Source: Paenibacillus sp. BIC5C1
Lineage (GTDB): Bacteria > Bacillota > Bacilli > Paenibacillales > Paenibacillaceae
Direction: 5' to 3'
Length of the DNA: 64,000 nt
NCBI RefSeq assembly: GCF_032399705.1
Contig: NZ_CP135922.1
Span: 744,001 to 808,000, forward strand
A program made the position numbers and the translations under genes. Shown piece by piece: positions 1 through 64,000 of the stretch (position 1 is its first letter; every line of letters begins with the position of its first letter). The notes under the pieces were generated by a model. The model saw only the letters and a list, made by a program, of their open reading frames with translations, ran no database searches and was not told where the DNA came from.

Positions 1-447
1 ACGCTTGAAAATGATGATAAAACGTTCAATGCTCCCGAGACCCTCTCGGTATGTCAGCGAATGGGACTGCCCATGGTGCTGGATATCCACCATCAATGGG
101 TGAACAATGAAGGCGAACAGCCGTGGGATCTCTGGCCGGATATATTGAAAACGTGGGAGTCCCCGCTTGCTCAGGCGGATTCACCGGCAGACAAGCCTTT
201 GCCGCCCAAAATTCATGTCTCCAGTCCAAAGAGTGAGAAGGACCTGCGAGGACATGCGGATGGTGTTGAGGTGGAACCATTGCTCGCCTTTTTACGTCAT
301 ATTGCAGCAGATACGCCCGCTCTTGATGTGATGATTGAGGCCAAACGCAAGGATGAAGCTCTGGTGCAGTTGATGCAGAAACTAGCATTCTATCACGAAG
401 AGGGTGTGGAGTGGGTGGACGAGTCGACGGTTATCATTCATCCGTAG
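1..447 (+). CDS. uvsE: UV damage endonuclease UvsE, C-terminal part
   Basis: The gene enters from the left edge; the frame is open from base 1 and ends at the TAG at 445-447, giving the last 148 residues. Seen: the run ENDDK at the start, VLDIHHQW at about residue 27, and MIEAKRKDEALVQLM near the end. These fit the metal-binding, TIM-barrel core of the UVDE family, which nicks DNA 5' of UV photoproducts and starts excision repair without photolyase. The conserved Glu, Asp and His residues in these motifs are intact, so nothing suggests decay. The N-terminal half and the promoter lie outside the window. About 100 bp separate it from the next gene, so co-transcription is possible but not shown. 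Confidence 0.9.
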   Translation, partial: TLENDDKTFNAPETLSVCQRMGLPMVLDIHHQWVNNEGEQPWDLWPDILKTWESPLAQADSPADKPLPPKIHVSSPKSEKDLRGHADGVEVEPLLAFLRHIAADTPALDVMIEAKRKDEALVQLMQKLAFYHEEGVEWVDESTVIIHP

Positions 448-545
448 CGCCAAAAGGGGCCTGGGCAACGAGAAACTTTACGACCCTCGGGGCGTATACT
501 TTTAACAAGTATTTTAATTTTTCGTAGATTGATATAGAAAGTAGA

Positions 546-1418
546 GTGAACGCTTTGAATGAGAAGGAAAAAACACCTTATGTCGTGACAAGCAAAAGCT
601 ATACTGCCGTCGCCATTAATGCAGCTTCCAAAGCTGGAGAGTGGATCAAGAGCCGTCTCGGAACTGTGGGGGAGCCCGGAACCAAGTATTCCCCGCAGGA
701 TCTCGTTACTGAAGTCGATAAAGGTGCGGAACAGATGATCCGCCGCCTGATTCTGACGCATTTTCCCCATCATGCCATTCTGGGTGAAGAAGGCGTGGAA
801 CCGGGGCCGGAAGCATCAGCGAAGGCACTGAAAGAAGCAGAGGAAGAAGAGTTTCTCTGGATTGTGGACCCGGTGGACGGAACGACGAACTTTGTACACG
901 GATTTCCGTTCTATTCGGTATCGATTGCTTTGGCCCATAACGGTGAGGTGATTGTAGGAGTAATCTACGATCCTTCCCGTGACGAGATGTTTGTTGCGGA
1001 AAAAGGAAAAGGAGCTTACGTGCACGGAAACCGGATGCTTGTATCGGATGAACAGGAACTGGCTCAGAGCCTGATCGCAGTTGGCTTCCCCGCGGATACA
1101 ACCTACGCGTTGCCGATCAATATGGCCGCTGTTCAGGCTCTTGCACCGCAAGTACGCAGTCTGCGGGCAGGTGGTTCTGCCGCCCTGCACTTGGCATATG
1201 TTGCAGCAGGTCGTCTGAGCGCTTATACCGAAGTCGGACTGAAGCCTTGGGATATCGCCGCAGGTGCACTGCTGGTTGAGGAATCCGGCGGTAAGGTTAC
1301 TGATACCGTGGGAACGCCTTACCAGCTGTCCGTGAGTCATGTGGTTGCCAGCAATGGCAAGATTCATGATGCACTGACGGGTGTGCTGAAGGAAGCAAAT
1401 GCAACTGGTTTAGAGTGA
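546..1418 (+). CDS. Inositol monophosphatase family protein
   Basis: A 290-residue cytoplasmic phosphatase of the IMPase/SuhB family, which removes phosphate from inositol phosphates or related sugar phosphates using Mg2+. Seen: GEEG at residues 80-83, the metal-binding signature WIVDPVDGTTNF at 105-116 (Asp108 and Asp111), and the second signature LKPWDIAAG near residue 235. All metal ligands expected for the family are present, and the length is normal. The start is a GTG at 546; an in-frame TTG at 555 is an alternative, and the Shine-Dalgarno match is weak in both cases. The next gene follows after 25 bp and looks co-transcribed; a terminator lies beyond that. The true substrate cannot be told from sequence. 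Confidence 0.88.
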   Translation: MNALNEKEKTPYVVTSKSYTAVAINAASKAGEWIKSRLGTVGEPGTKYSPQDLVTEVDKGAEQMIRRLILTHFPHHAILGEEGVEPGPEASAKALKEAEEEEFLWIVDPVDGTTNFVHGFPFYSVSIALAHNGEVIVGVIYDPSRDEMFVAEKGKGAYVHGNRMLVSDEQELAQSLIAVGFPADTTYALPINMAAVQALAPQVRSLRAGGSAALHLAYVAAGRLSAYTEVGLKPWDIAAGALLVEESGGKVTDTVGTPYQLSVSHVVASNGKIHDALTGVLKEANATGLE

Positions 1419-1443
1419 AAATTTACTGAAGGAGCGAACAATA

Positions 1444-1734
1444 ATGGATGAATCCAAAGAACTGGAACGACGTTTGAGTGATATGCTGACTGAAGGGGAC
1501 ATGGAGGAGTCCGGCGATGCTGACAAACGTGAACGTCAGCTGATTCCTCCCAAGTACGAGGTTCGCATTCAGACAGAACGGGACCCGATTGTCGAAGAAA
1601 CGTTGAAGTACCGGGACATGGCACGTGAGGTGGACGATCGCTACGATCGATACCTAGAGCGTTCTGCCGGGAACAAGCCGGATACCGACCCGAATGGTTC
1701 TGATTCTGGAGACACGAATAAATCAAAGTCTTAA
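1444..1734 (+). CDS. Small charged hypothetical protein
   Basis: A 96-residue protein that I do not recognise. It is rich in Asp, Glu, Lys and Arg, has no signal peptide, membrane segment or cysteine, and ends in a disordered-looking Gly/Asn/Asp/Ser tail. The middle (about residues 36-70) could form amphipathic helix. A good Shine-Dalgarno sequence (AAGGAGCG) sits about 9 bases before the ATG. It lies 25 bp behind the phosphatase gene and is followed by a strong terminator, so the two probably share a transcript. No function can be assigned from sequence. Confidence 0.75.
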   Translation: MDESKELERRLSDMLTEGDMEESGDADKRERQLIPPKYEVRIQTERDPIVEETLKYRDMAREVDDRYDRYLERSAGNKPDTDPNGSDSGDTNKSKS

Positions 1735-1766
1735 CGAGTGGACATCTTGCTTATACTCAACGGATA

Positions 1767-1798
1767 ACAGACTTACCTAATTAGGGGAGTCTGTTTTT
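1767..1798 (+). terminator. Rho-independent terminator
   Basis: The arms ACAGACT (1767-1773) and AGTCTGT (1788-1794) enclose a second inner pair CCTAA/TTAGG and are followed by a T run. It ends the transcript of the phosphatase and the small charged protein. Confidence 0.85.
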
Positions 1799-1940
1799 CG
1801 TGTGGATATGGAGTGCAGACGACAGCACCCCTTTAATAATGTTAGAATAGAGTTACACGAACTTCTGTCATTGGAGTGAACAGTGTAATATGTAATTATA
1901 TTTTATTTTATAGATACGAGAAAAAAGGAGTGTTCTAAGA

Positions 1941-3257
1941 ATGAAGCGTAAACGCATATGGAGAAGTACCGCCGCGGGATTAACGGCAAGTATGCTGGCA
2001 GGGATGCTGATTTTGGCATCATCCGCACAGTCTGCTCATGCTGCGGATAGCAATACGTTACCAGCTGGAAGCGTAACATCATCATTGCCTGTACAGAAAG
2101 ATGCGGTAGCGGTAACCAAGGAATTCCGCCTCGTCACATTGGGGGATTCCATCACCGTAGGGTATGAGCCGAACCTCAAAGAACTGCCATATGGTTATGT
2201 AGAACGGTTGCAGGAACAAGGTCTGCTTCACGGACGTACTCAGGTGGACAACTATGGTATTGCCGGATTGAAGAGCAGTGGTTTGAAAAACTTTGCAGAT
2301 GCGATTAAAGAAGGGAAAGCGCTCACTTCCGAAGCTATTCAACCGAACCTTCCTGATCCAAGAGCGGCACAAGTTGGAGCCAATATTGCTGCCATCCGGG
2401 AGAGTGTAGCAGGAGCCAATCTCGTTGCCGTCACAATTGGAGGGAACGATGTATCCGAGTTGCTTGGTTCAGCAGATAAGCTGAGTGACGCGGAACTGGA
2501 AGCCAAAGTGAAGGAATTGCTAACTTCTTATACAGTCAATGTTAGTGCAGTTATCAATGATATTCATGAGATTAATCCGAATGCCAAAATTGTAATCGCT
2601 GACCAGTACCAACCCATGCCTGAAGTAGCTGGCAAAGCACTCTATGCGAAACTGATGGAAGCTTCCCAGGGGTTTACTGCGACCATTGATGGAATTGCGA
2701 CTGAATTTTCCGCTAAAGGGATTGATGTAAAAGTGGCTCATGTCGCCAAGGAGTTTGTTGGCGGTGAAGGCACGATGACTCACATGATTAAGGACCGCGA
2801 TTTCCACCCGAATCAGTTCGGATATGAAGCGATTGCCAAAGTATTCGCAGAAACAATCTGGGGCGATTACACCAAGCTGACGGCTCCTGCTGCAGGCCAA
2901 CCGATGAATATCATCGTCAGTGGTAAAACGCTGGATACGCCGTACAAACCAATTAACCGCAATGGTAAAAACTTTGTGGCGATCCAGGATATCGTAAACG
3001 CCGTTGGCGCAACCACGGTATGGGATAACAAAACCTCAACCGCAACGATTACATATGGAGATCGGAAGGTTGCCGTGAAGATTGGTGCAACGGCTGTTCA
3101 GGTGAATGGTGCATCCGTAGCCGTGGATACACCTGCATTCCTGAGCAAAGTGGGTACAGAATCCAAAACGTATGTACCTCTCGCCATGGTAGCCGAGGGT
3201 CTTGGCTTTGATGTACAATATATAGCTAAGTTAAAAACCGTTTTTGTGAATCCGTAA
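1941..3257 (+). CDS. Secreted SGNH/GDSL hydrolase with copper-amine-oxidase-like stalk domain
   Basis: A 438-residue exported esterase or lipase-like enzyme. Seen: a Sec signal peptide (basic start, hydrophobic stretch about 11-30, AHA-A cleavage site near 35); the GDS block VTLGDSITVGYE with the likely nucleophile Ser70; the GGND block (TIGGNDVSELLG) near 174; and the catalytic DFHPN block near 290. After residue 310 comes a roughly 120-residue module of the copper amine oxidase N-terminal-like (stalk) type, with repeated phrases such as FVAIQDIVNAVG and YVPLAMVAEGLG. This module is common at the ends of Paenibacillus exported proteins. The start ATG follows AAAAAAGGAGTG. The gene stands alone with its own terminator. 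The substrate (lipid, acetylated glycan or other ester) is not evident. Confidence 0.85.
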   Translation: MKRKRIWRSTAAGLTASMLAGMLILASSAQSAHAADSNTLPAGSVTSSLPVQKDAVAVTKEFRLVTLGDSITVGYEPNLKELPYGYVERLQEQGLLHGRTQVDNYGIAGLKSSGLKNFADAIKEGKALTSEAIQPNLPDPRAAQVGANIAAIRESVAGANLVAVTIGGNDVSELLGSADKLSDAELEAKVKELLTSYTVNVSAVINDIHEINPNAKIVIADQYQPMPEVAGKALYAKLMEASQGFTATIDGIATEFSAKGIDVKVAHVAKEFVGGEGTMTHMIKDRDFHPNQFGYEAIAKVFAETIWGDYTKLTAPAAGQPMNIIVSGKTLDTPYKPINRNGKNFVAIQDIVNAVGATTVWDNKTSTATITYGDRKVAVKIGATAVQVNGASVAVDTPAFLSKVGTESKTYVPLAMVAEGLGFDVQYIAKLKTVFVNP

Positions 3258-3299
3258 CGTAATAAGTAACACTCTAATACACTTTCGCATGATGTCGAG

Positions 3300-3341
3300 C
3301 AGCCAGATTCCTTGATCCTTTCAGGGAATCTGGCTGTTTTT
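3300..3341 (+). terminator. Rho-independent terminator
   Basis: A perfect 12-bp stem, CAGCCAGATTCC (3300-3311) with GGAATCTGGCTG (3325-3336), followed by five T. It ends the SGNH hydrolase transcript. Confidence 0.9.
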
Positions 3342-3495
3342 GCGTCTATTTTCATGCAAGCACAAAGAGACAGACCTTCGGAAATGACCTAAAATGTTGC
3401 ATAAATATGACTTGTCATCTGACCATGGATGTGTAAATATGAAAATAACTTACAGTAGATCGAAAACAGTTTCGAATGACAGCACCCTTCGCGAG

Positions 3496-3512
3496 CCAAA
3501 GGAGCGCTTTGG
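3496..3512 (+). promoter_or_regulatory. Inverted repeat enclosing the Shine-Dalgarno site of the sensor kinase gene
   Basis: CCAAAG (3496-3501) and CTTTGG (3507-3512) are perfect inverted arms around GAGCG, directly before the ATG at 3513. The Shine-Dalgarno bases AAAGGAG overlap the left arm, so a folded mRNA would partly hide the ribosome binding site. A regulatory effect is inference. Confidence 0.45.
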
Positions 3513-5300
3513 ATGAGTAGAATTAAAAACGCTTTCACGAAATTACCAATTCATCATAAAACCATTCTCCTCATTGGATTACTGATGATGATCAGCTTCA
3601 CGTTCTATGTATCTGTCTTGGGGTATGTGTTCGGCATTTATGACCGACAGATCTATGAGAAATCTTCGCAGGTGCTTAATATGTCTTCGGTGGGCATCGA
3701 GAACCAACTGCGCGAGATCTCCAATCTATCCTTCAAGGTCATGTCTGACGAGCCTCTTCAGCAATATCTACTTCAGTTGGATAAGGCTAATTCAGGATAT
3801 GAGAAAAATGGCCTGCGTAAAAAAATTACCAATAGACTGGTGGCATATGCAGGTTCAGAGAAATACGTCTATTCCATGATCTTTATCGATAATGATAATA
3901 ATGTTATGGCGGCTGGAAACCGGGAGGGGATCTCGGAGAAGAAGCAAAGCGAATTGGTTGCTTTGGGACAACAATATTCTGGCTCCAATGCCTGGTACAC
4001 GGGCGGCGATCAACAAGCGAGACTGCTGTCGGTTAGACAGGTAAAGTCTTTTACCGGTGGAGCGTTCACGCTGGAGAAGTTGGGCACTCTCGTTATTCGT
4101 GTACGATTGGATCGAATAGTTCAGGACCAGATGCAGCACCCGGCAGAGGATTCACAACTATTAATTACAGATGGTCGCGAAGTAATCTACCCAACAGAGT
4201 CGACTGTCAGTAAATCTGAAATCGAGTCTGAACTGAAGCGCACTCAGCCTTATGGGATAGCCATGTTTGAGCAGGGAAGGAATTTCGTCGCCCGTGCGAA
4301 TTCTCCTTATACCAATTGGGTGTATCTGTACATGACGCCCTTTGACCAAATGTTTAAGCAGATCCAGTTTGTCAAACAGCTGGTGACCGTCATTTTTATC
4401 ATGATATTCCTGGCGGCGCTTATATTCGGAGCCAAGTTTTCCCGCAGCATTACACAGCCCATCGCCCAGTTGATCAAGAAAATGCGCAATATCGAAAAGG
4501 GCGACTTGGATAAGTTGGAGGAAGCAGCGCTAGGCAATGTCCCGGCATCTTCACAGAACGAGGTGGGATTGTTGCATCGCACGTTCAAGATGATGGTACA
4601 GCGTATACGCGAACTCATTGACGAGAATTATGCGAAGCAACTCGTGATCCGAGAGACTGAATTGAAAGCGCTTCAGGCTCAGATTAATCCACATTTTCTA
4701 TATAACACACTGGAATCCATCAACTGGCTTGCCAAAGTACAGAAGCAGCATCAAATCTCCGAAATGGTTGAGGCTCTTGGATTCCTGCTACGAAGCTCGG
4801 TGAACATGTCCGAGAAGTGGATCACTTTGGAAAGGGAACTGGAGATTGTTCGCAGTTATGTGACGATCCAGCACACGCGATTCGAGGAAAGACTTGATTT
4901 TGACATGGACATTGCGCCTGAAGTGGGAACTGCACGTATTCCAAAGCTGACATTGCAACCATTGGTGGAGAACGCCATTCATTATGCATTGGAGCCAAGC
5001 ATAGAACCTTGCCGTATTCGGATTAGAGCGAGAGCAGATGGAGACAACGTTGTAATTGAGGTGGAGGACGATGGTCCGGGCATGACTCCCGAATTTCTGG
5101 AGCAATTGCAAGAGGGACGGGTACAGACGAGGGGACAGGGGATCGGACTGTCGAACATCAAAGAGCGGATCAGATTGACCTTCGGCGAAGAGGGCGAGAT
5201 GATCATGAGCAGCAATCCCGGATCAGGGACCGTAGTATCGATCAGAATACCTTGGATTAGAGAGGACGATGACGATGTACAAAGTGATGCTCGTAGATGA
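3513..5300 (+). CDS. yesM: YesM-family sensor histidine kinase
   Basis: A 595-residue membrane sensor kinase. Seen: a first transmembrane helix at about 17-40, an extracellular sensing region to about 290, a second helix at about 293-315, then a HAMP-like linker. The His_kinase block has the phospho-acceptor His in QAQINPHFLYNTLESINW (about 397-414), and the HATPase domain has LQPLVENAIHYAL (N box), DDGPGM and GQGIGLSNIKERI (G boxes). It belongs to the LytS/YesM class, which works with AraC-type response regulators to control sugar-uptake operons. The regulator gene overlaps its last 32 bases. The start at 3513 has AAAGGAG eight bases upstream. The ligand is unknown; the neighbouring importer and acetylesterase suggest a pectin-derived sugar. 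Confidence 0.92.
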   Translation: MSRIKNAFTKLPIHHKTILLIGLLMMISFTFYVSVLGYVFGIYDRQIYEKSSQVLNMSSVGIENQLREISNLSFKVMSDEPLQQYLLQLDKANSGYEKNGLRKKITNRLVAYAGSEKYVYSMIFIDNDNNVMAAGNREGISEKKQSELVALGQQYSGSNAWYTGGDQQARLLSVRQVKSFTGGAFTLEKLGTLVIRVRLDRIVQDQMQHPAEDSQLLITDGREVIYPTESTVSKSEIESELKRTQPYGIAMFEQGRNFVARANSPYTNWVYLYMTPFDQMFKQIQFVKQLVTVIFIMIFLAALIFGAKFSRSITQPIAQLIKKMRNIEKGDLDKLEEAALGNVPASSQNEVGLLHRTFKMMVQRIRELIDENYAKQLVIRETELKALQAQINPHFLYNTLESINWLAKVQKQHQISEMVEALGFLLRSSVNMSEKWITLERELEIVRSYVTIQHTRFEERLDFDMDIAPEVGTARIPKLTLQPLVENAIHYALEPSIEPCRIRIRARADGDNVVIEVEDDGPGMTPEFLEQLQEGRVQTRGQGIGLSNIKERIRLTFGEEGEMIMSSNPGSGTVVSIRIPWIREDDDDVQSDARR

Positions 5301-6828
5301 TGAACGTGTCATTCTGGAGGGGATTTCGCAAGTCGTGGATTGGGCTGCAGCGGGAACGGAACTGGTGGATACCGCGAGAAACGGAATTGAAGCGCTGGAT
5401 AAAATCGGTCATTCCAGACCGGATATTATCATTACGGATATTTCAATGCCGGGCCTGGATGGTCTTGGACTCATTGAAAAAGCTTCCGAAGCTTACCCTG
5501 GACTTCGCTTTATCATGTTGTCTGGCTACAAAGAGTTCGAATACGCTCGACGGGCCATGCAGTATGGAGTGAAACATTATCTGCTTAAACCGTGTAACGA
5601 GAACCAGATTCACGATGCTTTGTCCGAGTTGCTTCAGGAACACCAGGATGCCCAGGTAAAGGAACATGTCGCCGGAGAGATGAAACAGCGGCTGCAGCGG
5701 GTCCTGCCACATGTGAAGGAGCAGTTCCTGCTGGAGTTTATGACGAACCAAACCTATGGTCCGGTCGATTTGGAGTATTATCAGGAGCTGTTTGATCTGG
5801 AACTGGAGGATAACGCAGTTCGACTGCTGCTGTTCCGGATTGCAGATGAACATGATTATAGTCATTTATTTGCGATCAAAAATATTGCCAGTGATCTGCT
5901 GCCCCATGTTCTGCTAAGCACAACCATTGAAGGCAAACTGTTAATATTACTGGGAGACTCTGCGGATCCGGTTGGTCTGAAGGAAAGCATTGAGGAAGTG
6001 CGGGCTGCTTTCACCAGATTATATAAATTGGAAGTTACGGCTGCCTTAAGTGAAGCAGATCGGATGATCCAGTCCCGACGTCTGTTCCGTGAGGCACTGC
6101 AATGCCTGAATCACCGCTTCTTTATCGGTGAAGGCAAGCTGATTACCAATAGTGATCTGGAGCTGGCCGGGGAATGTGATGGTGTACATGTTGAACAAGA
6201 TGCCGAGCAGTTGTGCCAGTTGATTAAGTCAGGCAATACCGAAGAAGCAGCAGCTGAAGTGGATCGCCTGTTCGACCTTTTGTCTGGTCAGCAGCTTGAA
6301 ATCGGGATTACTCGTTCGTATGTGGTGCAGTTGTACTCAGCAATGATTCATGTCTGTCCTCCTGAGGAGGCGACGGAATTTACCCAGCAGATGGCAGAGC
6401 TTCCCCATATCGACACATTGTCTGGCTTAAAATCTTTTGTTGCCAGCAGCGCAGCCCGGCTAACCTCCGGTTATTACAAAAATCATATTAGTCGTCAATC
6501 TTCTGCCGTAGAGAAGATGATGGATATTGTGGATCGCCATTATGGAGAAGCTGATCTATCACTTAACGGGGTCGCCCATCAGATGTTATATATGAATCCG
6601 GATTATCTCGGCAAAATTTTCAAAAAAGTGACGGGAGAAAACTTCTCCAATTATGTGAATCGGTTGCGCATTGAGCGTGCCTGCGACCATATTCGCAGAG
6701 GTGGGGATGTGAAGGTTTTTGAGCTTGCCGAATTGTTTGGCTTTGGGGGGAACTCACAATATTTCAGTCAGGTGTTCAAGAAGTGGACCGGCATGACACC
6801 TACCGAATTCCGCAGAACTGGCTTATAA
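5269..6828 (+). CDS. yesN: YesN-family response regulator, AraC-type DNA-binding
   Basis: A 519-residue cytoplasmic transcription regulator. Seen: a receiver domain (about 1-120) with acidic pocket Asp10/Asp11, phospho-acceptor Asp57 in IIITDISMPGLDGL, and the conserved Lys in YLLKPCNE; a long linker (about 130-410) of the kind usual in YesN proteins; and a C-terminal AraC pair of helix-turn-helices (about 420-519) with NPDYLGKIFKKVTGENFSNY and the family end FKKWTGMTPTEFRR. It starts inside the kinase gene (ATG at 5269, with a second ATG at 5275), so the pair is translationally linked. Its likely target is the importer operon starting at 7050. A terminator follows. Confidence 0.93.
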   Translation: MTMYKVMLVDDERVILEGISQVVDWAAAGTELVDTARNGIEALDKIGHSRPDIIITDISMPGLDGLGLIEKASEAYPGLRFIMLSGYKEFEYARRAMQYGVKHYLLKPCNENQIHDALSELLQEHQDAQVKEHVAGEMKQRLQRVLPHVKEQFLLEFMTNQTYGPVDLEYYQELFDLELEDNAVRLLLFRIADEHDYSHLFAIKNIASDLLPHVLLSTTIEGKLLILLGDSADPVGLKESIEEVRAAFTRLYKLEVTAALSEADRMIQSRRLFREALQCLNHRFFIGEGKLITNSDLELAGECDGVHVEQDAEQLCQLIKSGNTEEAAAEVDRLFDLLSGQQLEIGITRSYVVQLYSAMIHVCPPEEATEFTQQMAELPHIDTLSGLKSFVASSAARLTSGYYKNHISRQSSAVEKMMDIVDRHYGEADLSLNGVAHQMLYMNPDYLGKIFKKVTGENFSNYVNRLRIERACDHIRRGGDVKVFELAELFGFGGNSQYFSQVFKKWTGMTPTEFRRTGL

Positions 6829-6859
6829 CAATTGACTGACGATCATGTATTCGATATAT

Positions 6860-6910
6860 GAGGGGGACTAACAGTGCCGATAGAGGTGCAGTTGTCCTCC
6901 TCTGTTTTTT
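6860..6910 (+). terminator. Rho-independent terminator
   Basis: The arms GAGGGGGACTAAC (from 6860) and GTTGTCCTCCTC (6891-6902) pair with small interruptions and are followed by a T run at 6904-6910. It separates the two-component genes from the importer operon. Confidence 0.75.
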
Positions 6911-6979
6911 GAACCAAGAAGACGGTTTTGTGTATTCAACTATGGTCCGACATTTGCGAAAATGACAATATAAAGTTTG

Positions 6980-6993
6980 TGAAAGCGTTATCA
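6980..6993 (+). promoter_or_regulatory. Catabolite responsive element (cre) for CcpA
   Basis: TGAAAGCGTTATCA matches the Gram-positive cre consensus TGWAANCGNTNWCA at all fixed positions. It lies 57-70 bases before the start codon of the binding-protein gene, a usual place for repression by CcpA when preferred sugars are present. The match is seen; the binding is inferred. Confidence 0.75.
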
Positions 6994-7049
6994 GAAAGTA
7001 GAAGATAACTCGTTCACACAACCATTTCAACATAAAAGGGGAGATTGGC

Positions 7050-8330
7050 ATGGTGAAAAAGGCGATATTCCTGATGATGGCGGCATTGCTGGTATTAACA
7101 ACGGCATGCAGCAGCGGAGGATCGGGCGAATCATCTGGGGATGGTTCAGTAACCCTTCGTATCGCATGGTGGGGATCGGATGCACGTCACGAATATACAC
7201 AGAAGGTCATTGACTTGTACAAAGAGAAAAACCCGAACGTCAAAATTGACGTGGAATATGCTTCGTTCGATGACTACTGGAAAAAGCTCGCTCCACAAGC
7301 TGCAGCGAATCAACTGCCGGACATTGTTCAGATGGATATTTCCTACATCAGCCAATATGCACAGAATGGACAGCTCGAAGATCTGTCCCCGTACATTGGA
7401 AACCAGATTAAAGTGGACGATGTATCCGAGAACGTAATCAGCACAGGCGTTATCAACAGCAAACAATATGGAGTACCTGCTGGTGTTAACGTACTGGGTT
7501 TCCAGTATGATCCGGCTCTGCTCAAAAAAGCGGGTGTGGATGCCATTCCCGAAAATATGACTTGGGAATCGTATGAAGAGCTTGGCAAACAAACGGCTGC
7601 CAAAGGACTCTTCCTGGACGGGGGCGTAGCGCCGGATATCTTCTTCCACTATTTCTTGCGTACCAAAGGATTGTCCCTCTACAACGCTGAAGGAACGGGT
7701 CTTGGCTATGATGACGACAAACTATTCGTTGAGTTCTTTGGACTCATGCGCCGGATGATCGAGCAGGGTGCAGCGCCTTCCCCGGATCTGGCTAACCAAA
7801 CCAAAGGCATCATCGAGGAATCCGATTTGGTCAAGGAAAAAGGAATTGGCGTATGGCAATGGTCCAACCAGTTTGTGGCCTTGCAGCAAGTTGCCAATCG
7901 TCCGTTAGAGATTGCACCAATGCCTGGACCTGACATGGAAAAAGGACTTTATATGCAGCCAAGTATGTACTGGGCCGTAACATCGAACTCAAAAGTGAAG
8001 GAAGAAGCGGCCAAATTCATTGACTTCTGGGTTAATGATGTGGAAGCTAACAAACTGATCAAAGGCGAGCGCGGTGTGCCGATCTCGGGCAAAATCAAGG
8101 AAGCTATCGCTCCTGAGCTGAGTGATGCAACGAAGCAGGTATTTGAATTCGTAGCGGCCATGGAGCCTAAGGCTTCACCAATGAGTCCGCCACCACCAGT
8201 AGGTTCACCTGAAGTTATCGCATCTCTTGCGGATGTCGTAGAGGAACTGAACTTTGGTAAGGTTACACCGGAACAAGCAGCAGCGACATTCCGCAAAAAT
8301 GCCGAGGCGGTTCTTGCCAACAATAAATAA
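7050..8330 (+). CDS. Sugar ABC transporter substrate-binding lipoprotein (YesO-like)
   Basis: A 426-residue extracellular solute-binding protein of family 1. Seen: a lipoprotein signal MVKKAIFLMMAALLVLTTAC with lipobox LTTAC (Cys20), a Ser/Gly linker, then a typical start VTLRIAWWGSDARHEYTQ and the family phrases LPDIVQMDISYISQYAQNG and GVPAGVNVLGFQYDPALLKK. The protein would sit on the outer face of the membrane and pass oligosaccharides to the two permeases that follow. AAAAGGGGAGA precedes the ATG. No ATPase gene is present; a shared MsmX-type ATPase elsewhere is usual for this family. The YesM/YesN pair upstream and the acetylesterase downstream point to rhamnogalacturonan or a related pectin fragment, but the substrate is inferred. 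Confidence 0.9.
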   Translation: MVKKAIFLMMAALLVLTTACSSGGSGESSGDGSVTLRIAWWGSDARHEYTQKVIDLYKEKNPNVKIDVEYASFDDYWKKLAPQAAANQLPDIVQMDISYISQYAQNGQLEDLSPYIGNQIKVDDVSENVISTGVINSKQYGVPAGVNVLGFQYDPALLKKAGVDAIPENMTWESYEELGKQTAAKGLFLDGGVAPDIFFHYFLRTKGLSLYNAEGTGLGYDDDKLFVEFFGLMRRMIEQGAAPSPDLANQTKGIIEESDLVKEKGIGVWQWSNQFVALQQVANRPLEIAPMPGPDMEKGLYMQPSMYWAVTSNSKVKEEAAKFIDFWVNDVEANKLIKGERGVPISGKIKEAIAPELSDATKQVFEFVAAMEPKASPMSPPPPVGSPEVIASLADVVEELNFGKVTPEQAAATFRKNAEAVLANNK

Positions 8331-8350
8331 CAGTTGAATGATTGCTTGTT

Positions 8351-8414
8351 CATCCCATTAACGGGATGGACGGGAACAGGGCTACTCGCATAACGCGAGG
8401 GCCTTTCCCCGTCC
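8351..8414 (+). promoter_or_regulatory. Intercistronic hairpins after the binding-protein gene
   Basis: Two stem-loops occupy the 141-base gap between binding protein and first permease: CATCCC/GGGATG (8351-8368), and a longer one with outer arms GGACGGG (8368-8374) and CCCGTCC (8408-8414) around an inner CTCGC/GCGAG hairpin. No T run follows, so this is probably an mRNA-stabilising or attenuating structure. Such structures let cells make more binding protein than permease. The role is inferred. Confidence 0.6.
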
Positions 8415-8471
8415 AGTAACCCGAAGTAAGGCTGTGGGAAGCAAGCAGATCAATAAAGGAGGTTCGTTCCG

Positions 8472-9374
8472 TTGAGGCAATATTCGTCGTTGCGCAGAAA
8501 CCTAACCGGGTATGCTTTTATTAGTCCTTTTATCATTGGATTTCTGGGCTTTACGCTTATTCCGATGTTTGTATCCCTCTACATGTCGTTTACGAGTTAT
8601 AACCTGTTTACCTCCCCACGGTGGATCGGGATGGACAACTATACCAAAATGTTCTTTGATGATCCGAAGTACTGGAATTCGGTTAAAGTAACGTTCCTGT
8701 ATGTGTTCATTGGTGTCCCTCTAAGGCTGGTCTTCGCGCTTTTTGTAGCCATGATTCTGAATACGGGTTCCCGTATGGTTGGAACGTATCGTACCTTGTA
8801 CTACCTGCCGTCCATTATCGGTGGTAGTGTGGCCGTATCCATTATGTGGCGTAACCTTTTCAGTAATGAGGGTGTCATCAACAGTGCATTAACGGCAATC
8901 GGCATCGGGCCAATCAGCTGGTTTGGTGATCCGAACGCGTCTCTCGTTATGTTGATTTCGCTATCCGTTTGGCAGTTTGGATCTTCCATGCTCATTTTCC
9001 TCGCCGGTCTGAAAAATATCTCTCCCGAGATGTACGAAGCAGCAGGTGTGGATGGGGCGAACCCAGTACGCAAATTCTTTGGTATCACATTGCCACTGCT
9101 CAGTCCAATCATACTCTTCAACCTGATTATGCAAACGATCGGTGCATTTATGACCTTCGTACCTGCATATATCATCTCTAAAGGCGAGGGCGGTCCAATG
9201 GACGGTACGATGCTTTACTCGCTGTATCTGTTCCGCCAGGCGTTTATGTTTAACAACATGGGTTATGCTTCGGCCATGGCCTGGATCATGCTTATTATGA
9301 TCGGGATACTCACAGTCGCAGTGTTCCTGACATCCAAGTTCTGGGTGTTTTATGAATCCGAAGGAGGGAAGTAA
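8472..9374 (+). CDS. Sugar ABC transporter permease (MalF-type, YesP-like)
   Basis: A 300-residue integral membrane protein with about six transmembrane helices. The binding-protein-dependent transport signature (EAA loop) is seen as [20 protein letters not shown] near residue 195. The start is a TTG at 8472, supported by AAAGGAGG eight bases upstream and by the absence of an upstream ATG. It forms the membrane channel together with the next permease, two bases downstream. Length and helix layout are normal for the LacF/MalF group of carbohydrate importers. Confidence 0.92.
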
Positions 9375-9376
9375 CG

Positions 9377-10216
9377 ATGGTTTGGAGAAATGTGAAATGG
9401 CCCATCTATCACCTGCTCGTTGCAGCTTTGGCCCTCCTGATGCTCTATCCAGTGTTATGGATGCTTTTCAGCTCATTCAAAGAAAGTCGTACCATTTTCG
9501 TAACTGCCGAGTCCTTGTTCCCTACGGAATGGATCTGGAGTAATTACGCGGATGGCTGGAAAGGCGCAGGCGGAAGACCATTTATGGATTACATCACCAA
9601 CTCGCTCGTTATTGTAGTCATCTCTACGATTGGTGCTGTGTTATCCTCATCGCTGATCGCCTTTGGTTTTGCCAGACTCAACTTCAAAGGACGTAACTTT
9701 TGGTTCTCTCTGATGATGTTGACCCTGATGTTGCCGCATGACGTTGTACTCGTACCGCAATATATTATCTTCACAAAGCTTGGTTGGTTAAATACCATTC
9801 TACCGATTGTTGTACCTACGTTCTTCGGGATGCCGTTCTTTATCTTCCTGATGGTTCAGTTCATTCGTACGATTCCGAAAGAACTGGATGAGGCGGCTAC
9901 CATTGATGGATGTAACAAGTTCAGATTGTATGTGCAGATTATTATGCCGCTTATCAAGTCATCACTCGCAACGGCTGCGATCTTCTCCTTCTACTGGAGA
10001 TGGGAGGATCTGCTCGGTCCAGTACTGTACCTGAATTCGCCGGATAAATATACTGTCTCGATGGCACTGAAAATGTTCCTGGACAGTGAGTCTGCATCCA
10101 ACTGGGGAGCGATGTTCGCGATGTCCATTGTGAGTCTTGTACCCGTTGTAGCCGTGTTCTTTATTTTCCAGAAACAAATTGTACAGGGCATGAGCACCAG
10201 TGGTCTGAAAGGATAA
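9377..10216 (+). CDS. Sugar ABC transporter permease (MalG-type, YesQ-like)
   Basis: A 279-residue integral membrane protein with about six helices; the first is [20 protein letters not shown]. The EAA loop reads [20 protein letters not shown] near residue 172. It pairs with the preceding permease. GAAGGAGGG lies just upstream of the ATG, and the gene starts two bases after the previous stop, so the permeases are translated together. It ends with the usual MalG-type tail containing [14 protein letters not shown]. Confidence 0.92.
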
Positions 10217-10272
10217 ACGATACTCACTGAATCAAACCTGGATTAGCATATTGAACAAGGAGGGTGTTCTTA

Positions 10273-11514
10273 TTGAATAAGGCCGAGGGTAGTCAAGCCG
10301 TTGCCAAGGAGGTAACGGTAGAGGGCGGTAAAGAGGCCGTTACCCACTGGAAGTTCAATTTTGGACCGGACACTAGCAGTGCAGGTGAGCTTGAGGGTTA
10401 TTTGAAAGTGTCTGCCAGCACCTCATATGAAGAACAGGGAGAATACGGTTTTGAATCTGGTTCCCTTGTGTATGAGAAGCAACGGATATCTGAAGACGAA
10501 TTATCGGATATCAGTAGAGCAAACAGTGGCAAACAAGGGCAGGCCACTGTGTCTGCCCGATTGCGTTCAAGCTTCTGTATTCCCCTCAAGGCATCTTTCA
10601 TCGTTAATGTACCTGATGGAACCTATCAAGTCTTGTTGATTGCAGGGGATGAATTGGCAGAGACGGTCACCCGTATCAAAGCCGGAGAGGGCAGACTGAT
10701 GCTGCCAACCATTCGTACACTTCCTGGGCAATGTGCAGAGGTTCGATTCTCGGTTGTGGTTCGTGGCGGGAAGCTCCGACTATCCTTCTCCGGTCCCGCG
10801 CCACGGATGAATGCATTGGAGATCACGCTTGCCAATCAGACGATGACAGTATTTCTCGCTGGTGATTCTACCGTGACAGATCAGCCGGAAAGTGGATATC
10901 CATACTGTGGCTGGGGCCAGCTGTTACCCGCACAATTCAAGCATGATGTTGCTGTCGATAACCATGCCCAGTCTGGGCGCAGTTCCCGGAGCTTTATCAA
11001 TGAAGGCAGATTGGATGCTATTCTGGAGAGGATTAAGCCCGAAGATTTTCTGTTTATTCAATTTGGACATAACGATGAGAAGCCGGACCCTGACCGGGGA
11101 ACGGAGCCTTTCACAACATATAAGGAATATCTGAAAAAGTATATCGATGCCGCCCGCGAAGTTAAGGCTCGTCCGGTGCTCGTGACACCGGTGCATCGGC
11201 GCTATTTCGCTGATGACGGAACATTGACCGACACCCATGGCGATTATATCGTGGCCGTGCGTGAGCTGGCGGAAGAGGAAAGTGTGCCGCTGATCGATCT
11301 GGCTGAGCGAAGCCGTATCCTGTTCGAGCAAGCCGGCATTGAAGGCAGCAAGGAGGATTTCATGTGGGTGCTGCCGGGTGAGTATGTGAACTTCCCAGCA
11401 GGCGTGGAGGATAACACCCACTTTCAGGAACGCGGTGCTCGTCGCCTCGCCATGCAGGTGGCGGAAGCCATCCGCGAGCTGCGACTGCAGCCACTGCAGA
11501 TGTATTTGAGGTAA
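10273..11514 (+). CDS. yesT: Rhamnogalacturonan acetylesterase-like SGNH hydrolase (YesT-like)
   Basis: A cytoplasmic esterase of 413 residues that probably removes acetyl groups from imported pectin fragments. Seen: an N-terminal beta-rich region (about 20-185, WKFNFGPDTS...) resembling a carbohydrate-binding module, then the SGNH domain with FLAGDSTVTDQ (nucleophile Ser199), an FIQFGHNDEKPD block and the catalytic DNTHFQERGARRLA block. There is no signal peptide, which fits action after import. The start chosen is TTG at 10273, since AAGGAGGG sits eight bases before it; the GTG at 10264 overlaps that ribosome site. It is longer than the single-domain B. subtilis YesT. It closes the importer operon and is followed by a tandem repeat block. 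Confidence 0.85.
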   Translation: MNKAEGSQAVAKEVTVEGGKEAVTHWKFNFGPDTSSAGELEGYLKVSASTSYEEQGEYGFESGSLVYEKQRISEDELSDISRANSGKQGQATVSARLRSSFCIPLKASFIVNVPDGTYQVLLIAGDELAETVTRIKAGEGRLMLPTIRTLPGQCAEVRFSVVVRGGKLRLSFSGPAPRMNALEITLANQTMTVFLAGDSTVTDQPESGYPYCGWGQLLPAQFKHDVAVDNHAQSGRSSRSFINEGRLDAILERIKPEDFLFIQFGHNDEKPDPDRGTEPFTTYKEYLKKYIDAAREVKARPVLVTPVHRRYFADDGTLTDTHGDYIVAVRELAEEESVPLIDLAERSRILFEQAGIEGSKEDFMWVLPGEYVNFPAGVEDNTHFQERGARRLAMQVAEAIRELRLQPLQMYLR

Positions 11515-11522
11515 GGGAGCAA

Positions 11523-12174
11523 GAAGGGCGGAATCGGAGCAGAGGGAGCGGAGCGTCCGCCTTTGGCGCGGGATTTCCCCTGCTGAGGGGGAATGAAAAA
11601 GAAATCCCGAGCCAACAGCGGCCCGCAGCCCGATCCGCCCGCCGAAGCGCCTGCCCCGCGAGTTAGCCTTGCTTTTATTAAGCAAGTTAACGAAGTAACG
11701 AGCAAGGTTGCTTTTAAGCTGCCCAGCGAGCATAGCGAAGGCAATAAGCCTTTAAAAAGCCAAGGCGAGCGTTGCAGCGAAGAAGGGCGGAATCGGAGCA
11801 GAGGGAGCGGAGCGTCCGCCTTTGGCGCGGGATTTCCCCTGCTGAGGGGGAATGAAAAAGAAATCCCGAGCCAACCTAGCGGCCCACAGCCCGATCCGCC
11901 ATCGAAGCGCCTGCCCCGCGAGTTAGCCTTGCTTTTATTAAGCGAGTTAACGAAGTAACGAGCATCCCAAAAGTTGCCCAGCGAGCATAGCGAAGGCAAT
12001 AAGCCTTTAAAAAGCCAAGGCGAGCGTTGCAGCGAAGAAGGGCGGAATCGGAGCAGAGGGAGCGGAGCGTCCGCCTTTGGCGCGGGATTTCCCCTGCTGA
12101 GGGGGAATGAAAAAGAAATCCCGAGCCAACAGCGGCCCGCAGCCCGATCCGCCCGCCGAAGCGCCTGCCCCGCA
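11523..12174 (+). repeat. Tandem structured repeat, about 257 bp, 2.5 copies
   Basis: Copies begin at 11523, 11782 and 12037 (periods 259 and 255 bp); the third stops near 12174. Each copy opens with a foldable core of about 118 bp: a closing stem (GGGCGGAATCGG with CCGATCCGCCC), a hairpin GCGGA-GCG-TCCGC, a compound stem CGGGATTT/AAATCCCG with an inner CCCC/GGGG hairpin, and the tag AACAGCG. The rest of each unit holds short GCGAG...GCGAAG-type motifs. The block is GC-rich and fills the gap between the acetylesterase and the ASRT gene. A diverged single copy lies at 63549-63659. The frames open inside it contain no recognisable protein. Confidence 0.9.
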
Positions 12175-12224
12175 AGCCTCCCGCGCGTTTAACTAATTAT
12201 TGCATTAGCAAAGGAGGAGTATTA

Positions 12225-12635
12225 ATGGCACAGGATCAGACGAACAATTCAGCACATAAAACATCTTCCACTACGACAGGTCGCACCGACTGGGTAATTC
12301 CCGATGGTTATATTCCACCAGTCAGCTCGGGCTCACTGGAGAGTCATGAGAGCATCTGTGTATTAAATACAAGTACAGTGGATGCACTGCTGCAAATAAC
12401 GATTTATTTTGAAGATAGGGAACCGCTCGAAGACATCGTGGCTGAGGTACCTGCGCGGAGAACAAAGCATATTCGGACAGCTTCGTTGAGATCGGGTGAA
12501 CAACTTATCCCTCCGGGAGTACCCTATGCCATTACCGTCTCCAGCAACGTTCCCGTTATCGTACAGTACAGCCGTCTGGATACTACTCAGCCTGAACTGG
12601 CACTCATGAGTGTTATGGCGTTTCCACTGGGATGA
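12225..12635 (+). CDS. ASRT-family protein (Anabaena sensory rhodopsin transducer-like)
   Basis: A 136-residue soluble protein of the ASRT family. Seen: after a 20-residue polar start, TDWVIPDGYIPPVSSG, SHESICVLNTSTVDALLQIT, IYFEDREPLEDI, VPARRTKHIRT and SNVPVIVQYSRLDTTQ, which follow the ASRT core almost throughout. The founding member binds a microbial rhodopsin in cyanobacteria. Most relatives occur in bacteria without rhodopsin and have been predicted to bind small molecules, probably sugars, and to regulate carbohydrate use. Its place beside a pectin-type importer fits that view. AAAGGAGGAG lies eight bases before the ATG. No rhodopsin gene is visible. The actual role is unknown. Confidence 0.88.
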   Translation: MAQDQTNNSAHKTSSTTTGRTDWVIPDGYIPPVSSGSLESHESICVLNTSTVDALLQITIYFEDREPLEDIVAEVPARRTKHIRTASLRSGEQLIPPGVPYAITVSSNVPVIVQYSRLDTTQPELALMSVMAFPLG

Positions 12636-12654
12636 GGTGTTTGATTATGAAATG

Positions 12655-12706
12655 AAAAGACGACCCGTAACCTTGCATGCTCTGCAGGCTGCTGATCGTC
12701 TTTTTA
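12655..12706. terminator. Bidirectional terminator between convergent genes
   Basis: AAAAGACGA (12655-12663) pairs with TCGTCTTTT (12696-12704), with A and T runs on both flanks. It serves the ASRT gene on the plus strand and the gerAC gene on the minus strand. Confidence 0.75.
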
Positions 12707-12708
12707 CG

Positions 12709-13866
12709 TTACTTATCGTATTTATACGTACTGGCATTGAGTATTTTCACATGAACCTCCACCTTTCCGAGTTTAAACCGCTCAAGTGGATTAGCCCGTT
12801 TATATACCTCCTGTTTCCAGAGGGGGAGATCATGGCGATAGAGATGTTCCACCAAACCGTAGGAATCAATCTTGCGTGATTTGGTTTTCTCGAACGTATC
12901 ACGGATTTGGGACTCCATCTGTTTTTCCGCGTTCTTTTCCATGATATGGGGAGAACGGTGAGAGCCATGATCCTCGATGATGGCGCTTTTAACTGAAGTA
13001 ACCAGGTCAAAGGTAACACCATTTCCTTCTTTCCTGGCTTTGATCGTGGTTTTGGGATTATTAAGCCTAAGCGTCAGATCCGGAGTGTTGCCCCCATTTC
13101 TGTATACATATAACGGATATTGATATACGCGATCATAATTTACATATCGTGTCCCATCAGCATCTTTGCCTGTAATCCTGCCTTGACTTTTACCGTTTGA
13201 AATGACATAAAACCCATCCATTCTAATAAGTGGGGGTGCTTCATCCCCGTTATACCAGGTCTCGTTCTGATTGGTAATGGAAGGCAAAAGAATGACTGAA
13301 GCAGGCTCCCGAAATCCGTCAAGGAGCTGGTGAAGTCGGATCGGTTCATAACCGGAATGTTGCTTATAAAGCTTCATCGGTTCGAACAGCTCGATGGTCT
13401 GGGCGGATTGGTTCAGCAGGGCAGAGGGAGAGAGTACATCTGTAATGTTTTGCTCTGTACCGTAGAGCCAGGGGGTATATCTCAGTTGGCCTGAATGCAG
13501 CAAGGTATTAAAGACATCCTCCAGCCGCCCATTCAATATATTTTTTGATAAGACTATCGCTTTTACATGGGTCCACAGCGTTTGTTGCTGAGAGGTTTGA
13601 TATAGGTCATCAATAGCCATACTCAGCGTAGAACCCTTCCCTCGTCCGATCCAGATATCACTTGCTTCCCTTGAAGTTGGGCCTTCCTGCTTGGCAATAC
13701 TGGAGAAATCAATGAGTTGAGCGTAAGCAATGTATTGGTTGTCTACATAGTCTATCCCTACAGCGGTGATAAAGTTAATGCTCTGAACTTCTTTGGAATC
13801 CCAGCACCCAGTCAGCAAAATGAAGCAGCATATCAACAAGCTAACCTTAGCCGTCCATCTTGTCAC
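12709..13866 (-). CDS. Spore germination protein, GerAC family lipoprotein
   Basis: A lipoprotein of 385 residues, the C subunit of a GerA-type germinant receptor in the spore inner membrane. Seen: a signal peptide with lipobox LLTGC followed by WDSKEVQSINFITAVGIDYV, the family's usual first block, and a C-terminal Ger(x)C domain. The start chosen is GTG at 13866: GGAGG sits eight bases upstream, and GTGA overlaps the stop of the A-subunit gene by four bases, a classic coupled start. The longer reading frame from 13999-14013 is only an extension into the previous gene. It is the last gene of a B-A-C operon. Confidence 0.9.
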   Translation of the reverse strand: MTRWTAKVSLLICCFILLTGCWDSKEVQSINFITAVGIDYVDNQYIAYAQLIDFSSIAKQEGPTSREASDIWIGRGKGSTLSMAIDDLYQTSQQQTLWTHVKAIVLSKNILNGRLEDVFNTLLHSGQLRYTPWLYGTEQNITDVLSPSALLNQSAQTIELFEPMKLYKQHSGYEPIRLHQLLDGFREPASVILLPSITNQNETWYNGDEAPPLIRMDGFYVISNGKSQGRITGKDADGTRYVNYDRVYQYPLYVYRNGGNTPDLTLRLNNPKTTIKARKEGNGVTFDLVTSVKSAIIEDHGSHRSPHIMEKNAEKQMESQIRDTFEKTKSRKIDSYGLVEHLYRHDLPLWKQEVYKRANPLERFKLGKVEVHVKILNASTYKYDK

Positions 13867-15332
13867 GAGCCTTTCCTCCGGCGAGTGGAATCCTGTGTGT
13901 GGAGTGCTGCAGGACGCTTGGTCCGTTTCATGGAAGGTGGCATGGATACAGCTTGGGTGAAGTCGTCGGGAATGTAAGGGGAGACGGGTGACAGATACGA
14001 GACGCCGTAACACTCCAACGAAACGAGGTGAACCAGGAGACCAAATAGTCCAATCATGAAACCGAATAATCCAAGGATGGAAGAAATGATAAGCATTCCA
14101 ATCCGGACTTGAGCAGTAGCCCCACTGAGCACGGTATTCACCAGAATATAGCTGGAGATCACCGAGATAGCGACCGTGACAATGATCGTGGGAGAAGTAA
14201 TTCCTGCTCGAATAGCGGCATCTCCGATAATAAGTCCACCTACCACGCTGACGGTCTGTCCCAATGCACGAGGGAGTCGGCGGCCAGCTTCGTTAAATAG
14301 CTCGAACATAAATATCATTAAAAATGCTTCCAGCGTTACTGGCATGGGTAGACCCATCCGGGTACCTGAAATGGTTGCGAGCAGAGGCAAGGGAATCTGC
14401 TCCACATTGAAACTGGTTAGGCCGATATAGAAAGCAGGAAAGAAACAGGCAATTAGTAGTCCGGAAATGCGCAAAATACGCTCAAAAGTAACAATGAAGA
14501 AAGGGGTACTCTCGTCTTCCGGCGATTTTAACTGATTAAACAGAGTGGTTGGAGCGATAATGGCTACAGGTGAACCTTCAATGAGAACCACAAATCGCCC
14601 ATTTAAAAGGGAGTCCACGACATAATCGGGCCGCTCCGTATTATCCGTGAGTGGGAAGATACTGCGAATCCCCCCCATAATGGCACGTTCCATAATAGAG
14701 GTACCGAGAATGCCGTCGATTTCAATTTGGTCGAGATTATGGCGTGCTTCTTTCAGAATTTCCGGGTTAATAATGTCTTTGACATACAACAGACCAATAG
14801 TTGTCTGGGTACGACCACCTTTAACATATTTTTCATAACACATGGAAGAGGTTTTCATTCTTTTACGAACGAGGCCGATATTCACGGATAGCTCTTCAGT
14901 GAACCCATCCCGAGGCCCTTTAATCGAGGACTCGATCGCTGATTCCTCAGGGTTTCTTCCTGGTATATTCGCGATATCTAGACTGCAGGACTGATCACCA
15001 TTTCCGAAAATGAGCAGTAATTGTCCACTAAAAATCAACAAATTTAAATTCTCTGTATCTGTAAGATCTTCTATCGGATTCAAGGTTAATCCCAATTCTT
15101 TGGGGTGTGCTTCTTCTATGAAGAGGGAATGCTGTTCCAGCCGTGGGATAATAAACTGGTTGATTTGTTTGCCGTCGACCAAACCGTCGCAATAGAGCAT
15201 AATCACCGACATATCGGTTTCATCTTTGGCTGGAAAGGTCTGAATAACAACATCTGCGCAGGGATTGAACTGCTCCTCAAAAGAGGCAAGCAGTGTTTCA
15301 TGGGACGTGGTGTCAATCGTTTGGTGCTCCAT
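13863..15332 (-). CDS. Spore germination protein, GerAA family
   Basis: The A subunit (489 residues) of a GerA-type germinant receptor. Seen: a soluble N-terminal half with SVNIGLVRKRMKTSSM, TTIGLLYVKDIINPEIL and LDQIEIDGILGTSIMERAI; then FPLTDNTERPDYVVDSLLNG, IEGSPVAIIAPTTLF, and about five membrane helices including SYLSPVSPYIPDDF near the end. The start ATG at 15332 has AGAGGAGG upstream; the longer frame to 15383 is unlikely. It overlaps the preceding B-subunit gene by 20 bases and the following C-subunit gene by four, so all three are tightly linked. Which germinant it detects cannot be read from sequence. Confidence 0.93.
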   Translation of the reverse strand: MEHQTIDTTSHETLLASFEEQFNPCADVVIQTFPAKDETDMSVIMLYCDGLVDGKQINQFIIPRLEQHSLFIEEAHPKELGLTLNPIEDLTDTENLNLLIFSGQLLLIFGNGDQSCSLDIANIPGRNPEESAIESSIKGPRDGFTEELSVNIGLVRKRMKTSSMCYEKYVKGGRTQTTIGLLYVKDIINPEILKEARHNLDQIEIDGILGTSIMERAIMGGIRSIFPLTDNTERPDYVVDSLLNGRFVVLIEGSPVAIIAPTTLFNQLKSPEDESTPFFIVTFERILRISGLLIACFFPAFYIGLTSFNVEQIPLPLLATISGTRMGLPMPVTLEAFLMIFMFELFNEAGRRLPRALGQTVSVVGGLIIGDAAIRAGITSPTIIVTVAISVISSYILVNTVLSGATAQVRIGMLIISSILGLFGFMIGLFGLLVHLVSLECYGVSYLSPVSPYIPDDFTQAVSMPPSMKRTKRPAALHTQDSTRRRKGS

Positions 15333-16419
15333 GATTTTTCCTCCTCTGATGGCGTGAACTGATGTATGCAACGGCTGTTGCAACTACTGCTAGTCCGCTC
15401 AGATACATGAGATTGAACGGGAATATGTACTGGACAAGCAGTTTTTCGAATGTCATATCATCCAGAGGATACAGCATGGAAAGAATAAATAAGACGCCGA
15501 GAGTGGCACAACATATGATCCTTCTGGAGGCGCTCTTAATATTCCAAATTTCTACTACAATATACATGGCCAGACTAATCCGGGTGAAAGAACCGGCGAG
15601 CCATTGATAAATGGAAAAGAAATCAGTCTGGGCAATATATTTGCCCAAGGAGGCAATTCGCCATTCTTCAAAGGCGGGATATCGCATTTTGGCAGCTTCA
15701 AAAGGATCGAATTCCACGATTGCACCAATGAGTGGGCCAAGTGTTAGCCCCAGAATAATGAACGCAAGCATCAGGTATTGCCATACACGTATGCGTTTGG
15801 AGAGATGGGGCTGCAAGTACCAGATGAACAGCAGCTCAAACATGCCTGAAAGGCTGTACACCGTGCCATGAAACACGGGATTCCAGCCATGTTCAAGCAC
15901 AGGCAGCAGACGACTATAATCCTTGTATTGTGTATTAACGATAGCGACATAGAAGCCAAGCAGCACAACTAAGGGCAGGATCAATCCTGCTGTAAATGCC
16001 AGAGAGCGTACTCCTTTATAGGCCGCATAGGCACAGAGAGACATCAGGGCAATGCTTGTAACCAATATTGGCGTCTCCGTCAGATAATTGGTTTTGGCCC
16101 AAGTGGTGGTGTCGTGCAGAGTAAAGTAGATCACGGACAGAAAAAAGAGGCTGTTTCCCACCCGAAACAGTATGCCAAGAGGCTTGCCAAGATGGGAAGT
16201 CAGCCATTCATGCAGGGTTTGATGCTGGAGAAAACGAGAGACATACGCGAGCATTAGAGTGAATAAAAGATAAGGCCCTGCAGACAACAGAACGGATATC
16301 CATGCATCCCTTTTGGCCGAAGACAAAAGGGCAGGGATGATCAGGACGTGGCTGATCAGGCCGACAGATAACATCATTAACATCATGGCTTGCAAAAAAG
16401 AAGGCTGTGTTGGTTTCAT
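15313..16419 (-). CDS. Spore germination permease, GerAB family
   Basis: The B subunit (368 residues) of a GerA-type receptor, an APC-like integral membrane protein with about ten helices. B subunits are the site of germinant binding. Seen: the family start QPSFLQAMMLMMLSVGLISHV, then SSAKRDAWISVLL and LVKDTTTW-like segments, ending in a helix and a basic tail. It is the first gene of the operon, so the order is B-A-C rather than the A-B-C of B. subtilis gerA. AGAGG upstream of the ATG gives a modest ribosome site. The operon follows trpS after 70 bp on the same strand, with no clear terminator or SigG promoter recognised in between. Confidence 0.92.
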   Translation of the reverse strand: MKPTQPSFLQAMMLMMLSVGLISHVLIIPALLSSAKRDAWISVLLSAGPYLLFTLMLAYVSRFLQHQTLHEWLTSHLGKPLGILFRVGNSLFFLSVIYFTLHDTTTWAKTNYLTETPILVTSIALMSLCAYAAYKGVRSLAFTAGLILPLVVLLGFYVAIVNTQYKDYSRLLPVLEHGWNPVFHGTVYSLSGMFELLFIWYLQPHLSKRIRVWQYLMLAFIILGLTLGPLIGAIVEFDPFEAAKMRYPAFEEWRIASLGKYIAQTDFFSIYQWLAGSFTRISLAMYIVVEIWNIKSASRRIICCATLGVLFILSMLYPLDDMTFEKLLVQYIFPFNLMYLSGLAVVATAVAYISSRHQRRKNHGAPND

Positions 16420-16488
16420 GCTGAGGGGACCTCTTTTCCCAATATACTGTTCTCAGCAGTGTTAACGTGATCAGGCCTTCTCATACCG

Positions 16489-17481
16489 TCAGTCGAAATA
16501 ACGTATCCCCATCGCTTCACGAACCTCAAGCATCGTCTCACGTGCAGCCTGACGGGCCTGATATGTGCCCTCCACGAGGATTTCTTTCACTTCATGCCCA
16601 CGTTGTTCATAGTAATTTCGCCGTTCACGGAAAGGGGAGAGCAGTTCGTTAATTGCAGTGCCTGCAATCTTCTTGCAATCCTTGCAACCAATGGTGCCAT
16701 TACTACAGTTCGCATGAATTTCAGCTGCCTCGTCCTTTCGAAAAAGCTGGTGGTAGGCAAACACCGGACAAATATCCGGATGTCCCGGGTCAGAACGATG
16801 AATGCGTGCGGGGTCGGTTTTTGCCTTGGACAGCTTGGCATACACATCATCAGGATGGGCATTCAACGAGATGGCGTTGCCCATACTTTTGCTCATTTTG
16901 CCCACGCCATCCAGTCCGCCCAGCCGTTCTCCGGTCAGAATACGTGGTTCAGGCAGAACAGGCGCATATAATTCGTTGAACCGCCGCACCAGTTTCCGCG
17001 CTGTTTCAATATGTGGAATCTGGTCTTCTCCCGCTGGAACAAGAGTTGCTTTGCAGAACGCAATATCCGCAGCTTGGCTGACGGGATATCCAAGAAATCC
17101 GTAATAGAGATCCTTATAACCACGGTCACGTGCTTCGTTTTTAATCGTGGGATTATGCCGAAGACTGTTCACCGTGATAAACATGGAGAATATGACAGTT
17201 AGCTCGGCAATTTCCGGGATCATTGACTGGATGAACAGAGTGGCTTTATTGGGATCGATACCTACGGAAAGATAATCAAGTGTCACTTGATGCACGCTGT
17301 CTGCAATCAGCCCCGGTTGATCATAGTGGGTCGTGAGCGCCTGTACATCAGCCAGTAAAATATACGTTTTGTACTCATCCTGCAATTGCACCCGACTGCG
17401 CAGGCTGCCTACGTAATGGCCGAGATGAAGCTGTCCGGTTGTCCGGTCTCCGGTTAAAATAATGTCTTTGTTCTTGTTCAT
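16489..17481 (-). CDS. trpS: Tryptophanyl-tRNA synthetase
   Basis: A class I aminoacyl-tRNA synthetase of 330 residues that charges tRNA-Trp in the cytoplasm. Seen: ILTGDRTTGQLHLGHYVGSL at 9-28, holding the HIGH-type motif HLGH, and GVGKMSKSMGNAI near residue 205, holding KMSKS. Length is normal. The ATG at 17481 has AAAGGAG nine bases upstream. The leader carries a T-box with a terminator, then a short reading frame with two adjacent Trp codons that runs across the trpS ribosome site. Expression should therefore rise when uncharged tRNA-Trp accumulates. Confidence 0.96.
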   Translation of the reverse strand: MNKNKDIILTGDRTTGQLHLGHYVGSLRSRVQLQDEYKTYILLADVQALTTHYDQPGLIADSVHQVTLDYLSVGIDPNKATLFIQSMIPEIAELTVIFSMFITVNSLRHNPTIKNEARDRGYKDLYYGFLGYPVSQAADIAFCKATLVPAGEDQIPHIETARKLVRRFNELYAPVLPEPRILTGERLGGLDGVGKMSKSMGNAISLNAHPDDVYAKLSKAKTDPARIHRSDPGHPDICPVFAYHQLFRKDEAAEIHANCSNGTIGCKDCKKIAGTAINELLSPFRERRNYYEQRGHEVKEILVEGTYQARQAARETMLEVREAMGIRYFD

Positions 17482-17548
17482 GGTTCATTCTCCTTTGATG
17501 TTGTGATTTGTCGATCTTTAATTGCTGACGCCACCAACCGTCTTCCAC
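17375..17548 (-). CDS. Possible Trp-Trp leader reading frame overlapping the trpS start
   Basis: The frame opens with GTG at 17548, eight bases after AAAGGAGGTGAT, a near-perfect complement of the 16S rRNA 3' end. It encodes about 57 residues beginning VEDGWWRQQLKID. The two Trp codons are at 17531-17536, about 35 bases before the trpS Shine-Dalgarno site (17490-17496). The frame continues through the trpS start out of phase and stops at 17375. The arrangement recalls the Trp-rich leader peptide placed between T-box and rtpA in B. subtilis. Whether it is translated is not shown; only the strong ribosome site and the Trp pair speak for it. Confidence 0.45.
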   Translation of the reverse strand: MEDGWWRQQLKIDKSQHQRRMNHEQEQRHYFNRRPDNRTASSRPLRRQPAQSGAIAG

Positions 17549-17598
17549 GACCATCACCTCCTTTCAGCCTGCAACAGTTTTTGGGTATATCCATAAAT

Positions 17599-17659
17599 CA
17601 AAAAAAGCCTCGTCCTTCATCCTGTTTCCCAGACGGGAACAGAATAGAAGGACGAAGCT
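17599..17659 (-). terminator. T-box regulated terminator
   Basis: On the minus strand, GCTTCGTCCTTC pairs with GAAGGACGAGGC and is followed by seven T. The loop has its own CTGTTCCC/GGGAAACAG pairing. It is the OFF state of the trpS T-box. Confidence 0.85.
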
Positions 17660-17935
17660 TATACTTCGCGGTGCCACCTTAATTGGCCGCTGGTTTGCGG
17701 CCCACTTGAGGGATACGGATGGATTATATGCAAGAAGCCCGCATATTGCCTTATCGATATCCTGTCCATGGATAACGGCTGAACTTGCCGCCTTGCCTAC
17801 TGACGATCCGCGCTCCTGAGTTAGGTGGCAGAACGTGTTCAACTCGGAACTCCGAAGCCCATTTCCACATGACCGATACACCTGCTCACACCATCCGCCG
17901 GCTCTCTGAGGTATCTAATCCTGTATACTTCTCTT
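17599..17935 (-). promoter_or_regulatory. T-box leader of trpS
   Basis: The minus strand holds the T-box core AAGGTGGCACCGCG at 17667-17680, matching the AGGGTGGNACCGCG consensus. Upstream is a Stem I-like region with AGAGAGCCGG and GGATGGTG phrases, and downstream a terminator (17599-17659) that would compete with the antiterminator. Two TGG triplets lie in the expected specifier region, at 17865-17867 and 17859-17861; which is the specifier needs a structure model. Uncharged tRNA-Trp would promote read-through into trpS. Confidence 0.9.
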
Positions 17936-17977
17936 CATCATTGTTGATAACGTCCATTTACAATTTTTCACATTGTA

Positions 17978-18913
17978 TCATGCTTGATCTGGTTTGACCA
18001 GCTCACGTTTTCTTCCGCTCATATTGGTGCCAAGTACACCAGCGATGATCAGCAGAGCTCCAACAAAGTGGTAGCCATGAACAGGTTCATGCAAGATCCA
18101 GGCTCCGCCAGCAATCGAAATAAGCGTGGATAAATTACTGAATACACTCATTTTGGAAGCTTCCAGATGAGTCAGGGCATAACTCGCCAGCAGCGTGGAG
18201 AACATGGTGGAGAGGATGGCCAGATAGGCCAGTGCTCCTAGGTAAGATGCATCTCCCAGTGGCTTCACATAATCCATCATGGTTCCGCTCGACGCGTGAC
18301 GAATCAGGGAAGCTGCGTTGAAGACGATAAATCCAACCATCAGGGTCACCCAGGTCAATTCCATCGGTTTATATTTCTGCGCCAAGGGTCTTGCCAATAC
18401 ACCATAACCTGCAAAACAAACCGTGGAGAGCAGCAATAAAGCAATACCTTTAAAATTGCCTGCCGACATCCCGCTCCCTTTCATCAAGAAAATAAAGATA
18501 ACACCGGCCACGGACAACAGCAGGAACAGTTTTTGCAAAAGGGATGTACGTTCTTTTAGAAAGATAGAGGCCAACACAAGTGTGAATACGGGGGCCATCG
18601 CCTGGATAATCCCTGCTTCCGATGAGTTGGACGAGACTAGCCCGAATGCCTGAAAGGCAAAGAACAAAACAGGAGAGAGCAGCCCTAGCGGAATGATACG
18701 CCACAGATCACGAAGGGTTAGCTTGATTTTGATCCATCCAAAAATAACAGGGATGCTGACTACAAGTAACGACAAGGCAAAACGATGTGCCAATACATCA
18801 ATTGGATGTGCGACACTCACCGTCATTTTGACGAATAAAAAGGATAAACCAATAATGGCTGCATATAAAACAGCTGCTACATATGCATATGTTCTAGTCT
18901 GTCTATTGTTCAT
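17978..18913 (-). CDS. EamA/DMT family transporter
   Basis: A 311-residue integral membrane protein with ten predicted helices in two EamA repeats (about 10-145 and 155-300). Seen: LYAAIIGLSFLFVKMTV at the start, FALSLLVVSIPVIFGWI, and LHEPVHGYHFVGALLIIAGV in the second repeat. Such proteins export amino acids or other metabolites. It is divergent from a MocR-type regulator with shared control sequence between them, a pairing also seen with B. subtilis ydeK/ydeL and ydfC/ydfD. ATTGGAGGAAACCC gives a good ribosome site for the ATG at 18913. The substrate is unknown. Confidence 0.88.
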   Translation of the reverse strand: MNNRQTRTYAYVAAVLYAAIIGLSFLFVKMTVSVAHPIDVLAHRFALSLLVVSIPVIFGWIKIKLTLRDLWRIIPLGLLSPVLFFAFQAFGLVSSNSSEAGIIQAMAPVFTLVLASIFLKERTSLLQKLFLLLSVAGVIFIFLMKGSGMSAGNFKGIALLLLSTVCFAGYGVLARPLAQKYKPMELTWVTLMVGFIVFNAASLIRHASSGTMMDYVKPLGDASYLGALAYLAILSTMFSTLLASYALTHLEASKMSVFSNLSTLISIAGGAWILHEPVHGYHFVGALLIIAGVLGTNMSGRKRELVKPDQA

Positions 18914-19014
18914 GGGTTTCCTCCAATAATACGGTTTTTCTTTTCTAATTCAACGGAGCATAAGTTGCTGCGTACGCTGTCTGACCTTATTCAATATACT
19001 GCCAGACCAATAGT

Positions 19015-19050
19015 GGTACAATAGACAAAAACGTTTACTGTACCGGTACA
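19015..19050 (+). promoter_or_regulatory. GGTACA half-sites, probable MocR operator
   Basis: The gap between the divergent EamA and MocR genes holds GGTACA at 19015-19020 and a perfect 12-bp palindrome TGTACC-GGTACA at 19039-19050. The two GGTACA copies in the same orientation are 30 bp apart. MocR regulators typically bind direct repeats of such half-sites beside their own promoter. The repeat is seen; the binding protein is inferred. Confidence 0.55.
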
Positions 19051-19089
19051 CTTGAAGTAATGCTGAAGTCGGAGGAGGGGCAGAATCCA

Positions 19090-20484
19090 ATGAGAAAATA
19101 CGAAATCATCGCCGAATCACTTAAGCAATGGATCCAGGATCAATTGCGCCAGCAGAACAGTGGACAATGGCAGGATAAAGGCATCAAACTGCCGGCTGTG
19201 CGTGTTCTGGCTGAGCAATATCAATGTAGCGTAAGTACAGCCATACGCGCTTACGAGTGGCTGGAAGAGCGGCATCTGGTCTACGCGGTGCCTCAGTCCG
19301 GATATTATGCGGTACAGAATGGGGCTGAAGTGGAGGATGGAGAGTGGCAGGGGCCAATGGATTTTGCCTCCGCAGCTCCTGATCCGCGAGTATTCCCTTA
19401 TTCCGATTTTCGCCATTGTGTGGATCAGGCAATGGAGAAGAAACAGGCAGAGCTCTTCTTGTACGGAACCGAAAGAGGCTTGCCTTCCTTGATTGAACTA
19501 TTGCAGAAGCAATTCGCTGATTATCAGGTGTTTGCCCGGAAGGAGCAGTTCTTTATTACTTCAGGTGTGCAGCAGGCTCTAGCTGTTCTGGCGTTAATGC
19601 CTTTTCCGAATGGGAATAAGCAGGTGATGCTGGAACTGCCGGGTTATCATAATATGCCTTCGCTTCTACAAGGGCTGAATGTACCGATTGCTGGTGTGAG
19701 GCGTTCTCTGAATGGCCTGGATTGGGACGCGATCGAACGGCAGTTCCGCGAAGGAGATATCAAATTCTTTTATGTTATGCCGCGTTTTCATAACCCGATT
19801 GGAACTTCCCTGACAACAGCTGAGAAGAAAAGATTAATCCGGTTGGCGCAGCGTTATGATGTCTATCTGGTAGAGGATGATTTCTTGGCTGATCTGGAAG
19901 AGAACACGAAGCAGGACCCGTTATGGTCGTATGATACGGAGGGGCGAGTGATTTATCTGAAAAGTTACTCCAAAATCCTGTTTCCTGGCCTGCGGATTGG
20001 TGTGGCTATTCTGCCTGCAAGTCTTACTGCATCGTTTAGTAAATACAAAAAAATGCTCGACATAGACACCGCGGTACTATCCCAGGCAGCACTTGAGGTC
20101 TACATCCGTAACGGGATGTTTGCCCATCATGGCAAAGTCATCCGCAGCCGCTATGCTGCCCGGATGAACAAATTGTATCAGCAACTTAATTCCTTCCCAG
20201 ACTTCGGTCCATTTGCGAATGCACCGCGTACAGGTGGGGAGCATACGGTTCTGCCACTACCTAAGGATATGCCTCTCAGGGTCTTGCTGTCCCGGTTGGA
20301 TCAACGGGGAGTCATTGCCGATACAACAGAACGATATTATCCAGAAGGTGCACAGGAGATATATCAGGATAAAATGCTGCGGTTAAACATATCCAATGTA
20401 CCGAAGCAGCGGATCAAGGAAGGGTTGCGGATTATTCGTGAAGAAATAGCGAAACTGCAAAAGGCGTCCACACAAGCGGATTAA
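19090..20484 (+). CDS. MocR/PdxR-family regulator (GntR helix-turn-helix plus aminotransferase fold)
   Basis: A 464-residue transcription factor. Seen: an N-terminal winged helix of GntR type (about 1-75, KLPAVRVLAEQYQCSVSTAIRAYEWLEE), then a fold-type I aminotransferase-like domain with FITSGVQQALAVL, YVMPRFHNPIGTS, YLVEDDFLADLE and the PLP-lysine region IYLKSYSKILFPGLRIG. The lysine is present, so PLP binding is expected. The start chosen is ATG 19090, which has GGAGGAGGGG upstream; ATG 19060 would include that site in the protein. It is divergent from an EamA transporter that it probably controls. Family members sense PLP, amino acids or related compounds. Confidence 0.9.
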   Translation: MRKYEIIAESLKQWIQDQLRQQNSGQWQDKGIKLPAVRVLAEQYQCSVSTAIRAYEWLEERHLVYAVPQSGYYAVQNGAEVEDGEWQGPMDFASAAPDPRVFPYSDFRHCVDQAMEKKQAELFLYGTERGLPSLIELLQKQFADYQVFARKEQFFITSGVQQALAVLALMPFPNGNKQVMLELPGYHNMPSLLQGLNVPIAGVRRSLNGLDWDAIERQFREGDIKFFYVMPRFHNPIGTSLTTAEKKRLIRLAQRYDVYLVEDDFLADLEENTKQDPLWSYDTEGRVIYLKSYSKILFPGLRIGVAILPASLTASFSKYKKMLDIDTAVLSQAALEVYIRNGMFAHHGKVIRSRYAARMNKLYQQLNSFPDFGPFANAPRTGGEHTVLPLPKDMPLRVLLSRLDQRGVIADTTERYYPEGAQEIYQDKMLRLNISNVPKQRIKEGLRIIREEIAKLQKASTQAD

Positions 20485-20502
20485 TTGCTTGTGGGACGCC
20501 TT
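20461..20502. terminator. Terminator hairpin at the MocR stop codon
   Basis: AAGGCGTCC plus CACAAGC pairs with GCTTGTG plus GGACGCCTT, with one bulged base; the stop codon lies in the loop. A T run of four follows on the minus strand, so it may also end hemL transcription. Confidence 0.7.
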
Positions 20503-20566
20503 ATTTCATGCGATAAATTTCAGTGATGTTTGCTATGACACAATGTGTGAATTGTTAGATAACGGT

Positions 20567-21886
20567 TTACGCCTGAGCCATAGCTTTAAAGGAAGCTTCT
20601 GCGGCTTCAAGTGTTTCCGCAACATCCTTGTCCGTATGTGCAGTGGTCAGGAACCAGGCTTCATATTTGGAAGGAGCCAGATTAATGCCACGATTCAGCA
20701 TATGACGGAAGAAGGAAGCGAACTGTTCACCATCGGTATCCTGAGCTTGATCGTAATTCGTAACCGGGTGATCACAGAAGTGAGTGGAGAAGGCGCCACG
20801 AATTCGGTTAATGGTTAACGCAATGCCATGACGATCCGCAGAAGCCTGAAGGCCTGTTGTCAGATCAATCGCAAGACGTTCCATCTCCGCATATACACCT
20901 TCGCCTTGCAGAACTTCCAGACAAGCGATACCCGCAGAGATAGACGCAGGGTTACCTGCCATCGTTCCGGCTTGATAGGCCGGGCCGAGTGGAGCAACCT
21001 GCTCCATAACCTGTTTACGACCGCCGTAAGCACCGATGGGCAGACCACCGCCGATGATTTTGCCAAGTGCAGTCAGATCCGGTTCGATCTCCGAATGATT
21101 GTCCAGTCCCGCGTAAGTCTGTGTAGAGCCATAGTGGAAACGGAAGGCTGTAATGACCTCATCGTAAATGACGAGCGAGCCGTTGTCCCGAGTCATGGCA
21201 CAGAGTCCTTCCAGGAAGCCAGGTTCCGGCATAACCATACCGAAGTTGCCGACAATCGGTTCAACCATGACTGCGGCGACATCATCGCCCCAACGCTCCA
21301 GAGCCGCTTTTAGGCTGTCCAGATCGTTAAAAGGTACCGTGATGACTTCGTGCGCAATGCTCGTTGGAATACCTGCACTATCAGGAATACCCAGCGTGGA
21401 AGGCCCAGAACCTGCTGCCACAAGAACCAAGTCGGAGTGACCGTGATAACATCCAGCGAATTTCACAATTTTATTACGTTTGGTGTAGGCACGGGCAACC
21501 CGGATGGTGGTCATGACTGCTTCTGTACCGGAGTTTACAAAGCGAACCTTATCCATTGAAGGAATGGCTTCCTTCAGCATTTTGGCGAGTTTGATCTCAA
21601 GTTCCGTAGGCGTACCATACAGCACACCATTTGCTGCTGCCTCGGTAATCGCTTGGGTAATATGAGGGTGGGCATGTCCTGTAACAATCGGGCCGTAGGC
21701 CGCGAGATAATCGATATAACGGTTGTCGTCGACATCCCAGAAGTGCGCACCTTGCGCTTTTTTCATAAAGACAGGCGCTCCGCCACCCACCGCTTTGAAA
21801 GAGCGGGAGGGACTGTTCACACCTCCTACAATATGTTGAAGTGCTTCTTCGTATAAAAGCTCGGAACGGGAACGTGATGGATTCAT
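20567..21886 (-). CDS. hemL: Glutamate-1-semialdehyde 2,1-aminomutase
   Basis: A PLP enzyme of 439 residues that converts glutamate-1-semialdehyde to 5-aminolevulinate in haem and sirohaem synthesis. Seen: [20 protein letters not shown] near the start, [41 protein letters not shown], and the PLP lysine Lys276 in [16 protein letters not shown]. Length is normal. The start ATG at 21886 has AAGGAAG upstream; the longer frame to 21967 has no support. It stands apart from other hem genes here, so it may be the second, stand-alone GSA aminomutase that many Bacillales carry. A terminator lies between it and the upstream LCP gene. Confidence 0.95.
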
Positions 21887-21911
21887 AAAATAACTTCCTT
21901 TCGTATTAGAT

Positions 21912-21958
21912 AAACAAAACACAGCGAGAGGGCAGCATATGGGCTGCCCTCTTCGTGT
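21912..21958 (-). terminator. Rho-independent terminator after the LCP gene
   Basis: On the minus strand, AGAGGGCAGC pairs with GCTGCCCTCT around a short loop, followed by a T-rich stretch. It separates the LCP gene from hemL. Confidence 0.75.
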
Positions 21959-21966
21959 GCACTTCA

Positions 21967-23010
21967 TTACTGTGCAGGTTGCTTGGAGTCTTGTTCGTCA
22001 CCACTTGCCGTTTTGTCTTCGGCTCCGGTAGTACTGCCTTCTTCTTGAACAGGAGGATGAATGATATCTTGAATATATTGCTTGAGTTTTTCCTCATTGG
22101 TTACCGTCAGCACCTCAGCACCGCCTGGTGTCCGCTCTTCCTTGAGCATTTTCATTGGCGGGATTTGCTCGCTGCCGTTCATGCTGCTCTGATATCCGAG
22201 TCCGCCCAGCTTCCACATGTCGGATAGGGTCAGATTGGTATCTACATAAGGATTTACTTCTTCCAGAATGGAAGGCAGCTTGGCTATCGTTGTTGTTGAC
22301 TGCATTTTCGCTGCTACAGCTTTCAGGAATTCGCGCTGCCGTTCGGAACGGGCATAATCCGACATGGCATCATGACGGAAGCGAACGTACATGAGAGCCG
22401 TGTCGCCATCCAAATGCTGGTAGCCTTTTTTCAAATCAATATCGTATTCATTATTGTCCGCTTTACTTGTATAGTGCATGTCCTTCTCTACGTCAAAATC
22501 CACACCGCCAACGGCGTCCACCAATTTGATGAATCCTTGGAAATCGGTATACACATAATACTGGACAGGGATACCCAGCAGGTCTCCGGCAGCTTTCATT
22601 GCCACGTTGGGACCATGGGTAATCGCAGTATTGATGCGTTCCTTGCCATAGCCGTCAATATTGACGTATGTGTCGCGCAGAATGGAGAATAAATTAATTT
22701 TTTTGGTGAGTGGGTCAAGCGACACGACCATCATGCTGTCAGAACGAGGGACTTCCCCTTTCTCCAGCCCGCGGGCATCAACACCCATAACGAGAATATT
22801 TACCGTTTCGGTGCCTTCCCATTTCGGAGGATCCGGTGTACTTACTTTTTCAACATTTTCGATACCGGCAAACGGCGATTCATCGCCTTCCTTTTGCAAG
22901 CCATTCAACTGATTGAGAATAGAACCGAAATAAAATGCCGCAGCGCCTCCAACAATCAGCACGAAGGCGGCAAGAGAAATCCATATGGTTCTCTTCGTCT
23001 TTCTGGTCAT
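21967..23010 (-). CDS. LytR-CpsA-Psr (LCP) family protein
   Basis: A 347-residue membrane-anchored enzyme of the family that moves anionic glycopolymers such as teichoic acids from lipid carriers to peptidoglycan. Seen: a basic N-terminus and one transmembrane helix (about 9-29), then the LCP domain with [63 protein letters not shown] and [20 protein letters not shown], which hold the conserved Asp and Arg residues that bind the polyprenyl phosphate. The C-terminal 35 residues are polar and Glu/Gln-rich. AAAGGAGA precedes the ATG. It is a single-gene unit, divergent from an ABC-2 transporter operon. Confidence 0.92.
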
Positions 23011-23135
23011 GCTAGCTCTCCTTTGTATTCAAAATAAATGATGATGAGTCCAATTTGATCTAGCCTGGGCTTTCCGTACACGACATATCTGTGAGATGCA
23101 ACAGAGGACGCGGCCTAAGACTATTTTTTTAAAGC

Positions 23136-23165
23136 TTGCTGAATTTTGACTGATACTATTATAAT
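23136..23165 (+). promoter_or_regulatory. Predicted SigA promoter of the ABC-2 operon
   Basis: TTGCTG (23136-23141) and TATAAT (23160-23165) are separated by 18 bases, about 50 bases before the ATG of the ATPase gene. Confidence 0.55.
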
Positions 23166-23215
23166 TTCTTTTTGGGCTACAAGCAATTTCAACAAAATCC
23201 AAGTGAGGTATAATC

Positions 23216-24262
23216 ATGCTGGCGATTGATGTCAAAGATTTACGCAAGTCGTTTAGCGTCCAGAAAAGTCGAGGAGGACTTAAGGGCGCATTCCAGGATC
23301 TGTTTGCACGTCAATACCAGGAGGTATTGGCTGTAAATGATATTTCATTTCAGATTCCGCAGGGCGAAATATGCGGATATATTGGGGAGAACGGTGCCGG
23401 TAAATCAACAACGATCAAGATGTTGACCGGCATTTTGGTGCCTACTTCAGGGCAAATATCGGTTGGTGGATATGTTCCGTATCAGGAACGTGAGAAGTTT
23501 GTACAGAATATTGGTGTCGTTTTTGGTCAACGCAGCCAACTCTGGTGGGATATTGGTGTCATTGAGTCTTTCCATCTGCTGCGCAAAGTGTATCGAGTAG
23601 GAGAGGTCGATTTTCGCAAACGTCTGGATGAATTGGTTGAGCGGTTACAGCTTCAGGATCTGCTGAACCGTCCGGTTCGTAAGCTCAGTCTTGGACAGCG
23701 TATGCGCTGTGAGCTGGTTGCTGCGCTGTTGCATAATCCGGATATTGTGTTTCTGGATGAACCAACCATTGGTCTGGATATTGTCGTCAAGTCGGAAATC
23801 CGTGAATTCCTGAAAGACATGAACAAGGAACACGGAACAACCATTTTGCTGACAACCCACGATCTGCAGGACATCGAAGCTTTATGTTCAAGAGTTATTA
23901 TGCTCGATGCGGGCAATATCATCTATGATGGCGGGTTGGATCATCTCAAATCCCAGTGGGGCAAAGAACGGGAAATCCGGTTCAAGTTTGGTACGGCTCA
24001 CCCCATGGAACAAATGCTGGAATGGACAGCGGCGCTTCCTGTTCGCTGGACGGTGGAGAATGAGCTGTCCGCATCGGTCTGGATTCCACTTGAACTCAAC
24101 GTGTCGGATGTGCTGGGACGTGTCGTTGGACAGGCAGATATTACCGATATTCAGATTATTGAGATTAACACGGATGAAATCGTGCGCAGTATTTACCAAT
24201 CCGGTTCAGCCGAGCGTCCCGAGATTGTGGGCGCAAAGAACGAAGCGGTGGGTGTATCCTAA
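23216..24262 (+). CDS. ABC-2 type transporter ATP-binding protein
   Basis: A 348-residue cytoplasmic ATPase. Seen: Walker A GENGAGKST at 57-65, the signature LSLGQRMRCELVAALLHNPD, Walker B IVFLDEPTIGLD, and the switch histidine in LLTTHD. The N-terminus carries a long loop (about 15-35) typical of the group whose partners are a pair of six-helix ABC-2 permeases. The C-terminal 110 residues form an accessory domain. The two permease genes follow directly. Such systems are usually exporters; the cargo here is unknown. Confidence 0.92.
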   Translation: MLAIDVKDLRKSFSVQKSRGGLKGAFQDLFARQYQEVLAVNDISFQIPQGEICGYIGENGAGKSTTIKMLTGILVPTSGQISVGGYVPYQEREKFVQNIGVVFGQRSQLWWDIGVIESFHLLRKVYRVGEVDFRKRLDELVERLQLQDLLNRPVRKLSLGQRMRCELVAALLHNPDIVFLDEPTIGLDIVVKSEIREFLKDMNKEHGTTILLTTHDLQDIEALCSRVIMLDAGNIIYDGGLDHLKSQWGKEREIRFKFGTAHPMEQMLEWTAALPVRWTVENELSASVWIPLELNVSDVLGRVVGQADITDIQIIEINTDEIVRSIYQSGSAERPEIVGAKNEAVGVS

Positions 24263-24263
24263 C

Positions 24264-25058
24264 ATGAATAGTGCTTTTTTCGATTTTATGCGCATTCGGT
24301 TCCTGACAATGCTTGCATACCGGGTGAATTATTATTCCGGCATTTTGATATATACGCTGAATATCGGCGTGTATTACTTTACGTGGCAAGCCATTTACGG
24401 CAGTAGTGGTGAACTGGGCGGTTTTACGGCAGCTCAGATGACGACATATGTGGCTGTATCGTGGATGGCGCGTGCGTTTTATTTTAACAATCTGGACCGT
24501 GAAATAGCCGCAGACATTCGGGATGGCTCCATCGCCATTCAATTCATAAGACCGATCAACTATGTCATGGTCAAAATGATGCAAGGACTAGGCGAAGGTA
24601 TTTTCCGTTTCCTGCTGCTCATGATTCCTGGAATGCTCATTGCCATTCTGTTGTTCCCGGTTGAATTGCCTACGGCGCCGTCCGCGTGGATTGGCTTTTT
24701 GGTTATGCTGTTCTTCAGTTTCCTCATTAACTCCCAGATTAATGTCATTACGGGACTGGCCGCATTTTTTGTGGAAAACAATGAAGGTATGATGCGCATG
24801 AAGCGCGTTGTGGTTGATCTGTTTTCGGGTCTGATCATTCCAATCAGCCTCTATCCGGGCTGGATGTCCGCAGTGATGAAAGTATTGCCTTTTCAGGCCA
24901 TTACGTATCTACCCGGTTCGGTTTTCACTGGAAGAGTGGAAGGCACAGGCATCTGGAGCGTACTCGGCATTCAGGTGTTCTGGTTTGTCATACTGCTCAT
25001 TCCGATGATGCTGATCTGGCGTCAGGCGCGCAAGCGTCTGTTCGTGCAAGGAGGATAA
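24264..25058 (+). CDS. ABC-2 family transporter permease
   Basis: A 264-residue integral membrane protein with about six helices, of the ABC-2 permease group that pairs with NatA-like ATPases. Seen: a start FDFMRIRFLTMLAYRVNYYS, the amphipathic first block usual for the family, then YFNNLDREIAADIRDGSIAI, the coupling region. The start is ATG 24264, one base after the ATPase stop; the much longer frame from 23907 is only read-through of the ATPase gene. The ribosome site is weak, which suggests coupling to upstream translation. Confidence 0.88.
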   Translation: MNSAFFDFMRIRFLTMLAYRVNYYSGILIYTLNIGVYYFTWQAIYGSSGELGGFTAAQMTTYVAVSWMARAFYFNNLDREIAADIRDGSIAIQFIRPINYVMVKMMQGLGEGIFRFLLLMIPGMLIAILLFPVELPTAPSAWIGFLVMLFFSFLINSQINVITGLAAFFVENNEGMMRMKRVVVDLFSGLIIPISLYPGWMSAVMKVLPFQAITYLPGSVFTGRVEGTGIWSVLGIQVFWFVILLIPMMLIWRQARKRLFVQGG

Positions 25059-25062
25059 CAGA

Positions 25063-25848
25063 GTGTACTATATGGGTCTGATCTGGGAATATTTAAAAAA
25101 TTATATGAAAACACGTCTCACGTACCGTGCCGACTTTTGGGTTGAGATCCTTTCGGATTTGCTGTTCCAGGCAACCAATCTGATCTTTATCTTTGTGGTT
25201 TTCCGACATACGGATAATTTGGGCGGCTGGAGTGAGAGTGAAGTCCTTTTTGTTTATGGATATTTTATGGTGCCGTATGGCATCTTCAGTTGTTTTATCA
25301 ATCTGTGGGGGTTCAGTGAACGGTATATTGTCAAAGGCGAGATGGATCGCATATTAACACGACCTGCGCATAACCTGTTCCAGATTTTACTCGAAAATGT
25401 GGACCCGCCTGCACTTGTAGGTTCTTTTATCGGTCTGATCATTATGGTTATCAGTGGTGCAGAGATGGGACTTATGCTGGAGTGGTGGCATATTCCGGCC
25501 CTTATTATTCTTACTCTTAGCTCAGTGTTAATCTATGCAGGAATCTATATCACTTTGACGTCGTTGTCTTTTTATTCGGACGCGCCTACAGGCATCCTGC
25601 CATTAATGTACAACATTCAGGGATATGGACGTTATCCGGTAACCATCTATAACCGCGCGATTCAGGTCCTGTTAACGTGGGTCATTCCATTTGCCTTCGT
25701 GGGTATTTATCCGGCAGCCCTGTTCCTGGAACGATCCGAAATGCATCGAATGGCGATGCTAACACCTGTGATGGGATTGGTGTTTGGCTCCATCGGTCTT
25801 CTTCTGTGGAATTATGGTGTGAAGAAGTATCGCGGAGCAGGATCATAA
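25063..25848 (+). CDS. ABC-2 family transporter permease, second subunit
   Basis: A 261-residue membrane protein with about six helices, paralogous in layout to the preceding permease. Seen: YLKNYMKTRLTYRADFWVEI at the start and FSERYIVKGEMDRILTRP in the cytoplasmic coupling region. The start is GTG 25063, with AAGGAGG eight bases upstream; an ATG at 25072 is a weaker option. Both permeases together would form the channel for the ATPase encoded first. The gene lies four bases behind its partner. Confidence 0.88.
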   Translation: MYYMGLIWEYLKNYMKTRLTYRADFWVEILSDLLFQATNLIFIFVVFRHTDNLGGWSESEVLFVYGYFMVPYGIFSCFINLWGFSERYIVKGEMDRILTRPAHNLFQILLENVDPPALVGSFIGLIIMVISGAEMGLMLEWWHIPALIILTLSSVLIYAGIYITLTSLSFYSDAPTGILPLMYNIQGYGRYPVTIYNRAIQVLLTWVIPFAFVGIYPAALFLERSEMHRMAMLTPVMGLVFGSIGLLLWNYGVKKYRGAGS

Positions 25849-25896
25849 AACAGAAGTCCTTTGTGAAAGGAAAGAAGAGATAAAGGAGGGTATGTT

Positions 25897-26361
25897 TTGA
25901 CATTAACTGAAGGCAAGCTCGCACCAGACTTTGAACTTCCGTCTAGTACGGGAGAGACGGTGAAGCTCTCGGATTATCGCGGACAGCGGGTGCTGATTTA
26001 TTTTTACCCGAAGGATATGACTTCTTCCTGCACACAGCAGGCATGCGATTTCCGTGATCGTCATGAGGAGTTCAAGGGGTTAAATACAGTTATTCTGGGG
26101 ATTAGTATTGATCCGATGAAGCAGCACGACAAATTCATAGCCAAATACGGCTTGCCATTCATCTTGTTATCCGACGAAGAACATAAGGTTGCCGAGCAAT
26201 ACGGCGTATGGCAGCTCAAAAAGATGTATGGCAAGGAATACATGGGGATGGTACGCTCCACGTTTCTCATTGATGAAGAGGGTGTACTTCTGAAGTCGTG
26301 GTTGAAAGTGCGGGTTAAAGGCCATATTGAAGCAGCACTTGAGGCTGTACAGCAACTTTAG
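25897..26361 (+). CDS. bcp: Thioredoxin-dependent thiol peroxidase (Bcp/PrxQ)
   Basis: A 154-residue cytoplasmic peroxiredoxin that reduces hydroperoxides. Seen: LAPDFELPSSTGETVKLSDY at the start, and the active site YPKDMTSSCTQQAC with peroxidatic Cys45 and resolving Cys50, the five-residue spacing of the PrxQ group. The usual TPGCT is TSSCT here, but the general P-xxx-T-xx-C pattern is kept. The start is TTG at 25897, with AAAGGAGGG six bases upstream; the nearby ATG at 25892 is out of frame and stops at once. It follows the ABC-2 operon by 48 bp and may be read with it. Confidence 0.93.
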   Translation: MTLTEGKLAPDFELPSSTGETVKLSDYRGQRVLIYFYPKDMTSSCTQQACDFRDRHEEFKGLNTVILGISIDPMKQHDKFIAKYGLPFILLSDEEHKVAEQYGVWQLKKMYGKEYMGMVRSTFLIDEEGVLLKSWLKVRVKGHIEAALEAVQQL

Positions 26362-26410
26362 GAAGTTAACTCGTCTGTTCTCTACACATCGAAAAAATGT
26401 TTACTTCATA

Positions 26411-26458
26411 ATAAAGGCTGTGTTCGCGGTATATATACCGTGAAGCACAGCCTTTTTA
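26411..26458. terminator. Bidirectional terminator
   Basis: AAAGGCTGTG and CACAGCCTTT form the outer stem, with an inner CGCGGTATATATACCG-like pairing. A and T runs flank it on both sides. It lies between the convergent bcp and gerAB-type genes. Confidence 0.8.
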
Positions 26459-27583
26459 TGTGGGCAAGCGTTCTGGATGGGGCTGATTTTTTCTGTTCTT
26501 GCCAAAGCGAATGCGATGAACAAGTAAAAGCAGCAGAGGAATAATAAAACTGCAAGTAATGTCCCAATCCACCCATGCAGGCATAATGGTTTCGATATAA
26601 AAAATGACATTGGGGGAGATCAGGATGGCCAATGCAAACATGAGCAAGGATGAAGGAAGAATGAGCGGTTTGTAGGTTTTTAACTGAAACAGCTGAGCTA
26701 GTCCGATAACAAAAGCGAACATGTACAGCAGGCTTTTGAAATAGGTCGCAATTAACCAGGCAGTAGCCATGAAAGCTTCAATACGCTCAAAGAAGTTACC
26801 GATATTAATTTTTTGAGACAGGGTATACGAAATAAAAATGTTATGTTGGGTTAGGAAAGGACCCACAACCATAAGGGAAAACAATAACAGTACACACAGG
26901 AGCAGACCTCCGCAGAAAGTGGCAAGCAACAGGTCTCGTTTAAGGTGCGGCCCTGACACTACATAAGGAAGAATCATCGTAAGCACGAGCAACTCCCCGA
27001 AGGATGTAAATGCTCCACGTACAACGGTTTCAATCAAATGAACCCGACTGATGTTAAAGATAGGCTGCAGATGTGAAACTTTTATGTTGGGCAGCAACCC
27101 CACGAACAGGAGTGCCATGAAGACAACAACAATAGGGGTCAATAGTTCACTGGTTGCTCCCATGGTTTGCAATCCTTTCATTAGGCCCCAGATCAGTGAA
27201 CACATGAGTATAATCAAAATGATACGGATGGGGGTCTCGAGGTAGATTTGAGTCGTCATAAAGTCTCCAACTTCGCGGATACAAATGGCAGCGCCTATTG
27301 CAAAATAGAATAGGTAACCAATAGACAAGACCGATCCAATCCATGTACCAAGCAATTTCTTGCAAATTTCTATTAAAGATAGTTCAGGGGAGGTTTGTTG
27401 TAGTTTGTACAAAATCCAAATGATAAATAGACCGATGGGCTGACTGAGGAATGAGCATATCCATGCATCCTGTTTACCCAAGGTAGTGACCAACGATGGA
27501 TAGATCAAAATCATATCCCCAACCATGACAAGAAAGGTAAGCAGGGCAAATTGCCGAATGGTTATTTTTTCTCTGATTGGCAT
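26456..27583 (-). CDS. Spore germination permease, GerAB family (second B subunit)
   Basis: A ten-helix APC-like permease of 375 residues. Seen: EKITIRQFALLTFLVMVGDM, then YPSLVTTLGKQDAWICSFLS and KLLGTWIGSVLSIGYLFYF. It is a close paralogue of the B-subunit gene just upstream, sharing the VGDMxLIYPS and KQDAWIC blocks. The start chosen is ATG 27583, with GGAAGGAG ten bases upstream and a length that matches the paralogue; ATG 27607 is an alternative with GGAG seven bases ahead. It is the last gene of an A-C-D-B-B receptor operon. Two B subunits may give the receptor two germinant specificities, which is inference. Confidence 0.9.
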   Translation of the reverse strand: MPIREKITIRQFALLTFLVMVGDMILIYPSLVTTLGKQDAWICSFLSQPIGLFIIWILYKLQQTSPELSLIEICKKLLGTWIGSVLSIGYLFYFAIGAAICIREVGDFMTTQIYLETPIRIILIILMCSLIWGLMKGLQTMGATSELLTPIVVVFMALLFVGLLPNIKVSHLQPIFNISRVHLIETVVRGAFTSFGELLVLTMILPYVVSGPHLKRDLLLATFCGGLLLCVLLLFSLMVVGPFLTQHNIFISYTLSQKINIGNFFERIEAFMATAWLIATYFKSLLYMFAFVIGLAQLFQLKTYKPLILPSSLLMFALAILISPNVIFYIETIMPAWVDWDITCSFIIPLLLLLVHRIRFGKNRKNQPHPERLPT

Positions 27584-27627
27584 GGTTTCTGTACTCCTTC
27601 CTGACATAGTAGAACTCCAGCTTTACC

Positions 27628-28734
27628 TTATCCCGAAGGCTTGTTTTTCCAACCCTTTTTGAACATATGCACCAACAGTAACAGTCCCGGCAAAATAATG
27701 CTCAATGTGGTGTCCCAATCAACCCAATATGGGACGACGGTAATGACGATGAAGGTCAAATTGGGCGAAACCAGATTGGCAAGGCCAAATATAAGCAATG
27801 ATGCTGGCAGGATGAGTATCCGATACTGCTTGAGCTTAAATAGTTCGGCGCATCCGACGATAAATGCGTACATATACACCATCGCTTTAATATACGTGGA
27901 GATCAACCAGGAAGAGGCCATAATGGCTTCAATACGCTCAAAGAAACCACCGATGTTAATTTTCTGAGATAAAACAAAGGAAGCATAGATGTTGTGCTGT
28001 GTAAGGAAAGCACCTAGAACAAGCAGAGAGATCAAAACCAATACAGCAAGCAGCAAGTTGCCAAGTCCTGCCGCCATAAGAACATCCCGAGTTCGATGAG
28101 CCTGTTTTAGCGTGTAGGGAATAATCATCATAATGGGGATCAGCTCACCTATGGGATATATAATACTTATGAGAATACCCTGCAGGATGGAAACAACGCC
28201 GGAATCCGTTACAGGCTTCAGATTACTGGGATCAACCTGAGGTAATAAACAGAATGCAAGCACGAGAATAAACACGATAAGGATAGGCATCAGCAATTCG
28301 CTGCTTCGTCCCATTGTTTCCAGACCATGGTATAGCCCCCACCCAACCGTAATGACAAACATCAGAATGATGACCCTAATCGGGGTGTACTGAAAGATTT
28401 GGGAGGTAAGGAAATCTCCTACCTCTCGGGTGTGTGTGGAGGCACCTACTACAAAAAAGAAAAGATAGAATACGGATACGAGACTGCCCGGCCAAAATCC
28501 CAGAATACTTCGTAAAATCTGTATCAGATTTTCTTCAGGATACAGACTGCACAGCTTCAAAAACATGAGTATGAGTCCCATTCCCAACGGAACCCCGATA
28601 AGAGCACATATCCAGGCATCTTGTTTGGCATAGGATGTGATGACCGAGGGATAGATGAGCATCATATCCCCGACTACCATCATAAAAATGAGGATGGACA
28701 ATTGTCTTGTTCCGATGCGGCCCTTCTCAAGCAT
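27628..28734 (-). CDS. Spore germination permease, GerAB family (first B subunit)
   Basis: A ten-helix germinant-receptor B subunit of 368 residues. Seen: MLEKGRIGTRQLSILIFMMV, VVGDMMLIYPSVITSYAKQD, SILGFWPGSLVSVFYLFFFV and a last helix followed by a basic tail HMFKKGWKNKPSG. AAGGAGGGG five bases before the ATG gives a strong ribosome site. It is the closest B partner of the A and C subunits encoded upstream, and is followed after 44 bp by a second B paralogue. Confidence 0.92.
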   Translation of the reverse strand: MLEKGRIGTRQLSILIFMMVVGDMMLIYPSVITSYAKQDAWICALIGVPLGMGLILMFLKLCSLYPEENLIQILRSILGFWPGSLVSVFYLFFFVVGASTHTREVGDFLTSQIFQYTPIRVIILMFVITVGWGLYHGLETMGRSSELLMPILIVFILVLAFCLLPQVDPSNLKPVTDSGVVSILQGILISIIYPIGELIPIMMIIPYTLKQAHRTRDVLMAAGLGNLLLAVLVLISLLVLGAFLTQHNIYASFVLSQKINIGGFFERIEAIMASSWLISTYIKAMVYMYAFIVGCAELFKLKQYRILILPASLLIFGLANLVSPNLTFIVITVVPYWVDWDTTLSIILPGLLLLVHMFKKGWKNKPSG

Positions 28735-28753
28735 AATGTCCCCTCCTTTTTTC

Positions 28754-28990
28754 CTAAGTTCCCGTCAAGTGTGCCAGAAATTGATTTACAGGTTCATAAA
28801 TCCATATGATGAGATAGAGTGGACTGGGTATCTCCCACAGGTTGGCCGCGAAGATGCTTAGAACAGTGGCTAGAATCAGCAAGACACTGTAAACAGCTGT
28901 TTCTTTCCATTCCTTGCGACGTACAAGCCCAGGCAGATCGAACCAACCAATGATCCCTGCGACTACAATGACACTAAGTGTAAGTAACAC
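28754..28990 (-). CDS. Small two-helix membrane protein, probable receptor D subunit
   Basis: A 78-residue protein with two hydrophobic helices (about 2-20 and 30-50) joined by a basic loop WFDLPGLVRRKEWKE. Its size, topology and place between the C and B genes match the D subunits found in some germinant-receptor operons (the YfkS and GerKD group of B. subtilis), which tune germination rate. It is unrelated to the lipoprotein GerD. The start is GTG 28990, preceded by AGGGAGTGA, seven bases after the C-subunit stop. The identification rests on context and topology, not on a sequence motif. Confidence 0.75.
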   Translation of the reverse strand: MLLTLSVIVVAGIIGWFDLPGLVRRKEWKETAVYSVLLILATVLSIFAANLWEIPSPLYLIIWIYEPVNQFLAHLTGT

Positions 28991-28996
28991 TCTGAC

Positions 28997-30199
28997 TCAC
29001 TCCCTAATTTGATCTTTGAACGAATCATCCAGTGTGCCTACACGTTTAATTTGAACATTGACATCGTAATGGACATCCAGATCTTCCAAATAACGATCCC
29101 AATCTTTTTCCACCTTTTTAAAGAACTTGGGATCAGCATGATAGACCTCTTGTCCGAATCCGAAAATATCAACATGAAACTTGCGCTGTACCGATTTAAT
29201 GGATTTTTGCATGAGTTCTACAAGCCGTTCCTCACTATCCCGTTCCAATTCCTTGAGTACTTTCATTGAACCGATTTTGATTTCGCACTCTACTGCGGCT
29301 ACAGACGATACATTTTTGATGTTGATGTCGATTACAGGTCGTCCTGCAACAACCTTCGCTTTCCGTTTGGTCGTTGTGCGGAGTGCTTTAAACGTCACAT
29401 ATCCATTTTTGCGGCAAGGCAAATGGCTTATGGTGGATACCACATTGTTTCGAATGTAGTTATATCCCTTGGATTCGTCCTCCGTTAGCCAGCCAATTAG
29501 CTTGTCTCCCTTAAATACGGATAGCCCGGTTGAATTAAGCCTGGCAGGAGACTTTATAGTAGCAATATTGGCCTGGCTTCCGCTGTTCTCCGGTGGACCG
29601 ACAACCTCTACCCCCGTAATGACAGGCTGTATTCCAGGTGCCAATAAATATTCCATTAATTGATCCCCGGTTACGGTTGTTGTGGGTGACCAGGTCTTGG
29701 TAGAGACGTCCAATGAATTGAACATCTTCTCCGCAGGCAAGTTTTCAAGAGGCGTCAGCACGTCGAGCACTTTGGAAGCCGTTGTATTTCTAGCAACCAT
29801 GACGTAATAGTCAGGGCGAACCGTAGGCTCGCGCATTAATGCTTCTGTGATATCATAAATGCCCACTTTGCGAGCGTACTCCTCGCCTATGACCATTACG
29901 CGGATATGTGCCATGAATATACGACGGGGGCTTGATTCCGTTAATTTTTGAATGGCTTCAAACAAGGTTGGCGCAGAAGCTTGATACTGAGTCACGGGCG
30001 TTCCTTTACCTCCACCTGACTTGGAAGATACCTCATTGGGAACGACAACCTGGGCACTCACCTTAATCATGTCTCCATCCTTGTCCACACCAAGACCCAG
30101 CATGATGCCAAGTTCGTTGAGTTCCTGCCGATCCCAGCATCCGGTAAGGAGAGGGAGCAGAACGGCAAAAGATAGAATCATTTGTATGCATTTGTTCAT
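28997..30199 (-). CDS. Spore germination protein, GerAC family lipoprotein
   Basis: A 400-residue lipoprotein, C subunit of a GerA-type receptor. Seen: a signal peptide with lipobox LLTGC (Cys21), then WDRQELNELGIMLGLGVDKD, the standard first block; further on RIFMAHIRVMVIGEEYARKVG and, near the C-terminus, YHADPKFFKKVEKDWDRYLE. AAGGAG precedes the ATG. It lies 19 bp behind the A-subunit gene and 6 bp before the small D-like gene. Confidence 0.93.
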   Translation of the reverse strand: MNKCIQMILSFAVLLPLLTGCWDRQELNELGIMLGLGVDKDGDMIKVSAQVVVPNEVSSKSGGGKGTPVTQYQASAPTLFEAIQKLTESSPRRIFMAHIRVMVIGEEYARKVGIYDITEALMREPTVRPDYYVMVARNTTASKVLDVLTPLENLPAEKMFNSLDVSTKTWSPTTTVTGDQLMEYLLAPGIQPVITGVEVVGPPENSGSQANIATIKSPARLNSTGLSVFKGDKLIGWLTEDESKGYNYIRNNVVSTISHLPCRKNGYVTFKALRTTTKRKAKVVAGRPVIDINIKNVSSVAAVECEIKIGSMKVLKELERDSEERLVELMQKSIKSVQRKFHVDIFGFGQEVYHADPKFFKKVEKDWDRYLEDLDVHYDVNVQIKRVGTLDDSFKDQIRE

Positions 30200-30218
30200 A
30201 CACGGTTCTCCTTACCGA

Positions 30219-31730
30219 TTATCGCTTCATTTTTTTGTTTACCTGTCTGGTTTCATTCGGAGTTCCGGTAGAGATCGGACGGGTTTTCATCCGGGTCCAA
30301 GGCACGCGGAAAATGGTATCTTTGAGATCTTTCCCGATGTAAGGTGCAAACGGGGACATGTAAGACACGCCGAAAGATCTTAAACTGCATAGATGAGTTA
30401 CCGTAATCAGCAGAACCATCAGAATCCCGTAGAAGCCAAAGGCGGCAGCCAGAATCATCAGCACAAATCGCAGTATTCGCACAGAGATGGACAGACCATT
30501 TTCCGGAATGACATAACTGGATATCGCAGTAATGGACACGATGATAACCATGGCAGCCGACACAACGCCCGCATCTACTGCGGCTTGACCAATAACAAGG
30601 GTACCCACAATGGAAACGGCCTGACCGACGGTTTTCGGAATCCGAATGCCGGCCTCGCGCAAAATTTCATAGGTTAGCTCCATTAAGATGGCTTCAATGA
30701 ATGCCGGGAATGGAACACCTTCACGCTGAGCTGCCAGACTAATAAGCAGGTTGGTAGGCAGCATTTCCTGATGGAAGGTAGTAATGGCAATGTAAAAGGA
30801 TGGAGCGAGCAACGCAATAAAGAAGGCCAGATAACGGATCAGTCGAATCAACGAACTGATATCGGCACGTTGGTAGTAATCTTCGGGAGACTGAAAGAAA
30901 TGAACAAACAGGGCTGGGACAAGCAATACGAAAGGAGTGCCATCTATAATGATCGCTACCCGGCCTTCAAGCAGTGCAGCACATACGGTATCTGGCCGCT
31001 CACTGTTATAAACCGTGGGGAAGATCGTGCCTGTTTTGTCCTGTACGAGTTCCTCGATATATCCGCTTTCCAGAATAGCGTCAATATCAATCTCATCAAG
31101 TCTGCGCCGCAGTTCTTGTACAACCTCTTGATCAACGATATGCTCCAGATATAACACGGCAACTCTGGTATTAGAGACTCGCCCAATCTCCCTTTCTTCA
31201 ATCCAAAGATGAGGGTCTCGAATTCGTTTGCGTATTAACCCTGTATTCGTACGCAAGTTTTCATTAAAGCCCTCCATGGGACCGCGAACAACCGTCTGGG
31301 AGATCGGTTCACCCACAGGACGGTCTTCCCAGCCTGCTGCTGCAATTTTCAGGCCTTGATTGGAACCCTCCAGGAGCACAACGGCAAAGCCTGCCAGAAT
31401 GGCATCAAGAACGTCTTTCATCTCATCGATTAAGATTACGTTCCCAGATGTCAGCACGTCATTCTGGAGATAGATCAGATGTTCATTATCCTCCGAAAAC
31501 TCAGGTATATCACGGGTTTGTAACAAGGATTCCAGGATGGAATGATTAATGATCTGCACATCTACCATTCCATCGATGTACAACAGGACAGAAGGCCACT
31601 TGTGCAAACACTGCAGAGGACGAATCATCAAGTCTTTGCTGTTCCCCATTACCTTCTTGCAATAATCCGTATTTTCCGTAAGATTCGGAGATATTCTCTG
31701 ATCTTGGCTGCTCTGCGTCGCTGTACTCAT
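30219..31730 (-). CDS. Spore germination protein, GerAA family
   Basis: The A subunit (503 residues) of a second GerA-type receptor and the first gene of its operon. Seen: NTGLIRKRIRDPHLWIEERE, RVAVLYLEHIVDQEVV, LDEIDIDAILESGYIEELV, FPTVYNSERPDTVCAALLEG, a membrane domain of about five helices, and SFGVSYMSPFAPYIGKDLKD near the end. GGGGTGAAGGA lies directly before the ATG. A SigG-type promoter is found about 35 bases upstream, consistent with synthesis in the forespore. It is only moderately similar to the GerAA encoded at 13.9-15.3 kb, so the two receptors probably differ in specificity. Confidence 0.94.
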   Translation of the reverse strand: MSTATQSSQDQRISPNLTENTDYCKKVMGNSKDLMIRPLQCLHKWPSVLLYIDGMVDVQIINHSILESLLQTRDIPEFSEDNEHLIYLQNDVLTSGNVILIDEMKDVLDAILAGFAVVLLEGSNQGLKIAAAGWEDRPVGEPISQTVVRGPMEGFNENLRTNTGLIRKRIRDPHLWIEEREIGRVSNTRVAVLYLEHIVDQEVVQELRRRLDEIDIDAILESGYIEELVQDKTGTIFPTVYNSERPDTVCAALLEGRVAIIIDGTPFVLLVPALFVHFFQSPEDYYQRADISSLIRLIRYLAFFIALLAPSFYIAITTFHQEMLPTNLLISLAAQREGVPFPAFIEAILMELTYEILREAGIRIPKTVGQAVSIVGTLVIGQAAVDAGVVSAAMVIIVSITAISSYVIPENGLSISVRILRFVLMILAAAFGFYGILMVLLITVTHLCSLRSFGVSYMSPFAPYIGKDLKDTIFRVPWTRMKTRPISTGTPNETRQVNKKMKR

Positions 31731-31764
31731 TCCTTCACCCCTTATACACCCTATATTTGCAAAT

Positions 31765-31795
31765 TAGTATGACCTGGATGAGTCAGGATTATCAC
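31765..31795 (-). promoter_or_regulatory. Predicted SigG-type promoter of the second ger operon
   Basis: On the minus strand, CATACTA (31765-31771) is a perfect match to the SigG -10 pattern CATNNTA. GTGATA (31790-31795), 18 bases further upstream, is a partial -35 match. The A-subunit gene starts 35 bases downstream of the -10. Confidence 0.6.
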
Positions 31796-31851
31796 AAAAG
31801 TGTTATTGAATATCCCTCAAAATAAAAAAAGAACATTGTCAATCTTTTTAA

Positions 31852-31885
31852 ATTAGAATATCATCTAATTAGATTTATATCTAAT
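31852..31885 (+). promoter_or_regulatory. Double inverted repeat, probable repressor operator
   Basis: Two overlapping inverted repeats share a central TCTAATTAGA: ATTAGA-N6-TCTAAT at 31852-31869, and the perfect ATTAGAT-N4-ATCTAAT at 31868-31885. The second ends 26 bases before the MFS start codon. The layout suggests binding of a dimeric winged-helix or TetR-like repressor; no regulator gene is adjacent. Confidence 0.6.
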
Positions 31886-31911
31886 TTATTTATTTGAAAA
31901 GAGGATTCGTG

Positions 31912-33225
31912 ATGTTGTTTAGATCTTCCGTTCTGACCCTGCTACAAAAAGAATCGGAGTACCGCAAGTTCTTTGTTGCGGGATTAGTGAACGGCATAGG
32001 TGACCGTTTCTGTCAGGTCGCCATGCTTTCGATAATACTCAGCACAACAGGATCTGGACTTGCTGTAGGACTTGCCCTTGGTCTGCGTGTGCTTCCATTT
32101 CTGTTGCTTGCCCCGGCAGGCGGTATGTTAACCATGCGTTTCTCACGGCGAAAGATTATGCTGCTTACCAATTTGATAAGGGTTCCTCTTGCTCTGAGCT
32201 ATTTATTCGTAAACAGTGCAAATGATTTGTGGATTCTATTTACAGCGAGTACTTTACTAGCCTGTGCTGAGGCTCTCTATGCACCGGTCCGCAAATCAGG
32301 CATACCACTGCTTGTACAGCCGGAACATTTGCTCCAAATTAACGGACTTGAACAGGTGATGAACGGTACGGTGCTGATCGTAGGTGCCTTTCTTGGGGGA
32401 ATCGCCTCATCAGTAATGGGCCCGCAGGCTACGTTTATAACTAATGCACTGTGCTTTTTGATGGCTGCTGTTTTGATCCGGAAAGTCTCGTTTCCATCCG
32501 GAATGGGTACGGAATCAAACGAGATATCACTTGAAAGTATGGAGAGATCAGCCGCTGCAGCTTCTGGTAAACCTTCAGTGATTTCTTGTGCCAATGGTGC
32601 AGTTCATGTTCCTTCGGTGATATGGAGGCTGATTCGATCCTCTGTAGCATTACAGATCATCATCCTGTTCGAGTTATGGGTACCGGTGATAAGCGGGATC
32701 GATAATGTATTAATCAGCGTTTATGCAATTGAAGTGTTTTCCCTTGGGGATTGGGGTGTAGGTCTGTTCTATGCGGCGCTTGGGACAGGGCTGGTATTAA
32801 GCAACTGGTGTTCTCGTTATTTTCAGCATTGGCTGCTCCCTGGAGTAGTTCTGTGTCTACTCGTGGAAGGGGGATTGCTTATGCTGCTTAGTGTGGTGAC
32901 TCTGCCAGTAATCGCAGTGCTGATCTATATTCTGCTGGCCCTTATGTCAGGAGTAGGCAATGCTTGTCTGGATACATTGCTGATGCGCGAAACACCTGAG
33001 AAATATCGAGGACTCATCTATGGCTTGGTGACGGCTTGCAGTAGTACCATGTTGGGGTTATCCATGTTTGGTGCGGGTTTGTTATTAGAAGTGATGGAGC
33101 CACAGAAACTTGGTTTCGCAGGCGGATTGGGTTTTGCGGCCATTGCCGTTTTGCTTACAACCTATGGATGGCTAAGGGCGCGTGAGGCGTTTAAGATTAG
33201 GCGTACTATCAAAAGAAGAACATAA
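31912..33225 (+). CDS. MFS transporter (drug/macrolide efflux-like)
   Basis: A 437-residue integral membrane protein with about twelve helices. Seen: KESEYRKFFVAGLVNGIGDR, the typical start of the MFS subgroup that includes macrolide-efflux-like permeases, then LGLRVLPFLLLAPAGGMLTM and RFSRRKIMLLTNLIRVPLAL, the loop 2-3 region with basic residues. The start chosen is ATG 31912, which has AAAAGAGGA upstream; the longer frame from the TTG at 31894 includes that site. The gene is alone, behind a palindromic operator. The substrate is unknown. Confidence 0.87.
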   Translation: MLFRSSVLTLLQKESEYRKFFVAGLVNGIGDRFCQVAMLSIILSTTGSGLAVGLALGLRVLPFLLLAPAGGMLTMRFSRRKIMLLTNLIRVPLALSYLFVNSANDLWILFTASTLLACAEALYAPVRKSGIPLLVQPEHLLQINGLEQVMNGTVLIVGAFLGGIASSVMGPQATFITNALCFLMAAVLIRKVSFPSGMGTESNEISLESMERSAAAASGKPSVISCANGAVHVPSVIWRLIRSSVALQIIILFELWVPVISGIDNVLISVYAIEVFSLGDWGVGLFYAALGTGLVLSNWCSRYFQHWLLPGVVLCLLVEGGLLMLLSVVTLPVIAVLIYILLALMSGVGNACLDTLLMRETPEKYRGLIYGLVTACSSTMLGLSMFGAGLLLEVMEPQKLGFAGGLGFAAIAVLLTTYGWLRAREAFKIRRTIKRRT

Positions 33226-33227
33226 AA

Positions 33228-33254
33228 AAGGAGCCGCGATATGCAGCTCCTTGC
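33228..33254. terminator. Terminator between convergent genes
   Basis: AAGGAGC (33228-33234) pairs with GCTCCTT (33246-33252). On the minus strand six T follow directly, so it best serves the DedA gene; on the plus strand the T tract is poor. Confidence 0.6.
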
Positions 33255-33374
33255 TATTAACAGAAAATAACCTGCGGTTCCACATCTAGATATACGGCAC
33301 TAAAACCTCTGCGCTAAATGTGTCTGAGTTCAACCCTTGATATCATCGATAGATAAATATGTGAGTACTATCGT

Positions 33375-34019
33375 TTATTTTTGTCTTTGCCGAATAGCGG
33401 CAGGCTTGCGTAACGATCGAGCAGCCCAAGCTTTTCGATAACGGTACAGTACGGCTGCAATCAGCAGCAGTCCGATCCCCGCCACGATGTAGGGTGCATA
33501 TTGATGAACGAGATGGAATACTGCGTTCCATTGAGGTCCAAATATTTTACCGATGCCCAGGAACAGCATGACCCAGAACAGTGCGCCTGAATAGGCATAG
33601 AGGGCGAATTTACGAAAGGGAACAGCGGCTATACCCGCGAAATATCCGGTGAAATGTCTCACTCCCGGAATGAAATAACCGATGAAGATCAGGGCATTGC
33701 CGTACTTGGCAAACCATTTTTGCGTTTTATCCAGCTTGTCCTGTTTCATCAGAAACCATTTTCCATATCGTGTAATGAACGGCAGACCTGCTTTGGCCCC
33801 AATAAAATAAGTAATCGTCATGCCAATCGTTGTCCCCAGAAAAGCAAGGATGGCAAGTATTCCAAAATCCAGATGACCCTTGTAGGACAGAAATCCTGCA
33901 TAAGCCATAGTTGTTTCTCCCGGGAAGGGAAGGGCGATGAACTCCAGCAATAAACCAAAAAACAAAACGCTGTATCCGTAGGATCCAAACAGATGCTGGA
34001 CCTTCTCAAGCAATTCCAA
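33375..34019 (-). CDS. DedA family membrane protein
   Basis: A 214-residue integral membrane protein of the DedA/VTT family. Seen: LFFGLLLEFIALPFPGETTM with the conserved Glu and PGE, YAGFLSYKGHLDFGILAILAF, GTTIGMTITYFIGAKAG, and YFIPGVRHFTGYFAG with the conserved Pro and Arg of the re-entrant loop. Family members recycle undecaprenyl phosphate or other lipids across the membrane and affect envelope stress and cationic-peptide tolerance. GGAGAGTGAAG precedes the ATG. The C-terminus is basic and cytoplasmic. Confidence 0.9.
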   Translation of the reverse strand: MELLEKVQHLFGSYGYSVLFFGLLLEFIALPFPGETTMAYAGFLSYKGHLDFGILAILAFLGTTIGMTITYFIGAKAGLPFITRYGKWFLMKQDKLDKTQKWFAKYGNALIFIGYFIPGVRHFTGYFAGIAAVPFRKFALYAYSGALFWVMLFLGIGKIFGPQWNAVFHLVHQYAPYIVAGIGLLLIAAVLYRYRKAWAARSLRKPAAIRQRQK

Positions 34020-34264
34020 TAGACTTCACTCTCCTGCAGACAGGGTGGGAGGAGATGCTTACTCTCCAAGGAGTTTTGTTCACGATCCTACCTGTCCATT
34101 ATGCTACCTAATCCGAAGACAAGAATCAATCATGAGCCATCCCAAATTGTGAAAAATTATAAAACAAAATCGCGTCTTTTTTCAGTGTGTCCTCCATATA
34201 ATTCTAACAAATCTGCTGAAGTCTATCAGCAAATTCACTAGAGACGTTGGAGGTCGATTCGTAC

Positions 34265-35533
34265 ATGGTAACGCCAATACATACACTTTTATCTGGAAAA
34301 TGGCCTGTGCTTTTACTTCGCATTGTGGTACTGCTGTGTGTATTCACTGCATCGGCAGGCACAACTTACGCTTCCTCTGTATCGGGGTCTGATGCACCGG
34401 CCTCCATAGATGAGAATCCTCAAGATAAGGTTGTCTATTTGAGTTTTGACGATGGACCGGGTAACCATACCCGTGAAGTATTGGATATTTTGCGCAAGGA
34501 ACAGGCTTTGGCTACATTTTTTGTGCTTGGTGAGCAGGCAGAACGTTATCCTGAGATGATCCGTGCGGTTGTGGAAGATGGACATGCTTTGGGCAATCAT
34601 ACGTTTAATCATAATTATGAACAGTTGTACAGTGATTTCAAAGTGTTCTGGAAGCAGATCAAACAGACAGAGGCAGTCGTAGAGCGGATTACCGGATTTC
34701 GGCCGAATCTGGTCCGGGCACCGGGCGGTACCTACGGACATTTTGATAAGAGTTATTTTGATCTGCTGAAATTGGGCGGGTACACCGTTATGGACTGGAA
34801 CGTAGACAGTGGTGATTCCAAACGGAAGGCAGTTCCAGCAAAAGAAATTTTACGCAATGCGACCAAGGTGCCTGCCGGGGCACGTTCGGTCATTGTACTG
34901 ATGCATGATGGAGGCGCTCATGCCGAGACGGTAAAAGCACTACCTGGCATTATCAAGTATTACCGCGACCAGGGTTTTCGTTTTGACACGATGAAGGCCT
35001 CGGATCAGCCTGTTCAATTCAGAATCGATTCCAATGGTAAATACAAGTCTCGCCAAGCCCCGGGTAAGGAATGGATCGCAGAAAATGTACAGGAGAACAG
35101 CAACCTGTGGTTGGCTGGCAAGGAACTGAAGGTGGAAATTGGTTGGGCAGCAGCCACATTGAAGCAAGGAGAATTTCGCGTGGAAGATCAGCGGATCATG
35201 GTGCCTTTGCGGACCTTTATGAAAAAGTTCGGTGGCAGCGCTCGCTGGAATGCAGAGACCCGAACAGCTACAGCCGTATGGAAAGACCGAACCATCTATG
35301 CAGACAGTATCAGCGGAGACCTGACAACGAAACGTGCAGACCAAATGAATGACAGGACGACAGAGGGAGTCGTACAGAGCCAGGGAGGAACGATATGGGT
35401 TCCGCTACGGGAATTAATGGAGCATATGGGAGCAAGCGTTGATTCGCTAAAGGTGAATGAAAAGGAATGGATGGTTAAAGCCAGCGTTCCTCTGGCGGCA
35501 GCTAACAGCATGTATTTGGATAAATTGATCTGA
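34265..35533 (+). CDS. Polysaccharide deacetylase with copper-amine-oxidase-like stalk domain
   Basis: An exported NodB-type deacetylase of 422 residues. Seen: a signal peptide (hydrophobic stretch about 15-33, cleavage near ASA/YAS); the catalytic domain with YLSFDDGPG (Asp62, Asp63), the metal site HTFNH (His112, His116), RAPGGTYG, MDWNVDSGD and VIVLMHDGG; and, after about residue 270, a stalk module with MVPLRTFMKKFGGSARWNAE and WVPLRELMEHMGASVDSL. All five NodB motifs are intact. The substrate is probably peptidoglycan or a surface glycan. ATG 34265 is chosen because TTGGAGG lies 11 bases upstream; the TTG at 34247 is part of that region. The stalk resembles that of the SGNH hydrolase at 1.9-3.3 kb. 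Confidence 0.9.
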   Translation: MVTPIHTLLSGKWPVLLLRIVVLLCVFTASAGTTYASSVSGSDAPASIDENPQDKVVYLSFDDGPGNHTREVLDILRKEQALATFFVLGEQAERYPEMIRAVVEDGHALGNHTFNHNYEQLYSDFKVFWKQIKQTEAVVERITGFRPNLVRAPGGTYGHFDKSYFDLLKLGGYTVMDWNVDSGDSKRKAVPAKEILRNATKVPAGARSVIVLMHDGGAHAETVKALPGIIKYYRDQGFRFDTMKASDQPVQFRIDSNGKYKSRQAPGKEWIAENVQENSNLWLAGKELKVEIGWAAATLKQGEFRVEDQRIMVPLRTFMKKFGGSARWNAETRTATAVWKDRTIYADSISGDLTTKRADQMNDRTTEGVVQSQGGTIWVPLRELMEHMGASVDSLKVNEKEWMVKASVPLAAANSMYLDKLI

Positions 35534-35635
35534 ATAAAGTCGTTCGTACAGGACTAATCTCTCTACTTCCGGGCAACACTGAATCATAGATTAGTATGTT
35601 TCAGGAATGCCGATGGATGGAAGGAGATTAGAAAA

Positions 35636-36625
35636 ATGTCTTATATCCGAATGGAACATGAACATGCCGTAGAATTGCTGAATAGAGTTATGAAGCGAGT
35701 AGAAAGTGTGATCATTGGCAAAAAACAAGAGATTCGTTATGTGTTAACTGCAATGCTTAGTGGAGGTCATGTACTTCTGGAAGATGTACCGGGTACAGGC
35801 AAAACGATGCTGGTTCGCGCAGTCTCTTCTGCACTGGATTGCTCCATGGGAAGAATTCAGTTCACGTCGGATGTGATGCCGGCAGATGTGACGGGCACGT
35901 CGATGTATCATCCGCATACGGGAGAATTTAAGTTTCGACCAGGACCCGTCCTGTCCAATATTGTGCTGGCCGATGAAATCAATCGCGCTTCCCCCCGTAC
36001 CCAGTCGGCACTTCTGGAAGCGATGGAGGAACGGCGCGTTACGGTGGATGGCACAACTTATGCTTTGCCGCGCCCATTCTTTTTGCTGGCGACGCAGAAT
36101 CCGTTGCAGTTTGAGGGCACCTATCGTTTGCCTGAAGCGCAGCTGGATCGTTTTATCATGAAGATTGGACTGGGGTACCCTGATCCGGAGCAGGAAGTTG
36201 AACTGTTAACCCGGATGCAAAGCAGAGAACTGCTCGATGAACTTCGCCCTGTCATGCTTGCTGAAGAAGTCGTAGCCATGCAGCGTGAAGTAAAACATGT
36301 ACATGTGGACTCTGTTGTCAAACAGTATCTGGTTGCTGTTGCCGTTGCCTCCAGAAGTCACCCGGCGGTAAGACTGGGAATCAGCCCGCGCGGAACATTG
36401 GCCTGGATGGCTGCAGCACAATCGTTTGCTTACCTCCAAGGACGCAGCTATGTCATCCCTGACGATGTGAAAGAGATGGCTGTACCCGTCCTTTCTCATC
36501 GCATTCAATTAAAAGCCCAGAACAGAGCGGAAATCTGGGCACAGGAGCAGGTGATTCAGGAAGCTCTGTCATCAGTCCCGGTACCTGTACAGATGACGGC
36601 ACAGGGAAGGGGACGGCGTCAATGA
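35636..36625 (+). CDS. MoxR-family AAA+ ATPase
   Basis: A 329-residue ATPase. Seen: Walker A EDVPGTGKTM (about 49-58), RIQFTSDVMPADVTGTSMY, Walker B LADEINRASPRTQSALLEAM, sensor FLLATQNPLQFEGTYRLPEA and the arginine-rich lid. MoxR proteins act as chaperone-like factors for partner proteins, often alongside DUF58 and transglutaminase-like membrane proteins as here. AAGGAG sits nine bases before the ATG. The next gene overlaps its stop by four bases (ATGA), so these genes form a tight operon. Confidence 0.93.
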   Translation: MSYIRMEHEHAVELLNRVMKRVESVIIGKKQEIRYVLTAMLSGGHVLLEDVPGTGKTMLVRAVSSALDCSMGRIQFTSDVMPADVTGTSMYHPHTGEFKFRPGPVLSNIVLADEINRASPRTQSALLEAMEERRVTVDGTTYALPRPFFLLATQNPLQFEGTYRLPEAQLDRFIMKIGLGYPDPEQEVELLTRMQSRELLDELRPVMLAEEVVAMQREVKHVHVDSVVKQYLVAVAVASRSHPAVRLGISPRGTLAWMAAAQSFAYLQGRSYVIPDDVKEMAVPVLSHRIQLKAQNRAEIWAQEQVIQEALSSVPVPVQMTAQGRGRRQ

Positions 36626-37848
36626 CTGCGCTGGGTCAACGGATGTTGGGTGCTGTCCTGGTCGTGGCATTTGCCTCTCTATATGTATGGCATGGCGGCA
36701 AAGCCGCGCTTTTTCTGTCCATTGTGGCCGCCTTGATGCTCGCAAGCGCGCTGATTATCCATTTCTTTGGTCCGCGCAATATTAACATTCGGCGGCAAAT
36801 GCAAGCGAAGCGGGTTGTAGCAGGCGAAATAACACGGGTATCGGTGGAACTGAAATTCGACTGCCCGATTCCACTGCTATGGGTCATTCTGTGTGAGAAT
36901 ACACCTGCTGGCGTACATCGTAAATTACTATTTCCAGGGACCCGTCGCCAGTTTACGTATCAATATGAATTATCGGGTTTGCGAAGAGGTGTGTACAGAT
37001 GGGAGTCAGGCAGATTGTACTGGGGCGATGTTTTCGGGTGGAATACAGTCTCCGCAGAGACGGTGAATCGTACCGCGCTAATTGTTGTTCCTCAAGCAGC
37101 GGAATGGGACGAGAATGATCACGGAGAATACTCGGCCATGGGTGAAGATGCGCTGTCTGAGCGAAGAAGCAGTCAGGGGAATCGCAGTCCTGAGTTCCGG
37201 GAATATCAGCAAGGAGACCCGCTGGGGCGTGTTCATTGGAAAAGCACGGCCAAAACGGGTAAGCTTCAGACTTTTTTGCCTGAAACCTCCGATTCTGTCT
37301 CGCTGGGTATACTGATGTATGAAGGTGCATCCGGTTATGAAGTACGCCAGCCAGAGAAGAGAGATACGTCTGCCTTTGAACGTGCGGTCCGTGCAGCTGC
37401 CCGTTGGATTCATACCGCTGAACGTGACAATATTCCGTATCAACTGTGGACGGAAGGCGGTGGGTCAGGATCTGCTCAGCAGGAGAAATGGAAACAAGAA
37501 CTCCTGAACTCTCCTGAAAACCATGCGTTGGACAAGCTGGCACAGGCACGAATTGCTACGGCTCAAGTTGTATCTCCATCGCTTCGCACAGAGATGTTGG
37601 ATAGATTGGCGCTGGGGTCACGCATTGTGATTCTCACTGGCAAAATGGATGACGCTTTGATGGAGTGGGTAATGTGTGCAATCGGGTTGGGATACAGGGT
37701 AGAAGTTCAGTTAACCGATCAAACCATTCGTGACATGGATAATGAAAGTTTGGAACAGCTTCGTCAAAGTGGAGTACAGATCCATTGGATTACTGACGGC
37801 TCTTTACCTTCAATGAGAAAGGCGGAGGTAACGGATGTGGGAGCATAA
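36622..37848 (+). CDS. DUF58 domain membrane protein
   Basis: A 408-residue protein with two N-terminal membrane helices (about 7-22 and 26-48) and a DUF58 core, identified by the block SPEFREYQQGDPLGRVHWKS near residue 190. DUF58 proteins occur with MoxR ATPases and transglutaminases; their biochemical role is unknown, and the C-terminal part is thought to resemble a von Willebrand factor-like fold. It begins inside the MoxR stop codon and overlaps the next gene by 14 bases, which points to a protein complex made in equal amounts. Confidence 0.9.
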   Translation: MTALGQRMLGAVLVVAFASLYVWHGGKAALFLSIVAALMLASALIIHFFGPRNINIRRQMQAKRVVAGEITRVSVELKFDCPIPLLWVILCENTPAGVHRKLLFPGTRRQFTYQYELSGLRRGVYRWESGRLYWGDVFGWNTVSAETVNRTALIVVPQAAEWDENDHGEYSAMGEDALSERRSSQGNRSPEFREYQQGDPLGRVHWKSTAKTGKLQTFLPETSDSVSLGILMYEGASGYEVRQPEKRDTSAFERAVRAAARWIHTAERDNIPYQLWTEGGGSGSAQQEKWKQELLNSPENHALDKLAQARIATAQVVSPSLRTEMLDRLALGSRIVILTGKMDDALMEWVMCAIGLGYRVEVQLTDQTIRDMDNESLEQLRQSGVQIHWITDGSLPSMRKAEVTDVGA

Positions 37849-40198
37849 TGGAAATCCTCAAGCGAATTCCACTGTGGCTGACAGGGGGCACATCACCAGT
37901 TTCGGATCAGAGTCTGTGCATTCCATATATAAAGCGGAAACTAGAACATCTGGAGTTGAGTTGAAGAGTCCCGGCTACAGTTCAGAGCCTCTCCTTTACA
38001 GAATCGGTCTTTCTGCCATTTTGCTTATTTTGTCCCTGGAGTGGATATATCCTGTTACGACAACGGGTCAGCAAGGTAGTGAACGATTCTTGTCCGTGAT
38101 GGCAGGGTTAACGGGAGCTTTACTGCTCGCTGGGTTGATTCGTACTGGGTGGGTCTCTGGAATACTGATCAGGCTCTGCATTGCTCTAGCCGCATTATGT
38201 TGCATGTATGGAGGCAATGATCCTGCTGGATGGGCTGCTACCTATCCAACGACTCTTTCTGCAGATATGGGGACTTTTACGAACACCTGGCGTTTTAACT
38301 CGATTAGTGTGGAGACAAGAGGGCTGCTCATGATGTGCGGCTGGAGCATGCTAATGGCTTCTGTGCAATCGCTTGTATTACTACGAAGAAGTGTAATGCT
38401 GTTTGGAAGTGCAACATTGGTCTATTTGCTGCTGCTTGAATCCTTTGCCGGGCTGGATGTGTATGCTTCGGTGATACGTTCTGTGCTATGGATTCTACTC
38501 ATGCAGGCCATGCTGCAGTTGCTTCGTCTTAATGGAGGGGTCACAACACCGATCTTCAAGCAGAGTCCTTATGGTCGTTGGTGTACGGTAACGCTTGGGG
38601 TATCGGCAGGCATGGTACTTTTCTCAGCGATCCCTGGTCAGCTTGCTTCCATTCCTCCACCGGAACGTATTTCACTTGAGCAGATGGGTGAACGTTTGGC
38701 CCGCTGGGCAGGCTACACACAGCACGGAAGTATTCCTGCAACAACTGCCGTCACAGGATATAGTACAGCGGATGCACCAATGGGCGCACCTTTGGTGCAG
38801 GGAGACACGATTTTTTTTACGGCAAAAAGTCCGGAAGCTACGTATTGGCGGGGTGAGACCCGTTCATATTATAACGGAAGCACCTGGAGTGATCCTGTGC
38901 AGAGCTTTGAGACGGCAAGTCCATCAGGGTTGGTGCGAACCGATGGTTGGGAGTACCCTGCCTATTGGCAGCGTATTCGTCAAACGGTAACGATGAAGCG
39001 AGAATGGAGAGGGCCCAATCCCCTCTTTACAGGTGGAATACCACTCAATCTTTCGTTTCAGGATAAGAATAGTGATAATCAGAAAAATAAACGTTTACTG
39101 CTATCAAATGAAGATTCGGCAACGTTATGGCTCGCGGCTACTTATGATGATCAACCGGTCAAAAGTTATACGGCAGACATCATGATTCCCGTGGCAACAC
39201 CTGAACAACTACGACTTCTGGGGAAGAGGTCCAACATGAAAGATCCGTCCGCAATTCGCAGAACGTATCTGCAGCTACCCACTACGCTTCCCGGACGTGT
39301 GCAGGCTCTTGCCAAGGAAATCATTCAGGGAAGTGAGACCCGTTATGATGCCGTGCAGGCTGTAAAAACTTACCTTGCCGACCACGCCGAATATACGATG
39401 GATACCCGTATGCCACCGCGAGGAACTGATTTTGTGGACGATTTTCTATTCGTTACACGGCAGGGGTATTGCAATCATTTTTCCACAGCCATGATTGTGC
39501 TACTGCGTGCAGAGGGTATTCCGGCACGTTGGGTTAAGGGGTTCGGACCCGGGGAAGTGGATGCGGGCGTTTCCGGGCAATACATTGTGACCCAGGGAGA
39601 TGCACACTCCTGGGTAGAGGTGTATTTTCCAGGCGCGGGCTGGATGCCGTTCGAGGCTACGCCAGGCTTCACCATGACGCAGGGTGAAGGCCAAGACGCC
39701 GCTGCGCTCAGCGGGCAGCAGCCCGTTGCCGTAACCCCGCCCCAGACGGACGGCGGGGCGGCTCACGCGGGCGCATGGCTGCTCGCCCGCGCGCAGTCCA
39801 TTGCCGCGCACCCATGGATCGCGGCAGCCCTTGCGGCAGCGGCGCTGCTGTGCGCCGCTGTGGCCATCCGCATGCGGCGGCTTCGCCCCGCGCTGCGGCT
39901 AAGGCTGCTGCTGGCGTGGCCGCGCAGCAGCTTTCCGGACCGCGAGCGGCTGCTCAGCGCCGCCGCTCCGGTCTGGACCGCGCTCGCGCGCCGCTACGGA
40001 CCGCGGCCGCCGGGAATGACGCTGCGTGAATATGCAGCGTCACCCGCCGTGGCCGCAGGCACGGACGGCGCGGACATCGCGCGGTTCGCAGCCGACTGGG
40101 AACGGCTGCTGTACGGGCCGGACCGTCCGCTGCGCGCGGACAGTCTGGACTTCCTGCGCCGGGCACTTCAACTGGCCCGGCGCATGCAGGCGCTGTAA
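37835..40198 (+). CDS. Transglutaminase-like membrane protein (TgpA-type)
   Basis: A 787-residue membrane protein. Seen: about seven hydrophobic helices in the first 280 residues, an extracellular transglutaminase core with Cys546 in RQGYCNHFSTAMIVLLRAEG and His591 in DAHSWVEVYFPGAGW, another helix near 655-675, and a C-terminal cytoplasmic DUF4129-like tail. The fold is a cysteine protease or transglutaminase type; activity in Bacillales is untested. GGAGG lies six bases before the ATG. It ends the MoxR operon. The last 550 bases are far richer in G and C than the rest of the gene, and the protein there is crowded with Ala, Arg and Leu. Confidence 0.9.
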   Translation: MWEHNGNPQANSTVADRGHITSFGSESVHSIYKAETRTSGVELKSPGYSSEPLLYRIGLSAILLILSLEWIYPVTTTGQQGSERFLSVMAGLTGALLLAGLIRTGWVSGILIRLCIALAALCCMYGGNDPAGWAATYPTTLSADMGTFTNTWRFNSISVETRGLLMMCGWSMLMASVQSLVLLRRSVMLFGSATLVYLLLLESFAGLDVYASVIRSVLWILLMQAMLQLLRLNGGVTTPIFKQSPYGRWCTVTLGVSAGMVLFSAIPGQLASIPPPERISLEQMGERLARWAGYTQHGSIPATTAVTGYSTADAPMGAPLVQGDTIFFTAKSPEATYWRGETRSYYNGSTWSDPVQSFETASPSGLVRTDGWEYPAYWQRIRQTVTMKREWRGPNPLFTGGIPLNLSFQDKNSDNQKNKRLLLSNEDSATLWLAATYDDQPVKSYTADIMIPVATPEQLRLLGKRSNMKDPSAIRRTYLQLPTTLPGRVQALAKEIIQGSETRYDAVQAVKTYLADHAEYTMDTRMPPRGTDFVDDFLFVTRQGYCNHFSTAMIVLLRAEGIPARWVKGFGPGEVDAGVSGQYIVTQGDAHSWVEVYFPGAGWMPFEATPGFTMTQGEGQDAAALSGQQPVAVTPPQTDGGAAHAGAWLLARAQSIAAHPWIAAALAAAALLCAAVAIRMRRLRPALRLRLLLAWPRSSFPDRERLLSAAAPVWTALARRYGPRPPGMTLREYAASPAVAAGTDGADIARFAADWERLLYGPDRPLRADSLDFLRRALQLARRMQAL

Positions 40199-40226
40199 CA
40201 CGAAGTACAGCGCAGCGCTAAACATA

Positions 40227-40266
40227 GGACGCCTTTCTCGCCCCTAAAGCGAACGAGGCGTCTTTC
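40227..40266 (+). terminator. Rho-independent terminator
   Basis: GACGCC (40228-40233) and GGCGTC (40257-40262) with an inner CTCG/CGAG pairing, followed by TTT. It ends the MoxR operon. Confidence 0.65.
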
Positions 40267-40455
40267 CGCGACCATACACTATTAGCTTCCATGCGGGAGA
40301 TCTCTTGTATGATGAAAATAGTGCATAACCCTTTTCTTATATTTCCGATCGGGAAATATATAGATGCAGGCGAGAATATTCGATCAAATTACCATAATCT
40401 CAGGCGTTGAAAATGCCATGTTTTGAGATGTCGAAAAAAGGAGTTTCGCCTTTCC

Positions 40456-40485
40456 TTGACGGTATGTTTTGTCGTTGCGTATAAT
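40456..40485 (+). promoter_or_regulatory. Predicted SigA promoter of guaA
   Basis: TTGACG (40456-40461) and TATAAT (40480-40485) lie 18 bases apart, 30 bases before the guaA start codon. The remaining 190 bases of this gap hold a terminator at its left and no purine aptamer. Confidence 0.75.
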
Positions 40486-40514
40486 TAGTTTCATTAATTG
40501 AGGGAGGCTCGGTA

Positions 40515-42053
40515 ATGAATAAGCAAAATGAAATAGTGGTTGTCCTTGACTTTGGGGGCCAATACAACCAGTTAATCGCCAGAAGAATCCGGGATCTGGG
40601 CGTATACAGCGAGCTTTTGCCGTATAACACACCGGCGGAGAAAATCGCAGAATTAGCACCAAAGGGAATCGTGTTCTCGGGTGGACCATCTAGCGTTTAT
40701 GCAGAAAATGCACCACACGTAGATCCGGCCGTTTATGATCTGGGATTGCCAATCTTCGGAATTTGTTATGGTATGCAGCTCATGGCGCAACAGCTGGATG
40801 GTAAAGTGGAGCGTTCTGAGAAGCGTGAGTATGGTAAAGCGGATATTGAGTTTGCACCAGGTGCAGCTCTCGCACAAGGTATTGAGGGTGAACATACGGT
40901 ATGGATGAGTCATGGTGATCATGTGGTTGCTCTTCCTGCTGGATTCAAACTGGATGCAGGCACGGAAAGTGCGCCAATCGCAGCGATGAGCAACGATGAG
41001 CGCAAATTGTATGCTGTTCAGTTCCATCCAGAAGTACGCCACTCTGTTCGCGGTAATGAAATGATCAAAAACTTCCTGTACGAAATCTGTGGTTGTGAAG
41101 GCAACTGGAGCATGGAGACGTTTATCGAAGATACGATCAAGGATATTCGTGAAAAAGTGGGCGACGGTAAAGTATTGTGCGCACTTAGCGGCGGTGTAGA
41201 TTCCTCCGTTGTTGCTGCATTGCTTCACAAAGCCATCGGTGACCAACTGACATGTATGTTTATCGACCATGGTCTGCTGCGCAAAGGCGAAGCGGAGAGC
41301 GTAATGGAGACGTTCGTCGGCAAATTCGACATGAAAGTTGTCAAAATCGATGCACAAGAGCGTTTCCTGTCCAAACTGGCAGGCGTGGATGATCCGGAAC
41401 AAAAACGTAAAATTATCGGTAACGAGTTTATTTACGTATTTGACGAAGAGTCCAAGCAGTTTGATGATTTTGCATTCCTGGCGCAAGGTACACTGTACAC
41501 GGATATCGTGGAAAGTGGCACAGCGACAGCTCAAACCATCAAATCCCACCACAATGTGGGCGGATTGCCTGAAGACATGAACTTCAAGCTGATCGAACCA
41601 CTGAGTGCCTTGTTCAAAGACGAAGTGCGTAAAGTCGGCGAAGAGTGCGGTCTGCCAGAAGCAATCGTATGGCGTCAGCCGTTCCCAGGTCCGGGTCTTG
41701 CCATCCGTGTACTGGGCGAAGTTACAGAGGACAAGCTCAAAATCGTTCGTGATTCGGACTACATCCTGCGTGAGGAAATTGCCAAAGCGGGCCTTGATCG
41801 CGAGATCTGGCAATACTTCACAGCCCTGCCTAACATGAAGAGTGTTGGGGTTATGGGTGACGCACGTACGTATTCCTACACTGTAGGTATCCGTGCCGTA
41901 ACGTCCATCGACGGTATGACAGCTGACTGGGCACGTATCCCTTGGGACGTATTGGAGAAAATCTCTGTGCGGATCGTTAACGAAGTGGATAACGTAAACC
42001 GTATCGTGTATGACGTAACTTCCAAACCACCAGCAACGATCGAGTGGGAATAG
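40515..42053 (+). CDS. guaA: GMP synthase (glutamine-hydrolysing)
   Basis: A 512-residue cytoplasmic enzyme that aminates XMP to GMP using glutamine and ATP. Seen: a class I glutamine amidotransferase domain (about 1-195) with [20 protein letters not shown], the nucleophile Cys in [12 protein letters not shown] and the His-Glu pair in VQFHPEV; the ATP pyrophosphatase domain with [15 protein letters not shown]; and the C-terminal dimerisation domain ending in the conserved KPPATIEWE. Length and motifs are complete. GAGGGAGG lies ten bases before the ATG. It has its own promoter and terminator and no riboswitch, unlike the permease and pur operon nearby. Confidence 0.98.
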
Positions 42054-42078
42054 AAGTTATCTATCCAGATTTAATAAC

Positions 42079-42122
42079 AAGAGATCGGAGTTTCCGTCAA
42101 AGGAGCTTCGGTCTCTTTTTTC
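42079..42122 (+). terminator. Rho-independent terminator
   Basis: AGAGATCGGAGTTTCC pairs, with G-T pairs, with GGAGCTTCGGTCTCT and is followed by a T run. It ends the guaA transcript. Confidence 0.85.
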
Positions 42123-42233
42123 TTTTCATTTTGTGTTTGCACCAGACGTTATTTATACTTTGATTTATGATAAAGATGGACCAGCAAATAGATATTACGA
42201 GGAAGAATACTGTGCAAGGAGGAACTACGACGG

Positions 42234-43274
42234 ATGAAGCAAAGAATCGAACTCAACCCCGGTTGGACTCGTGAGGAGGTTACCGCACTTACGGCTCATC
42301 CTGAGCTAAAGATTGTTCAATACAGCGAGCACAATATCCCGGATGTGAACCTGATTCAGACATTGAATGAGGAGCTGTTTGCCAACAGACCCGATGTTAC
42401 TTTTCGTATATATGGCTTTCATTCGCAATCTGGCGACTTGTCTTTTCTAAGATATATGAACCATGTAGAAAAGCTTGTGATTGATTGCACTAGACACATT
42501 CATGGGATTGAGAGCTTAGTTGAATTGCTAAGGCTAAAAGAGTTTGCTTTTGACGTATTCGAAGCGGAATCTCTTGATGTATTAACAGTTGTACCTAACT
42601 CTTTAGAGCAGCTCCGCATCGGCAAAACCAAAACGAAGAAAACGGATTTGTCCATACTTAACCGCTTTACTGAACTTAAAACGCTGAGTGTGAATGGTCA
42701 TACAACTAACATCGAAACGATCGGAACGTTATCATCACTTCGGTCCCTATATATTTCGGGAATGCCATTAAAGGAATTGGGATACTTGAAAAAATTAACG
42801 GATTTGCACGAACTTCATCTCAGTTTTGGTGGAGCAGAGAATCTGGATAGCCTTGCGGGCATGGAATCCTTGCAATTGTTGAAGCTCCTAAGAGTGAAAG
42901 GTTTATCTGACCTATCCGTATTGAATGAACTGAAGGGATTACGCTTATTAGGGATAGAGGACCAGCCACATCTAACGAGTCTGCCGTCTCTTGAAAATTT
43001 GACTGAATTACAGCGTGTTTTCCTGAACAATGTGAAGGTAGAGAGTATCGATTGGGCAAAGACTTCCAAAAGCCTGAAAGAGCTCGCTCTTCTGCAAATG
43101 AAACATATTACGGCCGAAGATATCGAATCCCTGATTCATCATAAATCTTTGGAAAGAATGATCGTTCATTTGAAAAGTGCCAAACAGCAAAAAGTAGCGA
43201 AGCAGGCGATAATGTCAGCAGGCATGTGGGATGAGAGCGGATGGTGGTATAACGATGAATCTTTGAATATTTAA
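42234..43274 (+). CDS. Leucine-rich-repeat protein, function unknown
   Basis: A 346-residue protein without signal peptide or membrane helix, so probably cytoplasmic. From about residue 75 to 290 it is built of leucine-rich repeats of about 22 residues, with phrases such as LSILNRFTELKTLSVNG, IGTLSSLRSLYISGMPL, LGYLKKLTDLHELHLSFG and LSVLNELKGLRLLGIED. The N-terminal 70 residues are different (NPGWTREEVTALTAHPELKI) and the C-terminus ends in a Trp-rich MWDESGWWYNDE. The repeats suggest protein binding. CAAGGAGGAAC is upstream of the ATG. It stands alone between guaA and a lipoprotein gene; no partner is apparent. Confidence 0.75.
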   Translation: MKQRIELNPGWTREEVTALTAHPELKIVQYSEHNIPDVNLIQTLNEELFANRPDVTFRIYGFHSQSGDLSFLRYMNHVEKLVIDCTRHIHGIESLVELLRLKEFAFDVFEAESLDVLTVVPNSLEQLRIGKTKTKKTDLSILNRFTELKTLSVNGHTTNIETIGTLSSLRSLYISGMPLKELGYLKKLTDLHELHLSFGGAENLDSLAGMESLQLLKLLRVKGLSDLSVLNELKGLRLLGIEDQPHLTSLPSLENLTELQRVFLNNVKVESIDWAKTSKSLKELALLQMKHITAEDIESLIHHKSLERMIVHLKSAKQQKVAKQAIMSAGMWDESGWWYNDESLNI

Positions 43275-43370
43275 TTCCTTTTTTAGGTTCGTTTCAGATT
43301 ATTTTCATGTGGGGCTTGTACACTGAGTGCAGAATACGGCTATATGGCAACTGAAAGGAGAATTGAATGT

Positions 43371-43622
43371 ATGCGTAAAACCGACAATATGAGCAAATGG
43401 AAGATGGGCATTGGAAGTGCGTTTCTGATGGTGATGCTGGCAGGATGCGGCTCGGGTATGCAGGACTTGGCTCTTGGTGCAGGGGATTCTTCATTTGTTA
43501 ATTTAGAGGCAGCAGATTCGTCTTCCGATCAAGCCCAGAATCAGGAGTTATATGAAAGGTCAACGGCTAACACCAATCAAGAACAACAGCAGGTAAGGGA
43601 TGGACTTCAGACAGAAATTTAA
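43371..43622 (+). CDS. Small lipoprotein, function unknown
   Basis: An 83-residue predicted lipoprotein. Seen: basic start, hydrophobic stretch and lipobox FLMVMLAGCG with Cys26, then a polar tail rich in Asp, Ser, Gln and Asn with no recognisable domain. The start chosen is ATG 43371, with AAAGGAG ten bases ahead; ATG 43344 would place that ribosome site inside the gene. I do not recognise the family. A strong terminator follows at 43745. Confidence 0.7.
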   Translation: MRKTDNMSKWKMGIGSAFLMVMLAGCGSGMQDLALGAGDSSFVNLEAADSSSDQAQNQELYERSTANTNQEQQQVRDGLQTEI

Positions 43623-43744
43623 GGACGTAGGACTTATCGTGTAAAAAATGATCTGGTGATCGTCGCCGCTTGCTCCGTTACCTAAGCTAATGGATATTAA
43701 GAAACGTTATTCTCACCACATAACCATCTTCTAGAAGACCGATC

Positions 43745-43793
43745 AAGCTACCATAATCAAAGGGCATGCGCTTTGATTATGGTAGCTTTTTTA
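43745..43793 (+). terminator. Rho-independent terminator
   Basis: A perfect 18-bp stem (43745-43762 with 43771-43788; arms AAGCTACCATAATCAAAG and its complement) followed by a T run. It closes the lipoprotein unit. Confidence 0.92.
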
Positions 43794-43956
43794 TTGTTGT
43801 AGATGAAGAGAAAACTTGTGGCAAGATCGACATATACACATGAAAACTTAATGTAAACCCAATTTTAATTTGGGTTGTAAACCGCTGAACTGGTTCATTT
43901 TGTTAAATAATACGAACGATTTATAAGCTGAGCGAGGGTAATATTCGTTTTTATCA

Positions 43957-43986
43957 TTGACAAACTAGAGGCATCCCTCCTAAAAT
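43957..43986 (+). promoter_or_regulatory. Predicted SigA promoter of the purine permease
   Basis: TTGACA (43957-43962) and TAAAAT (43981-43986), 18 bases apart, 33 bases before the riboswitch aptamer. Confidence 0.75.
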
Positions 43987-44018
43987 AGTGATGGGAAACA
44001 CACAAAAAACGCATACTA

Positions 44019-44087
44019 CTTCGTATAATCCCGGGGATTTGGCCTGGGAGTCTCTACGAGATCACCCTAATGATCTGGCTACGAAGA
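44019..44087 (+). ncRNA. Purine riboswitch, guanine type
   Basis: The P1 arms CTTCGTA and TACGAAG enclose TATAATCCCGGGGATTTGG, the TCTAC core and a second hairpin GAGATC...GATCT. The discriminating base in TGGCTACG is C, which selects guanine or hypoxanthine rather than adenine. It controls the permease gene 200 bases downstream through the terminator at 44106-44158. Confidence 0.93.
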
Positions 44088-44105
44088 GGATAAGGCTGAG
44101 CACAT

Positions 44106-44158
44106 GAATTCTACATGATTGCGTCGGGCATGACATCTCGCACATTAGAATTTTTTTT
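44106..44158 (+). terminator. Riboswitch-controlled terminator
   Basis: GAATTCTA (44106-44113) pairs with TAGAATT (44146-44152) around an internally folded loop and is followed by a T run. It should form when guanine is bound, shutting off the permease. Confidence 0.7.
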
Positions 44159-44291
44159 GTTCTCCGTAATTGGCACAGTGCCACTCCTCGTCAGCTAAAA
44201 CCCTGGGTGATATATTTCATCTTCAGGGGTATTTGTCGTTTTGTCGGTTTTCAATATGGCTTCAACATCTCTAAGGGGGAGTTAGTGAATT

Positions 44292-45668
44292 ATGGATCGT
44301 TTCTTTAAACTAAAAGAAAATGGAACGAACGTTAGAACGGAGATTGTTGCGGGTCTTACTACCTTTATGACAATGGCGTACATTCTTTTCGTAAACACGT
44401 TGTTCTTGGGATCAGCCGGAGCCGGTATGTCGGACAATGCAGTATTTTTTGCAACAGCCGTAGGTGCTGGTTTGATGACCATCATTATGGGATTGTTCGT
44501 TAATATTCCGATTGCCCTTGCACCGGGTATGGGTTTGAACGCATACTTCATGACCGTAGTTCTGAGCTCCAACGGTGCGATAACCTGGCAGGCAGCTCTG
44601 GGAGCTGTGTTCCTCTCAGGTATTGTATTCATTATTCTGACTGTAACCAAAATCCGTCAAATGCTGCTCGTTGCAGTTCCGGACTCATTAAAGATGGCAA
44701 TTACGGTTGGTATTGGTCTCTTTATTACCATTGTGGGTTTCAAACTGGCTAATCTGGTGGCTGTAACAGTCAATGTTGCGCCTGATGCGGATCTGAGCCA
44801 ACCGATTCCAGGGAGCGGTTTTAACCTGTCTTTAGGTAATTTTATCACGCATCATGATGCATTACTGGCTCTGATTGGACTGTTCATTATCGCTATACTG
44901 ATGGTTATGCGCGTCAAAGGCGCACTGCTGATCGGTATCATTGCCACAACGTTGATTGGTATCCCAATGGGCGTTACGAATCTCAGCGGCTTGTCCGGTG
45001 CAAGCTGGATGCCTAACTTTAGTGATCTGGCAGTTGGACAACTGGATTTGAAAGGTGCCATTAGTCTTGGATTGTTCGAAATCATCTTCATCTTCACCTT
45101 TGTAGAGCTGTTTGACACATTCGGAACGATGGTAGGTACAGCAACACGAATGGGGATTATGAAGGACAAGAAAAAAGGTGAGAAAACAGTTGGTAAAGCA
45201 ATGCTTGTCGATGCAGTAGGTGTAAGTGCAGGGGCTGCACTGGGTACAAGTACAATTACCGCTTTTGTCGAAAGTGCCTCTGGCGTCGAAGCTGGTGGAC
45301 GTACAGGTCTGACCTCTGTAACGACAGGTATTCTGTTCATCCTGGCTTTGTTTATAGCTCCGCTGGCATTGGTTGTTCCGTCCGCAGCAACAGCTCCAGC
45401 ATTGATTATCGTGGGTGTTTTGATGATGAGTCAGGTTCGCAGCATTGAGTGGGATGATTTCCTGCAAGCTTTCCCGGCGTTCCTTACCATTGTACTGATG
45501 CCTTTCACTGGAGGAATTGCAAACGGGATCTCCGCAGGGATTATATCCTATGTAATCTTGGCCGTATTCGGTAATCTGGTTACCGAGCGCAAAGTGAAGA
45601 TCCACTGGCTTATGTGGATATTGGCTATCATTGTTATATGCCGGTATGTATTTATCGGTGGAGAATAA
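44292..45668 (+). CDS. Purine permease, AzgA/PbuG type
   Basis: A 458-residue integral membrane protein with about 12-14 helices that imports hypoxanthine, guanine or adenine. Seen: MDRFFKLKENGTNVRTEIVA, FMTMAYILFVNTLFLGSAG, NIPIALAPGMGLNAYF, ITWQAALGAVFLSGIVF, and LFDTFGTMVGTATRMGIM. These are the AzgA-like blocks found in B. subtilis PbuG and PbuO. The guanine riboswitch in its leader supports a guanine/hypoxanthine role. GGGGGAG lies ten bases before the ATG. A terminator follows the stop. Confidence 0.93.
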   Translation: MDRFFKLKENGTNVRTEIVAGLTTFMTMAYILFVNTLFLGSAGAGMSDNAVFFATAVGAGLMTIIMGLFVNIPIALAPGMGLNAYFMTVVLSSNGAITWQAALGAVFLSGIVFIILTVTKIRQMLLVAVPDSLKMAITVGIGLFITIVGFKLANLVAVTVNVAPDADLSQPIPGSGFNLSLGNFITHHDALLALIGLFIIAILMVMRVKGALLIGIIATTLIGIPMGVTNLSGLSGASWMPNFSDLAVGQLDLKGAISLGLFEIIFIFTFVELFDTFGTMVGTATRMGIMKDKKKGEKTVGKAMLVDAVGVSAGAALGTSTITAFVESASGVEAGGRTGLTSVTTGILFILALFIAPLALVVPSAATAPALIIVGVLMMSQVRSIEWDDFLQAFPAFLTIVLMPFTGGIANGISAGIISYVILAVFGNLVTERKVKIHWLMWILAIIVICRYVFIGGE

Positions 45669-45730
45669 AGGTTTGACTGAATGAATTGGGTCAGATACTA
45701 ATAATGTATTGCTTATTTATGCAATTGAAA

Positions 45731-45773
45731 GAAGCGGAAGCCTTGGACTTTAACGGGGCTTTCGCTCTTTTTG
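45731..45773 (+). terminator. Rho-independent terminator
   Basis: AGCGGAAGCC (45733-45742) pairs with GGCTTTCGCT (45757-45766), followed by a T run. It ends the permease transcript. Confidence 0.85.
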
Positions 45774-45903
45774 TTTCTTATATATGTAGCGTTAGCTCTA
45801 AAAGAAGGGACAGGAGACTCTTTGAAATGTTCTACGTAGGGGATATTCTTGATCTGTGGGAGATTGAAATTGACTTTCTTCTATATATAAAGGGGGAACA
45901 TAC

Positions 45904-46293
45904 ATGAGTTATGATTTGATGGTTTTTGATCCAGCCAAAGCTCCAGTTGATAAAGCGTCGTTTATGAGATGGTATGGTGAGCAGACAAAGTGGGCGGAGG
46001 ACCATTCCTATTCAGACATTAAGGTGAGCTCAGAGCAGCTGCAATGTTTTTACGAAGAGCTTATTCTGACATTTCCTTCTATGAATGTAGACGACGATGT
46101 GTTTGAAGCAATGGAGGAAGCGGGAACAGATAATCGATTAACAGAATACTCACTAGGAAAAGAAGTGATTTATGCTGCATTCGCGTGGTCTGTTGCGGAA
46201 GAAGCCTATAAAATGATGCGTGAGTTGGCTAGGAAACATAAGGTTGGTTTCTTTGATGTAAGTGGCTCGGATGGTGAGATCATCAGACCCTGA
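45904..46293 (+). CDS. Conserved hypothetical protein
   Basis: A 129-residue soluble protein that I do not place in a named family. It begins MSYDLMVFDPAKAPVDKASF and carries FMRWYGEQTKWAED, an acidic middle and AFAWSVAEEAYKMMRELARK near the end; the last part reads GFFDVSGSDGEII. No signal peptide or membrane helix is seen. Proteins with this start occur singly in many bacteria, sometimes near toxin-immunity type genes, but nothing here supports such a role. AAAGGGGGAA precedes the ATG. Confidence 0.8.
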   Translation: MSYDLMVFDPAKAPVDKASFMRWYGEQTKWAEDHSYSDIKVSSEQLQCFYEELILTFPSMNVDDDVFEAMEEAGTDNRLTEYSLGKEVIYAAFAWSVAEEAYKMMRELARKHKVGFFDVSGSDGEIIRP

Positions 46294-46323
46294 TCTTTAT
46301 ACTCAAATAAAAACATCTATAAC

Positions 46324-46363
46324 TCAGGAAAGCGGGAGCGGAAACAGCCGATCCTGTTTTTTT
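46324..46363 (+). terminator. Probable terminator
   Basis: CAGGA (46324-46328) and TCCTG (46352-46356) enclose a GC-rich inner region and are followed by seven T. The stem is imperfect. Confidence 0.55.
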
Positions 46364-46606
46364 AGTTTTATAAATGATTATGAATTGGACAGGTCGGTAT
46401 ATCTGATTGAGATGAGTTAACAGCAAGACGGATACAACCAGTTTGAAAGGTACTCTACTATATATAATAGAAACTGGTGCAATGAGAGAACTGCTATTCT
46501 CCCAAGTTTGGAAAGGTAGTTGCTGCTGCGAGATGAGTATCGTGTAAAGTATAATCGGAGTAGTGAGGAAGAAGAGAACCGCTCACAGATAAATTAAAAA
46601 TAAAGC

Positions 46607-46635
46607 TTGCATTCCAAAACTGTACATGGTATATT
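46607..46635 (+). promoter_or_regulatory. rRNA operon promoter P1
   Basis: TTGCAT (46607-46612), a 17-base spacer and TATATT (46630-46635). It is the first of two tandem promoters before the 16S gene. The 240 bases between the preceding terminator and this promoter show no other feature. Confidence 0.7.
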
Positions 46636-46716
46636 CTAATTCCGGCCAAGAAAACACGAGAAACACGATGGGGCAAGCGAACGAAATAAGCTTCGAAAGA
46701 AACTTAAAAAAAGAGC

Positions 46717-46745
46717 TTGCAAAGTTGGTTCGGATGTGATAAGAT
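46717..46745 (+). promoter_or_regulatory. rRNA operon promoter P2
   Basis: TTGCAA (46717-46722), a 17-base spacer and TAAGAT (46740-46745). Downstream, the leader holds TTTGAAAACTGAACAACGAG, similar to antitermination and processing leaders of Bacillales rRNA operons, and a GATCTTG/CAAGATC hairpin. Confidence 0.75.
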
Positions 46746-46948
46746 ATAAAAGTTGCTGAGGTGAACAACACACGGCAATGAAACAAGTTTGATCTTTGAA
46801 AACTGAACAACGAGTGAGTAACGATCTTGCTTGCAAGATCGACGCTGAGAAATCGGTACAAGTCTTCGGGCTGTATGATTTCGAAGCAAAATAAATGAGA
46901 TTTTTAATCTCGTCAGTTTCAAAATGAGCTTATCGCTCTTTTCAATAC

Positions 46949-51733
<4,785 letters not shown>

Positions 51734-51878
51734 AAATATGCAGGTTATGAATCGCAAATTCGTTTCGGATCTAGTTTTCAGAGAATAAACTCTGAAATGA
51801 AAATCGGTACATCACAGAATGTGTGTATGATTTTCAGTTCCACAATGATTTCAAGAAGCTATGCTTCGACAAATCGCG

Positions 51879-51995
51879 TTTGGTGGCGATGGCGGAGGGG
51901 TTCCACACGTACCCATCCCGAACACGACCGTTAAGCCCTCTAGCGCCGATGGTACTTGGACCGCAGGGTCCTGGGAGAGTAGGACGCCGCCAAGC
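51879..51995 (+). rRNA. rrf: 5S ribosomal RNA
   Basis: 117 bases from TTTGGTGGCGATGGCGGAGG to AGTAGGACGCCGCCAAGC. The terminal stem GGTGGCG/CGCCGCC and the internal CCCGAACACGACCGTTAAG block are typical. Confidence 0.97.
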
Positions 51996-51998
51996 AAA

Positions 51999-52034
51999 GA
52001 ACCACTGCCGATGTTATTCGGTGGTGGTTTTTAT
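51999..52034 (+). terminator. rRNA operon terminator 1
   Basis: AACCACTGCCGA pairs with TTCGGTGGTGGTT and is followed by a T run, directly behind the 5S gene. Confidence 0.88.
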
Positions 52035-52080
52035 TTGTTTAATATGAGGTTTCTCATACGAAATAACTAATATAGACCGT

Positions 52081-52113
52081 AACAGCCCGGAGCAAATCCA
52101 GGGCTGTTTTTTT
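52081..52113 (+). terminator. rRNA operon terminator 2
   Basis: AACAGCCC (52081-52088) pairs with GGGCTGTT (52101-52108), followed by a T run. It is a second, stronger stop for the rRNA transcript. Confidence 0.88.
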
Positions 52114-52192
52114 ATTTGATTTATGTGAATGTGTTAAGTCTTTTTGCCTGTTCATTTCTTTATAGTCAGTATAAATTGAGCAGACTCTCTGT

Positions 52193-52747
52193 CTATTTAT
52201 CCATTTGGTTGCATGCATCCCCTAGGCACAAAAGGGTGTTTTCCAATGCATGCTGGATTTCTAAATCAATGATGACTCCTTGTTTATTTATCTTCATTGT
52301 AATATGAGGAATGGTTAGAGAGGCCTCATGTAAAACTTGGGCATTAATCATGTTTAACGTCAGCAATAGTGAAGCATGGGCTTTGTCACCTCCCATAGGG
52401 CTTGGAGAAGCAGCAATGGCAATAGTGGGTTTATTAATCCATTCTCCAGAAGATACAATCCAATCTAATGCGTTTTTTAATACTCCAGGAACTCCGTTCC
52501 CATACTCCGGCGTGCAGATCAGAACTCCGTCCGAATGTTTCAGTTGGGCTCTTAAATTCTGCACGGACTCAGGGGGTTCTTCTACATCAAGGTCAGGGTT
52601 AAAATGTGGTAGATCATTTAATCCACCATATACTTCAAACTTAAGGTAAGAAGGAGCTAGCTTAATCATGGCATGCATTAGTAACGTATTAGAGGACTGA
52701 TTGCGCAGACTGCCGGAAATCGCAAGGATATTATATTCTTTTTTCAT
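52193..52747 (-). CDS. NADPH-dependent FMN reductase family protein
   Basis: A 184-residue flavodoxin-like reductase. Seen: the FMN phosphate-binding loop ISGSLRNQSSNTLLM at 11-25 and LICTPEYGNGVPGVLKNALD near 77-96, the two hallmark blocks of the family. Members reduce FMN, quinones, azo dyes or chromate with NAD(P)H. No ribosome site better than GAGATGATG is seen before the ATG. The gene is alone, convergent with the rRNA operon. The physiological substrate is unknown. Confidence 0.9.
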   Translation of the reverse strand: MKKEYNILAISGSLRNQSSNTLLMHAMIKLAPSYLKFEVYGGLNDLPHFNPDLDVEEPPESVQNLRAQLKHSDGVLICTPEYGNGVPGVLKNALDWIVSSGEWINKPTIAIAASPSPMGGDKAHASLLLTLNMINAQVLHEASLTIPHITMKINKQGVIIDLEIQHALENTLLCLGDACNQMDK

Positions 52748-52985
52748 AGGTATACATCATCTCTATTCTTTAGTAATGTAGGCAATCTGTTTATTTTCCT
52801 ACTGTTGGAATGGACTGTCTATAGAGAACACATTAAATTAAGGCATTCTTCATGTTACTCAGAGGATATCCACAATTCTTCATTAAAACTGCATGCGATA
52901 GCTTGCATGACTCCGGGTAATAGGATGAATAGAGTGCTTAATATAAACAACTGAGGTATGAAGCATAATAATAAATTTTTTAAAA

Positions 52986-53019
52986 ATTAGTACCAAGTAC
53001 TAATACTTAGTGCTATAAT
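52986..53019 (+). promoter_or_regulatory. FapR operator and overlapping promoter of fabH
   Basis: ATTAGTACCAAGTACTAAT (52986-53004) is an inverted repeat matching the FapR box of Bacillales (ATTAGTACC...ACTAAT). An extended -10 TGCTATAAT ends at 53019. FapR represses fatty-acid genes until malonyl-CoA releases it. The 240 bases to the left of the operator show nothing else I can name. Confidence 0.85.
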
Positions 53020-53048
53020 GGTAAAAAACAAACGAGGTGACTACCGGT

Positions 53049-54044
53049 ATGAATCAATCAATGTCAACCATTACCGCAATGGGTACGTATGTACCGGATC
53101 GAATATTAAGTAATGCTGATTTGGAGAAGCTGGTCGACACGAGTGATGAATGGATTGTACAGCGTACAGGGATGAGAGAACGGCGCATAGCAGCTGATGA
53201 TCAATTTGTATCTGACCTGGCCACCAAGGCTGTAGAGGATATGATGCGTCGTTATAATGTTAAGGTAGAAGATGTGGATATGATTTTGGTTGCTACCAGC
53301 ACACCTGAATATTCATTCCCAAGCACAGCATCCAGAGTACAGGCGAATCTCAAGATTCCACATACGGGAGTGCTTGATTTGAATGCGGCATGTGCGGGGT
53401 TTACGTATGGATTACAGCTGGCGGACAGTTTGGTAACCAGTGGCATGTATCATAAAGTGTTGGTTATTGGAGCAGAGACGTTGTCCAAGATTACCGATTA
53501 TACAGACCGTACGACATGTGTATTGTTCGGGGACGGGGCAGGAGCGTTTTTGGTAGAAAGGGCTGTTGGTAAAGGTGACTTTATGGCAGCCATCTCAGGT
53601 ACGAGTGGAGAAGGAGGTATTCATCTCTATAAAACGGGTCTTTCTTCTGAGATGAATGGCGTACCTCTACAGGGTGAGGGATGTCTTGTCCAGAATGGCA
53701 GAGAGATCTATAAGTGGGCAGTACGCACGATTCCAGAACAATTGGGTGGGCTTATAGCCAAAGCAGAGATGAGTCCGGAGCAGATTGATTGGTTTGTACC
53801 CCATAGTGCGAATCTAAGAATGATTGAAGCGGTGTGTGAACGCGGTCCTATTCCGCTGGAACGCACTTTAACAAGTGTGGAGTACCGAGGGAATACCTCT
53901 GCCGCTTCCATTCCGCTTGCTTTACAGCTTGCAGTAGACGAAGGAAAATTAAAGAATGGGCATCAAGTGGCCCTCTTTGGTTTTGGGGGCGGCCTGACCT
54001 ATGCAGGTCTCGTGCTTAGATGGAGCGTACCTGATACCCATTAA
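53049..54044 (+). CDS. fabH: 3-oxoacyl-ACP synthase III
   Basis: A 331-residue cytoplasmic condensing enzyme that starts fatty-acid chains by joining an acyl-CoA primer to malonyl-ACP. Seen: GTYVPDRILSNADLE, TSDEWIVQRTGMRERR, and the catalytic triad Cys115 (LDLNAACAGFTYG), His252 (WFVPHSANLRMIE) and Asn282 (YRGNTSAASIPLAL). Length is normal. ATG 53049 is chosen, with CGAGGTGA eight bases ahead; the GTG at 53037 overlaps that site. It lies outside any fab cluster and carries its own FapR box, like the second FabH (FabHB) of B. subtilis, which prefers branched primers; that specificity is inference. Confidence 0.95.
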   Translation: MNQSMSTITAMGTYVPDRILSNADLEKLVDTSDEWIVQRTGMRERRIAADDQFVSDLATKAVEDMMRRYNVKVEDVDMILVATSTPEYSFPSTASRVQANLKIPHTGVLDLNAACAGFTYGLQLADSLVTSGMYHKVLVIGAETLSKITDYTDRTTCVLFGDGAGAFLVERAVGKGDFMAAISGTSGEGGIHLYKTGLSSEMNGVPLQGEGCLVQNGREIYKWAVRTIPEQLGGLIAKAEMSPEQIDWFVPHSANLRMIEAVCERGPIPLERTLTSVEYRGNTSAASIPLALQLAVDEGKLKNGHQVALFGFGGGLTYAGLVLRWSVPDTH

Positions 54045-54090
54045 AGAAACAGATATAAGTCTTTTCATGCTTGAATGGAGATAATACACA

Positions 54091-54138
54091 AAAAAAGTAC
54101 ATCCTTTTCATGAACGCATGAAAGGGATGTACTTTTTT
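54091..54138. terminator. Bidirectional terminator
   Basis: A stem of about 19 bp (arms AAAGTACATCCTTTTCATG and CATGAAAGGGATGTACTTT, one G-T pair) with A and T runs on both flanks, between the convergent fabH and amidase genes. Confidence 0.9.
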
Positions 54139-54292
54139 GTTTGTTTATTAGATTGATTGAAGGTTCTCTAACTCAATAATAACTCCATAACGATTAGCTT
54201 TGTATCTGATACCGCTCAATTCCTATGAAGCAGGCTATTACCATAAAAGTTTGCATTATTCTAATCGTAGTTTAATTAACCTGATGAACGAT

Positions 54293-56227
54293 TTATGGCG
54301 TGAGCTTCGGTGCTTGGCGATGATGAGTCCCTTGCTCATAGCTGTAAGCCAGCTTGATCAAGGTTCCTTCATCAAAGGCGCGGCCCAGGAATTCCATACC
54401 TACCGGTAAACCTTCAGTTGTAAATCCAGCAGGTACGGTGATTGCCGGGAAGCCGGAGAATGGACTCAATCGGTTGTTACCGCCGGAGTTTTGTCCTTCG
54501 CCAATAACACCAGCGGCTTGCGTGGACGTAGGATAGATGATGGCATCCAGGTTGTTGTCCGCCATAACTTTCAGCAAGGACTCACGTGTGATTTGAGTAC
54601 GTTTCAGGACGATGTCCTTGTATTCGGCAGTTTCCAACGTTTCCCGTGCATCACGAGTCTTCATTGACTGTTCTTGTGATTTGTCGAACTGTCCGGAAGC
54701 AATAATCTCAGACAAGCTGTGATAAGGGGCTTCGTCACCAAGAGAATCCAGATAGTCATTAAGTTGGAATTTGAACTCGTATCCACTCAAGCTTGGGTAT
54801 TTGTTTATTTCAGCCAGGTTCGGAATGCTGATTGGGACTGCCGTAGCTCCCAGCGTTTTGAGTTCTTCTACAGCGTTGTTAATCACGTCAGCAACGGCTT
54901 TTTCCTCAGCTTTGGTGCTTGGGATGAGTTCGGTGGCCACACCGATCCGTGCACCTTTCAGACCGTTTACATCCAGGAAATCTGTATAACTGGAAGGGAT
55001 TTTGCCTACAGCATAAGCTGTAGCGACATCATTTTTATCATAGCCAGCTGTAGCATCCAGCATGATTGCGGCATCACTCACGGTACGAGCCATAGGACCA
55101 CCGACATCCTGTGTCAATGCGAGAGGGATGATTCCTTCACGGCTGGACAGTCCGATCGTTGGACGAATACCAACAAGGCTGTTGAAGCTGGAAGGGATAC
55201 GGATTGATCCGCCCGTGTCAGTACCCATGCCTGCAGCTGCAAAGTTTGAGGCAATGGCGGCACCCGTACCACCACTTGATCCGCCTGGATAGTGATCCAG
55301 CGCATAAGGATTCAGTGTTTGTCCACCCAGCGAGCTGGACGTGGTAATGCCGAATGCGAATTCATGCAGATTGGTTTTGCCCAAAATAATGGCCCCGGCT
55401 GCTTTGAGTTTCTTCACTTGTTCAGCATCGTGAGCAGGAACAGAATCTTTCAAACAGATACATCCTGCGGTTGTAGGCATATCGTTGGTATCAAAGTTGT
55501 CTTTAACTAAAATCGGAATACCATGTAAAGGTCCGCGGGGGCCCTGAGCTGCACGTTCTTCATCTAACGTTTCAGCGATTTTGAGAGCATCCGGGTTCAA
55601 CGTCAGAACTGCATTAATGCTCACACCCTGATCATCGTATTTTTCAATGCGATCCAGGTACTTCTGAACGAGTTCTTTGGATGTCAGCTTTCCTTGCGTC
55701 ATGGCAGCCTGGAGATCCGTAATGGTGGCTTCCTCCAGAACAAATGGTTTTATGTAGTTATAAATGCGGTCTTTCAATATGGCGACATCATTTTGGGTAA
55801 GTACTGCATTAGGAAGGAAGAGGGCGTCGGTATATCCTTTCATCAACCCAGCGGTGTTCAACGCACCAACAGCACCGGCAAAGCTCGCCTGATCCGGGAC
55901 ATCCTTGAACGATTCTGGAGTGGACTCCAGATTCAGCCAGGTTTGCAAAGCTAAAGCAGCATCTTTACGCTGTACTGTTGTACCAGAAAGCTTGTCCATG
56001 GAAAAAGGAACACCTGCAAGTGTAGCCGCTTCTTCCATGGCTTGAACAAATGCTGTTCCAGTGACAGGAGCCTTACCAGCGGTTACGGCTGCAACCGTAG
56101 TTTTGCTAGAAGGCGTAGATATTGCAGCTGAAGCTGAGGGGACCGTTACTCCCCATGTTGTGGCAACAACTGCTCCGGCCAGTAACAAGGCCCCACTTTT
56201 TTTCAATACAGATCCATGATTAGTCAT
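54293..56227 (-). CDS. Secreted amidase (amidase-signature family) with S-layer-like N-terminal region
   Basis: A 644-residue exported hydrolase. Seen: a signal peptide (about 1-35, ending SASAA); a region at about 55-155 with FKDVPDQASFAGAVGALNTA and LMKGYTDALFLPNAVLTQND that resembles an S-layer homology repeat; then the amidase domain with the Ser-cisSer-Lys triad Lys242 (PILVKDNF), Ser317 (YPGGSSGGTGAAIASN) and Ser341 (MGTDTGGSIRIPS). All three are intact. The family cleaves amide bonds, from small amides to peptide amides. GAAGGGAG lies ten bases before the ATG. Most relatives are cytoplasmic, so export plus a wall-binding-like segment is notable. The substrate is unknown. Confidence 0.9.
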   Translation of the reverse strand: MTNHGSVLKKSGALLLAGAVVATTWGVTVPSASAAISTPSSKTTVAAVTAGKAPVTGTAFVQAMEEAATLAGVPFSMDKLSGTTVQRKDAALALQTWLNLESTPESFKDVPDQASFAGAVGALNTAGLMKGYTDALFLPNAVLTQNDVAILKDRIYNYIKPFVLEEATITDLQAAMTQGKLTSKELVQKYLDRIEKYDDQGVSINAVLTLNPDALKIAETLDEERAAQGPRGPLHGIPILVKDNFDTNDMPTTAGCICLKDSVPAHDAEQVKKLKAAGAIILGKTNLHEFAFGITTSSSLGGQTLNPYALDHYPGGSSGGTGAAIASNFAAAGMGTDTGGSIRIPSSFNSLVGIRPTIGLSSREGIIPLALTQDVGGPMARTVSDAAIMLDATAGYDKNDVATAYAVGKIPSSYTDFLDVNGLKGARIGVATELIPSTKAEEKAVADVINNAVEELKTLGATAVPISIPNLAEINKYPSLSGYEFKFQLNDYLDSLGDEAPYHSLSEIIASGQFDKSQEQSMKTRDARETLETAEYKDIVLKRTQITRESLLKVMADNNLDAIIYPTSTQAAGVIGEGQNSGGNNRLSPFSGFPAITVPAGFTTEGLPVGMEFLGRAFDEGTLIKLAYSYEQGTHHRQAPKLTP

Positions 56228-56612
56228 GCATCCACGCTCCCTTCCTGTGTATCAATGATGTGTGTTAGCGAATCTGATATAGTTGCTTTTGTCACATTCT
56301 AAATACATGTAAGGTATTCTTACAACACTGATATTTATCCAAAAAAACGTATACATACTATATTCACGCCATAGTTCCTACAAAATGCTCCTAATTTCAT
56401 GCGCGGAAGAAAATTGTCGAACAATATTGTGTCAAATAACCTGACATTAATAACGTGAGATAGGTATCTCATTAGGGGAATCGCTCTTTTTGAAGCCAAA
56501 GCAAACCCATACCATGAAATGATATAATGAAAAGATAGAAGTGGAAGATTAATCTTAGTCATCGATGGGAGCAATAAAGTTATAGGTTTTATTAAAGAAA
56601 GGAAGAGATGGA
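56228..56612. other. Intergenic region without recognised feature
   Basis: 385 AT-rich bases between the divergent amidase and topB genes. It must hold promoters for both, but I see no convincing -35/-10 pair, RNA or repeat. Confidence 0.5.
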
Positions 56613-58742
56613 GTGAAAACATTAGTACTCGCAGAAAAACCATCTGTGGCACGCGAAATAGCCAGAGTGATGGGGGCGCGTGATAAACATAAAAGTTATA
56701 TGGAAGGCCCGAAATATATCGTGACCTGGGCGCTTGGACATCTGGTCGGGTTGGCTGAACCAGAGGACTATGACAAAAAGTATGCAACATGGAATCTGGA
56801 GGATTTGCCGATTCTGCCCGATCGTACCAAGCTGAAGGTACTCAAAGAAACTAACCATCAATACAAAGCGGTTCAGCAGCTGATGAAACGTCAGGATGTT
56901 GGTGAATTGGTCATTGCAACGGATGCAGCACGTGAGGGTGAATTGCTGGCTCGTTGGATTATGCAAATGGCGCAGTGGAAAAAGCCGTTCAAGCGGCTGT
57001 GGATATCTTCCCAGACGGACAAGGCAATCAAGGATGGATTTGCATCACTCAAGCCAGGCAGCCAGTTTGATCGTCTTTATGAATCGGCACGTTGCCGGGC
57101 AGAGGCGGATTGGATGATAGGTCTTAACGTGACGCGTGCATTGACGGTTCGATTTAATGCACAATTGTCAGCTGGACGGGTACAGACCCCTACACTTGGC
57201 ATGATTATGGACAGGGAAAATGAGATCAACGGTTTCCGTTCGCAGGAGTATGAGACGTTAACGGCGGATTTGGGAGCTTTTCAGGCGGTATGGCGTGCTG
57301 CAGGTGGGGATTCACGCATCTTCAATCCGCAAGAGACACAAGAATTGAAGAAACGAATAGAGGGTCGCAAAGGTACGATTGCCCAAGTGAAAAAAAGCGA
57401 AAAGGTTGAGCCGCATCCGCTGGCTTATGACCTGACGGAATTACAACGGGATGCCAACCGGAAATACGGTTTCTCCGCCAAGCAAACATCGAATGTGCTG
57501 CAGCGTCTTTATGAACAGCACAAGCTGGTAACCTACCCACGTACAGACAGCCGTTACCTGACATCGGATATGACGGGAACTCTAAAAGAACGACTGGATA
57601 GTGTGGCGATTGGCCCTTATGCGTCTTTGGCTCGTCCGTTGTTGCGCAAAAATCTGAATATCACCAAACGTATCGTGGATGACAGCAAGGTAACCGATCA
57701 CCACGCGATCATTCCAACAGAACAGACGGTTCTCCTCAATCAGCTGAATCCAGAGGAACGTAAGTTATACGATCTGATCGTACGCCGTTTTATCAGCTTG
57801 TTCTATCCGGCTGCGAGGTACGATTCTGTTGCGATCACTATTCAGGTGGGCCACGATTCCTTTCATGTGAAAGGAACAACGGTGAAAGAAAGCGGCTGGC
57901 GGGAAGTGTACGGCGGAGATTACAGCAATGAGGATGATGATCGTGCTGACGATTCTTCGGAACATGAGCGTGCGCTTTTACCAGACGTGCAGCAAGGTCA
58001 GTCCGTGACGGTTCAACGTTGTCATATCAAAAGTGGACGGACGATGCCGCCCAAACGGTATACGGAGGCAGCTTTGCTTTCCCAAATGGAGAAGTATGGA
58101 CTGGGTACTCCGGCTACACGAGCGGATATTATTGAGAAGCTGGTAAGTTCCGACACTATCGATCGTCAAGGGAACAGCATGCATCCAACGGGAAAAGGAA
58201 AGCAGTTAATTGAATTGGCTGCTCCTCAGCTGCGTACACCTGATTTAACAGCCCGATGGGAAGCTGAACTGGAGCGAATTGCTCGTGGGCAAGGGAAGCC
58301 AGAGCCTTTCCTGGAAAGCATTCGTTCAATGGCGAAAGAGCTTGTATCTACGGTAAAAGGAAGCAAAGCGGAGTATAAGCCACATAATGTATCCAACAGT
58401 CACTGTCCGGATTGTAATGCGCGCTTGTTGGAGAAAAAGGGCAAACGCGGCAAGTTCCTCGTGTGTCCAACAGAGGATTGCGGATATCGTCGTTCGGCAG
58501 AAAAACGATTATCCAACCGTCGGTGTGCACAGTGTCACAAAAAGATGGAAATTAAAGAGGGTAAGGCTGGTTTGTACGTGCAATGCTTGCCTTGCGGCAT
58601 AACGGAAACATTGGATAAAGACAAACAGCATGTGAACAAACGTGATCAGCAAAAGCTGGTCAAACAATATGCTAAACAAGAGTCGATCGGTTCCAATCTG
58701 GGAGAACTGTTGAAGGCAGCCATGGAGAAAAAGGGAGAGTAA
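56613..58742 (+). CDS. topB: DNA topoisomerase III
   Basis: A 709-residue type IA topoisomerase that relaxes and decatenates DNA. Seen: the Toprim start VLAEKPSVAREIARVMGARD with the catalytic Glu, VIATDAAREGELLARWI with the metal-binding Asp residues, LSAGRVQTPTLGMIMDREN, and the active tyrosine Tyr308 in VTYPRTDSRYL. The C-terminal part has two Cys clusters of topoisomerase zinc-finger type (SHCPDCNARL...CPTEDCGYRR and RCAQCHKKM...CLPCG). The start is GTG 56613, preceded by AAAGGAAGAGATGGA. Length is normal. Confidence 0.96.
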   Translation: MKTLVLAEKPSVAREIARVMGARDKHKSYMEGPKYIVTWALGHLVGLAEPEDYDKKYATWNLEDLPILPDRTKLKVLKETNHQYKAVQQLMKRQDVGELVIATDAAREGELLARWIMQMAQWKKPFKRLWISSQTDKAIKDGFASLKPGSQFDRLYESARCRAEADWMIGLNVTRALTVRFNAQLSAGRVQTPTLGMIMDRENEINGFRSQEYETLTADLGAFQAVWRAAGGDSRIFNPQETQELKKRIEGRKGTIAQVKKSEKVEPHPLAYDLTELQRDANRKYGFSAKQTSNVLQRLYEQHKLVTYPRTDSRYLTSDMTGTLKERLDSVAIGPYASLARPLLRKNLNITKRIVDDSKVTDHHAIIPTEQTVLLNQLNPEERKLYDLIVRRFISLFYPAARYDSVAITIQVGHDSFHVKGTTVKESGWREVYGGDYSNEDDDRADDSSEHERALLPDVQQGQSVTVQRCHIKSGRTMPPKRYTEAALLSQMEKYGLGTPATRADIIEKLVSSDTIDRQGNSMHPTGKGKQLIELAAPQLRTPDLTARWEAELERIARGQGKPEPFLESIRSMAKELVSTVKGSKAEYKPHNVSNSHCPDCNARLLEKKGKRGKFLVCPTEDCGYRRSAEKRLSNRRCAQCHKKMEIKEGKAGLYVQCLPCGITETLDKDKQHVNKRDQQKLVKQYAKQESIGSNLGELLKAAMEKKGE

Positions 58743-58800
58743 GACTGTCGTATAAGATTCTCCTTTTTCAGGCAACGTAAGCCTAGGAGGTGATACGCAG

Positions 58801-58938
58801 ATGCCACATAACAAACCAGAAAAGATTCATAATCAGCAGAACAAAGACAGTATCCGGGAAGAGAGTATCTCTGTACGTCCCGAAAAGGCAGCAAAAAGAG
58901 CACCAAACCTGAATGGTATTCCTAAGCAGGAGTCATAG
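58801..58938 (+). CDS. Small hydrophilic protein of 45 residues, unknown
   Basis: A short frame from ATG 58801 to TAG 58936-58938 with TAGGAGGTGATACGCAG just upstream, a very strong ribosome site. It encodes a basic, Asn/Gln/Lys-rich peptide starting MPHNKPEKIHNQQNKDSIRE and ending NGIPKQES, without Cys, Trp or a hydrophobic stretch. It lies 58 bases after topB and may be co-transcribed. I do not recognise a family. The ribosome site, not homology, is the reason for the call. Confidence 0.6.
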   Translation: MPHNKPEKIHNQQNKDSIREESISVRPEKAAKRAPNLNGIPKQES

Positions 58939-58992
58939 GTTCGGTATTAGGGATTCATTGCTTCTAAATATCTTTGCGGTTCCCTTCTCGCG

Positions 58993-59021
58993 TTGATCAT
59001 GTTCCTTCAGAGGACTATAAT
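58993..59021 (+). promoter_or_regulatory. Predicted SigA promoter
   Basis: TTGATC (58993-58998), a 17-base spacer and TATAAT (59016-59021), 47 bases before the DUF1294 gene. Confidence 0.6.
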
Positions 59022-59067
59022 GGAGGTACAGGGAGATGTCCCGGGACAGGGGGACCGCTAGAATTAT

Positions 59068-59331
59068 ATGCAAACCGGATTGATACTGTGGTTTTTATTT
59101 ATCAATGTCGTAGGTTACCTGGTCATGTCGGACGACAAGAAATGTGCGCAGCGCCGTCGAGATCGTACACCCGAACGAACGCTGTTCCTGCTGGCCTTTA
59201 TTGGTGGGGCATTGGGAGTATGGATTGCAATGTATCGTAAACGTCACAAGACCAAGCATCCCAGTTTTACGATCGGCATTCCGTTGTTGTTATTCCTGAA
59301 TGCGGTAATCTATGGGTATTTTCTGCAATAA
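59068..59331 (+). CDS. DUF1294 family small membrane protein
   Basis: An 87-residue membrane protein with three helices (about 3-20, 39-55 and 70-86). Seen: FINVVGYLVMSDDKKCAQRR, then RTPERTLFLLAFIGGALGVW and MYRKRHKTKHPSFTIGIPLL, the DUF1294 pattern in which a membrane helix is followed by the basic RHKTKHPSF turn. Function of the family is unknown. The ribosome site is weak (AGGGGGA 13 bases ahead). Confidence 0.88.
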   Translation: MQTGLILWFLFINVVGYLVMSDDKKCAQRRRDRTPERTLFLLAFIGGALGVWIAMYRKRHKTKHPSFTIGIPLLLFLNAVIYGYFLQ

Positions 59332-59518
59332 GGTATGGATTGAATAGTTGGAATCTGCTGTACTCTAGGTGAATGGCTTGAATGATTATGTAAAATGTTT
59401 CTTATAAATGGTTCATTTTGACCTGGGGATGTTTAAGGAGTTACATGGTTCTTGTATTTTATGTCAGACCGAAGCTGGCTTCGAATGTTCTACATATAAA
59501 GGAAGGGACGGGATTTAC

Positions 59519-59953
59519 ATGTTATTCTCCAAAATACTAGTAGCATATGATGGTTCGAAAGCTTCAAATAAGGCACTTGATCGTGCGATTGAGTTAGCCA
59601 AAGTTTCTCCGGGTGCTGTCTTGGATGTTATCCATGCTTTTGACTTTCCACGTGTATTCATCGGGGAAGGGTTGGCACCTTTGCCACCTTCATTGAATAA
59701 TGACTACTATAATCTGGCGGTGCAAACGACGGATGAAGCGAAAGAGCGGATTCAGGCTGCTGGCGTTACAGCGAACGTGGATCTGATTCAAGGAGCTGCT
59801 GCCGAGGTCCTTCTCGATTATGCCAAAGAGAACGGATCGGACATTATCATTATTGGTAGTCGTGGTCTTGGTGGAATTCGGGAATTTGTCTTGGGCAGCG
59901 TCAGTCACAACGTAGTTCAGCATGCTCAGGTTCCGGTACTTATCGTGAAATAA
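59519..59953 (+). CDS. Universal stress protein (UspA family)
   Basis: A 144-residue cytoplasmic protein with the Usp fold. Seen: LFSKILVAYDGSKASNKALD at the start, and the nucleotide-binding block IIIIGSRGLGGIREFVLGSV followed by SHNVVQHAQVPVLIVK, which matches the ATP-binding GxxGxxxxxxxGS pattern. The start chosen is ATG 59519, with AAAGGAAGGGA upstream; the frame open from 59408 adds 37 residues unlike the family. A terminator follows. The signal it answers is unknown. Confidence 0.93.
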   Translation: MLFSKILVAYDGSKASNKALDRAIELAKVSPGAVLDVIHAFDFPRVFIGEGLAPLPPSLNNDYYNLAVQTTDEAKERIQAAGVTANVDLIQGAAAEVLLDYAKENGSDIIIIGSRGLGGIREFVLGSVSHNVVQHAQVPVLIVK

Positions 59954-59982
59954 TTATAGAATGTGTGTGTACACATGAAAGA

Positions 59983-60032
59983 GAAAAGCCGGCTGTCTTC
60001 GATAGGTTGAAGAGGGGTCGGCTTTCTTTTTT
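59983..60032 (+). terminator. Rho-independent terminator
   Basis: AAAGCCGGC pairs with GGTCGGCTTT (one mismatch) around a loop with TCTTC/GAAGA pairing, followed by a T run. It ends the stress-protein transcript. Confidence 0.85.
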
Positions 60033-60240
60033 GGAATAAAAGGGATGCAGCACCTCTGAATGATCGGTTATTTCCGAACATTATATTTGTCAATATGTTA
60101 AATGTTCGTCTTTAAGTTGACATTAGCTGTAGGGGATTGTTAGAATGTTAGATGTGTCGATCAGTTATATATAAGGTCGAGTAGGTTCGAAAGATGTGGA
60201 ATCTTCATTATTATTGAATTAATTTGTTGAAATAGATATT

Positions 60241-60310
60241 TGCTCGTATAACGCCGGGAATAGGGCCCGGAAGTATCTACCCGGGAACCGTAAATTTCCG
60301 GACTACGAGG
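60241..60310 (+). ncRNA. Purine riboswitch, guanine type, upstream of purE
   Basis: The P1 arms CTCGTA (60243-60248) and TACGAG (60304-60309) enclose the P2 arms CCGGG/CCCGG, the TATCTACC core, and the second hairpin around AACCGTAAATT. The discriminating base in GGACTACG is C, so guanine is the expected ligand. It should repress the pur operon when guanine is plentiful. The 200 bases between aptamer and purE must hold the expression platform; a T run at 60441-60446 is the best candidate stop, but its stem is not obvious. Confidence 0.92.
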
Positions 60311-60512
60311 AGATACGGCTGAGAGACGCATGAAATCAGATGCGGACAGCAAGCCTGCCTTTGGCATGCCCAAATGCGGGATACGTATTTCTTGGAGTCC
60401 GGTGTCCGGAGAAAATGTGATGTTTTCGCGGGTAGCGGATTTTTTCATTTCACAATTAAACGAGAAGCAACAGGATGAAACCAAAACGCTCAGACGGGAG
60501 TTGGATGTATTC

Positions 60513-60998
60513 ATGTCAGTACAGGTGGCTGTGATTATGGGCAGTAAGTCGGATTGGGAAACGATGAAGTATGCTTGTGAGGTGCTGGACGAGCTGGAGA
60601 TTGGGTATGAAAAAAAGGTCGTATCCGCGCATCGCACGCCAGATTTGATGTTTGAATACGCGGAGCAAGCGATTGGCCGTGGATTCAAGGTTATCATTGC
60701 AGGTGCGGGCGGGGCAGCACATCTGCCCGGTATGGTCGCTTCCAAGACGATGCTTCCGGTCATTGGAGTTCCGGTGCAATCCAAGGCGCTAAATGGTCTC
60801 GATTCCTTGCTGTCCATTGTTCAAATGCCTGGTGGCATTCCCGTCGCAACGGTAGCGATTGGCAAGGCAGGTGCAACGAATGCCGCATTGCTTGCGGCTC
60901 AGATCATCGGTGCTTTTGACCAGGATGTCCAACGCCGCAGCGAAGCCCGCAGAGAGCGAATCAAACAAGAAGTGCTCGAAAGCAGTGACGAAATATGA
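60513..60998 (+). CDS. purE: 5-(carboxyamino)imidazole ribonucleotide mutase
   Basis: A 161-residue enzyme that converts N5-CAIR to CAIR in purine synthesis. Seen: [20 protein letters not shown] at the start, [59 protein letters not shown] and [13 protein letters not shown]. All family motifs are intact. The start is ATG 60513; the upstream part of the open frame (from 60330) lies in the riboswitch leader. The next gene overlaps its stop by four bases. Confidence 0.97.
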
Positions 60999-62197
60999 CG
61001 AATACACAAATTCAACCCGGATCAGCAGGTAAAGCAGAACGTGTTCTGCTCCCAGGTAAAACAACCATCGGTGTTCTTGGAGGCGGGCAGCTTGGACGGA
61101 TGCTGACACTTGCCGGAACAGCGATGGGGTATCGGTTCGTTACACTTGATCCGGCAGCTGATTCCCCTTGTGGACAAATTGCCGATCAGATTGAAGCGGG
61201 ATATGACGATGAAAAGGCTGCAATCGAACTGGCTCGGCAGTGTGATGTAATCACCTATGAGTTCGAGAATGTAGATGCAGATGTTGCTTCTCTCCTGGAA
61301 CGGGAATCCTATGTACCGCAAGGAAGTGCGTTATTGTACACAACCCAGCATCGTTTGCGTGAAAAACGAGCCATTGAGGCGGCTGGTGTGCGTGTAGCTC
61401 CTTACCGGGAAATTACAAGCAAGGACACCATGAAGGCAGCCGTGAGTGAACTTGGTGTTCCTTGTGTACTGAAGACGGTGACAGGCGGATATGACGGCAA
61501 GGGTCAACGGGTTATTCGCGAAGCAAATCAGGCGCTAGCTGCTTATGAAGAACTTGCAGCTACCGGTGCGGAACTGGTATTGGAGCAATTTATCAAGTTT
61601 GACTGCGAGATTTCAGTGGTTGTTGCACGCAGCACGAATGGAGAAATTAAGACGTTCCCGCCTGCGGAGAACATTCATGTGAACAACATTTTGCATGCTT
61701 CGATTGTACCCGCAAGAGTGGCGACCGAAATACAGATTGAAGCGCAGAAATTGGCGGCAGCAGTGGCTCAATCCATACAGGCCGTTGGATTGCTCGCAGT
61801 GGAATTGTTTGTTGCGGCAGATGGAAGACTGTATGTGAATGAGCTGGCCCCTAGGCCGCATAATTCCGGCCACTATACGATGGAAGCCTGCGCCACATCG
61901 CAATTCGAACAGCATATTCGTGCGATTTGCGGATTGCCGCTTGGAGATACCTCATTATTGAGTCCGGTTGTTATGGTCAATGTGCTTGGAGAACATCTGG
62001 AAGGTATAATTGCCAGAACGGGTCAGGCTGACGCGGAAGCGTTGGAACTCGGTGTAATTCCTAAGCTTCATATATATGGTAAAACCGAAGCAAAGACAGG
62101 ACGAAAAATGGGGCATGTCAATCTGCTCTGTCAGGATGTCGAAGAAGGATTACAATGGATTGAACAAACTAATCTTTGGAGGAATACAAATTTATGA
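60995..62197 (+). CDS. purK: 5-(carboxyamino)imidazole ribonucleotide synthase
   Basis: A 400-residue ATP-grasp enzyme that carboxylates AIR to N5-CAIR for PurE. Seen: [20 protein letters not shown] near residue 23, [29 protein letters not shown] and [20 protein letters not shown]. It starts within the purE stop (ATGA) and its own stop overlaps the purB start in the same way, so purE, purK and purB are translationally coupled. The first 20 residues are a polar extension before the core. Confidence 0.97.
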
Positions 62198-63492
62198 TCG
62201 AACGTTATAGCAGACCCGAAATGAGAGCCATCTGGACGGAGGAGAACAAATTCAAGTCTTGGCTGGAAGTTGAAATTTGTGCATGTGAAGCTTGGGCGGA
62301 GCTTGGCGTCATTCCTAAGGAAGAAGCAGCATTGCTTCGTCAGAACGCTTCTTTTGACATCGACCGCATTTACGAGATTGAACAGGAAACACGTCATGAC
62401 GTTATTGCTTTCACGCGTACGGTATCTGAAAGTCTGGGCGCTGAGCGGAAATGGGTGCACTACGGACTGACTTCCACGGATGTCGTTGATACGGCTCTTG
62501 GATATGTACTGCGTCAGGCAAACGAAATCCTGGAACGTGACATTGTGAACTTTATCGAAATTTTACGTGAAAAAGCGAAGACCTATCAGCACACGCCAAT
62601 GATGGGACGTACACATGGGGTACATGCGGAGCCAACGACGTTTGGTCTGAAAATGGCACTCTGGCATGAAGAAATGAAACGGAATTTGGAGCGTTTCCGC
62701 CACGCGGCAGACAACGTACAATACGGTAAGATCTCTGGAGCAGTTGGTACTTACGCGAACATTGATCCGTTTGTTGAAGAGTTTGTCTGCGAGAAGTTGG
62801 GTACGAAGCCTGCACCAATCTCGACTCAAACGCTGCAACGTGACCGTCATGCAGAATACATGGCTACACTGGCATTGATCGCAACATCTCTGGACAAGTT
62901 TGCTACAGAAGTACGTGCGTTGCAAAAGAGTGAGTTCCGTGAAGTGGAAGAAGCATTTGCAAAAGGTCAAAAAGGATCTTCGGCAATGCCGCACAAACGT
63001 AACCCAATCGGCAGTGAAAATATTTCCGGTCTGTCCCGCGTTATTCGCGGACATATGGTATCGGCATACGAGAACGTGACGTTGTGGCACGAGCGCGATA
63101 TCTCGCACTCTTCCGTAGAGCGTATCATTCTGCCGGATGCAACGATGCTGCTGAACTACATGCTGAACCGTTTCGGAAACATCGTGAAGAACCTGACGGT
63201 ATTCCCTGAAAATATGAAACGCAATATGGAGCGCACCTTCGGTGTACCATTCTCCGGTCGCGTAATGACGAAGCTGATCGACAAAGGTTTCAGCCGTGAG
63301 CAGGCATACGATACGGTTCAGCCACGTGCGATGCAAGCATGGGAAGAACAACGCCAGTTCCAGGATATCGTGAAATCCACACCGGAAATTACGGAAGTGC
63401 TGAGCGACGAGGAAATCGCAGATGCGTTCAACCCGTCATGGCACCTGAAGCATGTGGATACAATCTTCAAAAAACTTGGTTTGAACGACTAA
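62194..63492 (+). CDS. purB: Adenylosuccinate lyase
   Basis: A 432-residue enzyme of the fumarase/aspartase superfamily that acts twice in purine synthesis, splitting SAICAR and adenylosuccinate. Seen: [20 protein letters not shown], the catalytic His in [18 protein letters not shown], and the signature loop [20 protein letters not shown] near residue 265. ATG 62194 is chosen: TTGGAGG lies 11 bases upstream and the start overlaps the purK stop. A 237-base gap with a structured repeat follows before purC. Confidence 0.97.
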
Positions 63493-63548
63493 TATAATCC
63501 TTTCATAAGGCTAGAGAACAGAATGATGGGTCAGCAGGGAACGCAGAG

Positions 63549-63659
63549 GACAGAAATAAGCTGAAGAAGCGAAGCGTTCGCCTTTATCCCCGGATTTTCA
63601 CTTTGAAAAAGTGGAATCAAAAAATCTGGGGATAACAGCGATCGGAAGATTGTTCTGTC
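63549..63659 (+). repeat. Diverged single copy of the structured intergenic repeat
   Basis: It keeps the order of elements of the tandem repeat at 11.5-12.2 kb: closing stem GACAGAA (63549-63555) / TTCTGTC (63653-63659); hairpin GCGAA-GCG-TTCGC (63569-63581); the block CCTTT; compound stem ATCCCCGGATTT (63586-63597) / AAATCTGGGGAT (63622-63633) with an inner CACTTT/AAAGTG hairpin; and the tag AACAGCG (63634-63640). Most paired bases differ from the other copies, yet pairing is kept. It lies inside the pur operon, between purB and purC. Confidence 0.85.
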
Positions 63660-63729
63660 ATCGGAGTGAAGTGTGCATCATCACGGCTCTGTTTATAGCC
63701 CTACATCTCCTGAAAGAAGGTGAGCCTCC

Positions 63730-64000
63730 ATGGCGCTGTCCACTGCGGCAGATCTCGTTAAAGCTCCTTTGTTATACAAGGGAAAAGTGCGTGAGTTGTA
63801 CGATCTGGGTGAACATTTTCTCATCGTGGTTACGGACCGGATTTCGGCATTTGACTATGTGCTGGACCCGGCCGTTCCCGAGAAGGGCAATGTGCTTAAT
63901 AAACTGAGCAGCTTCTGGTTTGAACTGACGGACGACATGATGGATAACCACGTGGTGCATACGGATGTAAACCAATTGGGCGATGTCATCACTGATCCTG
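63730..64000 (+). CDS. purC: SAICAR synthase, N-terminal part
   Basis: The gene runs off the right edge; 90 codons are visible from ATG 63730. Seen: LLYKGKVRELYDLGEHFLIV, the nucleotide-binding GKVR block, then VTDRISAFDYVLDPAVPEKG and LNKLSSFWFEL, the standard start of PurC, which joins aspartate to CAIR with ATP. AGAAGGTGAG precedes the ATG. It continues the pur operon after the structured repeat. Confidence 0.95.
   Translation, partial: MALSTAADLVKAPLLYKGKVRELYDLGEHFLIVVTDRISAFDYVLDPAVPEKGNVLNKLSSFWFELTDDMMDNHVVHTDVNQLGDVITDP

Follow-up and report, generated by a model that had tools for sequence, protein, structure and literature searches.

The gap between purB and purC in Paenibacillus sp. 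BIC5C1 holds a repeat that folds, and the question it raises is whether this repeat is a DNA sequence serving its own dispersal or an RNA structure acting on the message that contains it. The window analysed here is a stretch of 64,000 nucleotides that includes this locus. A preliminary description, made from its letters, held that the fold of the repeat is kept by compensating changes, as expected under selection on a folded nucleic acid.

The element between purB and purC

The gap extends from the end of purB at 63492 to the start of purC at 63730, both genes being identified by protein family assignments. The PurC of the host is 100% identical to the PurC of a record named strain NC1, and the host is close to P. 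taichungensis. In a fold of positions 63490-63715 the whole element, including its outer stem P1, occupies 63509-63700 on the plus strand, where all parts of this copy described below also lie. The arms of P1 (63509-63536 and 63672-63700) differ from the type with the motifs TTACAC and GTGTAA, common to 29 of 40 aligned close copies, yet they form a duplex of -22.2 kcal/mol. No T-run was seen 3' of the pur copy, so this copy lacks the form of an intrinsic terminator.

Inside P1 lies a conserved core (63540-63668), matched by two covariance models, R1 (146.1 bits) and the broader R2 (127.1 bits), and backed by pair counts on a free MAFFT alignment (A1). As modelled, it comprises a flanking purine-rich loop, the helix P2, a mini-hairpin, an extended helix, P4 and an apical part. 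The arms of P2, GACAGAAATAAGC (63549-63561) and GATTGTTCTGTC (63648-63659), are assigned from double changes in 10 of the 12 pairs of this helix (helix 2) among 26 copies at the same site. The mini-hairpin GC-GAA-GC (63569-63575), the loop of which is mostly GNA in the family, is paired in 100% of cells in A1, and in 5 of the 29 sequences a double change has turned a G-C pair into A-U. P4 is formed by TTATCCCCGGATTTT (63584-63598) and AAAATCTGGGGATAA (63621-63635) and is extended past a small internal loop by TCGC (63578-63581) with its 3' partner GCGA (63638-63641), as pair counts on A1 and on a second alignment (A3) indicate; together these make helix 5, with 98.5% of cells paired. The extension and the separate mini-hairpin GC-GNA-GC replace the small hairpin GCGAA/TTCGC of the preliminary description, which we rejected because its cells were paired in 84.8% of cases vs 85.0% in shuffles. 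The closing stem GACAGAA/TTCTGTC and the main stem ATCCCC-GGATTT had been drawn correctly, and both covary in A1.

Compensating changes in the fold

The predicted fold of the pur stretch was more stable than all 200 of 200 dinucleotide shuffles, both for 146 nt (z -3.39) and for 226 nt (z -3.90). A1 contains 29 distinct rows. Its cells are paired in 96.0% of cases, and double changes occur in 19 of 34 pairs; none of 500 shuffles was as high on any of five measures, a control to be read with the caveat that kinship among sequences can beat shuffles even without structure. A3, built of 63 distinct rows from many genera and fitted to a covariance model, gave 94.2% paired cells, double changes in 31 of 34 pairs and a covariation score of 0.639 vs 0.197 for shuffles and at most 0.134 for slid partners. 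A2, A3 and A4 are all model-fitted, which biases the pairs counted on A2 and A3 toward the model.

A further set consisted of 26 copies at the purB-purC site itself, with six same-site copies that carry a 40-nt insert excluded. Here 94.6% of cells pair and double changes are present in 18 of 34 pairs, 2 of 500 shuffles equalling the real value on one of the five measures; one P2 pair (columns 10/128) is unpaired in 14 of the 26 copies. The six most distant rows of this set may be independent arrivals at the site.

Cells with G-U exceed those with A-C in A1 (36 vs 6), A3 (73 vs 30) and A2 (106 vs 54), which matches the expectation for an RNA of the element's own strand. The letters most conserved in the family are GaAGCgnAGCG, CGCcTTT and AAcaGCG. 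The picture of conserved loops between variable stems was true only in part, since mean column identity over all columns is 0.66 for unpaired and 0.72 for paired positions. AACAGCG, once listed as unpaired, is not wholly so, its GCG being paired with CGC. In five loci (L084, L085, L090, L091 and L092) the internal loop CGCC/AACAGCG is changed jointly to CGTA/AACGACG (AACGATG in L091), a concerted shift suggestive of coupled non-standard pairs.

A single consensus accommodates the other genomic copies, and both the shuffled and the slid controls show less covariation than the real alignments. Compensating change supports selection on the element's fold, as the preliminary description had proposed, and three alignments back this conclusion.

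Copies in the genome and their distribution

A DNA search with the pur copy recovered 49 aligned pieces from the genome, the query included, the others being 81-96% identical (40 of 133 candidates were scored). R1, built from 30 rows, found 109 matches, 3 of them reverse-strand echoes of a palindromic stem, and R2 found 103. Placed by gene calls, the R2 copies are dispersed and intergenic; three of the 93 placed copies overlap called genes, by 2, 5 and 78 nt.

The same element recurs in the window, as had been stated: model hits show the pur stretch to be homologous to three tandem copies of a G+C-rich type at 11518-11649, 11776-11909 and 12031-12163, all on the plus strand (R1 97.7, 96.4 and 102.5 bits, respectively). 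It is the pur copy that represents the majority type, rather than a diverged one, with its 49 DNA pieces vs the 3 places matched by the tandem copies, which find only themselves. The stretch 11457-12218 consists of head-to-tail units of about 255-260 bp upstream of a gene at 12225, each unit with one G+C-rich copy and, in addition, another repeated segment that reads GTTAGCCTTGC...GTTAACGAAGTAACGAGCA in 2 of 3.

Within the genus, matches were present in all 75 genomes searched, with at least 46 matches in 50 of the 75; the low-copy genomes G014, G039, G024 and G009 had 1, 4, 5 and 6 matches. A copy number that varies from 1 to about 100 inside one genus means that the element is not essential. 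In the order, it was found in 235 of the 296 genomes sampled, and 32 of 48 genera have it. A sample of the class gave matches in 29 of 299 genomes, of which two, both with weak matches, fall outside the order, and a sample of the phylum in 7 of 398, every one in the same family. These wide scans scored 46 (genus), 11 (order), 11 (class) and 8 (phylum) candidates per genome under stricter filters, and such shallow scans make the absences weak. The family was built outward from the host genome, and the loci of other genera are best matches rather than a random sample. Phages gave no match to the element, and among plasmids matches were limited to two replicons of Paenibacillus cellulosilyticus. 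In one genome of another order of the same class (G334), three weak model hits (L226, L230 and L232) resemble each other and the element core and, by eye, have CGCCTTTA/TAAGAGCGG in common; judged by these letters, they may be distant relatives of the element.

Variation at the purB-purC site and in P1

PurC matches were obtained in 74 genomes, and the site was surveyed in 50 of them. A sense copy stands directly upstream of purC in all 30 nearest genomes and in 9 of 20 further ones (39 of 50 together); among these 20, three have an antisense copy about 640-690 nt upstream of purC and eight have a purB-purC gap without the element, the gap being short in one locus (L172). Among the best 80 of 394 named genomes, which overlap partly in species with the 50, a sense copy precedes purC in 32, including all 26 nearest, and an antisense copy lies between purB and purC in three species. 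Remnants of a second copy were recognised by eye in L164, L165 and L170. Four genomes without the element before purC (L176, L177, L179 and L180) have another hairpin there, e.g. GATCTGCCTT...AAGGCAGATC.

The arms of P1 are of the pur-copy type in 17 and of a different type in 13 of the 30 genomes at this site. When each 5' arm was compared with possible partners, its own 3' arm was among the best 5% in 38 of 93 own-genome copies (about 5 expected) and in 16 of 37 diverse copies (about 2 expected), and outside them in 55 of 93 and 21 of 37. The element thus has terminal inverted repeats in the sense of paired P1 arms, the letters of which vary by copy and which are clear in less than half of the copies.

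A subfamily with a common insert of about 40 nt, judged by length, makes up 22 of the 93 own-genome copies. The insert, AAAGCTTTCTGAAAGAAAGCT..., occurs at two positions of the element among copies (L153 1272-1439; L158, L160, L166), a pattern that resembles the exchange of a module. The purC-purS gap carries an inverted pair of copies in most of the 30 genomes (in L134 at 2403-2536 on the minus and 2728-2863 on the plus strand), with no match to the minus copy in L140, L144 and L158. The sole indel inspected there, in an alignment seen in part, had no clean insertion boundary. Different arms at one and the same site, the tandem duplication and the occurrence of the insert at two places suggest that members of the family duplicate and are afterwards retained.

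Orientation and neighbouring genes

Gene context was taken for 93 of the 103 R2 matches, with genes called by a hexamer caller rather than from annotation; 89 of the 93 copies were placed, and four without a neighbour on one side were excluded. Gaps between genes of the same strand contain 75 copies, 69 of them sense to both genes and 6 antisense (p 1.2e-14). Divergent gaps hold 9 copies and convergent gaps 5; such gaps are uninformative on orientation and were dropped as a test of it. Few-copy genomes and other genera (37 of 39 loci placed) gave 23 sense, 6 antisense, 3 divergent and 5 convergent copies, and 35 further loci of the genus 18, 4, 7 and 6, respectively, so that the sense share in same-strand gaps elsewhere (23 of 29 and 18 of 22) is below that of the own genome. 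The ratios of divergent to convergent gaps, 9/5 here and 3/5 elsewhere, do not clearly favour leaders over trailers.

With the origin assumed at 0 and the terminus at 3.9 Mb, the leading strand carries 77 of the 93 copies. Under the same assumption, same-strand gaps of leading-strand genes contain 64 sense and 4 antisense copies, and those of lagging-strand genes 5 sense and 2 antisense. Replication strand as the sole cause of orientation was rejected, because 5 of these 7 deciding copies follow the gene (Fisher p 1.4e-4).

The median distance from the core to the next co-directional start codon is 64.5 nt; it is 40-85 nt in 50 of 80 cases and at most 75 nt in 48, which leaves scant space for a promoter past the P1 arm. 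Short operon gaps would by themselves bring a copy close to the next start codon. For 30 of the 80 downstream proteins, chosen for a scan against NCBIfam, a family was obtained in 23 and no match at the limits used in 7, several matches being fragments below the curated cut-off. The downstream proteins named in this way include pyrimidine-nucleoside phosphorylase, beta-phosphoglucomutase, anthranilate synthase component I, PurC, PurH, L-arabinose isomerase, PcrA, enolase, CarA, HtpG, thymidylate synthase, uracil phosphoribosyltransferase, xylulokinase, Pth, FabZ, EF-P, glycogen/starch phosphorylase, phosphogluconate dehydrogenase, glutamate racemase, gluconokinase, UvrC and serine hydroxymethyltransferase. 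No gene theme or regulon was seen in these 30 proteins or the 93 contexts. An enolase gene is also preceded by a copy in a genome of another family (L210), and 8 of 25 downstream genes at the genus loci are at least 95% identical to an element-bearing gene of the host genome, one of the eight being from the host's own species.

Interpretation

A cis-acting RNA is favoured by selection on the fold, by a sense bias that depends on genes more than on replication and by the occupation of one site across many species, and we consider it likely that the element is a structured RNA of this kind, situated in mRNA leaders and between the genes of operons. That no theme was seen among the downstream genes scanned speaks against a common ligand and rather for a general effect on messages, such as processing or protection of the downstream part. 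Taken by itself, an effect on the processing or stability of the downstream mRNA is a tentative proposal. Summarizing these data, the best explanation as a whole is probably a leader or intercistronic RNA module that acts in cis and is selected for its fold, with processing or stability of the downstream mRNA as the effect to be expected first. The element would be transcribed together with the downstream gene, and a protein or ribonuclease may read the conserved core. This reading could set the processing or stability of the downstream message, e.g. when the element serves as a 5' stabiliser after cleavage. Duplication would have carried the element to about 100 sites of the genome, where selection on the fold may retain many copies. 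The history of dispersal and the function are compatible, and neither excludes the other.

A non-autonomous mobile element (a MITE, similar to bcr1), with arms and fold serving the mobility of its own DNA or RNA and an orientation bias left by the loss of harmful insertions, is in our opinion rather unlikely as the explanation. It would account for dispersed copies of high similarity, inverted TTACAC/GTGTAA arms in 29 of 40 aligned close copies, the subfamily with the insert of about 40 nt (22 of 93 by length), copy numbers of 1 to about 100 within the genus and the purB-purC gaps that are devoid of a copy in 8 of the 20 further genomes and short in L172. However, same-site copies retain pairing via double changes across species (with six distant rows that may be separate arrivals), and 69 copies are sense vs 6 antisense. 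A repeat like bcr1 would be expected to show a TTTAT end motif, a target duplication or a recent insertion; the single purC-purS indel inspected, in an alignment seen in part, had no clean boundary. Covarying helices and a conserved core at a leader-like position also recall a riboswitch or another ligand-sensing leader with a common aptamer. This is very improbable for an element with about 100 copies before such unrelated genes as eno, pth, efp, glyA, upp, thyA, uvrC and pcrA, and also htpG, araA, xylB, purH and carA, and with no T-run behind the pur copy.

A structured single-stranded or cruciform DNA element with a role in replication, recombination or chromosome organisation seems hardly probable. 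Mini-hairpins of the type C-GNA-G are unusually stable in DNA; most rows have a GNA loop, and 77 of 93 copies are on the leading strand under the assumed origin and terminus (0 and 3.9 Mb). On the other hand, orientation tracks the genes where gene and replication strand differ (seven cases only), and G-U cells outnumber A-C cells.

More speculatively, the cis-acting RNA may represent a new class of mobile regulatory RNA, in which a core recognised by a dedicated factor would have been copied to about 100 leaders per genome in many Paenibacillales and provide one post-transcriptional signal for mRNA processing or stability across much of metabolism while the stems drift freely; we regard this as doubtful at present. 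If the leader reading is true, the element would rank, to our knowledge, with the cis-acting RNA structures that reach the highest copy numbers in a bacterial genome, and a numerous element in an order of soil bacteria would have been overlooked by Rfam-based annotation. Many in-place copies with compensated stems form a natural experiment in which RNA-level selection on a dispersed repeat can be measured, a question that also concerns MITE-like elements.

Relation to known RNAs and repeats

The earlier statement that no named RNA family has this pattern agrees with a comparison with Rfam 15. A scan of the whole window gave six matches, none of them at the element. Features recognised by Rfam elsewhere in the window include purine riboswitch aptamers at 44001-44101 and 60224-60325, the second directly upstream of purE, a T-box leader at 17645-17950 on the minus strand and a ribosomal RNA operon (16S, 23S, 5S) at 46950-51995. 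At E<=10, the region 63400-63800 gave four sub-threshold eukaryotic or viral families, the best with 25.5 bits vs 70, and 14 diverse loci scanned at E<=0.5 gave three matches, none overlapping the element. No description of the element was recognised in the open PMC literature, a body of text that mostly leaves out subscription papers. According to the accessible text of a transcriptome study of Paenibacillus riograndensis, comparison of 209 leaders longer than 100 bases with Rfam gave 11 elements (PMC5670726), and the string 'Paenibacill' is absent from the main text, as openly available, of PMC8632094 and PMC2864571.

The element shares with riboswitches and the cis-regulatory RNAs of Rfam a conserved structured core, covarying helices and a leader position near gene starts. 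Unlike them, it has no Rfam match, no gene theme or coherent gene set among the 30 downstream proteins scanned and about 100 copies in one genome.

Closer likenesses are found among dispersed repeats. The repeats bcr1-bcr18 of the Bacillus cereus group are described, in the accessible parts of the corresponding papers, as dispersed intergenic sequences of 100-400 bp, bcr1 having up to 130 copies; bcr copies were detected in mRNA of two strains (84 of 165, about half, and 62 of 155, 40%), and the folds of bcr10 and bcr18, located in 5' UTRs, are conserved (PMC3446304, PMC6542083). Within the same accessible text, bcr3 is associated with a longer mRNA half-life in B. cereus, the authors leaving the cause open (PMC3446304). 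As far as these texts describe them, bcr repeats resemble the element in being dispersed, intergenic and located in leaders and operon gaps. In a comparison of distribution rather than of sequence homology, bcr1 is described there as confined to the B. cereus group, whereas the element spans an order with diverged stems. MITE, REP and ERIC sequences, as characterised in the available portion of PMC3733652, are likewise small dispersed palindromic repeats, often situated beside genes and transcribed; REPs are palindromes of 20-40 bp by the same account, whereas the element has a multi-part conserved core of about 129 positions.
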